Below, piece after piece: positions 1-36,664 of a DNA stretch of 36,664 bases. Source of the stretch: Akkermansia muciniphila (GTDB lineage: Bacteria > Verrucomicrobiota > Verrucomicrobiia > Verrucomicrobiales > Akkermansiaceae); the NCBI GenBank assembly GCA_945901795.1, contig CAMDLP010000031.1, forward strand, positions 1 through 36,664, read 5' to 3'. Position numbers and translations under genes: made by a program. The notes beneath the pieces are model-generated. The model saw only the letters and a program-made list of their open reading frames with translations. It was not told where the DNA came from and did not search any database. How positions within the stretch are numbered: position 1 is the stretch's first letter; the number at the start of each line of letters is the position of its first letter.

Positions 1-215
1 GGACGGCATCCGTTGAACGGAATCGCCGTGTGATCCTCGACCGCGGTCACGCGCAAGCCGTTGGCCTGCAGCGCGGTGATCGCGCTCTCGCGACCTGGTC
101 CGAGTCCGGCTTGGCGCTCGCTGGTGACCACGAAAACGCGTTCCAGTTCGAGTCCGGAGAAGGGTTCGAGCTCGGCGATGTCGTCCTTATGCGGGGTGAT
201 CTTGTGAGAATTCAT
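1..215 (-). CDS. Short ribosomal protein S11-like protein (partial, runs off the window)
   Basis: The minus-strand reading frame opens at an ATG at 215 and runs off the left edge after 71 codons. Residues 27-71 look like the C-terminal half of ribosomal protein S11: [13 protein letters not shown] (38-50), then a GLRVTAVED segment, and IPFNGCR at 65-71, matching the family's GPGRE...ALQAAG...EDVTPIPHNGCRP ending. The roughly 60 N-terminal residues of a normal S11 (about 130 aa) are absent, replaced by a 25-residue acidic leader that does not look ribosomal. It is divergent from glgB, not in a ribosomal operon. It could be a truncated S11 paralogue with another role, or a decayed copy. The S11 similarity is strong; the function is unknown. 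Confidence 0.6.
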
Positions 216-362
216 TTGAAGAGGCGTCATCGGCGGCTGGGAGGCGGGATGATTCCCGCGATGGGAGCAGGAATCAAGCACTTGATGAAAGTGGCGGATT
301 CCGCGCGCGCGGCGCGGAATTTGGCTTTTCCCTGCCAGCGAAACCCTGCATCTTCCGACGCA

Positions 363-2354
363 ATGACGGAGAAACCGAAGCTTGTTCAAGATGATCCATG
401 GCTCGAACCGCACCAAGGCGCCATCGAGCGGCGGATGAGGCAGTTTTCAGAGGCGCTGGCGGAAATCGAGCAGGGCTCGAAGACGCTCGCCGCCTACGCC
501 ACCGGTCATAAATCCGTCGGTATTCATTTCCAGTCGTCTTCCAACCAATGGAAGATCCGCGAGTGGGCACCGGCCGCGCAAGCCGTGTCGCTGCTGGGCG
601 ATTTCAACAACTGGGACCGCGAAAGCCATCCGCTCGCTTCGTCGGACAGCGGTGTCTGGTCGCTCGATCTGCCGGCGGACGCGCTCGCCCACGGGCAGAA
701 GGTGAAGCTCCACATCGTCGGTGCCGACGGCTCGCGGCGCGACCGGATTCCGGCGTGCATCCGCCGCGCGGTGCAGGACCCGACGACGCATGATTACTGC
801 GGGCAAATCTGGAACACGCCGCAGCCGTATGTTTGGAAACATGAATTCGACCCGGCGTCTATCAAATCGCCGCTGATCTATGAATCCCACGTCGGCATGG
901 CGGGCGAGGAGCCGCGCGTCCACACCTACCGCGAGTTCGCGGATTCTGTTCTGCCCCGCATTATCAAGGCTGGCTACAACACGGTGCAGCTGATGGCGGT
1001 GCAGGAGCATCCGTATTATGGCTCGTTCGGTTATCACGTCTCCTCGTTCTTCGCGCCATGCTCGCGCTTCGGCACGCCGGAGGATTTGAAATACCTCATC
1101 GACACCGCGCACGGCCTCGGGCTGGCGGTCTTGCTCGATGTCGTCCACTCGCACGCGGTGAAAAACATCGCCGAGGGGCTCAACAACTTCGACGGCTCCG
1201 GCCACCAGTATTTCCACGACGGGCCGCTCGGCGACCACCCCGGCTGGGACTCAAAATGCTTCGACTACGGCCGTCCGGAAGTGCGGCAGTTCCTTCTATC
1301 AAACGTCCGTTACTGGCTGGAGGAGTTCCGCTTCGACGGCTTCCGCTTCGATGGCGTGACCTCGATGCTTTACCATTCCCGCGGGAACAAGGCCTTCGGA
1401 AATTACGACGACTACTTCGGCGGCGATGCCGATGACATGGCCATCCTCTATCTGAAGCTCGCCTCCAAACTCATCCAGGACCTCAAGCCTGGAGCCATCG
1501 CCATCGCCGAGGACATGTCCGGCATGCCCGGCCTCTGCCGGCCGATCGAGGACGGCGGGCTCGGATTTTCCTATCGTCTCGCCATGGGCATCCCGGACTA
1601 CTGGATCAAGCTGCTCAAGCACAGCCGCGACGAGGACTGGGACATCGGCGAGCTGTGGGGGATTCTAGCGAACCGCCGTTACGGCGAGGCCACCATCGCC
1701 TACGCGGAGAGCCACGACCAGGCACTCGTCGGCGACAAGACGCTCGCCTTCTGGCTGATGGACAAGGAGATGTATTGGCACATGGGCAAGGACGACCCGC
1801 ATCCGGCCATCGAGCGCGGGATCGCCCTGCACAAGCTCATCCGCCTCGTCACGCTGGTGTTAGGCGGCGAGGGTTGGCTCAATTTCATGGGCAACGAGTT
1901 CGGCCATCCGGAGTGGCTGGATTTCCCGCGCGAGGGCAACGGCTGGTCCTACCACTACTGCCGCCGCCAGTGGTCGCTGGTGGACAATCCGGATTTGAAA
2001 TACGGCTGGCTCGCGGAGTTCGACCGGCAGCTCATGGGATTCGCGAACAATTCCGGGCTGCTCTCCACGCCGCCCGCGCAATTGCTGCACCTCGATCAAG
2101 GGCATAAAATCCTCGTCGCCGAGCGTGCGAATTTGATTTTCGTGTTCAATTTCTCAGTCGGAAACTCGCTGTTCGGCTACCCCTTTCACGTGCCCGGCCT
2201 CGAAACCCGCGAGCTGGTCCTGGATACCGACCGAGCCGACACCGGCGGCCACGGCCGGGTGGATCACGCGTTCGACTATCCGGTGGCGGAAGACGGCGTG
2301 ATGAAAATCTACAGCCCCTCGCGCTCCGGCTTGGTCTTCGCGAAAAAACGTTAG
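363..2354 (+). CDS. glgB: 1,4-alpha-glucan branching enzyme, GH13 (eukaryote-type)
   Basis: Glycogen branching enzyme of about 663 aa. It cleaves alpha-1,4-glucan and re-attaches the piece by an alpha-1,6 bond. An N-terminal CBM48-like region carries the [12 protein letters not shown] motif. A GH13 barrel follows with [25 protein letters not shown], the nucleophile Asp330 in [10 protein letters not shown], the acid Glu383 in AIAEDMSG and Asp452 in [14 protein letters not shown] and FRFDGVTSM resemble the plant and animal enzymes (GH13_8) more than the usual bacterial GlgB. The frame is open from 30, but the ATG at 363 is chosen because the following residues ([20 protein letters not shown]) begin branching-enzyme-like sequence and the upstream part overlaps the divergent S11-like gene. 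No other glycogen gene is adjacent. Confidence 0.93.
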
Positions 2355-2513
2355 CGCGGCGGGCGTGGACAGCAGGGCTGTCTCACGCAAAGCGGCAGCA
2401 GGCTGCACGCAGTCCAGGGCCTGCGGCGGATTTGCAGTTACAGCCATTCTCAACTTGCGCCGGAGGAGCTCTTCAGGCATCTTGTAGGCGCAATCAGCCG
2501 CTATCAAAATGCC

Positions 2514-2843
2514 ATGAAAGAACTCATCGATGCATGGAAGCAAGTGGACCGGAATAAAATCGCAGCCCTGCTGAGCGTCGTTCCCGGGCTGGGGCACCTA
2601 TACAAACATCATTACCTCGCCGGGTTCGGGATCATGACCGCCGGGAATGTCATGATGGTGTTCATCGCCCTGTGGTTGAGCTTCGCGACGCTCGGGTTGT
2701 CGTTAATCGTGGTTCCAGCATTGTGGTTCGCCGGGGTCGCTTACGCCGCCTATCTCGCCACAGACGAGCATGGCATGCACCCGTGGCTCCACGTTTGGAA
2801 TTACCGGCGGGCGAAATTGCGGATGCTCGCGAGGAAACCCTAG
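2514..2843 (+). CDS. Small integral membrane protein (109 aa)
   Basis: A short protein with two hydrophobic segments, about residues 33-65 and 68-85, split by few polar residues. It has an N-terminal amphipathic helix and a basic C-terminus (YRRAKLRMLARKP). The segment ALLSVVPGLGHLYKHHYLAG resembles the start of small TM2-like membrane proteins (proline and glycine turn, then GxGxxY). It sits between glgB and the T2SS F gene, 37 bp before the latter's start, so the two may be co-transcribed. I cannot assign a function. The 159 bases between glgB and this gene hold no gene that I can support. Confidence 0.7.
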   Translation: MKELIDAWKQVDRNKIAALLSVVPGLGHLYKHHYLAGFGIMTAGNVMMVFIALWLSFATLGLSLIVVPALWFAGVAYAAYLATDEHGMHPWLHVWNYRRAKLRMLARKP

Positions 2844-2880
2844 CCGGACGAACGTTGGGCGGTTATGGATTGGAAAAACC

Positions 2881-3861
2881 ATGACCGCGAACGCCGCCCA
2901 CAAGCATCTCTTCTACTCGGAAATGGCGAAACTGCTGGAGGCGGGTTTCGACATCCGTAAGGCGGCGGCGGTGTTGTTGGACACGCAGCTTCCTGTGCAG
3001 CAAGCAAGTCTCCTCAAGCATTTGAACAAGGGCTTGGAAGCGGGCGAATTGATCGCCACGGCGTTTGGCAAATCCATCAGCGACATCGAGCGCGCCATCA
3101 TCGGCGCGGGCGAGCGCGGCGGCAAACTGGCCCCCGCGTTCCAGCATCTCGCGGACTATTTCGGAATGCTGGCGTCCGCCCGCCGGGAGGTGGTGAAGGG
3201 CATGATCTATCCGGTCATCGTCCTCCATCTGGGCGTTTTCATCGGCATCGTGCCAGCCGCCTTGATGAAGGGCGTGGCGATGGCCGAAATATTGGGAAGC
3301 CTGGTGGTGACGCTGCTCATCGTTTACGCGGCGGCCTTTTGCATCTTCATGGGAATCCGCGCGTTGCTGAATCGGGCGCCGGGAAATCCGGGGATCGACC
3401 GTCTGATCAACCGCGTTCCATGGATCGGCAAGGCGCGCCGCAACCTGGCGATGGCGAGATTTTGCAAAGTCTATCACTCGTGCGTGCTCGCCGGGATCTC
3501 GATGAGCGAAACCGCCCAACTGGCGTCCGAAGCGTCCCAAAGCGGCGTGATCCGGGAGGCGGGCGTCAAGCTGGTCAAAGCCGCGAAAGCGGGAAACGCG
3601 CTCGGCCCGCAGTTCATGGCGGACGCCGCGTTCCCCAAGGCATTCGCTAGATCCTACTCGACCGGCGAGGAGGCCGGCACCTTGGACAAGGATCTCGCCC
3701 GCTGGTCCAAGTTGTTTCAGGACGACGCGGAATCCGGCGCGAAACAGGTGGCCGTGATGGTTCCCAAGCTGCTGTATTTCCTCATTCTGGGATTCGTCGC
3801 GTGGAAAATCACCGGCTTTTACGGTGACTACTACAGCACGCTCGAACAAATCGGCGAGTGA
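2881..3861 (+). CDS. Type II secretion system F-domain inner-membrane protein
   Basis: A 326-aa protein with the duplicated GspF/PilC architecture. The first F domain starts at FYSEMAKLLEAGFDI and contains the family-like GERGGKLAPAFQHLADYF. A membrane segment follows (MIYPVIVLHLGVFIGIVPAAL), then a second hydrophobic hairpin. The second F domain (FCKVYHSCVLAGISMSETAQ ... STGEEAGTLDKDLARWSKLF) ends in a membrane helix (LLYFLILGFVAWKITGFYG). In known systems this protein is the platform that couples the secretion or pilus ATPase to the pseudopilus. The ATG at 2881 is used because the F-domain homology begins 6-10 residues later; the open frame from 2770 overlaps the previous gene. No GspE, GspG or PilT neighbour is present, so it is an orphan here. 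Confidence 0.85.
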   Translation: MTANAAHKHLFYSEMAKLLEAGFDIRKAAAVLLDTQLPVQQASLLKHLNKGLEAGELIATAFGKSISDIERAIIGAGERGGKLAPAFQHLADYFGMLASARREVVKGMIYPVIVLHLGVFIGIVPAALMKGVAMAEILGSLVVTLLIVYAAAFCIFMGIRALLNRAPGNPGIDRLINRVPWIGKARRNLAMARFCKVYHSCVLAGISMSETAQLASEASQSGVIREAGVKLVKAAKAGNALGPQFMADAAFPKAFARSYSTGEEAGTLDKDLARWSKLFQDDAESGAKQVAVMVPKLLYFLILGFVAWKITGFYGDYYSTLEQIGE

Positions 3862-3883
3862 GCCGCCCGCCCTCAAACAGAAA

Positions 3884-3918
3884 CGCCCGATCCCCTGTGA
3901 AGAGGATCGGGCGCTTTT
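3884..3918. terminator. Bidirectional intrinsic terminator
   Basis: A perfect 10-bp stem (3884-3893 with 3904-3913) closes a 10-nt loop and is followed by CTTTTG on the plus strand. On the minus strand the stem is followed by TTTCTGTTTG. It lies between the convergent T2SS F gene and the RRM protein gene and can serve both. Confidence 0.85.
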
Positions 3919-3944
3919 GAAATTATGATTTGGGAAACGCCGGA

Positions 3945-4388
3945 TTACCAGCGACCGCCGCCACCACCGCCGCCGCCGCCACGGCGATCACCGCCGCCGC
4001 CACCGCCGCCTTTGTAGCCGCCGCCGCCACCACCGCCGCCACGACGATCACCGCCACCGCCGCCGCCGCCGTAGCCGCCGCCGCCGCCGTAACCGCCGCC
4101 ACCACCGCCGCTTGGACGGGATTCTTTCGGTTCGGATGCGTTCACGCGGAGAGCGCGACCGTTATAGTCGTAGTCGTTGAGAGCCTCGATGGCTGCGTTC
4201 AACTGGGATTGATCACCGAGGGTCACGAAAGCAAATCCCTTGGATTGCCCGGTTTCACGGTCGGTGATGATTTTGACCCGTTCGACAGGTCCAAAAGCGG
4301 CGAAGAGGCCAGAAACGTCTCCTTCAGTAGCGGTGTAGGGCAAGTTGCCCACGTAGATATCCATTTGATTCAATTCTAATGACGCCAT
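3945..4388 (-). CDS. RNA-binding protein: one RRM plus glycine-rich tail
   Basis: A 147-aa protein. Residues 9-85 form one RNA recognition motif with RNP2 (IYVGNLPY) and RNP1 (KGFAFVTL, usual form KGFGFVEM). Residues 92-147 are almost only Gly with Tyr, Arg and Asp (repeated GGYGGGG and GGDRRGGGG). This layout is that of the bacterial and plant cold-shock-type glycine-rich RNA-binding proteins. It probably acts as an RNA chaperone in the cytoplasm. An alternative start is the ATG at 4364 (MDIYVGNLPY), which fits typical family N-termini better; neither start has a clear ribosome site. The tail is encoded by low-complexity CCG/CCA triplets that are prone to length change. Confidence 0.9.
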   Translation of the reverse strand: MASLELNQMDIYVGNLPYTATEGDVSGLFAAFGPVERVKIITDRETGQSKGFAFVTLGDQSQLNAAIEALNDYDYNGRALRVNASEPKESRPSGGGGGGYGGGGGYGGGGGGGDRRGGGGGGGGYKGGGGGGGDRRGGGGGGGGGRW

Positions 4389-4447
4389 GCTGATTCAACA
4401 ATTCCTTCGACCATGGCGTCACGGATCAAACAAAGAGCGAGCAGACA

Positions 4448-4476
4448 AACTTTTGTCATCCGATCGACGTGTCAAT
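4448..4476 (-). promoter_or_regulatory. Sigma-70-type promoter of the RRM protein gene
   Basis: On the minus strand a perfect TTGACA (4471-4476) is followed after 17 bases by AAGTTT (4448-4453). Transcription would start near 4441, leaving a leader of roughly 50-75 nt. That is plausible for a cold-responsive RNA-binding protein, but no leader structure was recognised. Confidence 0.6.
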
Positions 4477-4587
4477 AGGCCCGGCCGGGACGGAATGGCA
4501 AGAATTCATTTTTTTAAAAAAACTGCGGCGGGCGGCGGATTTTCGCACGGGCGGATGGGCGGAGGGGTTGACGCGCCACGGCGGGGG

Positions 4588-4965
4588 ATGCAACTTACGC
4601 CGATGAACGCGGCGGTGAATTACAAGATTGGCAATGAAAAGCTGGTGAAAGTGCTCGAAGGCGCGTCGTCGCATTTGCGCGGCCTGCTCGACCGCCAAGG
4701 CCGGCCTGACGGCGCGTTGCGGATCGCGGTGGTCGGCGGCGGTTGCTCGGGATTGCAATACAAGATGGACCTCGTGGACGGCCCGCGCGACCGCGACATC
4801 TTGGTGCCGAGCAATGGGGTGAACGTGGTGATCGACCCGAAAAGCGCGTTGTTCGTCAGCGGCAGCGAGCTGGATTTCTCCGACGACTTGCAGCAGGGCG
4901 GCTTCAAGGTGAGCAACCCGAACGCGGTCGTCACCTGCTCGTGCGGCGAGAGCTTTGCGGCTTGA
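4588..4965 (+). CDS. A-type iron-sulfur carrier (HesB/IscA/ErpA family)
   Basis: About 125 aa. It shows the three conserved cysteines of A-type carriers: Cys53 in GGGCSGLQYKM and Cys117/Cys119 in the C-terminal CSCGESF. These proteins receive Fe-S clusters from the scaffold and hand them to apo-targets in the cytoplasm. The frame is open from 4387, but homology begins only at VNYKIGNEKLVKVL. ATG codons at 4588 and 4603 are both possible; neither has a good ribosome site. No isc or suf gene is nearby, so it cannot be told apart from ErpA by context. Confidence 0.85.
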   Translation: MQLTPMNAAVNYKIGNEKLVKVLEGASSHLRGLLDRQGRPDGALRIAVVGGGCSGLQYKMDLVDGPRDRDILVPSNGVNVVIDPKSALFVSGSELDFSDDLQQGGFKVSNPNAVVTCSCGESFAA

Positions 4966-5014
4966 AAAGGAAGAGGGTTGATTTATTGGCCAAATCCCGG
5001 ACGTTTCCAGCCAC

Positions 5015-7681
5015 ATGAAATTTCAGAGCGTCGCGATGGTCGGAGGTCTTGCCGGATGGATGGCGATCGCGGCGGCCGCTCCGGACACATCCGCGCAATC
5101 CGGCCTCAAAGCTTCCGGTAAATCTCTCACCGCGCTGATTCAGGATTTGTCGGATGAGCAATTCCGGGTCCGAGAAAAGGCGTCTCTTGGAATTTGGGAA
5201 ATCGGCGAGTCCGCGCTTCCCGCCTTGCAGGAGATCGCGGCCGGGAAGGACCCGGAGAAGGCCTACCGGGCGCGCGAGTTGATCCGGAAAATCCAGCTCC
5301 ACATCACGCCGGCCACGGACCCCGCGGTGCTGGCGCTGGTCGAGCGCTACGCGAAAGCCTCGCCTAACGAGAAGCTGGCCCTGTTCGACCAGATGCATAA
5401 AAAGCGGGCGTGGCGGCAGATTCTCAAGCTTTACGCGAGCGAGACCAACCCCGGGCTCCAGTCCCGGCTCCAACGCTCGGTGGAGGGAGTGGCGGTGGTC
5501 GCCGCGCGCGAATGCCTGTTGGACGGCGATGCGGACGGTGCCCGCGAATTCCTCGAAATGGCGCCTGCCGATGCGCCCGGCTTGCTCGCGCTTGCGGATT
5601 TCCACCGCAGCCAAGGCACTTTGGAGGCGGAGTTGAAGCGCGCGAAAACTCTCAAGGGCGTGCAGTCGGATGCCTGGCAGCTCGCGCTTTACCGCGCGGC
5701 GGGAAATCTCGAGGCGGCCCGAGACGCCGCCTCCGCCGCCGGAGAAACCGGCATTTCCGCCACGCTGTCGGCGCTGCTAGGTGATCCGTTGCCGTGGTTG
5801 CGACACCATCAGACCGATGAATCGACTGCGAAATCCTACACGGAAATTGCGATCAAGCGCTGGCAGGGAAAGGCGATCCGCCCGGCGGATCTGGAGCCGC
5901 TCGCGCACGCGGCCAATTCCCGCAACCGCAACCAGCGCGCGAGCGCGGCGAGCGCGTTATTTCTGCTGGGCGAGGCCCGCCTGGCCGAGAAGACCTATGC
6001 CGCGAACTCGTCGCTCGCGGCGTTTTCTTACTTGGAGTCGCTCGAGCGGATTCCCGAAGCCTTGAAGGCGCTCGGGCTGGACCCTGAAAATCCGGATTAT
6101 TCCGGGTGGGTGAAAAAGCGCATCGAGAGTCTTTCAAAAAAAGATGCCGGGGATCAAGACGATAATTCCTCGGGTACCAGAGACCTGGTCATGCTGGCGA
6201 GTTTCATGGAGCGGCGGGGGTTGTGCCGGCAATCCGCGGCCGCGTTTTTGAAGCCCTTGGCCGCGATGGCGGAGAAGAATCCGGATCTCCTGACGAGTTT
6301 CCTGGGTCAGCTTTTCGGCGGGACCGCGACGTTGGGAGGTGAGTCCCTCGGTGCGCCGCAAGTCGCCAAACAAGCGGCGCTCGCGTGGGCCGGCGACGAT
6401 GCGCAACGGTGGGAGGAAATCATCGAGGTCGCCTTCGGCGGGCAGGACGAGACGCTCTCCTTGTGGGACTGGCTGGCGGAGTTGCAGCCCGCAGTCAGCC
6501 GCGCCGAGCGCTTCGACGGGATGTTAGCGTTATGCGGTCTGGGCCGCGATCCGCTGCGGCTCCGCGAGAAATGGCTGGCCCTGGCCCGGGCCGAGGTCCA
6601 ACAGGCAGCGCCGGAAAAACGGAAACCCCCGCTCGATAAAATGGTCTTCATGGCAGGTCAAAGCCCGGATGTCCGCACCAGCCTGGAGCTTTGGGACCAG
6701 CTCGATGAAAGCGGCCGGGACGATATTTCCTGGCGCGCGCACATCCTGGATCTATCGGCCGCGGAACGATGGGATGACGCCGCCGAGTTTTTCCTGAAAC
6801 AAATCGACCGGATTTCCAAGACCAAGTCCGCCCCCCAACCGTCCTTGTACGCGTGTGCCGCGGCGTGCCTGCGCAAGGCGGGCCGGGCCGACGAGGCCGC
6901 CGCGCACGACTCGCTGGTCGAGAAACTCGCGCTCGGCTCCGACGCGCTCGAAATCGCTAACGGTTATGCCTATGGCGGTGATTACAAGCGGGCTGCGGAT
7001 TGGCGGGCGCGGGCGGTCCGGCAGAGCGATCCGGCGGCGGAGAACTTCGCGGACGCGCTGCAATTGCACACCGAAATGCTGGTGGAGCAGGGGAAATGGC
7101 AGGAAGTGGCCGCCATTAGCGAAATGCGTGCACAGCTGATGGCCTCGGTCGATTCGGAGTCGGTCCTCGTGCCGCCGCTGCTGTCTCTCCGGCTGAGGTT
7201 GCAGTCGGATTTGGGCCGGGCGCTGGTCAGGCTCAAGACCGACCGCGCGGGCTCGGTCGCGATGCTCGGAAATTGCTTCCGGATGTTTCCCTGTGACGGT
7301 TCGCTGGCGGACGAGTTTTTTCCCGCCCTCCGCAAGGCGGGACTTGTCAAGGAGCACGACGAGTGGTTCGAGGAGTCCTGGGAGCGGATGAGCGCCGTCA
7401 TCCGGCAATTTCCGGACTCGGACAACACCTGCAACACCGCGGCCTGGATCGCTTCGCGCGCCCGCCGGAATCTCGACCAAGCCGAGAAGCTTCTTGAAAA
7501 AGCCCTCGCCGCCAATCCCGAGCAGTCGGCCTATCTGGATACCATGGCCGAGATTCAGTTCGCCAGGGGCAACCGCGAGAAGGCGCTCGAATGGTCGCAG
7601 CGGGCGGTGAATTTCATGTCGCTGGACGTCATGTTGCGCCGCCAGCACGAACGTTTCCGCAGCGCTCCGTTGCCGCGATAA
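5015..7681 (+). CDS. Large exported HEAT/TPR repeat protein
   Basis: An 888-aa protein with an N-terminal signal-like segment (MKFQSVAMVGGLAGWMAIAAAA). It is followed by a HEAT-like block of the kind common in Planctomycetes and Verrucomicrobia (ALIQDLSDEQFRVREKASLG, then LPALQEIAAGKDPEKAYRA). The rest is alpha-helical with many Ala/Leu-rich pairs of the TPR type. The clearest is near the C-terminus: NLDQAEKLLEKALAANPEQ, then YLDTMAEIQFARGNREKALE. It is probably periplasmic and a protein-interaction scaffold. No catalytic motif was found. It starts 49 bp after the Fe-S carrier gene and ends 40 bp before pgk. Confidence 0.75.
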   Translation: MKFQSVAMVGGLAGWMAIAAAAPDTSAQSGLKASGKSLTALIQDLSDEQFRVREKASLGIWEIGESALPALQEIAAGKDPEKAYRARELIRKIQLHITPATDPAVLALVERYAKASPNEKLALFDQMHKKRAWRQILKLYASETNPGLQSRLQRSVEGVAVVAARECLLDGDADGAREFLEMAPADAPGLLALADFHRSQGTLEAELKRAKTLKGVQSDAWQLALYRAAGNLEAARDAASAAGETGISATLSALLGDPLPWLRHHQTDESTAKSYTEIAIKRWQGKAIRPADLEPLAHAANSRNRNQRASAASALFLLGEARLAEKTYAANSSLAAFSYLESLERIPEALKALGLDPENPDYSGWVKKRIESLSKKDAGDQDDNSSGTRDLVMLASFMERRGLCRQSAAAFLKPLAAMAEKNPDLLTSFLGQLFGGTATLGGESLGAPQVAKQAALAWAGDDAQRWEEIIEVAFGGQDETLSLWDWLAELQPAVSRAERFDGMLALCGLGRDPLRLREKWLALARAEVQQAAPEKRKPPLDKMVFMAGQSPDVRTSLELWDQLDESGRDDISWRAHILDLSAAERWDDAAEFFLKQIDRISKTKSAPQPSLYACAAACLRKAGRADEAAAHDSLVEKLALGSDALEIANGYAYGGDYKRAADWRARAVRQSDPAAENFADALQLHTEMLVEQGKWQEVAAISEMRAQLMASVDSESVLVPPLLSLRLRLQSDLGRALVRLKTDRAGSVAMLGNCFRMFPCDGSLADEFFPALRKAGLVKEHDEWFEESWERMSAVIRQFPDSDNTCNTAAWIASRARRNLDQAEKLLEKALAANPEQSAYLDTMAEIQFARGNREKALEWSQRAVNFMSLDVMLRRQHERFRSAPLPR

Positions 7682-7721
7682 ACTTGACACCGGTGCCGGT
7701 CTAAGGCGGGATTCGCGCCCC

Positions 7722-8918
7722 ATGGCCAAACTTTCGATTCGTGACCTTGATGTATCCTCCAAAGAAGTCCTCATGCGCGTGGACTTCAACGTCCCGCTCA
7801 AAGACGGCGTCATCACCGACGACACTCGCATCCAAGGAGCGGTGCCATCGATCCGCCAGCTGATTTCCGGCGGGGCCAAGCTCGTTCTTTGCTCCCACCT
7901 CGGTCGTCCGAAGGGCGGATTTGAAGCGAAATTCTCGCTCGCGCCCGTCGCCGCCGCCTTATCCGAAATCCTCGGCCAGCCGGTGAAACTCGCGCCGGAT
8001 TGCATCGGTGCCAAAGTCGCCGCACTGCGCGCCGCACTCCAGCCGGGCGAGGTGCTCATTCTCGAAAATACCCGCTTCTATCCGGAAGAAGAGGCGAACG
8101 ATTCCGCCTTCGCCAAACAACTCGCCAGCTCCGCCGAAATTTACGTCAACGACGCGTTCGGCACCGCCCACCGCGCCCACGCCTCCACCGAGGGCGTCAC
8201 TCATTTCGTGAAACAAAGCGCCATGGGCCTGCTGATGGAGCGCGAGCTCGAATACCTCGACGGCAAGCTGCAAAACCCCGCGAAGCCGTTTCTCGTCATC
8301 ATGGGCGGTGCCAAGGTTTCCGATAAAATCCAAGTCATTACCGCGCTCATGGAAAAAGCCGACGCATTCCTCATCGGCGGCGCGATGGCTAACACCTTCC
8401 GCAAGGCCCAAGGCTACAAAGTCGGTAACAGCCGCGTCGAAGCCGATAAGCTGGACCTCGCGCTCGACATTCTGGCCAAGGCCGAGGCCAAGGGCGTGCG
8501 TTTCCTGCTGCCCGCCGACACCCGCATCACCCAGGAGTTCAAGGAAGGCGCCGAGACGAAAGTCACCGCGCCCTACGAACAAGGCGGCGAAACCCCGGAC
8601 GGCTGGGAAGGCATCGACATCGGGGATGTGGCCATCGACGAGTTCTGCCAGGAAGTCGCGAAAGCCAAGACCATCATCTGGAACGGCCCGATGGGCGTCT
8701 TCGAAATCGAAAGTTTTGCCAAAGGCACCCGCGCCATCGCCGAGGCCATGGCCAAGAGCGCCGCCGTCACCATCGTCGGCGGCGGCGACTCGGTCACCGC
8801 GGTCAACCAGTTCGGTCTCGATGATCAAATGACCTTCATTTCCACCGGCGGCGGCGCTTCCCTCGAACTCCTCGAAGGCAAAGTTCTCCCCGGCGTGGCC
8901 GCTCTCACCGAAGCCTGA
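7722..8918 (+). CDS. pgk: Phosphoglycerate kinase
   Basis: A 398-aa cytoplasmic glycolytic enzyme that transfers phosphate from 1,3-bisphosphoglycerate to ADP. It has the N-domain signature LMRVDFNVPLKDG, the substrate-binding HLGRPKG, the hinge region and the C-domain nucleotide-binding motifs WNGPMGVFE and GGGDSVTAV. Full length for the family. A TTGACA lies at 7684-7689 upstream, but the matching -10 is poor. tpiA follows after 31 bp, so the two probably form an operon. Confidence 0.97.
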   Translation: MAKLSIRDLDVSSKEVLMRVDFNVPLKDGVITDDTRIQGAVPSIRQLISGGAKLVLCSHLGRPKGGFEAKFSLAPVAAALSEILGQPVKLAPDCIGAKVAALRAALQPGEVLILENTRFYPEEEANDSAFAKQLASSAEIYVNDAFGTAHRAHASTEGVTHFVKQSAMGLLMERELEYLDGKLQNPAKPFLVIMGGAKVSDKIQVITALMEKADAFLIGGAMANTFRKAQGYKVGNSRVEADKLDLALDILAKAEAKGVRFLLPADTRITQEFKEGAETKVTAPYEQGGETPDGWEGIDIGDVAIDEFCQEVAKAKTIIWNGPMGVFEIESFAKGTRAIAEAMAKSAAVTIVGGGDSVTAVNQFGLDDQMTFISTGGGASLELLEGKVLPGVAALTEA

Positions 8919-8949
8919 TCCTCACCCGCTAACACCCACCCCCAATCGA

Positions 8950-9738
<789 letters not shown>

Positions 9739-9744
9739 GGAGGC

Positions 9745-9760
9745 GGGACATTTTTGTCCC
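9745..9760. repeat. Short palindrome after tpiA
   Basis: A 6-bp perfect stem (GGGACA, 9745-9750, with TGTCCC, 9755-9760) around TTTT, 6 bp past the tpiA stop. There is no T-run after it, so it is not a classical terminator. Its core resembles the palindrome at 10473-10490. Confidence 0.45.
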
Positions 9761-9777
9761 TCGCATTCATTCATCCC

Positions 9778-10461
9778 ATGTCAGCCCACGCCCGAATCAT
9801 CGCCATCGCGTTTCTTCTGCTCAGCGCTTGGAGCCACGCGGACCATGTCATCGTCACCGGCGGGCCCGCCTTGCGGCAATGGGAAAACCTGCGCGTCAAA
9901 CAAGACCAGCACGACCGCTGGTGGGCGAATTTCGTCCGGGCCTCGACTCTCCGCATGGCGGAAATCCGCAAGGCTTACGGCTCGGACGCGCCGATCGTGT
10001 GGATGGTCTATCAACCGGGCTATCAGACGCGCGGCCGCGAGGATGGCAAGCCATACACCTCGTGGATTGCCGAGCTGGCGGCCAAGCGCCGGGTCACTTT
10101 GATCTGGTTCAACGGTTCCGGAAATTTCATACAGGCCCTCAACTCGCGTCCCCGCGGTTCGATTCAGACCTTCGATTTCTTCGGCCATTCTAACCGCTAC
10201 GCCTTCATGTTCGACTACGGCAATGACATCATGGCCGCTTCCACCGACTGGCTTCATGAACGCGATCTGCCGCGCATCAAGGCATCCATCTTTGATCGCC
10301 GCGCCTACTGCAAAAGCTGGGGCTGCCACACCGGCGAAAGCATGAGCGCCGTCTGGAAAAGCGCCACCGGCGTCCCGCTGGAAGGCGCGAAAGGCCCCAC
10401 CGACTACACCGTCCTCAGCACCGGTCGCCTGCCCATCGTCAAAGGCAGTTGGGCGAGGTAA
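9778..10461 (+). CDS. Exported protein of unknown function with possible His/Cys dyad
   Basis: A 227-aa protein with a signal peptide (MSAHARIIAIAFLLLSAWSHA). I do not recognise a named family. After alternating strands and helices, His137 ends a hydrophobic strand (FDFFGHSN) and Cys183 ends another (CKSWGCHTGES), followed by a GVPLEGAKGPTDY segment. This order of strand-His then strand-Cys resembles caspase-like (CHAT, DUF4347-type) folds. It might be a periplasmic cysteine peptidase-like protein or a pseudoenzyme; that is inference only. The ATG at 9778 is chosen over 9754 because it places the signal peptide at the N-terminus and avoids the palindrome. Confidence 0.75.
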   Translation: MSAHARIIAIAFLLLSAWSHADHVIVTGGPALRQWENLRVKQDQHDRWWANFVRASTLRMAEIRKAYGSDAPIVWMVYQPGYQTRGREDGKPYTSWIAELAAKRRVTLIWFNGSGNFIQALNSRPRGSIQTFDFFGHSNRYAFMFDYGNDIMAASTDWLHERDLPRIKASIFDRRAYCKSWGCHTGESMSAVWKSATGVPLEGAKGPTDYTVLSTGRLPIVKGSWAR

Positions 10462-10472
10462 CCTCTCGGACT

Positions 10473-10494
10473 GCGGGGACATGTCCCCGCTTTT
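10473..10494. terminator. Terminator-like perfect palindrome before bioB
   Basis: An 18-bp perfect palindrome, GCGGGGACATGTCCCCGC, at 10473-10490 is followed by TTTT on the plus strand. It lies 11 bp after the stop of the upstream exported protein and can end its transcript. The hairpin would have an 8-bp stem, with the 2-nt centre opening to a larger loop. Confidence 0.65.
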
Positions 10495-10561
10495 ACACTG
10501 GCCGACCTGTCGGATCAGTCCAAATCATCAACCGCTAATCCCCGATCCACCCCTCTCTCCT

Positions 10562-11572
10562 ATGAAACTCGCCGAACTCCAAGAACTTCACTCCCTGCCG
10601 TTTTTCGATCTCCTCAAGCGCTCGCACGAGGTGCATGAGAAAAATTTCCCGGACGGGAAGATCCAGCTCTGCACGCTGCTCTCGATCAAGACCGGCGGTT
10701 GTTCCGAGGATTGCGCGTATTGCACCCAGTCCGCCCGCTACGAGACGGATTTGAAAAACGAACGTCTGCTCTCCAAGGAAACCGTCATGGAAAGCGCCCG
10801 CGCCGCCCGTGAGAACGGCTCCACCCGCTTCTGCATGGGCGCCGCCTGGCGCGGTGTCAGGGGCGGCACCGAGCGCTTCAACCAGGTCGTAGAGATCATC
10901 AAGGACGTCTCCTCGCTCGGCATGGAAGTCTGCGTCACCCTCGGCGAGCTCGGCTCGGAAGAAGCCGTCACGCTCAAGCAAGCCGGCGTCACCGCCTATA
11001 ACCACAACCTCGACACCTCGCCCGAGCACTATCCTAACATCGTCACCTCGCACACCTACGAGGACCGCCTGCGGACCATCCGCAATGTGCAGGACGCTGG
11101 CATGTCCGTCTGCTGCGGCGGCATTCTGGGCATCAGCGAGACCATCACTGACCGACTCCGCCTGTTGGAAATCATTTCCACCTTCAACCCGCAGCCCGAG
11201 AGCGTGCCGATCAACTCGCTCATGCCGATGCCAGGCACCCCGCTGGCGAACAACCCGCAGGTCGATCCCTTCGACCTCGTTCGCATGATCGCCTGCGCCC
11301 GCATCGCCGTGCCAGCCGCCAAGGTCCGCCTCTCCGCCGGCCGCACCCGCCTCTCCGACGAAACCCAGGCGCTCTGCTTCTACGCCGGCGCGAACTCCAT
11401 CTTCTACGGCGACAAACTTCTCACCGGAGAAAACCCGACCGCCGAGGCGGATCGCAAGCTGCTCGCCAAACTCGGCCTCGAAACCCTCGAACCGAAACCC
11501 TCGATGGAAGCCCCGCACATCGACCACGCGCTCCCCGCCAGCCCGGCCTGCGCGACGGCGGGCTGCTGCTAG
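10562..11572 (+). CDS. bioB: Biotin synthase (radical SAM)
   Basis: A 336-aa radical SAM enzyme that inserts sulfur into dethiobiotin. The 4Fe-4S motif is Cys47-x3-Cys51-x2-Cys54 in GGCSEDCAYCTQSARY. Other family segments are RFCMGAAWR, YNHNLDTSPEHYPNI, CCGGILGISET, INSLMPMPGTPL and the C-terminal RLSAGRTRLSDE and NSIFYGDKLLT. The start at 10562 gives the usual N-terminus; the open frame from 10481 would begin inside the upstream palindrome. It is a single biotin gene here, without bioF, bioA or bioD neighbours. Confidence 0.97.
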   Translation: MKLAELQELHSLPFFDLLKRSHEVHEKNFPDGKIQLCTLLSIKTGGCSEDCAYCTQSARYETDLKNERLLSKETVMESARAARENGSTRFCMGAAWRGVRGGTERFNQVVEIIKDVSSLGMEVCVTLGELGSEEAVTLKQAGVTAYNHNLDTSPEHYPNIVTSHTYEDRLRTIRNVQDAGMSVCCGGILGISETITDRLRLLEIISTFNPQPESVPINSLMPMPGTPLANNPQVDPFDLVRMIACARIAVPAAKVRLSAGRTRLSDETQALCFYAGANSIFYGDKLLTGENPTAEADRKLLAKLGLETLEPKPSMEAPHIDHALPASPACATAGCC

Positions 11573-11615
11573 GATTCGTGACATTCCAGTCGATTTTCCC
11601 TCTCAAAAACCGTTC

Positions 11616-11644
11616 TGGACAGGGTCGCATCCCTTGCCTAGTTT
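11616..11644 (+). promoter_or_regulatory. Promoter of the FKBP gene
   Basis: TGGACA (11616-11621), 17 bases, TAGTTT (11639-11644), placed 23 bp before the ATG at 11668. The TAGTTT -10 element and spacing are the same as in the rplM promoter at 16691-16719. Confidence 0.5.
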
Positions 11645-11667
11645 TCCCGCCCTTCCACCAATAAACT

Positions 11668-12537
11668 ATGATCCGTAAATTCATCCCTAGCGCACTGGCC
11701 CTCGGCCTCATCGCCTCCACTTCCGCCGCCGCAGACAAGAAGCCAGCCGCCGACGCAGCACCTGCCAAGTCAGAAGCTATCACGCCTGCCATCGAAGCTC
11801 CTGCCAAGCCCAAGCTCGATCCCGCCGTGATCAAGTCGGACTCCTCCTACGCCCTCGGTTTCCGCACCGGCGGTGGTTTCGCCCAGCAGTTCGGCAAGTT
11901 CGGCGTCGGAGCCGATGACCTCGATCCGGAAACCTTTCTCAAGGGATTCATGGCAGCCATCAAGGGTGGCAAGCCGGAACTCGAAGAAGCGAAACTCCAG
12001 GCCGCCATGGAAGCTCTCGGTGAGATGCTCCAGGGCCGCGAAAAGGAGAAAGCCGGTGCCAACCTCGAAGCCGGTAAGAAATTCCTCGCCGAAAACGCCA
12101 AGCGCGAAGGCATCACCACCACCAAGAGCGGTCTTCAATACGAAGTCATCACCAAGGGCGGCAGCGAAAAATACGTCGCTCCCAAGGAAGGTGCCGAGGA
12201 CAAGAAACAGTTCATGGTGAACTACAAGGGCACGCTCATTGACGGCAAGGAATTCGACGCGTCGCCTCCAGGTGAACCTGTCCCGATGACCCTCCAAGTC
12301 GTTCCCGGCTTCAAGGAAGCCCTCACCATGATGCCCGTCGGCGCCAAGTGGAAACTCTTCCTGCCAAGCGAACTCGCCTACGGCGAAGAGCGCCGCAGCG
12401 CGGAAATCGCTCCGAACAGCGTGCTGATTTTCGAACTGGAGCTCGTCAAGATCCAGGACGCTCCCGCAGCTCCTGCGGGCGGCATGCCGTTCCCGATGCC
12501 ACAAGGCGGACCGGGCGGACCACAGCCGGGCGAATAA
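11668..12537 (+). CDS. Exported FKBP-type peptidyl-prolyl isomerase (FkpA/Mip-like)
   Basis: A 289-aa protein with a signal peptide (MIRKFIPSALALGLIASTSA). It has a Pro/Ala/Lys-rich linker, an N-terminal helical dimerisation region (SYALGFRTGGGFAQQFGKF ... FLAENAKREGITTTKSGLQY) and a C-terminal FKBP domain. The domain includes VNYKGTLIDGKEFDAS, VVPGFKEALTMMPVGAKWKL and FLPSELAYGE, ending VLIFELELVKI. The tail is rich in Pro, Gly and Met. It matches periplasmic folding catalysts of the FkpA/Mip group. The usual FKBP loop Trp (VxPGW) is Phe here, which is frequent in this subfamily. It stands alone between a promoter and a strong terminator. Confidence 0.93.
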   Translation: MIRKFIPSALALGLIASTSAAADKKPAADAAPAKSEAITPAIEAPAKPKLDPAVIKSDSSYALGFRTGGGFAQQFGKFGVGADDLDPETFLKGFMAAIKGGKPELEEAKLQAAMEALGEMLQGREKEKAGANLEAGKKFLAENAKREGITTTKSGLQYEVITKGGSEKYVAPKEGAEDKKQFMVNYKGTLIDGKEFDASPPGEPVPMTLQVVPGFKEALTMMPVGAKWKLFLPSELAYGEERRSAEIAPNSVLIFELELVKIQDAPAAPAGGMPFPMPQGGPGGPQPGE

Positions 12538-12561
12538 GCATCCGATCCATCTGAAATTCAA

Positions 12562-12595
12562 AAGGCTGCCGGGAGTTTCCCGGCAGCCTTTTTCT
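12562..12595. terminator. Strong bidirectional terminator
   Basis: A 13-bp perfect stem (12562-12574 with 12578-12590) with a 3-nt loop and a following T-rich run. On the minus strand the stem is followed by TTTTGAATTTC. It serves the convergent FKBP gene and frr. Confidence 0.93.
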
Positions 12596-12619
12596 TTGAG
12601 AGTGTGGCCGCCGGCAGGT

Positions 12620-13186
12620 TCAGACTTTCATCAGGTCCGCTTCCTTCGCCACGGCGAGGTCTTCGATCTTCTTGGTGAACTTGTTGGTTAGATCTTGGAC
12701 TTCTTTTTCAAAGGTCTTCTGGCCGTCTTCGGTGAGGAAATTATCCGCCTTCATCTTCTTGGCGGTGTCCATGCCGTCCTTGCGGGCGGCGCGGAGGCGG
12801 ACCTTCGCTTCTTCCGCGAGCTGCTTGATCATTTTGACCATGTCCTTCCGGCGTTCTTCTGATAGTTCGGGAATCGGCACCCGGATCGAGCGGTCGGCGG
12901 CGGAAGGATTGAGGCCTAACTTGCACTCGCGGATGGCGCGCTCGATGTCGCGGGTGGTTGCCGGATCGAAGGGTTGCACCATCAGCATCCGCGGCTCGGG
13001 CGAGCTGATGACGGCGATGCTCTTGAGCTTGGAGATGGCGCCGTAGGCTTGGACGTGCACGTCGAGGTTCTCGATCAAGGCCGGGCTGGCCTTGCCGGTG
13101 CGCACGCCGGCGAACTCGTGGATGAGGTAATCGACGCACTTGGTCATCGCGTCCTCGACTTCGAAAATTGCTTCTTCAGGGTCCAT
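12620..13186 (-). CDS. frr: Ribosome recycling factor
   Basis: A 188-aa protein that, with EF-G, splits the post-termination ribosome. Family segments are present: FAGVRTGKASPALIENLDV, ISKLKSIAVISSPEPRMLMV, PFDPATTRDIERAIRECKLG, RVPIPELSEERRKDMVK and the helical C-terminus ending EADLMKV. Length is as in the family. It lies 20 bp downstream of pyrH on the same strand, the classic pyrH-frr pair. rpsB and tsf, often upstream, are not in this position here. Confidence 0.97.
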   Translation of the reverse strand: MDPEEAIFEVEDAMTKCVDYLIHEFAGVRTGKASPALIENLDVHVQAYGAISKLKSIAVISSPEPRMLMVQPFDPATTRDIERAIRECKLGLNPSAADRSIRVPIPELSEERRKDMVKMIKQLAEEAKVRLRAARKDGMDTAKKMKADNFLTEDGQKTFEKEVQDLTNKFTKKIEDLAVAKEADLMKV

Positions 13187-13206
13187 GATAGATTTGGGAT
13201 TTAAAA

Positions 13207-13944
13207 TTATTCGCCGTGCACGAGCGTGCCGATCGGCAGGCCGCGGAGGGCGTGGGAAAGATTGCCGTGGGGAGCGAGATCAAATACGATGATCGGCACG
13301 TCGTTGTCCATGCAAAGACTGAACGCGGTGGCGTCCATCACGTTGAGGCGCTGGGAAAGGCAGTTCTGGAAGGTCACCGTTTCATAGCGCACGGCATCCG
13401 GATTGTGGCGCGGGTCGGAGTCGTAAACGCCGTCCACTTGCGTCGCCTTGAGGATCACATCCGCGCCCATCTCGCTGGCGCGCAGCGCGGCGGTGGTGTC
13501 GGTGGAGAAGAACGGATTGCCGGTGCCGGCGGCGAAAATAACGACTTTGCCCTCGTCGAGTTGCTTCTCGGCTTTGCGGCGGATGAAGGTTTCCGCGACG
13601 TTTTTCATTTCGATAGCGGACTGCACCACGCAGGTGACGCCGTGGTGTTCGAGCGCGCCTTCGAGGGCGAGCGCGTTCATGACGGTGGCGAGCATGCCGA
13701 CGTAATCGGCGGTCGCGCGGTCCATCCCGCGGGCGGAGGCGCTCGCGCCGCGCCAGAAATTCCCGCCGCCGACGACGATGCCGAGCTGGAGCCCGCCTTC
13801 CACCGCCTCGCGGATTTCCAGGGCGATGCGGTCGACGATTTCCGGGGAAATATTGTCGCGGGAGCCCGGTCCGCGGAGGGCTTCACCGCTGAGTTTGAGG
13901 ATGGCGCGTTTGAAAGGACGGGGATCGGTTGGGGCTTTGCTCAT
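13207..13944 (-). CDS. pyrH: UMP kinase
   Basis: A 245-aa amino-acid-kinase-fold enzyme making UDP from UMP. Motifs: ILKLSGEAL near the N-terminus, [11 protein letters not shown] for phosphate binding, [20 protein letters not shown], the [17 protein letters not shown] loop and [11 protein letters not shown]. Full length. It is the first gene of the pyrH-frr operon. The upstream region to the next gene at 14008 is only 63 bp. Confidence 0.97.
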
Positions 13945-14007
13945 GCGTGGTTGGGGCTGACGGATGAAAGCGGAATCCCACCCCTGTTGGAAAGGGAAAA
14001 CACGGAA

Positions 14008-14571
14008 TCAATTCGCCGCCGCCTCCGCGCTGATCGTGAACTTGGTGCCGAGGTCGCGCAGGCTGGCCTTGGCGTCGTCGGTGCCGTCGATGATCACGCT
14101 CACCTGCAAGGGCTGGGTTTGCGGGCGCTGGTATTCATCGAGCGTTTTCCGCAGGGCGATGATCGCCAGGTTGAGGATCTGACGGGTCGTTAGATCCACG
14201 TCCGCCGGGATGGCGAGCTGGGCGACATCGAGCCTCACGGTCAGGACGCCCTCGATCATTTCCCCGCTGATGCCAACGTTGCAGAGCACCAGGAGGTTGG
14301 TTTCCTGGACTTTGTAGTTCGGGTTGTTCGTCGGGATCAGATGCGGGCTGCGGATGGCGTCCACCAGGACCTCGGGAAACGCGCCGGTGAGCGCCATCGG
14401 GCGTGGCATCACGGAGGCTTGCAACGCCGCGCCGATTTCGGAAATTGCCTCGTCGCCATCGGTGCCGTGCAGGCTCAGAGGCTCGAAAATCGGAACCACC
14501 ATGATGGTTGATGCGAAGGTGGCGGATGTGAGGAATCCGCCGAGCAAACAGAAAGCAAGCCAAGTTTTCAT
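14008..14571 (-). CDS. Exported protein of unknown function (187 aa)
   Basis: It begins with a signal peptide (MKTWLAFCLLGGFLTSATFA) at the ATG at 14571; a GAGG lies just before it. The mature part mixes strands and helices and contains the LTVRLDVAQLAIPADVDLTT stretch and a C-terminal SVIIDGTDDAKASLRDLG. I do not recognise a family. Longer readings up to 14697 would precede the signal peptide and are rejected. It is transcribed towards pyrH, with a 63-bp gap, and is divergent from kdsD. Confidence 0.7.
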   Translation of the reverse strand: MKTWLAFCLLGGFLTSATFASTIMVVPIFEPLSLHGTDGDEAISEIGAALQASVMPRPMALTGAFPEVLVDAIRSPHLIPTNNPNYKVQETNLLVLCNVGISGEMIEGVLTVRLDVAQLAIPADVDLTTRQILNLAIIALRKTLDEYQRPQTQPLQVSVIIDGTDDAKASLRDLGTKFTISAEAAAN

Positions 14572-14695
14572 GGCCTCAAGGTTGCCGAAGCGCCGGATGA
14601 TTGCGAGAGGAAAGGTTGGGTCCCGGAGGTCGCCGCTCCCGATGGATTTCTCCGCCGCGCTTGCCAAGCAAGCGGTTCTCGGCTTGTGATGGGCC

Positions 14696-15667
14696 ATGGA
14701 CTACTTGGCGCGTGCCCGCTGCGTGATTGAAACCGAGATCGACGGCTTGCGCCGGATGTCGCTCCGCTTGGACCAAGGATTGATCGACGCCGTCAAAATC
14801 CTCCAGCACACGCTCGAACACCGGGGGAAGATCGTCGTCATCGGCGTCGGGAAATCCGGAAACATCGGGCATAAGATCGCGGCGACGCTCAATTCCACAG
14901 GTGCCACCGCGGTGGTGCTGGATTCCCAAAACGCGCTTCACGGAGACCTCGGGCTGCTTTCCGATGGCGATGCGGTTCTCGCCCTTTCCTACTCGGGCGA
15001 AACCCGCGAGCTGATGGATTTGCTGCCCTTCATCAGGCGCTTCGACGTCAAGCTCGTGGCGCTCACCGGCAATTCCGACTCCACGCTTTCCCGCTTCAGC
15101 GAGGTGACGTTAGACACCTCGGTCGAGCGCGAGGCCTGCCCGCTCAATCTCGCGCCGACCTCGTCTTCCACCGCGATGCTGGTGATGGGCGACGCGCTCG
15201 CGATGGTGTTGCTGGAATCCCGCGGCTTCACCGAGGAGGACTTCGCCCGTTTCCATCCCGGCGGATCGCTCGGGAAGGCCTTGCTCACGCGGGTTTCGGA
15301 CATCATGCGCGCGGATGCGGCGCTGCCGACGGTGGCGGAAGACGGCGATGTTTTCGCCGCACTCGATTCGATGAACCGCGCCCGTGCCGGTGCCTGCCTG
15401 ATTCTCGACGCGGACGGCGGGTTGGCCGGAATTTTCACTCACGGCGACTTCGCGCGCAGTTTCCGGAATGATCCGCTGTTGGGGGAAAAACCGGTGGCGG
15501 GGCTCATGACGCGCCGGCCGATCACGGTCCGGGCGGACGCGCTCGCGGTGGAGGTTCTCAGGACTCTTGGTGAAAACAGGATCGATGACATCGTCGTGCT
15601 GGATGGGGACGGCAAGCCGGTGGGTTTGATCGATACGCAGGATCTGGCGCGACTGAAGATTGTTTGA
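14696..15667 (+). CDS. kdsD: D-arabinose-5-phosphate isomerase (KpsF/KdsD family)
   Basis: A 323-aa enzyme that makes arabinose-5-phosphate for Kdo, implying a lipopolysaccharide-bearing outer membrane. An N-terminal SIS domain (about residues 35-170) includes VIGVGKSGNIGHKIAATLNS, the NALHGDLG segment, SYSGET and the TSSSTAMLVMGDALAM segment. Two CBS domains follow (about 205-260 and 270-323; MRADAALPTVAEDGDVFAAL and MTRRPITVRADALA). The linker EDFARFHPGGSLGKALL is diagnostic. The stop codon's last base is the first base of the long inverted repeat at 15667. Confidence 0.95.
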   Translation: MDYLARARCVIETEIDGLRRMSLRLDQGLIDAVKILQHTLEHRGKIVVIGVGKSGNIGHKIAATLNSTGATAVVLDSQNALHGDLGLLSDGDAVLALSYSGETRELMDLLPFIRRFDVKLVALTGNSDSTLSRFSEVTLDTSVEREACPLNLAPTSSSTAMLVMGDALAMVLLESRGFTEEDFARFHPGGSLGKALLTRVSDIMRADAALPTVAEDGDVFAALDSMNRARAGACLILDADGGLAGIFTHGDFARSFRNDPLLGEKPVAGLMTRRPITVRADALAVEVLRTLGENRIDDIVVLDGDGKPVGLIDTQDLARLKIV

Positions 15668-15738
15668 AAAGTAGTCCAGGACTTCAGTCCGTTCTTCGAT
15701 CAACGCCAAAGAACGGAATGAAGTCCTGGACTACTTTT
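15667..15738. repeat. Long imperfect palindrome (30-bp arms, one mismatch)
   Basis: The left arm at 15667-15696 and the right arm at 15709-15738 are inverse copies with a single mismatch (G at 15687 against the right arm). They enclose a 12-base loop. The arms begin AAAAGTAGTCCAGGACTTCA. It looks like a REP/BIME or miniature-element unit rather than a terminator, because a separate true terminator follows at 15746-15777. Confidence 0.8.
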
Positions 15739-15745
15739 GACACAA

Positions 15746-15777
15746 AAAAACCGCACCCGGTGAGGAGTGCGGTTTTT
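15746..15777. terminator. Bidirectional terminator between kdsD and rpsI
   Basis: An 11-bp perfect stem (AAAAACCGCAC at 15746-15756 with GTGCGGTTTTT at 15767-15777) encloses a 10-nt loop. A T-run follows in both directions, so it ends kdsD on the plus strand and the rplM-rpsI operon on the minus strand. Confidence 0.9.
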
Positions 15778-15793
15778 GAGAAATCTTGGAAGA

Positions 15794-16189
15794 TTAACGC
15801 TTGGAGAACTGGAAGCGCGCGCGGGCACCCGGCTGACCTGGCTTTTTCCGTTCCTTCATCCGTGGGTCACGGGTGAGGAATCCGAGTGGCTTGATCACCT
15901 TGCGGTTCTCAGGGTCCACGAGGGTGAGCGAGCGGGAAACCGCATGGCGGATCGCGATGGCCTGGGACTGCTTGCCGCCGCCTTTGACCACCACGTTGAG
16001 GTCAAACTTGTTGGAGAGCGAGAGGGCCAGGAATGGCGCGAGCACGGCGTTTTGAAGCTCGATGGTCGGAAGATATTCTTCGAAGCTGCGGGCGTTGATG
16101 ATGATCTGGCCGGTGCCTTCGGTCATCCAGACGCGGGCGACGGCGGTTTTGCGGCGGCCGGTGGCGCTTTGAGTAGTGGTGGCGGTCAT
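15794..16189 (-). CDS. rpsI: 30S ribosomal protein S9
   Basis: A 131-aa protein. It has the S9 signature segments GRRKTAVARVWMTEGTGQI, FDLNVVVKGGGKQSQAIAIR, and the basic C-terminus RDPRMKERKKPGQPGARARF ending FSKR, which reaches the ribosomal P site. It is the second gene of the rplM-rpsI operon, 18 bp after rplM. Confidence 0.98.
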   Translation of the reverse strand: MTATTTQSATGRRKTAVARVWMTEGTGQIIINARSFEEYLPTIELQNAVLAPFLALSLSNKFDLNVVVKGGGKQSQAIAIRHAVSRSLTLVDPENRKVIKPLGFLTRDPRMKERKKPGQPGARARFQFSKR

Positions 16190-16207
16190 TTGAGGAGAAA
16201 ATTTGGA

Positions 16208-16639
16208 TTATTTGACGGCGTGGGCGACGGGCGCTTGGGCTTCGTGCGGGTGGGTTTCGCCGGCATACACCTTGAGCTTGCCGAATTGGGCGCGGCCGAG
16301 GCGGGTCTTCGGGATCATGCCCCAGACCGCGCGCTCGACGAGCAGGATCGGACGACGCTCGCGGACGATGCGGGGTGTCTCAACCTTCTGGCCGCCGACA
16401 TAGCCGGAGAAACGGGTGTAGATCTTGGAGGTTTCCTTGGTGCCGGTGAGGACAACTTGGTCCGCATTGATCACGACGACGAAATCGCCGGTGTCAACGT
16501 GGGAGGTGAAAATTGGCTTGTGCTTGCCACGGAGGAGGCGCGCGGCCTCAACAGCGACTTGGCCGAGGACCTTGCCCTTGGCGTCGATCACATACCACTT
16601 GCGCTCGACTTCATGCGGCTTGGCGGAAAACGTATTCAT
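16208..16639 (-). CDS. rplM: 50S ribosomal protein L13
   Basis: A 143-aa protein with family segments [49 protein letters not shown], the [12 protein letters not shown] segment and [20 protein letters not shown]. First gene of the rplM-rpsI operon, with its own promoter about 50 bp upstream. Confidence 0.98.
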
Positions 16640-16690
16640 GTGCTTGTATAAAAATGGCCTCGGACACGTGGCGTGCGCGAAGGGGGGGGC

Positions 16691-16719
16691 AAACTAGGGA
16701 GCCGGTTTCTGGGTGTCAA
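16691..16719 (-). promoter_or_regulatory. Promoter of rplM-rpsI
   Basis: On the minus strand TTGACA (16714-16719), 17 bases, then TAGTTT (16691-16696). The expected start near 16684 leaves a leader of about 45 nt before the ATG at 16639. A C-rich run (GCCCCCCCC) follows the -10. Confidence 0.7.
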
Positions 16720-16999
16720 CCGGGAATCTCGGGAAATTTGCGGAAATAAATTCACTCCGGCGCATCCGTCGGTCGGCTCGGCGGCGCGTTGATCGGGCGG
16801 GGCAGGGGACCGGTGCCGGCGTCGCCGATGGCGGCTTGCGTGCGGATGTCTTGCACATCGCTTGTTGCAGGCGGGTCGCGAGGCAGAGGCAGAAACCGAA
16901 TGGAAGAGACAAGCTCATGGGTAAGCACGATCGCAGGATCAGCGGCTGAGGGAAAGGAGTTTGATCCGCCTGACCGGATGGCAGCGAGGCCGCGACTCG
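16720..16999. other. Gene-free stretch between the rplM promoter and the small basic protein
   Basis: About 280 bases without a gene I can support. A 74-codon minus-strand frame (16694-16918) lacks protein-like composition, has no ribosome site and overlaps the rplM promoter. No terminator-quality hairpin was seen. Confidence 0.5.
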
Positions 17000-17185
17000 T
17001 TATGCCGACTCCGTCGGTGCGTCCGGGGACGCGGCTTCTGTCGCGGCGGGCTCGGAGGCGTCTCCGTCGTGCTCGGGAGGATGAGCCGCGGCGGCTTCCA
17101 GCTTGTGTTTGCGCTTCTCTTCTTTCTTCGCCTTTTTGTCTAATTCACGGCGGCGTTTCTCGAATGCGTAGTTTGGGGTGGCCAT
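17000..17185 (-). CDS. Small highly charged conserved-type protein (61 aa)
   Basis: The ATG at 17185 gives MATPNYAFEKRRRELDKKAK, then KEEKRKHKLEA and an acidic Ala/Pro/Glu tail. The N-terminus matches a small basic protein seen annotated as hypothetical in many bacteria (pattern NYxFEKRxxELxKKxKxEEKR). It would form one long charged helix followed by a disordered tail. Function unknown. A 7-bp hairpin ends 3 bases before the start codon on the mRNA (17189-17207) and may hide the ribosome site. A longer reading to 17218 would run through that hairpin and is rejected. Confidence 0.65.
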   Translation of the reverse strand: MATPNYAFEKRRRELDKKAKKEEKRKHKLEAAAAHPPEHDGDASEPAATEAASPDAPTESA

Positions 17186-17188
17186 ATT

Positions 17189-17207
17189 GGCGGGCATCTT
17201 GCCCGCC
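17189..17207 (-). promoter_or_regulatory. Hairpin immediately upstream of the small-protein start
   Basis: A perfect 7-bp stem GGCGGGC/GCCCGCC with the 5-nt loop AAGAT (minus-strand sense), ending 3 nt before the ATG at 17185. It would cover the usual ribosome-binding position. It may instead be a mobile REP-like palindrome that landed here. Confidence 0.45.
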
Positions 17208-17315
17208 GGAATTTCCAAATGCGAGAAATGAATTTGATGATTTGGCTTTTTTACGGCCGGGCGGGTTGTGGACGGAATTTTTAAAGAGGCCGGAACGCGC
17301 GTAAGGTGCGAGGCT

Positions 17316-17477
17316 GTGAGTGCTATCCAACCGGTCAGTCCCGCATCCGCCGATCCCCGCTCGCCGATGGCTCCTCCGTATGTGGATAAGGATCCCGAGC
17401 TCGCCGCACTGCACGAGGAGTCCGTCTCGAAGGCCGAGGAGGACGCGGTCCGGCAGCGGCTGCGCGGTGGGGCGTGA
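17316..17477 (+). CDS. Possible small protein (53 aa), uncertain
   Basis: A GTG at 17316 opens a short frame rich in Pro, Asp and Glu, with a protein-like C-terminal half (YVDKDPELAALHEESVSKAE, then EDAVRQRLRGGA). No ribosome site and no recognised family. It is divergent from the small basic protein and convergent with xylA. It may be a real small gene or chance. Confidence 0.3.
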   Translation: MSAIQPVSPASADPRSPMAPPYVDKDPELAALHEESVSKAEEDAVRQRLRGGA

Positions 17478-17510
17478 CCCGGTGGTCCTGTCAGGCCCGG
17501 ACGCGAAAAC

Positions 17511-17568
17511 GCGGAGGCAGGTCCCGGTCTCGCGGAATGGTTTCCGCGAGACCGTTAGCTGCCTCCGC
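17511..17568. repeat. Compound inverted repeat between the small ORF and xylA
   Basis: The inner 13-bp perfect stem (17525-17537 with 17542-17554) has a TGGT loop. An outer 10-bp perfect stem (17511-17520 with 17559-17568) is separated from it by a 4-base internal bulge on each side. No T-run follows (CCCGTTGGGG), so it is better called a REP-like palindrome than a standard terminator, although it lies between convergent reading frames. Confidence 0.65.
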
Positions 17569-17592
17569 GCCCGTTGGGGGGGGGAGCTGGAG

Positions 17593-18897
17593 TTAAATGA
17601 ACTCGTTGAGGAGGCCTTCGAGCATTTCCTGGCGACCGCTGGCGATGACGGGCTCGCCGTGGGCGAGCACGTATTTCTCCAGCTCGGCGAGGGTGGTCCT
17701 GCCGGCTTCGGCGTCGGCTCCGATGCCGCTGTCGAAGGTGTTATAGCGCTCCTTGATGAAGCCATCGAGGCGGCCGTCCGCACGCACGGCGGCGGCGGTT
17801 TTGAGGCCGCGGGCGAAGGCGTCCATGCCGACGATGTGGGCGTGCACGAGATCGACGGGCTCCCAGGATTCGCGGCGGCGCTTGGCGTCGAAATTGAGCC
17901 CGCCGGTGGTGAAACCGCCCATTTTCATGAGGACGAGCATCGTGTGGGTGGTCAGATAGAGATCGGTCGGGAACTGGTCGGTGTCCCAGCCGACGTTGGG
18001 CGTGCCCATGTTCGCGTCGATGCTGCCGAGCGCGCCGGCTTCGTAGGCGACGGTGAGTTCGTGCTCCATCGTGTGGCCGGCGAGGGTGGCGTGGTTGGTC
18101 TCGATGTTGAGCTTGAAGTGCTCCAGCAGATCATACTCGCGGAGGAAGTTGAGGCAGGCGGCGGAGTCCGAATCGTATTGGTGGGTGGTTGGCTCCTGCG
18201 GCTTTGGCTCGATGTAGAACTGGCCTTTGAAGCCGATTTCCTTTTTGTAATCCACGGCCATGTGGAGGAAGCGGGCGAGGTGGTCGAGCTCGCGCTTCAT
18301 GTTGGTGTTGAGCAGCGTGGTGTAACCCTCGCGGCCACCCCAGAAAGTGTAGCCCTCGCCGCCGAGACGGTGGGTGACTTCCATGGCTTTTTTGACTTGG
18401 GCGGCGGCGTAGGCGTAAACCTGCGCGTTCGGGCTGGTGGCGGCGCCTTGCTGATAGCGCGGATGGACGAAGAGGCAGGCGGTGCCCCAGAGGAGTTTCT
18501 TGCCGGTGCGTTTCTGCTCTTCTTCGAGCACGTCGGCGACGGCATCGAGCGCCTTGTTGGACGCGGCGAGGTCGTTCATTTCCGGGGCGACGTCGCGGTC
18601 GTGGAAGCAATAGTAGTCGAGGCCGACTTTTTCCATGAAGTTGAAGAACACACGGGCGCGGTTCTGGGCGTTGGCGACGGAGTTCGAGCCGTCATCCCAC
18701 GGGTGGGCGGCGGTGCCTGCGCCGAACGGATCGGCCCCGGTGCCGCGCATGGTGTGCCAATAGGCGCAGCCGAAGCGGAACCACTCGGCCATGGTCTTGC
18801 CCTCGACGACTTGGGAGGCGTTGTAGTGTTTGAAAGAGAGCGGGTTTTTCGAGCCGGGGCCTTCGTAGGTGACGGCATCGCAGGGAAATTGAGTCAT
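17593..18897 (-). CDS. xylA: Xylose isomerase
   Basis: A 434-aa cytoplasmic enzyme converting D-xylose to D-xylulose, of the longer class II type. Motifs: FHDRDVAPE with the catalytic His, [14 protein letters not shown], the metal-binding Glu in [32 protein letters not shown], and [20 protein letters not shown] for metal site 2. The N-terminus ([20 protein letters not shown]) is also typical. No xylulokinase follows within the window. It is divergent from xylR, sharing a 115-bp control region. Confidence 0.97.
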
Positions 18898-18957
18898 GTC
18901 AGTCGGTAGTTTGGGGTTGTTTTGAGTGATGGCGCGACGGGCGACATCGGAGGGAAA

Positions 18958-19001
18958 CTACCGGAAACTCTGCGGTTGCCGCTACCGCAAATTCCGGTAG
19001 C
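18958..19001. promoter_or_regulatory. Operator-like repeat cluster between xylA and xylR
   Basis: Two direct repeats, CTACCGGAAACTC (18958-18970) and CTACCGCAAATTC (18982-18994), match at 11 of 13 positions with starts 24 bp apart. The inverted half-site TTCCGGTAG (18992-19000) overlaps the second and is the exact inverse of the first nine bases of the first. A further TGCGGT...ACCGCA palindrome lies at 18971-18989. This is what a dimeric AraC-type protein such as the adjacent XylR would bind. Confidence 0.6.
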
Positions 19002-19012
19002 TTCTTGATGAA

Positions 19013-20170
19013 ATGCGACATTTAAACCCGGAAACCACCAAGCGGATCGCCGTGGTCCTGTCGTCCGTGAACGTGCGGCGGCTCACTCCGGGCTTCGCGC
19101 CGTTTGCCGGGATGGGCTATGATTTCTGGATCATCGACCTCTACCGGCAGCCGGATTTGCTGCTGGCTAGCCTGCGGGAATGGCGGCCGAGCGCGATCGT
19201 GACGGAGTGGTTGCCGGGGCTGACAGAATCGTTAGTGAAGTTGGGCTGTCCGGTGGTGATCGTGCCTTCGGACGAGCCGGTGGCGGGAGTTTTCAGTGTG
19301 GATGTGGACGATGTGGCGATCGGTCGGCTGGCGGCGGAGCATTTGGTGGCGCGGGGTTATAAGAATTTCGCGTTCGTCGGGCGGGGGGATGCCCACTACG
19401 CCAAGCAGCGGCTGGAGGGGTTCCGCTCGGTGGTCGGCGAGGTGCCTGTTTACTGGGAGGAATTCCGCGACTGGCGGCAGTATGACGAATACTGGCGGGA
19501 CCCGGACGAGGACATGGTCGGCTGGCTGGCGGGGCAGGCGATGCCGGTGGGGATTTTCACGGCGCATGATCCGACCGGGCGGCATGTGCTGGAAGCCGCG
19601 GCGCAGGCGGGGTTGGAAGTGCCCTTCGCGGTGGGAGTGATTTCCGCCAACGATGACGAAACCGTCTGTGAAATGGCGCGGCCGGCCTTGTCGAGCATCC
19701 GTCTGCCGTGGCGGCGGTTGGCGGCGGAGGTCGTGCAAACGATCGAGGCGATCCGGGCGGGAAAGCCGCCGGATTCGCCGGTTCTCGTGAAGCCGCTGGA
19801 AATTGTCGCCCGCGGATCGAGTTCTTATGAGGCGGTCGGCGATTTGGTGGTGCGGCGGGCGATGCAGCATCTTGTCGCGCGAATTTCCACAATCGCCTCG
19901 GTGGAGGAATGGGCGGCGCAGGTCGGGGTGTCGCGACGGGTGTTGGAGCGGCGCTTCCAGGATTCGCTCGGCCGTTCGCCTCATGCAATGATCCAGCACG
20001 AGCGGGTGGAGCGGGCGAAATCGCTGCTGACCACCACCGATCTCGCGGTGGGGCTCATCGCCGAGCGCTGCGGGTTCCAGAGCAACGAGCGACTGACGGT
20101 CAATTTCCGGGAATCCGTCGGCGTGCCACCGGCGATCTATCGCCGTGACTCGCGGGCGAAGTCCGGTTAG
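19013..20170 (+). CDS. xylR: XylR-type transcriptional regulator (LacI-like sensor plus AraC HTH)
   Basis: A 385-aa protein. Residues 10-270 form a periplasmic-binding-protein-like ligand domain (IAVVLSSVNVRRL; AAEHLVARGYKNFAFVGRGD; GIFTAHDPTGRHVLEAAAQA; ISANDDETVCEMARPALSSI). Residues 283-380 are an AraC-type double helix-turn-helix (VEEWAAQVGVSRRVLERRFQ ... LAVGLIAERCGFQSNERLTV ending NFRESVGVPPAIYRR). This is the architecture of xylose-responsive XylR. Divergent placement next to xylA supports it as the xylose-dependent activator of xylA. The effector is inferred from context. Confidence 0.9.
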   Translation: MRHLNPETTKRIAVVLSSVNVRRLTPGFAPFAGMGYDFWIIDLYRQPDLLLASLREWRPSAIVTEWLPGLTESLVKLGCPVVIVPSDEPVAGVFSVDVDDVAIGRLAAEHLVARGYKNFAFVGRGDAHYAKQRLEGFRSVVGEVPVYWEEFRDWRQYDEYWRDPDEDMVGWLAGQAMPVGIFTAHDPTGRHVLEAAAQAGLEVPFAVGVISANDDETVCEMARPALSSIRLPWRRLAAEVVQTIEAIRAGKPPDSPVLVKPLEIVARGSSSYEAVGDLVVRRAMQHLVARISTIASVEEWAAQVGVSRRVLERRFQDSLGRSPHAMIQHERVERAKSLLTTTDLAVGLIAERCGFQSNERLTVNFRESVGVPPAIYRRDSRAKSG

Positions 20171-20228
20171 TCAGTGCCGGGAAGGTGGCTGAATTATCTG
20201 ATAAAGTGGAAAGTTTAGACAAGACACT

Positions 20229-20244
20229 TGGCACGGCGGGTGCT
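20229..20244 (+). promoter_or_regulatory. Candidate sigma-54 promoter
   Basis: TGGCACG (20229-20235), four bases, then GTGCT (20240-20244), against the consensus TGGCACG-N4-TTGCW. The invariant GG (20230-20231) and GC (20242-20243) are 10 bases apart, as required. With GC at -13/-12, the +1 falls on 20255, the first base of the tandem hairpin element. No enhancer-binding activator gene is seen nearby. Confidence 0.6.
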
Positions 20245-20254
20245 AATTCTCACC

Positions 20255-20427
20255 TGTCGCAAGACAGAGCGGTTCGATTCAGCTTCTCACGGGTTAATGG
20301 GTTTTCCCAGGGGGATGAAGAGTCGGGCCATTCTTAAAAAATTGTCGCAAGACAAAGCGGTTCGACTGAGATGCTTCAAGGTTAATGGGTTTTCCTTGAG
20401 GATGATCAGTCGGACCGCTTCTTTTTT
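20255..20427 (+). ncRNA. Candidate structured RNA with two tandem hairpin modules
   Basis: Two modules start 88 bases apart (20255 and 20343). Each begins with a GNRA-type hairpin (TGTC-GCAA-GACA). It is followed by AGCGGTTCGA, a long stem, and the identical 12-nt loop TTAATGGGTTTT (20294-20305 and 20382-20393). In module 1, GGTTCGATTC (20271-20280) pairs with GAGTCGGGCC (20320-20329) using three G-U pairs. In module 2, 14 bases (20356-20369) pair with 20406-20419 with one G-U. The inner stems differ yet still pair: GGG/CCC in module 1, CTTCAAGG/CCTTGAGG in module 2. The G-U pairs work only on the plus strand. A T-run (20420-20427) follows module 2. The end overlaps the last codons of the convergent mscS-type gene. 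Function unknown. Confidence 0.6.
20356..20427 (+). terminator. Terminator formed by the second hairpin module
   Basis: A 14-bp stem with one G-U pair (20356-20369 with 20406-20419) has an internal stem, followed by TCTTTTTT at 20420-20427. It can end both the candidate RNA and any read-through from xylR. Confidence 0.7.
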
Positions 20428-22478
20428 GTCGGACGGGAGAGCTTGACCCGGAGAGGTCGATCGGAATCGAGGCGAATATCGTTCTGCTGGCCTGCGATGG
20501 TGATGTTGGATTCGGAGAACGCTTTTTCGATCATGTGACGGAGGTCGCTGGCGAGCGTATCGCGCGAGGTCTTGCGGGTGTCGAACCAGAAGAGCAGGCG
20601 GAAGACCAGCGCCTTGTCACCGAAGTCTTCGAAGCGGACCTCGGGAGCGGGATTCTTGAGGACCAGCCCGTGTTCGTCCGCGACTGCCAGCAGCGTTTGT
20701 GACACATCACGGGTGGGCGATGAGTAGTCCACGCCTAGGGTGAGCGAGTGGCGAAGCAGGGTGTCGCCTAGCGTCCAGTTCGTCACTTGGTTTTCCAACA
20801 AGGTGCTGTTGGGAATGATGGTGTCGATGCCGTTGCGTTGTTTGATGATAGAGGCACGCATGCCAATGCTGCGAATGGTTCCGGTCACGCCATCGACCTC
20901 CACAGTGTCCCCGACCTTGAACGGGCGTTCGAAGATGAGGATGATACCACTAATGAAGTTCTTAAGCAGCGTCTGGGTGCCGAAGCCGACGCCGATGGCC
21001 AGCGCACCACCGAGGAAGGCGAGTGCGGTGAACGGGATGCGCGCGGTGTTGAGACCGTAGATGACGAGTAGGGCGAGGCCGAGACCAAAGGCGAATTTGG
21101 CGGCGATGTCGGAGGTGGTCTGTGAAATCCCGGACTTCCTGATGACGATGGATTTGACCTTTCGCGAGATAAAACCCAGCAGCAGCCAGCCGACGGTTAG
21201 GATGAGGGCGAGCCTCACCAGCTTCCCAACGGTGACGGCGCGAAAGGTGGAGATCTTGCTGCCGTTGACCACCTCGGTTTCCTCGGCAAGATAAAGTTCC
21301 GTATCCCAGAGCGCGTGCAGCCGCGAGCTGACCAGGTCCAGCACGGGTGTTTTCAAATGCCCGCCTTCGAGATCGGCGATGGCGAAGCCGATGCGGCGCT
21401 GTAAGCGGCTGGCTTGTTGGAGATTTTCCCGCAGTTTTCTAGGATCGATCTCAGCGGCCCCGGTGGCACCGCCGGCGAGGCGGAGCTGGGCGATCTCGAT
21501 CCAGTCATCGATGCGTTTTTTGGATTCTCCCAGAGTCGCAAGAGTCTTCTTCACGGTCGCGGGATTCTTCTTGCCGTGTGCGGCGAAACGGGTGTTCCAG
21601 AAATCCTTTTCCAAATCGAGGAATTCGGTTTTCCACGCCAGCAGCGGATTCGGTGACTGCGATTGGCGACTGGCCGCGGCCATAGCTGCGAGCGCTTCCG
21701 CCTTGTTGCGGGCGATGCGTTGCTGAACTTCGTCGAGGTCCTTTTGGAGGAACGTGGTTTTGCCTTGGAGCGCCTTTTCCTGGACGCTGGCCAGTTCGGT
21801 TTGCGAACGGATCATGTCCAACTCCGCCTGCTGGGATTGGAGTCGCAGGTTGAGGCGGGCCACTGCCTCGGCGGCGATGCGGGAGGAAACCCGTTCGATT
21901 TTGACCGAGCGTTCGGCGCTTTGGCGGGCTTCGGGTGTCCCGGCGCTGCTTGCGGCGTCCATGAGCTTGCGCTCGTCCTGCTGGTGGGTGTCGAGTTTGT
22001 CGCGCGCTCCTTCAATTTCTGCGGTGAAGATGCGGTGCTGCGCCTCGCCGGCGCGCTGCGCTGCGGCTAGGTTGGCGAGTGTCTCGCGGACATCGTCCAG
22101 CAGGAGGATCGAGTAGGGTGGCGGCTGTGGGAAGCCGTGCCACGCGGTCAAGGCTTGTGCGGCGGGTTCTCGCCCGGCTTGGGCCTTGGCGACGACATCC
22201 AGCGCTGCCAGGTGGAATTGGCAGATGGCTTCTAGCTGTTGGAGTCGCTCACGGAGATCGGGATCCGCGTCAGTCGGAAGGCCACTGGTTTCGGCGCGGA
22301 CGGCGGCGAGGCGTTTTTCAATCTCCGGGCGCTTCGAGAAGTCGCCAGACAACGCGTCCTGGGCGGCGAGCTGGGTGACTAGCGATGCGGCGAGGATGAC
22401 GCTGACTGCGAGGTTCTTGAAAAGGCGTTTCACGGGGTTTAAATGAGCGAGGAGCCGGTGGTGAATGGACGGTATCAT
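20406..22478 (-). CDS. Large MscS-family mechanosensitive channel
   Basis: A 690-aa inner-membrane protein. A signal-like N-terminus (about residues 1-40) precedes a long periplasmic coiled-coil region rich in Ala, Gln and Glu (about 45-350). Membrane helices follow from about 410, and the MscS pore and beta domain is at about 500-670. It contains GGALAIGVGFGTQTLLKNFI, SGIILIFERPFKVGDTVEVD and GTIRSIGMRASIIKQ. This is the layout of the MscK/KefA-type enlarged MscS proteins that relieve osmotic pressure. The ATG at 22478 overlaps the stop of a toxin remnant as ATGA. The stop codon lies inside the stem of the convergent RNA's terminator. Confidence 0.92.
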   Translation of the reverse strand: MIPSIHHRLLAHLNPVKRLFKNLAVSVILAASLVTQLAAQDALSGDFSKRPEIEKRLAAVRAETSGLPTDADPDLRERLQQLEAICQFHLAALDVVAKAQAGREPAAQALTAWHGFPQPPPYSILLLDDVRETLANLAAAQRAGEAQHRIFTAEIEGARDKLDTHQQDERKLMDAASSAGTPEARQSAERSVKIERVSSRIAAEAVARLNLRLQSQQAELDMIRSQTELASVQEKALQGKTTFLQKDLDEVQQRIARNKAEALAAMAAASRQSQSPNPLLAWKTEFLDLEKDFWNTRFAAHGKKNPATVKKTLATLGESKKRIDDWIEIAQLRLAGGATGAAEIDPRKLRENLQQASRLQRRIGFAIADLEGGHLKTPVLDLVSSRLHALWDTELYLAEETEVVNGSKISTFRAVTVGKLVRLALILTVGWLLLGFISRKVKSIVIRKSGISQTTSDIAAKFAFGLGLALLVIYGLNTARIPFTALAFLGGALAIGVGFGTQTLLKNFISGIILIFERPFKVGDTVEVDGVTGTIRSIGMRASIIKQRNGIDTIIPNSTLLENQVTNWTLGDTLLRHSLTLGVDYSSPTRDVSQTLLAVADEHGLVLKNPAPEVRFEDFGDKALVFRLLFWFDTRKTSRDTLASDLRHMIEKAFSESNITIAGQQNDIRLDSDRPLRVKLSRPTKKKRSD

Positions 22479-22664
22479 GACTTACCCGTGGCGGGAGGGG
22501 CGAGGAGTTTGATTTCCGGGAAATAGGTCTGATAGCGGCTGAGGTCGGCGGTGGCTAGAGGTAGGCTCAGGAAGGAAGCGTGCGCACCAATGAAGAAATC
22601 GGGGAGCGGGGATTTTGGCGCTTCGGGGGTGTTCTGCTTGCGGCGGTTTTTCAGATAGAATCAC
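22475..22664 (-). pseudogene. Remnant of a PIN-domain toxin (VapC-type), C-terminal third only
   Basis: Reading from 22660 gives FYLKNRRKQNTPEAPKSPL, then PDFFIGAHASFLSLPLATAD and LSRYQTYFPEIKLL before a TGA at 22475-22477. That is the C-terminal end of a PIN nuclease (DFFIGAHA and LATAD carry the last two acidic residues). The N-terminal two thirds, including the first Asp, are gone. The old start seems to survive as a GTG at 22664 overlapping the antitoxin's TGA (reading VILS), but it is now in another frame from the remnant. An internal deletion of roughly 200 or more bases with a frame change explains this. The toxin should be inactive. Confidence 0.75.
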
Positions 22665-22933
22665 GGCTCGCGGGTGAGGGCTCGAAGTTGTTCCCAGTTC
22701 ATTCTGGGGGTGAGGGCGGCGGAGGCGAGCAAGGCATCGATTTCCGAAGGCTTGAGTTTGTTCTTTTTGGGAGCAGGGATGACCTTGGCCAGTTCGTAGT
22801 GTCCGGGTCCGGCTTCCCTCACGGCGTGGCATTCGCCGGGCTTGGCTCCGGCGAGCACGAGACGGCGCTTGGTGTCGATAGTTTGGACTTTCACGGTGGG
22901 AATTTCCCATGGAGGGAGATTATTTTCAATCAT
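22661..22933 (-). CDS. AbrB-like antitoxin (partner of a broken PIN toxin)
   Basis: A 90-aa protein with a swapped-hairpin AbrB-like N-terminal segment (VKVQTIDTKRRLVLAGAKPG, then ECHAVREAGPGHYELAKVIP) and a charged helical tail (KPSEIDALLASAALTPRMNW), which would bind the toxin. It is complete and sits directly upstream of the PIN remnant, with the old GTG start of the toxin overlapping its stop. It would repress its own promoter if still expressed. Its family is assigned by pattern only. Between it and the next locus (22934-23018) nothing was found. Confidence 0.7.
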   Translation of the reverse strand: MIENNLPPWEIPTVKVQTIDTKRRLVLAGAKPGECHAVREAGPGHYELAKVIPAPKKNKLKPSEIDALLASAALTPRMNWEQLRALTREP

Positions 22934-23018
22934 TGGGAGCGGGGATGGGATGATTTGGTGCCATGGAGCATGGTAATGAAGTTGCCGCGCGGGGCGAATC
23001 TGTGAGCAATGACCTCAT

Positions 23019-23432
23019 TTACTTGAAGGGATTCACCACGCGGACACCGCCGTAGTCCTGGCCGTGGCTCAGGTCCTCAGTGAGTAGTTCGCGAGCGCCG
23101 CTGGCTTGGGCAGCGGCAAGGATCATGGCGTCCCAGAGCGAAAGTTGCCAGCGGGCCTGGAGGGAAAGTCCGAGCCGGAAAATGGCCAGCGTATTGTCGA
23201 TGACCGGCCAATGGGAAAAATCCGCGATGAGCGCGCAGGCTTCTTCGACGGAACGGCCTTTGCGGACGAAATTGACATGAAATTCCTGAAGCACCTGCAC
23301 GCTGATGGCGGTGCGTCCAGGCTGAAGCCACGCTTGCTCGATGAGTGACTGGGCGATTTGACGCTTTTCCGGAGCATCGAGATCGTAACCGTAAAGCAGG
23401 ATATTCGTATCCAAGAACCGTTCAGCGGGCAT
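23019..23432 (-). CDS. vapC: PIN-domain toxin (VapC family)
   Basis: A 137-aa ribonuclease toxin. The four acidic residues of the PIN active site are visible: Asp8 in FLDTNILLYGYD, Glu50 in VLQEFHVNF, Asp101 in SLWDAMILAAA and Asp120 in LLTEDLSHGQ. In known systems VapC cuts tRNA or rRNA in the cytoplasm. The start at 23432 overlaps the antitoxin gene by 11 bp. The open frame from 23552 starts inside the antitoxin gene and is rejected. Confidence 0.92.
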   Translation of the reverse strand: MPAERFLDTNILLYGYDLDAPEKRQIAQSLIEQAWLQPGRTAISVQVLQEFHVNFVRKGRSVEEACALIADFSHWPVIDNTLAIFRLGLSLQARWQLSLWDAMILAAAQASGARELLTEDLSHGQDYGGVRVVNPFK

Positions 23433-23643
23433 GAGCTTGATCTCGGGTAAGAGGCTGCCCGCCGAGGTGGTAACCTTGGCGGAGGCGGGCAAGCGCATCG
23501 GCAGGAGGCGCGGCGGGGATTTCTTCACGTAAAACGGTTTCCAAACCCTCAATGATGAGATTCTTGATGGAGGTTCGGCGGCGCGCAGCAGCGATTTTCG
23601 TCCGCTCCAAAATACTTTCAGGCAAATCGACTGTCGTTTTCAT
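23422..23643 (-). CDS. vapB: Ribbon-helix-helix antitoxin (VapB-type)
   Basis: A 73-aa protein. Residues 1-38 are ribbon-helix-helix (MKTTVDLPESILERTKIAAA, then RRRTSIKNLIIEGLETVL), the DNA-binding part. The Pro/Ala/Arg-rich C-terminus would neutralise the toxin. It overlaps vapC by 11 bp, which implies translational coupling. The promoter at 23651-23678 lies directly upstream. The ATG at 23643 is chosen because the RHH fold starts there. Confidence 0.85.
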   Translation of the reverse strand: MKTTVDLPESILERTKIAAARRRTSIKNLIIEGLETVLREEIPAAPPADALARLRQGYHLGGQPLTRDQAHAR

Positions 23644-23650
23644 AGAGCAA

Positions 23651-23678
23651 TAAATAAGTGAATATGTTTTTATGTCAA
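23651..23678 (-). promoter_or_regulatory. Promoter of the vapBC operon
   Basis: On the minus strand TTGACA (23673-23678), 16 bases, TATTTA (23651-23656), in an AT-rich patch unlike its surroundings. The start would be only a few bases before the ATG at 23643, leaving room for autorepression by VapB over the -10. Confidence 0.65.
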
Positions 23679-23770
23679 AGACAAAAGCCCGCACCCGTGA
23701 GCAGGTTTGTATTGCCCGGCAAGGAGGATGAGATCGGTGAAGCTGATTGCTTGATCGATGAAGAGGCGGA

Positions 23771-25365
23771 TCACGGGGTTTTCTTGAGGTGGAGGTGGAG
23801 AATGCGGCGGGCTTCTTTCATGCCTTCGGGATTTTCGTGGGAGCCGTGGCCGGAGGGGTGGAGATCGAATTCGGAAACCGCTCAATCGAGGTGGGAACTC
23901 CAATAGGCGACCACTCCGTCCGAGGAGCTGGGCGTGTCCCCTTTGCCGCGGTCGCCGGCAATGGTGTGATAGGGAACGCGGGGGGGGATGGGGAGTTTGT
24001 GGACCGCCAGGACGAAGGGATTGTCCGGTGAGAGCGTGCCGATGCTGTTCGGGGCGCGCTGCATCATGAGACCGGCGGTGTCGGCAGTGGCGATGGAGAT
24101 ACGGAGTTTCTAATATCGGCGATGAGACCGGGCATTTTGACGAGCCGGGAGAAGATGCTGCCGACCCAGTTGTTGGCAAGCATGGCACCGCGATGCGGGC
24201 CTGAGTAGAAGACGGCGCGATCGATTTCCTTGCGGTCCTCAAAGATCAACGCCTCCGTCAATAGATCCCGGCTGTGGCCGCTGATTTTGGTTTCCGAAGG
24301 TTTGTGCCCGAAGGCTTTGATCCACAGCTTGTCACCGGCATCGGTGACCATCAAGCGGCTGATCATGCTGCCCATGCTGTGGCCGACGATGACCATGCCG
24401 CGGTGCTTGGGGAACTCGCGGTTCACCTGATCGAGTTGGCGGCGGAGCAGTAAGGCGGAGTAGGGATAGGGATAACCGCTGGGATAGCTGAAGACCCAGA
24501 ACTGATAGTTTTTACGGATTTCGGGGTCCTGCAGCAGTTTGAAATACATCGGCGCGAAGGTGGCTGGCGTGCTGTCGAGCCCGTGAACGAAGAGCACCGG
24601 GATGCGCTTGGCGTCGTAGGGTTGGAGGAAATTGAGGTTCGCCGTGTCGTTGTAGCGGGTGGGGCGCAGCAGGCGTACGAGGCGGAGTTTGTCCACGCGC
24701 GCCTTGGTCATCGCGAGCATGATGGCTGCTCCATAATCGGCGGCGAGTGGGTGGCTGCGTCCGCCGAGGCTGACGAGTTCGACCTGATAGGGATCGATCA
24801 GTTCAAGTTTCGCCAAACCTCCGTCGAAGCGCACAAGCGCGGTCAGGTTGCGGATCGGCAGGTTCTTGCGGAACTCGGCATGGCCGAGTTTGTCATAGGA
24901 ATTCCCCTCGACGATGGGCGCACCCAAGCCTGCGACTTTCGATTCGAAACCGGCATACTCGCCACGGAAATCGAGGGTGTCGGTGGGGACGAGTTGGCTT
25001 GCGAGTGGATTGCTGTCCGGCGGGGCAATACCTTTGATTTTGAAGGAACCGGACGCCAGCGTCTGGTGCCATGGATCTCTGCCGCTGCGTTCGATTTGCT
25101 CGACGAGGCGGGCGACGGAGTAGTTGTAAGCAGGGATGGCCGTGTCGTCACCGCGGACGATGCGGTCATGGGATTGATGGATGGAGGCTAGCAGCACATC
25201 GATGGTCGCCCGTGGCGCGGGTGAACCGATGGGTGCGACGGGTTTCTCCATCCGCACCGATACCGGAGCGCTGCACTGGGTCAGGAGAGCCACGGCGAGG
25301 GCAAACCCGAACACCCGGATGACGGCGGTTGTTGTTCCAAGTTTGCGGACGTGGTGAGATTTCAT
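23771..25365 (-). pseudogene. Broken alpha/beta hydrolase (lipase-like lipoprotein)
   Basis: The main frame (25365-24064) has a lipobox-like N-terminus (ALLTQCSA) and the alpha/beta-hydrolase core: PVLFVHGLDSTPATFAPM and the nucleophile elbow GHSMGS with Ser330. After ...LIADIRN it runs into SVSPSPLPTPPVS and stops. The true sequence continues one frame away: IATADTAGLMMQRAPNSIGT ... PYHTIAGDRGKGDTPSSSDG, then VVAYWSSHLD and a TGA at 23882-23884 where Gly is expected. It resumes in the same frame (AVSEFDLHPSGHGSHENPEG) to a TGA at 23771-23773. The shift must lie between 24067 and 24112. The probable catalytic His (PSGHGSH) lies beyond the premature stop, so the product should be inactive. Last gene of the sulfatase cluster. 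Confidence 0.8.
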
Positions 25366-25373
25366 GGGCTAAT

Positions 25374-25814
25374 TCATTCGACGACCACCCACACGGTTTG
25401 GCCTTGATAGGTTGCGGCGCGATAATAGACGCCAGCTGCATAACGGCATGTATAGCCGCGGTAGGCCACCGTGGCGTAACCGGCGGGCACGGCCGCGTGG
25501 TAACCGTAGGGCAAGGCACCGACACCGGGGGCGCCGACTCCGACACCAGGTGCGACTCCCACGCCACGAGCTCCTGCACCGACGCCTGCGACAGGCCCTC
25601 CCACTCCGGCGGGGCCCGCCCCTCCGACATGACCGACTCCGCCAGCGCCGACTCCGGGTCTACCAGCGCCGCCCGCGCCAACTCCAGCCCTTCCTCCACC
25701 CGCTCCGGCCCCGCCGGGACCCCTCGCAAGGGCGACTCCAGTGGTTAGGCCGAGAATGAGTGCGAGCAAGGGGCCGACTGGTGATGAATGGGATAAAAAG
25801 AGATTGGTTTTCAT
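25374..25814 (-). CDS. Exported glycine/alanine/valine-rich protein (146 aa)
   Basis: A signal peptide (about residues 1-30, ending TGVALA) is followed by about 75 residues of Gly, Ala, Val and Pro in GVGAGG-like repeats. A Tyr-rich C-terminal domain follows (YHAAVPAGYATVAYRGYTCR, then YAAGVYYRAATYQGQTVWVV), similar to small cell-surface proteins of several phyla. Probably periplasmic or outer-surface. It is 8 bp from the hydrolase start and 25 bp from the DUF2092 gene, so it sits within an operon. Confidence 0.75.
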   Translation of the reverse strand: MKTNLFLSHSSPVGPLLALILGLTTGVALARGPGGAGAGGGRAGVGAGGAGRPGVGAGGVGHVGGAGPAGVGGPVAGVGAGARGVGVAPGVGVGAPGVGALPYGYHAAVPAGYATVAYRGYTCRYAAGVYYRAATYQGQTVWVVVE

Positions 25815-25839
25815 AAGAATAGGATTGGTTTGTTTTTTG

Positions 25840-26634
25840 TTAGCGGCGCGGCTGGTTGGCTTCTTCGAGGGTGACTATGGGGATTTCCGTGGCACCGGAT
25901 GCAGGTTGGTAACGGAATGCGGAAGCGCCCGCCTGATGGTTCATCTCCCAGGTCAGGAAATCGACATCCATGAGCAGATCCTTGCCAGCCGAGCCGGTCT
26001 TGGTGGCCTTGAGCCGGCGTGGCAGCGAGTCGGCGACACCGAGCCAGAGTTCGGCATCGGCGTGGGTGCCGTGCATGCCGATGCGGTGGCACTGGACCAC
26101 GCCGCCACTTTCGCGGACGATGCCTTTGCCAAGATAGGAAACGCCTGTCACGCGGCGTTTAAGATCGCGATACGGATCACTGATGATGAACTCGGCGAGC
26201 GGTGGTTGGAAGCCATAAACTTTGGCCAGGTGAGTTGGCACCTTGTCCAAGGAGCCACTGAGCGGGGCCTTCGAGTAGAAGTTGTTCGCTCCGTCCACCA
26301 CGACGAAAGTGCTGCCATCGAAGAGCATTTCCCGGTTGGCTTTTCCTTCGCTGATTTTCACCACCAGCTTGTCGGGTCTTGCGACGACGACTTCGACATG
26401 GGCCGTGGGGTCTTGGTTTTGTGCCTTCGCCTGATCCGCTGCAATCGTGCGGTGGGCGGTGAAGCGGTATTGTTTGGTGGACGCCAGCCGGGTGGACATG
26501 GATTTCAACAGGGCATCCGGGTTGGGCGATGCACCGGCGTCCGGTGGCGAACTGGTGTAACGGGAGGCACAACTGGAAACCAGTAGTGCGGTGGCGATGG
26601 CGAGTATGGATAGGATATGGTGTTTGTTTTTCAT
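25840..26634 (-). CDS. DUF2092-type periplasmic lipoprotein
   Basis: A 264-aa protein with a lipobox (ALLVSSC, lipidated Cys near residue 22). The LolA-like DUF2092 pattern follows: DALLKSMSTRLASTKQYRFT, HVEVVVARPDKLVVKISEGK, REMLFDGSTFVVVDGANNFY, and HLAKVYGFQPPLAEFIISDP with YRDLKRRVTGVSYLG after it. These proteins are predicted to have an incomplete beta-barrel that binds hydrophobic groups; their role is not established. The gene lies in the sulfatase cluster between the glycine-rich protein and a barrel protein. Confidence 0.85.
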   Translation of the reverse strand: MKNKHHILSILAIATALLVSSCASRYTSSPPDAGASPNPDALLKSMSTRLASTKQYRFTAHRTIAADQAKAQNQDPTAHVEVVVARPDKLVVKISEGKANREMLFDGSTFVVVDGANNFYSKAPLSGSLDKVPTHLAKVYGFQPPLAEFIISDPYRDLKRRVTGVSYLGKGIVRESGGVVQCHRIGMHGTHADAELWLGVADSLPRRLKATKTGSAGKDLLMDVDFLTWEMNHQAGASAFRYQPASGATEIPIVTLEEANQPRR

Positions 26635-26665
26635 GATGTTGATGAAATGAATAGTAGGAATCTAT

Positions 26666-27499
26666 TCAGCTTTTCGGGAAGAGGAACTGGACTTGAAAGC
26701 GGAGGCCCCACTCCGGTTTATTATCCGGTCCCTCGACATTATAACGTCCACCCAACTGCAGGGAGATGGGTTGTCCGTCCACTTTCACCAACTTTTGGAC
26801 AAACACATTGATCGGCACGTTCCATTGCGATTGCACCCAGTCATAGGTGGACTCCGTGTTGATGCCGAAAGTCGTGAAGGTCTTCGTGGTGTAGGACACG
26901 AAAGGCTGAAGGAAGGTCCGGTTCACATCCTCCCTGCCATCCTTACCGGCAAAGGACCAGACGTGGTTGGCGAGAGCTCCGTAGGTCCATGGGCCTTGCT
27001 GCTTCAGCACCACGGCGGTCGGGCCGGCGCCCCACTTCTCCTCGCCCAGCAGATCGTCGGTCGCGGACGGAATTTGCAGCACGGGACCAGTACCCCATAT
27101 CCAGCCACTCTCGGTGGGTTTCACGGGAGAAAAGAACGCGCTTTGGAGGATGTCGCCGAGACCCGACTGGCTAGATGTGCCGATGATGTCGTTCTGCTCG
27201 ATGTAGGGCACAATGGTGCGGGAAATGAGATTCCAGTCTTCGTTGAGGGAAAACGGGATCACCGGCTGCACATTGAGTCTATATTGGAATCCGTCGTCGT
27301 TAGGCCCGCCTCCCCAGTCGAAGTTGTTCTGCAAGGGCAGGCTGATGAGGCTGGCAATCGGATTCAGTGTCGCCTTGGCCAATTCAGCGGCTTTTTCATT
27401 CTCATCGTTCGCCGCCACGCCACCGGAGGAAGCGGTGTTTTGGGCAAACGCGGTTGACGCAGTGAGGGCGCAGAGGAGTGTTGGTATCGTGGTTTTCAT
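26666..27499 (-). CDS. Outer-membrane beta-barrel protein, transporter-like
   Basis: A 277-aa protein with a signal peptide (MKTTIPTLLCALTASTAFAQ). Alternating amphipathic strands follow and the C-terminus ends in an aromatic strand (GLRFQVQFLFPKS). Segments such as IASLISLPLQNNFDWGGGPN, WGTGPVLQIPSATDDLLGEE and WGAGPTAVVLKQQGPWTYGA are typical of a family often named transporter in databases without proven function. The ATG at 27499 is used; the longer frame to 27565 lacks a signal-peptide start. It precedes DUF2092 by 31 bp. Confidence 0.8.
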   Translation of the reverse strand: MKTTIPTLLCALTASTAFAQNTASSGGVAANDENEKAAELAKATLNPIASLISLPLQNNFDWGGGPNDDGFQYRLNVQPVIPFSLNEDWNLISRTIVPYIEQNDIIGTSSQSGLGDILQSAFFSPVKPTESGWIWGTGPVLQIPSATDDLLGEEKWGAGPTAVVLKQQGPWTYGALANHVWSFAGKDGREDVNRTFLQPFVSYTTKTFTTFGINTESTYDWVQSQWNVPINVFVQKLVKVDGQPISLQLGGRYNVEGPDNKPEWGLRFQVQFLFPKS

Positions 27500-27605
27500 A
27501 GCAGCGGGCGTGGCGTTGTTTTCATGACAATGTTCTTTCTTTGGTTGGTTCGGCAGTGACGTCACGGGCTGTCTGCTCGGGGCAGTCCGAGTGTGTCACA
27601 ATTGG

Positions 27606-30029
27606 TTAGTTGGACAGGGCCTTTTTCATATCGGTCTCCTGCTTGGTCGCATCCGCCTCCGCCTTGGCCGCGGCACCGATGGGTTTCACGTCCAGGGTGA
27701 CCTTGAGGATTTTGCCAGTGAAAGCGTTGTCGCGTTCCGGGTAATCCGTCGTGACCGGTGTTGCGTCATCCACCCCGACACCCGCCGTCTCATCGGCCGA
27801 GAAGATGGCCATCTGCGTGCGTTCGATGCGGCCGCTGGCGACCTTCTCGCCGTTGACAAGGATGTTGGCCATGCCGCCCTTGCCAGCCCCGCCGCCGTCG
27901 TAATCGAAGTTCATGCGGATGGTCGCCTTGCCTGCGGCGAGTGCCGTGGGGGCCGCGACTTTGTATTCCTGAAGTCCGAGGAAGTTATAACAATAGGTCG
28001 GCTTGCCGTCCTTCAGATAGAGGCTCCAGCCGCCGAAGCGCCCGGCCTGGGCGATAACGACGCCATTCGCGCCGTCGGCGGGGATCTCCACGTCGGCGGT
28101 GATGGAGTGCGAGCGGTTCTTCAGATTGAGGAAGACGTTTTCGCTCATGCCGCCCATGCCTTCTGATAGAGTGAGCGAGGTGCGTTGTCCCATCACGTCA
28201 GGCCGTCCCGCTGTTACCGCGATCATGCGTTCCATCAGGCGGTCATCAATGGGCAGCACGCGATACTTGCTTGCGTCCCTCATGAAGATGTCCTGCAGTT
28301 CCTTGAGCTTCGCGGGATTGGACTTGGCCAAATCGTTCGCCAGGCTGAAGTCCTTGGTCGTGTCGTAGAGTTCCCACGGGTCCTCCTGCAGTTTTTGCCG
28401 GGGCACTTTCTCCCATGGTGCGCGGTGGACGGTACCCGCAAACCAACCTTCGTGATAGATGGCTCGGTTGCCGAAGATTTCGAAATACTGGGTCGTGTGC
28501 GTGCTCTTCGCGTCGGGCTTGTCAAAGGAGTAAACCATGCTCACGCCTTCGATGGGCGATTGCACGGTGCCGTTGACGCTCTTGGGTTCGGGCAGGCTGG
28601 CGGCTTCAAGCACCGTGGGAGCAACGTCGATGACATGATGCCACTGCGAGCGCACCTGATTGTTTGCTTTGATGCCCTTGGGCCACGAGACGATCATTCC
28701 ATTGCGGGTGCCGCCGTAGTTGGAGGGCATTTGTTTGGTCCACATGAACGGCGTATCGCCCGCGACGGCCCAGCCGGCGGCCATGTGCGGGTAAGTCGTC
28801 GGGCCGCCCCATTCGTCGTAGTGTTTGAGCATTTCCTGCACGGTTTCCTCCACGTTGTTGAAATAGGTCATCTCGCTGAACATCCCGCTCATGCCGCCCT
28901 CGGCGCTGGTGCCGTTGTCGCCGAGGATGTAGAAAATGAGGGTGTTCTCCAGTTCGCCAGTCGCGCTAACGGCATCGAAGAGGCGGCCGATCTCGTTGTC
29001 CGCGTATTCCCCGAAGGCGGAATAGACTTCCATCTGCCGGGCGAAGAGTTTCTGCTCGTCGGTTGTTAGTTTGTCCCAATCTTTGATATCCTTGGGCTTG
29101 TCGGCGAGTTTCGTGCCTTTCGGAACAACGCCCAGCGCGATCTGTCGTGCCAGCGTTTCCTCGCGCAGCTTGTCCCAGCCGCCATCGAAGCGACCCTTGT
29201 TCTTCGCTATCCATTCCTTCGGCACATGGTGCGGCGCATGGGTCGCACCTGGGGCGAAATACATGAAGAACGGCTTGTCCGGCGTGAGCGCCTTCTGGAA
29301 CTTCATCCAGGAGATGGCCTGGTCGGTCATGTCGGTCATGAAGTTGTATCCGGGGTAATGCGGCGTTGGGATGCGGGCCATGCCGTCGTAGAGCGTGGGA
29401 TTCCACTGGTCGGTCTCGCCGCCGAAGAAGCCGTAGAACTTATCGAAGCCTGAGCGCGTCGGCCAGCGGTCGGTCGGGCCGGAGACGCTGACCTCCCAGG
29501 GTGCCGTCTCGTGGTTCTTGCCGAAGAATGAGGTGCTGTAACCGTTCAGGCGCAGCATCTCCGCCAGGGGGGCGACACTGTTGGGGCGTTGCCCGGTATT
29601 GCCCGGAAAGCCCGTGGCCGTCTCGGTGATGCTGCCCATGTTGTTCATGTGGTGGTTGCGACCCGAGAGCAGGGCTGTCCGTGTCGGCGAGCAGAGCGCG
29701 GTGGTGTGGAATTGGTTGAAACGCAGGCCTTGATTGGCGAGCCGGTCCGCCGAAGGCATGCGCACCGGTCCGCCGAAGGCACTCGGCATGCCGAAGCCCA
29801 TGTCATCTACCAGAACGATGAGCACGTTCGGAGCTCCCGCGGGTGCCTTGATCTCGAAGCGCGGTGGAGCCTTGGCATCGCGGGCGTCGAGCACCGTGCT
29901 GCGCGGGTAGTCCGGCTCGGGAATGGGCAGTGACGTGCGGTCGAGTGCTTCGGCGGCATTAGAAAATCCGATCAAGCACAATGATGCGAGGATGAGAACG
30001 GCAGGCGGATGGGATGGGGGATTTTTCAT
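27606..30029 (-). CDS. Arylsulfatase-type sulfatase (exported)
   Basis: An 807-aa type I sulfatase. Signal peptide about 1-25. N-terminal metal ligands Asp75/Asp76 lie in VLVDDMGFG. The Cys113-SPTR motif in LCSPTRTALLSGR is the site of formylglycine conversion. HHMNNMG and ATHAPHHVPKEWI (substrate and metal His) and LGDNGTSAEGG (Asp-Asn metal ligands) follow. The C-terminal 160 residues form a beta-sandwich-like extension (ITADVEIPADGANGVVIAQA, ending ILKVTLDVKPIG), as in the long arylsulfatases of Planctomycetes and Pseudomonas. It would release sulfate from exported or polymeric sulfated substrates. The start at 30029 gives the signal peptide. No sulfatase-maturing enzyme is seen in the window. 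Confidence 0.93.
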   Translation of the reverse strand: MKNPPSHPPAVLILASLCLIGFSNAAEALDRTSLPIPEPDYPRSTVLDARDAKAPPRFEIKAPAGAPNVLIVLVDDMGFGMPSAFGGPVRMPSADRLANQGLRFNQFHTTALCSPTRTALLSGRNHHMNNMGSITETATGFPGNTGQRPNSVAPLAEMLRLNGYSTSFFGKNHETAPWEVSVSGPTDRWPTRSGFDKFYGFFGGETDQWNPTLYDGMARIPTPHYPGYNFMTDMTDQAISWMKFQKALTPDKPFFMYFAPGATHAPHHVPKEWIAKNKGRFDGGWDKLREETLARQIALGVVPKGTKLADKPKDIKDWDKLTTDEQKLFARQMEVYSAFGEYADNEIGRLFDAVSATGELENTLIFYILGDNGTSAEGGMSGMFSEMTYFNNVEETVQEMLKHYDEWGGPTTYPHMAAGWAVAGDTPFMWTKQMPSNYGGTRNGMIVSWPKGIKANNQVRSQWHHVIDVAPTVLEAASLPEPKSVNGTVQSPIEGVSMVYSFDKPDAKSTHTTQYFEIFGNRAIYHEGWFAGTVHRAPWEKVPRQKLQEDPWELYDTTKDFSLANDLAKSNPAKLKELQDIFMRDASKYRVLPIDDRLMERMIAVTAGRPDVMGQRTSLTLSEGMGGMSENVFLNLKNRSHSITADVEIPADGANGVVIAQAGRFGGWSLYLKDGKPTYCYNFLGLQEYKVAAPTALAAGKATIRMNFDYDGGGAGKGGMANILVNGEKVASGRIERTQMAIFSADETAGVGVDDATPVTTDYPERDNAFTGKILKVTLDVKPIGAAAKAEADATKQETDMKKALSN

Positions 30030-30080
30030 GGGATGGATCAGTTGAGGGAGAAACAATCAAGGTTGGTTTGGGGGGCTAGA

Positions 30081-31028
30081 TCAGAAGCGCCAAGTCATGC
30101 CGAATTCCGGACCATGGAACCAGCCTTCCAAGTTGGTGTCACCGTTGGTGCCACTGGCTTCCTCCCATTGCCCGCGGGCGCGGTAGCCGAGACTTAGCAA
30201 GACGCCGGTGCCGACTTCCCAGCCGACTGAGGCTTCCAGGTCGCAGTCCCAGTTGTCGTTTTCCACCCAGCCGAAGCCGCCGACATCGCCGCGCAGGGTG
30301 GCGATGCAAGTGTCGCCCAATTTCCAGATGGTTTTCAGTCCGATCATCGGCTCGATGAAGACCCGGCTGGCGCTGTTGCTGAAGTCCAACTGCGAGGTCG
30401 CCGCTCCGGGGGCCGCCGATGCGGCGACGCTGAGTGAGCCGTCCAGATCGTTACCGATCCAGTTCACCCGCCCGCCGCCGTAGAGGATGAAATCGACGTC
30501 GGAGGTGGCGTTCAATGCTGCGGTGCCAAGCATATATTGTGGACCGAAATTGACCTGTCCCACATTGAACCGGTTGGTGATGCTGGAGGAGGTCGTGACT
30601 GCGACGTTGTCTCGCAACACCATTTTTGAATTGCCGTCATCGACTGTGGATTTGCCGAAAATCCAATAGCCGTCCACGAATCCGCCCCAATTTCCCTTCC
30701 ATGCCTCGAAGCGACCACTGAGCGAGAGGACGTAGAAATCGCTGCTGAAATCGCTGAGCGTGTCCCACCACGGTTGATCGATGGAGAAGTCGCCGCCGAA
30801 GGTGCGATTGCCGAGCGTGATGTCCGGCACCGAGACCTCCAGGTCCGCTGAGGGTAGCCAGAGGTAGGGAGTGAAGGAGAAGCGCCACTCGTCGTCACCT
30901 GCGGGCGTGGGTGCTTGTTGGATGATTCCTTGCTTGCCGCTGCTGGACTGCTCGGCATGGACCGAGGGCGCAATTGAGAGAAGGAGGGTGGTTAGGAACA
31001 AGGTCAGTGGATGGCGTTTGCTTCTCAT
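30081..31028 (-). CDS. Outer-membrane beta-barrel protein (unknown substrate)
   Basis: About 315 aa with a signal peptide (MRSKRHPLTLFLTTLLLSIA, then PSVHA). The mature part has alternating strands (WRFSFTPYLWLPSADLEVSV, NFGPQYMLGTAA, VDFILYGGGRVNWIGND) and ends WFHGPEFGMTWRF, the aromatic last strand recognised by the barrel-insertion machinery. It is 51 bp before the sulfatase gene and first in the minus-strand cluster. An alternative ATG at 31058 adds ten residues. The 226-bp control region to the AraC gene contains inverted copies of AGGATT. Confidence 0.8.
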   Translation of the reverse strand: MRSKRHPLTLFLTTLLLSIAPSVHAEQSSSGKQGIIQQAPTPAGDDEWRFSFTPYLWLPSADLEVSVPDITLGNRTFGGDFSIDQPWWDTLSDFSSDFYVLSLSGRFEAWKGNWGGFVDGYWIFGKSTVDDGNSKMVLRDNVAVTTSSSITNRFNVGQVNFGPQYMLGTAALNATSDVDFILYGGGRVNWIGNDLDGSLSVAASAAPGAATSQLDFSNSASRVFIEPMIGLKTIWKLGDTCIATLRGDVGGFGWVENDNWDCDLEASVGWEVGTGVLLSLGYRARGQWEEASGTNGDTNLEGWFHGPEFGMTWRF

Positions 31029-31254
31029 GGACGTGATAATCTGCTTGTTGGATTTCATTGCAAAAATCAAAGTATCAGGGAGAGCGGGGCGAAGGATTTT
31101 GAATCCTGTCAGTCGGGGGGTGGGGGGCGCGAGGTGTCGACCACTCAAACACAGGATTTAAACATGAGAGCCGGGCTCAAATTGTTCGAGGTAAATCCGT
31201 ATCCTATTTCCGCACTGAAATGGCTTGTTGGGCAGGGGGATTCAAGATTATGAA

Positions 31255-32229
31255 ATGGGGGTGAATTTGGAAATTCCATTCGGCTCGCTCGAGGTAATGA
31301 ACCCGGAGGAGCTCGCCGCTGCGATCCGCAGTGCGAATTTGGAACCCTGCCAGTTGAGTCGAGGTCCGTCTCCCAGTCGGCTCGCGCGGTTGATGTGCCC
31401 GTCGGTCTGTCTGGATTTCGCGGAGCTCGGTCCGGCGATGTTGTTCACCGGGATGATGCCGATGGATTGTTACACGCTGGTTTTTGTGACGAGGTGTCCG
31501 GAGACCGGCCGTTCGTTCAACTTCGCGACCGAGCACAGCGACGGCTACATGGGCTTTTTCCCGCCAGGCGGCGAGCTGGATGCCTACACGCCGGAGGGTT
31601 ATTCGAATGCGACGCTGACCGTGCCGGCAGGTGAGTTTCAGCGGGCACTTGAGCAGTGGTTTCCGGAAATTCCAGACCGCATTCTGAAACACGGATCGGG
31701 CATGCGGATCGGTGCGGCGGAGCAGGCCCGGCTGCGGATTCTGCTCGCTGCGGTGATGGATGGGATTTCGGACCCGAGCGGTCCGTTCCTTGGATCACCG
31801 GCGCGCCGGGAAGTGGAGCGGTCGCTGTTGGAAGTATTTTTAGGTGCGTTGCGCTGCGGTCATCCGGTGCCGGTTCCCAAATGTCGAATCGCGGGCAGGC
31901 TGAAACATCTGCGGCAGGCGCGGGACTTCATCAAGGAGTCCGCTCACGAGTCGATCCAGTTAGGGGATGTGGGTGATGTTCTCGGAATGTCGGCGCGGGG
32001 AGTGGAGGTTTTGTTCCGTAGCTCGCTGGGTATTGGTCCGAACGCCTTCATCCGGCACCAGCGACTGCATGGAGTCCGCCGGGCGCTGCTGGCGGCAGAG
32101 CCGGAAGCGGGAGTGGTGAAGGAGCTGGCCCTCCAGTGGGGATTCTGGCACATGGGCCATTTTTCGGAAAATTACCGAACCCTTTTCGGCGAGTGTCCGA
32201 CATCCACCCTGACGCGTCCGCACGCGTGA
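31255..32229 (+). CDS. AraC-family transcriptional regulator
   Basis: About 324 aa. An N-terminal effector-type domain (residues 1-200, including YTLVFVTRCPETGRSFNFAT and GYMGFFPPGGELDAYTPEGY) precedes an AraC helix-turn-helix pair. That pair contains ARDFIKESAHESIQLGDVGD, RGVEVLFRSSLGIGPNAFIR, HQRLHGVRRALL, and LALQWGFWHMGHFSENYRTL ending in FGECPTS. Divergent from the outer-membrane/sulfatase cluster, which it probably controls. The start is uncertain: ATG at 31255 or 31297. The second helix-turn-helix fits the family's GFxxxGxFsxxYrxxFGxxP pattern. Confidence 0.88.
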   Translation: MGVNLEIPFGSLEVMNPEELAAAIRSANLEPCQLSRGPSPSRLARLMCPSVCLDFAELGPAMLFTGMMPMDCYTLVFVTRCPETGRSFNFATEHSDGYMGFFPPGGELDAYTPEGYSNATLTVPAGEFQRALEQWFPEIPDRILKHGSGMRIGAAEQARLRILLAAVMDGISDPSGPFLGSPARREVERSLLEVFLGALRCGHPVPVPKCRIAGRLKHLRQARDFIKESAHESIQLGDVGDVLGMSARGVEVLFRSSLGIGPNAFIRHQRLHGVRRALLAAEPEAGVVKELALQWGFWHMGHFSENYRTLFGECPTSTLTRPHA

Positions 32230-32262
32230 GTCGTTACTCGGAGTGACTGTGATTTCACCACA

Positions 32263-32788
32263 TCACGGAGAAGGCCACGCTGAACTGAGGGTGAAGGTGT
32301 AGCGGTTCGAGCCGAGATTGATGAGCTTGTCTTCGAGGTATTCGCCGGTGGGAAGTTGTATGACCAGACCCGCGCCGACGATGGTTTCGCAGGTGGCGAC
32401 GTTTTTCCGGTAGTCGAGAAACTCCTGTCCCGCGAGCGGCGGCGCACCGAAGAGGTTCACTGCGAAACGCCGCACACTATCCGCCCAGCCATCGCGATCG
32501 GTGCTGGCGGGAACGCCATTCAGCAAGCCGCTCCAGGTGCCGCTTTGATAGAGCTGGAGAAAATCGAAGCGGGCGGACTTTCCCAGGACTTCGAAGGAGT
32601 GGGTGTATTTGGCGGCGGCGATCGAATTCGCCGTCCTCGATCTTCAGCACCGGGTTGAGGGAAATCTCGCCGAAGGAATAGGGGTAGGCGCTCCAGCGGC
32701 GCGGCTCGATGTCCTACGCGAAGCATGGCAGCGCGGCCGATCCGATGACGAGCGCGGCGATCTTCGGAATGATGCTGTTGGCCGACAT
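32263..32788 (-). pseudogene. Broken outer-membrane transporter-like gene (5' part only)
   Basis: An ATG at 32788 gives a clean signal peptide (MSANSIIPKIAALVIGSAAL, then PCFA) followed at once by an in-frame TAG. The same frame then reads DIEPRRWSAYPYSFGEISLN and PVLKIEDGEFD, a match to the MetA-pathway-of-phenol-degradation barrel family (PF13557). Near 32628 the sequence shifts frame and continues as AAAKYTHSFEVLGKSARFDF ... PPLAGQEFLDYRKNVATCET ... TGEYLEDKLINLGSNRYTF. It then ends in unrelated TLSSAWPSP. The 3' half of the gene is missing. Three independent lesions make it a clear pseudogene. It starts only 18 bp from the mod start on the other strand. Confidence 0.8.
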
Positions 32789-32805
32789 GTTGTGGTTTAC
32801 GAAAG

Positions 32806-35289
32806 GTGATGAAATGTGTTCCGGCTGTCTCAGCCGCAACAAATTCCTCCCGCCTCATCCTCAACTTCGCCCACCTCCCCATCGGCAAAGCCGAAAAACA
32901 AAGCGTCCTCAACGAATCCGCCGCCGCCACGATTCTAGCGGAACATGCAAAAGGCTCGTTCACCGGCCTGGCCGCCAACGATCCCACCTACACCGGCAAG
33001 CAAAAGGGCGGCCGCAGCATCCTCGCCAAGCACCTCGGTGAATACACCGGCAAGAACTCCTTCGACTACTTCATCCACAAGGACCTCGGCGGCTTCCTCC
33101 GCCGCGAACTGGATTTTTTCATCAAGAACGAAGTCGTCCATCTCGACGACCTCGATGACGCGCCGGAATCCAACTGGAAGGAAACCCGCGCCAAGATCAA
33201 AGCCCTCCGCACCATCTCCGCAAAAGTCATCCGCTTCCTTGCCCAGATCGAAAACTTCCAGAAGAAACTCTGGCTCAAGAAGAAGTTCGTCACTGCCTGC
33301 GACTACGTCGTCACCCTCGACCGCATCCCGGAAGAACTCTATCCGGAAATCGCCGCGTGTGATGCGCAGCGGGAAGAGTGGGTGAGGTTGTTTGCAATTG
33401 ATGAGATCAAGGGCGATCTTGGGAGGGCGGGATACTCGGTCCCCCTCAAGGTGGATTTTTTGAAAGAGAATCAAGGGCTTGTTGTCGATACTAGATTGAT
33501 GAATCAAAAAGTTAGAATCTCCATCTGCGAATGTTTGAGGCGTAAACCTGAACCTTCAGCGCAGAATCTACTGCTCTGGGCGGACAATTTTCACGGGATA
33601 AAGCACCTCAGCAATTGGGGTGCTGGACGGATGAGTTGCATTTACATTGACCCTCCATACAACACCGATGCGTCTCCTATTATATATAAGAACGGATACA
33701 AAAAGTCATCTTGGCAATCATTAATGGCTGATCGCCTCGTTGCTGCAAAGCCACTTCTCTCGGAACTCGGAACACTTGCTGTTGCTATCGATGATGAGCA
33801 ACAAAAAGAACTCGGATTTCTAATTCGAGATGTGTTTCTGGGGGTGGAGTTGGGCACCATTATTGTTCGAGCAAATCCATCTGGACGGCCAATGCAGACA
33901 GGATACTCTATTTCGCATGAATATGTGATTTTTACCGGTGGATCCTCCAAGGCAACCATTGCACGGATGCCACCAACTGTTGAGCAAATAGCGCGATTTA
34001 ACCAGCAGGATGATGTGGGGAATTTTGAATGGCGTAATCTAAGAAGAGAAGGTTCTAATTCAGATAGAACTGCTCGCCCATTTCTATATTACCCAATTTA
34101 TCTAAACGGTGATGCCATTCGTGTGCCGGCAATGGTGTGGGATCGATCCAAACATACTTGGACGGTAATGGATAAACCGAAGTCAACAGAAGAAGTTGTT
34201 TGGCCAACAAATGAGAATGGCGAAGAAAAGACCTGGCGATGGGGTCACGAGACCGTTACGGAATCACTCACTACGTTGCGTGTTAGGCCTGATCGATCAG
34301 GAAAAAACTATGTGTATTACAAGCGTCGCCCAAACGAAGCCGGTGTAGTTTGTATTTCATCGTGGATGGATGCGAAGTATTCTGCAACTGAACATGGCTC
34401 AGCGTTGCTAAAACGACTATTTAACAAGAATCCTTTCGATTATCCAAAGTCAATTCATGCGGTAAAGGACTCCATTTTTGTAGGTGGTGCATGGATGCCA
34501 AATGCTACCGTCCTCGACTTCTTCGCCGGCTCCGGCACCACCGGTCACGCCGTCATCAATCTCAACCGCGAGGACGGCGGTGACCGCAAATACATCCTCA
34601 TCGAGATGGGCGAGCATTTCGACACGGTGCTCGTCCCCCGTTTGAAGAAGGTGATCTACTCGAAGGATTGGAAGGACGGCAAACCGCAGAGCCGGAACAC
34701 CGGGATTTCCCACTGCTTCAAAATCCTGCGTCTCGAAAGCTACGAGGACACGCTGAACAACCTCCGCCTGCACCGCACCCGCGAGCAGGAGCTGGCGTTG
34801 GAGAAATTTTCGCCGGAAGCCCGCGAGGACTATCAGCTCGGCTACATGCTCGATCTGGAAGCAAGCGGCAGCCAGAGCCTGCTCAACGTTTCCGCTTTTA
34901 CCGATCCATTCGACTACACCCTGCAAATCGCCACCGGCACCGCCGGTGAGACCAAGCCCACCCAGGTCGATCTCGTCGAAACCTTCAACTGGCTGCTCGG
35001 CCTCATCGTCCTCGCCCAAGGCCGGGGTGGCGGTGTCACCTGGGTGGAAGGCACGAATCCCGAAGGCGAAAAAGTCCTCGTCCTCTGGCGCAACACCACG
35101 GCCGTCGATGCCGAGGCGCTGAATGCCTGGTGCAAAAAACAGAAGATCAGCGTGCTCGATGGCGAGTTCGCCGTGATCTACGTCAACGGCGACCACCATT
35201 TGGAAAACCTCCGCAAGGACGACCAGACCTGGAAAGTCCGCCTCACCGACGAGGAGTTCCCCAAGCTGATGTGGGAGGGCTGCAAATGA
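32806..35289 (+). CDS. mod: Type III DNA methyltransferase (Mod), apparently N-terminally truncated
   Basis: An 827-aa beta-class N6-adenine methyltransferase. The catalytic IDPPYNTD (Asp282) precedes the SAM-binding DFFAGSGTTGHAV (571-583). This order is that of type III Mod subunits, which methylate one strand and give sequence specificity to Res. The block EYTGKNSFDYFIHKDLGGFL, RRELDFFIKNE...HLDDLD (about residues 84-120) is shared by a large Mod-like family that I recall as having further sequence on its N-terminal side. The first 15 or so residues do not look like it. G+C falls in the middle (about 33380-34500) and recovers afterwards, so the gene is a mosaic. Start is GTG 32806 or ATG 32809; GAAAGG overlaps them. 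Confidence 0.85.
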   Translation: MMKCVPAVSAATNSSRLILNFAHLPIGKAEKQSVLNESAAATILAEHAKGSFTGLAANDPTYTGKQKGGRSILAKHLGEYTGKNSFDYFIHKDLGGFLRRELDFFIKNEVVHLDDLDDAPESNWKETRAKIKALRTISAKVIRFLAQIENFQKKLWLKKKFVTACDYVVTLDRIPEELYPEIAACDAQREEWVRLFAIDEIKGDLGRAGYSVPLKVDFLKENQGLVVDTRLMNQKVRISICECLRRKPEPSAQNLLLWADNFHGIKHLSNWGAGRMSCIYIDPPYNTDASPIIYKNGYKKSSWQSLMADRLVAAKPLLSELGTLAVAIDDEQQKELGFLIRDVFLGVELGTIIVRANPSGRPMQTGYSISHEYVIFTGGSSKATIARMPPTVEQIARFNQQDDVGNFEWRNLRREGSNSDRTARPFLYYPIYLNGDAIRVPAMVWDRSKHTWTVMDKPKSTEEVVWPTNENGEEKTWRWGHETVTESLTTLRVRPDRSGKNYVYYKRRPNEAGVVCISSWMDAKYSATEHGSALLKRLFNKNPFDYPKSIHAVKDSIFVGGAWMPNATVLDFFAGSGTTGHAVINLNREDGGDRKYILIEMGEHFDTVLVPRLKKVIYSKDWKDGKPQSRNTGISHCFKILRLESYEDTLNNLRLHRTREQELALEKFSPEAREDYQLGYMLDLEASGSQSLLNVSAFTDPFDYTLQIATGTAGETKPTQVDLVETFNWLLGLIVLAQGRGGGVTWVEGTNPEGEKVLVLWRNTTAVDAEALNAWCKKQKISVLDGEFAVIYVNGDHHLENLRKDDQTWKVRLTDEEFPKLMWEGCK

Positions 35290-35298
35290 GCACCAATC

Positions 35299-35327
35299 TT
35301 GACAATTTGCGCATATTCGAGCACTTT
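35299..35327 (+). promoter_or_regulatory. Possible promoter of the RelB/PemK-type pair
   Basis: TTGACA at 35299-35304, then 17 bases, then CACTTT (35322-35327, a weak -10). The direct repeats TTCGAGCA and TTTGAGCA lie just before the ATG at 35333 and could bind the antitoxin. The pair can therefore be transcribed independently of mod. Confidence 0.4.
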
Positions 35328-35332
35328 TGAGC

Positions 35333-35566
35333 ATGGCTACTGAAACTACCTCTCTTTTCCGAGTGCGCGTTCCCGCAGAACGTTTGCACAATGCGGAGCA
35401 AATTCTCGCCAGGCTTGGAATGAAGCCTGGTGATGCCTTCAACATGTTGCTGGCTCAGATCGAACTCCGGGAAGGCCTGCCCTTCGAGGTGACCACCCGG
35501 CCACCGGGATTGATCGCGCCAGAAACCCAAGCCGCCGAATGGCAGGAGGCGTTCGGTGCCTACTGA
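35333..35566 (+). CDS. RelB/DinJ-type antitoxin
   Basis: A 77-aa protein. The N-terminal segment TETTSLFRVRVPAERLHNAEQ and the block LARLGMKPGDAFNMLLAQIE are the RelB/DinJ ribbon-helix-helix pattern. The C-terminus (PPGLIAPETQAAEWQEAFGA) would wrap the toxin. The ATG at 35333 gives the usual N-terminus; an upstream TTG start is unlikely. Its stop overlaps the toxin start by 11 bp. It lies 43 bp after mod, inside the restriction-modification locus. Confidence 0.85.
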   Translation: MATETTSLFRVRVPAERLHNAEQILARLGMKPGDAFNMLLAQIELREGLPFEVTTRPPGLIAPETQAAEWQEAFGAY

Positions 35567-35879
35567 ACCGAAGCCGGGCGAAGTATGGTTCGCCGAACTG
35601 GGGATGGTGGAGAAAAGCCGACCGGTTCTGGTTCTGGCGTTTCCCGACAACGAGGATGCCCGTGCGCTTGCCGTGGTGGCACCGCTTACCTCCCAAATCC
35701 GAGGCATGAGAGGCGAGGTGGATCTCGGTAAACCGCGTTGGCTTCCCAAGCACTCCGCAGTGAACGTGCAAGGGCTTGCCAGCTTGGATCATCGCAAACT
35801 GACACGAAGACTGGGTGAGCTCAGTCTCGCCCAAATGGAAGATATCAAAGCCGCGCTCAGGGATTTGCTGAATCTGTGA
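35556..35879 (+). CDS. PemK/MazF-type toxin
   Basis: A 107-aa protein of the CcdB/PemK fold. It starts PKPGEVWFAELGMVEKSRPV, then LVLAFPDNEDARALAVVAPL with TSQIRGMRG following; EVWF and the KSRPVLVL strand are the hallmark of mRNA interferases. Conserved C-terminal segments are SAVNVQGLASLDHRKLTRRL and the last helix. It starts with GTG at 35556 within the antitoxin gene. Pairing a PemK/MazF-type toxin with a RelB/DinJ-type antitoxin is known in mixed toxin-antitoxin pairs. res starts 13 bp after it. Confidence 0.88.
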   Translation: MPTEPKPGEVWFAELGMVEKSRPVLVLAFPDNEDARALAVVAPLTSQIRGMRGEVDLGKPRWLPKHSAVNVQGLASLDHRKLTRRLGELSLAQMEDIKAALRDLLNL

Positions 35880-35891
35880 GTAACCCAATTT

Positions 35892-36664
35892 ATGCCCGCA
35901 CGCCGTAAAGCCGATAAACCGCTGCTTCCCTTTGATCAGAAGCTGGTCCTCCAGCAATGGATCTTCTCCCTGCTGGAGGCGCAGGACATTTACGGCCTCT
36001 GCGATGAGGAATTCCGCCATCCGGACGCCGAAAAATGGGATACGGAGAATGTCACCGAGTATCACCGCCTCCTCACCCAGCGGACGATTGAACGCCAGCA
36101 TCTTCCCAACGCCCTGTTGAGGGCTTTCGACGAAAACATCGTCCGGCACACCATGGCGATCAACGGCCGCAGGTCGGAGCCGATCCGCTGGAAATACTAT
36201 CAATACACGGCGCTGCTGTTCACCGAGATCTACCTGCACTGGTATTTCAAGCGCCCGGCGGACTTGTTGGAATCGCTCAACCGGCACCTCGACTCCTTCA
36301 ACGCGCAAGTCGAAGCGCCGGACCAACTTCCGCCCTTCCAAGCCGTCGATCTCAAAAAGCTCTGTTTCTGGCAGGCGACCGGCAGCGGCAAGACCTTGCA
36401 GATGCACGTCAACATCCTGCAATATCTCCACCACCTCGAACAGGCGGGACGACGGCACGAGCTGAACAAGATCATCCTACTCACACCCAAGGAGGGCCTC
36501 AGCCTCCAACACCTCAAGGAATTCGCCGACTCGGGGATCGATGCCGAATTGTTCGACAAGGACGGCACCAGCATGCGTTCGATGTTCTCCGGCCAGACCG
36601 TGGAGATCATCGACGTGAACAAACTCGCCGATGAATCGAAGGAAAAGACCGTGGCCGTCGATTG
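35892..36664 (+). CDS. res: Type III restriction enzyme, Res subunit (partial, runs off the window)
   Basis: The frame is open from ATG 35892 to the end of the window (257 codons). It begins with a helical N-terminal region (LLPFDQKLVLQQWIFSLLEA) and reaches the Walker A motif ATGSGKT (residues 162-168) of a DEAD/SF2 helicase, preceded by LKKLCFWQ as in type III Res. After that comes the NKIILLTPKEGLSLQHLKEF segment typical of motif Ia. In known systems Res with Mod cleaves DNA after ATP-dependent communication between sites. The endonuclease domain is beyond the window. Confidence 0.85.
   Translation, partial: MPARRKADKPLLPFDQKLVLQQWIFSLLEAQDIYGLCDEEFRHPDAEKWDTENVTEYHRLLTQRTIERQHLPNALLRAFDENIVRHTMAINGRRSEPIRWKYYQYTALLFTEIYLHWYFKRPADLLESLNRHLDSFNAQVEAPDQLPPFQAVDLKKLCFWQATGSGKTLQMHVNILQYLHHLEQAGRRHELNKIILLTPKEGLSLQHLKEFADSGIDAELFDKDGTSMRSMFSGQTVEIIDVNKLADESKEKTVAVD

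Follow-up and report, generated by a model that had tools for sequence, protein, structure and literature searches.

The type III mod gene near the end of the window (the whole 36,664-nucleotide stretch of Akkermansia muciniphila DNA analyzed here) raises the question of whether its AT-rich central part was brought in by a domain swap and, if so, what its composition says about the timing of that event. The predicted Mod protein (W) gave a PADLOC MTase_III match of 1.8e-157, with the profile aligned from position 241 of 1057, and its motif order (DPPY, target recognition domain (TRD), motif X, FxGxG) fits a type III Mod, a beta-class amino-methyltransferase. Type III Mods methylate one strand of an asymmetric site.

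The AT-rich block proved to be real. The G/C counts given in the preliminary description for four 60-base lines (34, 22, 26, and 35) are exact, and GC is 0.443 in 33454-34506 compared with 0.573 and 0.601 in the flanking parts of the gene. The lowest-GC 1053-bp stretch of the window begins at 33455 (0.443), and the lowest such stretch not touching the block has a value of 0.548. Two-breakpoint segmentation of third-position GC (GC3) yielded 0.38 inside the block and 0.80 outside, with a gain of 75 (60 shuffles reached 8.9 at most), and placed the edges at 33454 and 34506 (33448-33469 and 34492-34513 within 2 log-likelihood units). Edges had been proposed at 33380 and 34500; the right one stands, but the left one lies ∼70 bp further right. 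As described earlier, DPPY falls inside the block and FxGxG just outside it. A shift in codon use toward AAT, AAA, and TTA had also been reported, of which only the first was recovered: AAT is enriched (13 of 351 codons inside, 4 of 476 outside), but AAA (9 of 351 versus 16 of 476) and TTA (1 versus 0) are not.

Comparison with relatives revealed that the best match changes sharply at both edges of the block. The closest scaffold relative, L001, appears to be from G289, a genome that belongs to the family of the window genome, and a second, L101, is from genome G058, which shares its order. Amino acid identity between W and L001 is 0.849 in the N-terminal part, 0.238 in the middle (aa 277-567), and 0.888 in the C-terminal part, and the DNA matches to both relatives stop and restart at the edges (Table 1). 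In 30-residue windows, L001 was best or joint best in nearly all flank windows, with 0-40% identity inside the block. In trees, the flanks united W and L001 with a support of 100, whereas for the middle W fell into a clade with 8 members (99.9), together with Mods from Hymenobacter, Luteimonas, Marinobacter, and further gammaproteobacteria. AU tests, performed on 27 of 78 rows picked after larger trees had been viewed, rejected the middle's W clade for the flanks (p-AU 5.2e-50) and the W-L001 grouping for the middle (p-AU 0.024), the latter value being moderate and L001 a long branch there. The mosaic structure, its edges, and the conflicting ancestry of flanks and block, as well as the like exchange in relatives described below, are thus borne out, and the swap suspected from the letters alone with them. 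The TRD does lie within the exchanged unit, as had been supposed, but this unit is wider, beginning before DPPY and ending after motif X.

Table 1. Positions of features in and around the window mod gene; L001 and L101 are the two scaffold relatives introduced in the text
Feature	Position	Strand	Basis or remark
Type III mod gene (W)	32806..35289	+	827 codons, GTG start
REP-like short interspersed repeat copy at truncated 5' end of mod	32817..32837	-	
Left crossover zone	33448..33480	+	GC3 edge 33448-33469; DNA match stops at 33480 (L001), 33470 (L101)
AT-rich exchanged cassette, aa 217-567	33454..34506	+	GC3 segmentation, identity profiles, trees
Motif IV, DPPY, aa 282-285	33649..33660	+	Sequence and profile alignment
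TRD proper (approximate), ∼aa 394-512	33985..34341	+	EcoP15I TRD aa 263-384 transferred by hand via profile alignment
Motif X, YPKS, aa 546-549	34441..34452	+	Aligned with EcoP15I N416-K418
Right crossover zone, immediately 5' of motif I	34492..34522	+	GC3 edge 34492-34513; match restarts at 34522 (L001), 34506 (L101)
Motif I, FAGSG, aa 573-577, belongs to scaffold	34522..34536	+	Sequence
RelB-like antitoxin gene in the mod-res gap	35333..35566	+	Pfam RelB 1e-5
PemK/MazF-like toxin gene	35556..35879	+	Pfam PemK_toxin 8.4e-14
Start of res, cut by contig end	35892..36664	+	PADLOC REase_III 4.5e-49

The nearest relative of the block that was found, in genome G231 of the same class, is 64% identical. 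Donor searches gave best-ranked matches of 39.3% in plasmids and 30.7% in phages and no matches in viral contigs, and a search for a close relative of aa 217-276 found none (best 32%). Taken together, W is very probably a mosaic of a verrucomicrobial scaffold and a 351-codon cassette from another lineage, joined via recombination between alleles. Exchange of the recognition part is of a kind already known in type III Mods.

Relatives of W behave in the same way. The best 80 of 481 were retained; the set of 78 homologues used for GC was drawn up without L021, L067, and L064 (near-duplicates) and L082 (C-terminal end in another frame), and for distances, trees, and conservation classes L083 was also removed and W added (78 rows). 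On these rows, distances in the N- and C-terminal flanks correlated with each other (0.81), as did those in the two halves of the middle (0.86), whereas values between middle and flanks were 0.06 on the N-terminal side (Mantel p 0.09) and 0.12 on the C-terminal side (p 0.001). Along the gene, coupling to the middle increased in the 20-residue window at aa 276-295 and disappeared in that at aa 566-585. A Bacteroidota set (n = 18) gave 0.82 between the flanks and 0.10 (N) and 0.28 (C) between flanks and middle. It draws on loci L123-L136, where ORFs were obtained in 11 of 14; L123 was dropped as a duplicate of L039, and the identical L126 and L027 were both kept. One Bacteroidota pair, L135 and L136, has identities of 0.99, 0.25, and 0.98 in the N-terminal part, middle, and C-terminal part, respectively.

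Alleles of Escherichia coli, a species in which 156 of 5426 genomes have a match to one such mod in its N-terminal part, extend this pattern. The middles of NCTC86 and STEC1575 are alike (99-100%), and three other alleles are 97-99% identical to NCTC86 in the flanks but 27-46% in the middles, with another middle common to L140 and L144 (L141, annotated as frameshifted, was left out). Crossovers in E. coli are nearer to the gene ends than those of W, at W-equivalent aa ∼155 and 691-701, and these places, too, are well conserved. The modA-like pattern, in which related organisms have similar flanks and dissimilar middles, is therefore present in the relatives of W, and from these sequences cassette exchange appears habitual in its Mod family.

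That the composition of the block had not yet been equalized was earlier taken to mean that the swap is recent, and this argument failed. A dip, defined as middle GC3 below both flanks, is present in 73 of the 78 homologues (from the best 80 of 481), with means of 0.63, 0.42, and 0.61 along the gene, and in 12 of 13 more distant Mods, one of which has just 15 C-side codons (a motif filter found a Mod in 13 of the 17 loci L084-L100). It is confined to third positions (GC12 0.440 versus 0.437 in the 78 homologues). At the 74 loci with enough neighboring ORFs, GC3 was 0.574 in neighbors, 0.623 in flanks, and 0.425 in middles. In contrast, 107 other ORFs of ≥600 aa from the same loci had a mean central dip of −0.01, which rules out position within the gene as the cause, and 66 of 77 Mods exceeded the 95% point of these controls (11 did not). 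Conservation was likewise rejected as the cause, with flanks at 0.60-0.61 and middles at 0.39-0.43 GC3 in each of four conservation classes (averages excluding W); within the middle, GC3 and conservation are weakly correlated (rho 0.18). Because the dip is general among homologues and the controls have none, it marks the cassette and not the time since exchange, and composition is ruled out as a clock. In the open-access full-text literature searched, such a dip was found reported for one allele (PMC3311624), which does not prove the family-wide pattern unpublished. For segmentally variable genes in general, PMC387263 reports (data not shown) equal GC in variable and conserved regions, with biased codon use.

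The low GC3 itself may be explained in several ways. The reading tentatively favored here is that cassettes circulate in an AT-rich pool and adjust partially to the host. Middle GC3 follows the host in part (r = 0.78 over the 78 homologues, from the best 80 of 481), and L040 and L044, which have a cassette in common (91%), differ in GC3 (0.75 versus 0.34) in line with their flanks (0.81 versus 0.48). Bacteroidota middles have GC3 values of 0.21-0.31 between flanks of 0.49-0.81, and these low values persist where the silent sites of common cassettes differ by 0.64-0.69, by estimate near saturation. Against an AT-rich pool, silent changes in the middle were nearly balanced, with 93 toward G/C and 85 toward A/T by parsimony in three close triples (the only ones used of 33). 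Likelihood tests of equilibrium on three close independent triples gave p values of 0.80, 0.12, and 0.002, the last favoring a separate equilibrium for the middle. Seven further triples, distant or overlapping, were not relied on; a shared equilibrium was rejected in two of these (p 0.0001, in a triple with two rows in common with the third close triple, and p 0.0005, an extreme fit) and not in the other five. By these tests, an equilibrium of the cassettes' own is about as well supported as the AT-rich pool.

It is conceivable, if somewhat doubtful, that low GC3 is kept by a factor of the cassettes' own, whatever their origin, with weaker codon selection, less GC-biased conversion (unrelated middles would rarely recombine), or a translational role as candidates. 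The restriction of the dip to third positions, the near balance of silent changes, and the triple with p 0.002 are in keeping with such a factor, whereas the other two close triples and the tracking of the host argue against it, and middles with GC3 of 0.75-0.85 (L069, L072, and L040) mean that there is no fixed ceiling. That the swap is nevertheless recent and the block AT-rich because it is still unadapted to a GC-rich host is unlikely. Only 1 of 78 homologues has a larger dip than W (0.417), the flanks of W would predict a middle GC3 of 0.56 where 0.38 is observed (z −1.8), and cassettes can adapt, as in L040 and L044. However, the dip is common to nearly all of the Mods compared, Bacteroidota middles stay low even at large silent differences, and the nearest block relative is as distant as noted above.

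Silent sites place a limit on the date. At four-fold sites, W and L001 differ by 35% in the N-terminal flank (43 sites) and 40% in the C-terminal flank (67 sites), so that one or both of their cassettes came in after the two had split, and the only date for the swap is a time after the divergence of W from L001. Elsewhere in the family, silent sites make the cassette younger than the flanks in L023/L061 (0.09 versus 0.36 and 0.31) and older in L033/L034 (0.64 versus 0.52 and 0.39).

Two readings that dispense with exchange have very little in their favor. Fast divergence of the middle in place under diversifying selection is highly improbable, for although variation is expected in a part that touches DNA, close relatives of the middle occur in other phyla and the flanks do not cluster with them, distances in the middle show no relation to those in the flanks across the 78 rows, and E. 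coli alleles drop abruptly from 98-99% to <50%. An assembly chimera in this metagenome bin, suggested by its 120 contigs and by the truncation of W at a repeat, can hardly be credited given that the reading frame is open across both block edges, that these edges coincide with those seen against the independent genome of L101, and that the family has the same architecture.

A model of W built from 40 aligned sequences had a mean pLDDT of 84.1 and a pTM of 0.76, with residues 63-67 and 287-299 below 50. Foldseek against the PDB placed EcoP15I Mod (4zcf), together with 6k0w, on top (E 5.7e-21), with other Mod structures among the first matches, and TM-scores to Mod chains were modest (0.28-0.40 by query, 0.45-0.60 by target). 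The residues that hold the flipped adenine in EcoP15I are D123-Y126 (motif IV) plus N416 and K418 (motif X), and the TRD spans aa 263-384 (PMC4490356). The W equivalents (aa 282-285, 546-548, and ∼394-512) are inside the block, which thus carries what touches the site, and motif I and the C-terminal region are outside; the EcoP15I counterpart of this C-terminal region makes contact with Res. K548 of motif X is invariant across the 40 aligned rows. W shares the motif order of EcoP15I Mod, unlike which it has a further N-terminal region.

In the mechanism that we propose, a resident verrucomicrobial scaffold (the N-terminal region, motif I onward, and the C-terminal region) would have been retained, and the central 351 codons with motif IV, TRD, and motif X would have been exchanged en bloc by two crossovers, one at ∼aa 217-225 and the other immediately ahead of motif I. 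The crossovers probably made use of short conserved stretches, and the target sequence of W has presumably changed. If EcoP15I is a guide, it is the cassette that would read the site and grip the flipped base, with the scaffold keeping AdoMet binding and Res contact, so that both methylation and restriction would follow a new cassette to its target.

One of the systems nearest to that of W is the Eco86II/BspHIV group of PMC8259958, in which type III loci carry a helicase-like gene on the 5' side of mod. The NCTC86 Mod (NZ_LT601384.1:5048942-5052064; identified as M.Eco86II from strain and gene order in PMC8259958, not from an accession) is homologous to W, with 33, 30, and 39% identity in the three parts, and a SNF2-type helicase gene precedes mod in L001. 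Unlike that group, W has an unrelated-looking TRD (∼30%) and a RelB/PemK pair between mod and res. An N4-methylcytosine product is a trait of the Eco86II-type group. In modA of Neisseria and Haemophilus influenzae (PMC3311624), a central recognition domain is swapped en bloc between conserved flanks, as in W, and the modA12 domain has a GC of 28% versus 40%; however, W is of another Mod subfamily, its unit begins before DPPY, and a phase-variation repeat tract sought in the window gene was not found (tandem repeats in 32300-35400 amount to a 2.1-copy heptamer). PMC3983042 states that TRDs of type III systems can pass from one gene to another, non-orthologous one, the transfers taking place at conserved-motif codons. 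The crossovers in the W family likewise lie in or beside such codons and are spread across species, but the exchange is within one Mod subfamily and across phyla.

Type III specificity exchange is thereby documented in environmental bacteria, across phyla, in an Eco86II-like subfamily, and the exchanged unit is outlined, with motif IV, TRD, and motif X traveling together. A GC dip in the recognition domain, which has previously been read as evidence of acquisition, is normal for the Mods examined and gives no date. Tentatively, cassettes may form a cross-phylum pool evolving apart from scaffolds with a low GC3 of its own, in which case a GC3 step would mark the exchangeable unit in raw sequence. 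As the cassette holds all equivalents of the residues gripping the flipped base, exchange could, on the EcoP15I analogy, alter the methylated base (m6A or m4C) besides the target.

W lacks ∼220 N-terminal codons present in relatives (the L001 mod has 994), and its present Mod activity is therefore uncertain. The missing piece, 86% identical to L001 over 220 residues, is on contig C28 of the window genome (G000:C28:27017-27740; L119 and L120), where by eye it adjoins NADH dehydrogenase subunit-like genes. It ends in copies of the REP-like repeat, the window gene starts in one, and the frames match; the repeat occurs at 43 genomic places at ≤2 mismatches (reversed control, 0). Rearrangement or misassembly would both explain the split. 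The SNF2-type helicase gene seen in L001 also lies 5' of the C28 piece, and a helicase-like gene 5' of mod was seen in 43 of 68 relatives with >1.5 kb upstream but not adjacent to the truncated window gene. Just 5' of the mod start codon on C28 is an imperfect heptamer repeat (L119:1460-1492, 4.7 copies, 84% matches) with a possible role in expression. The L101 mod matches in two reading frames, switching at ∼W residue 591-595, and may be frameshifted.

Downstream, the RelB-like gene scored 38.1 bits against NCBIfam RelB_DinJ, under the cut-off of 45.65. The res fragment is 82% identical to L001 res over 255 aa with the helicase part present, and a search of the window genome for a further res piece found none. 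Where the window has the RelB-like/PemK-like pair, L001 carries an AAA-type gene (PADLOC PDC-S01). Close to the res start is a 47-bp segment with two matches in L001. Among L001-L080 (the best 80 of 481, near-duplicates included), the mod-to-res gap is bimodal, at −20 to 255 bp in 42 of 76 loci and 0.7-3.5 kb in the remaining 34, as if this were a favored insertion site. At the other end, a minus-strand frame at ∼32700-32788, with a signal peptide-like start and an early stop as read by eye, abuts the truncated mod and looks like a gene remnant.
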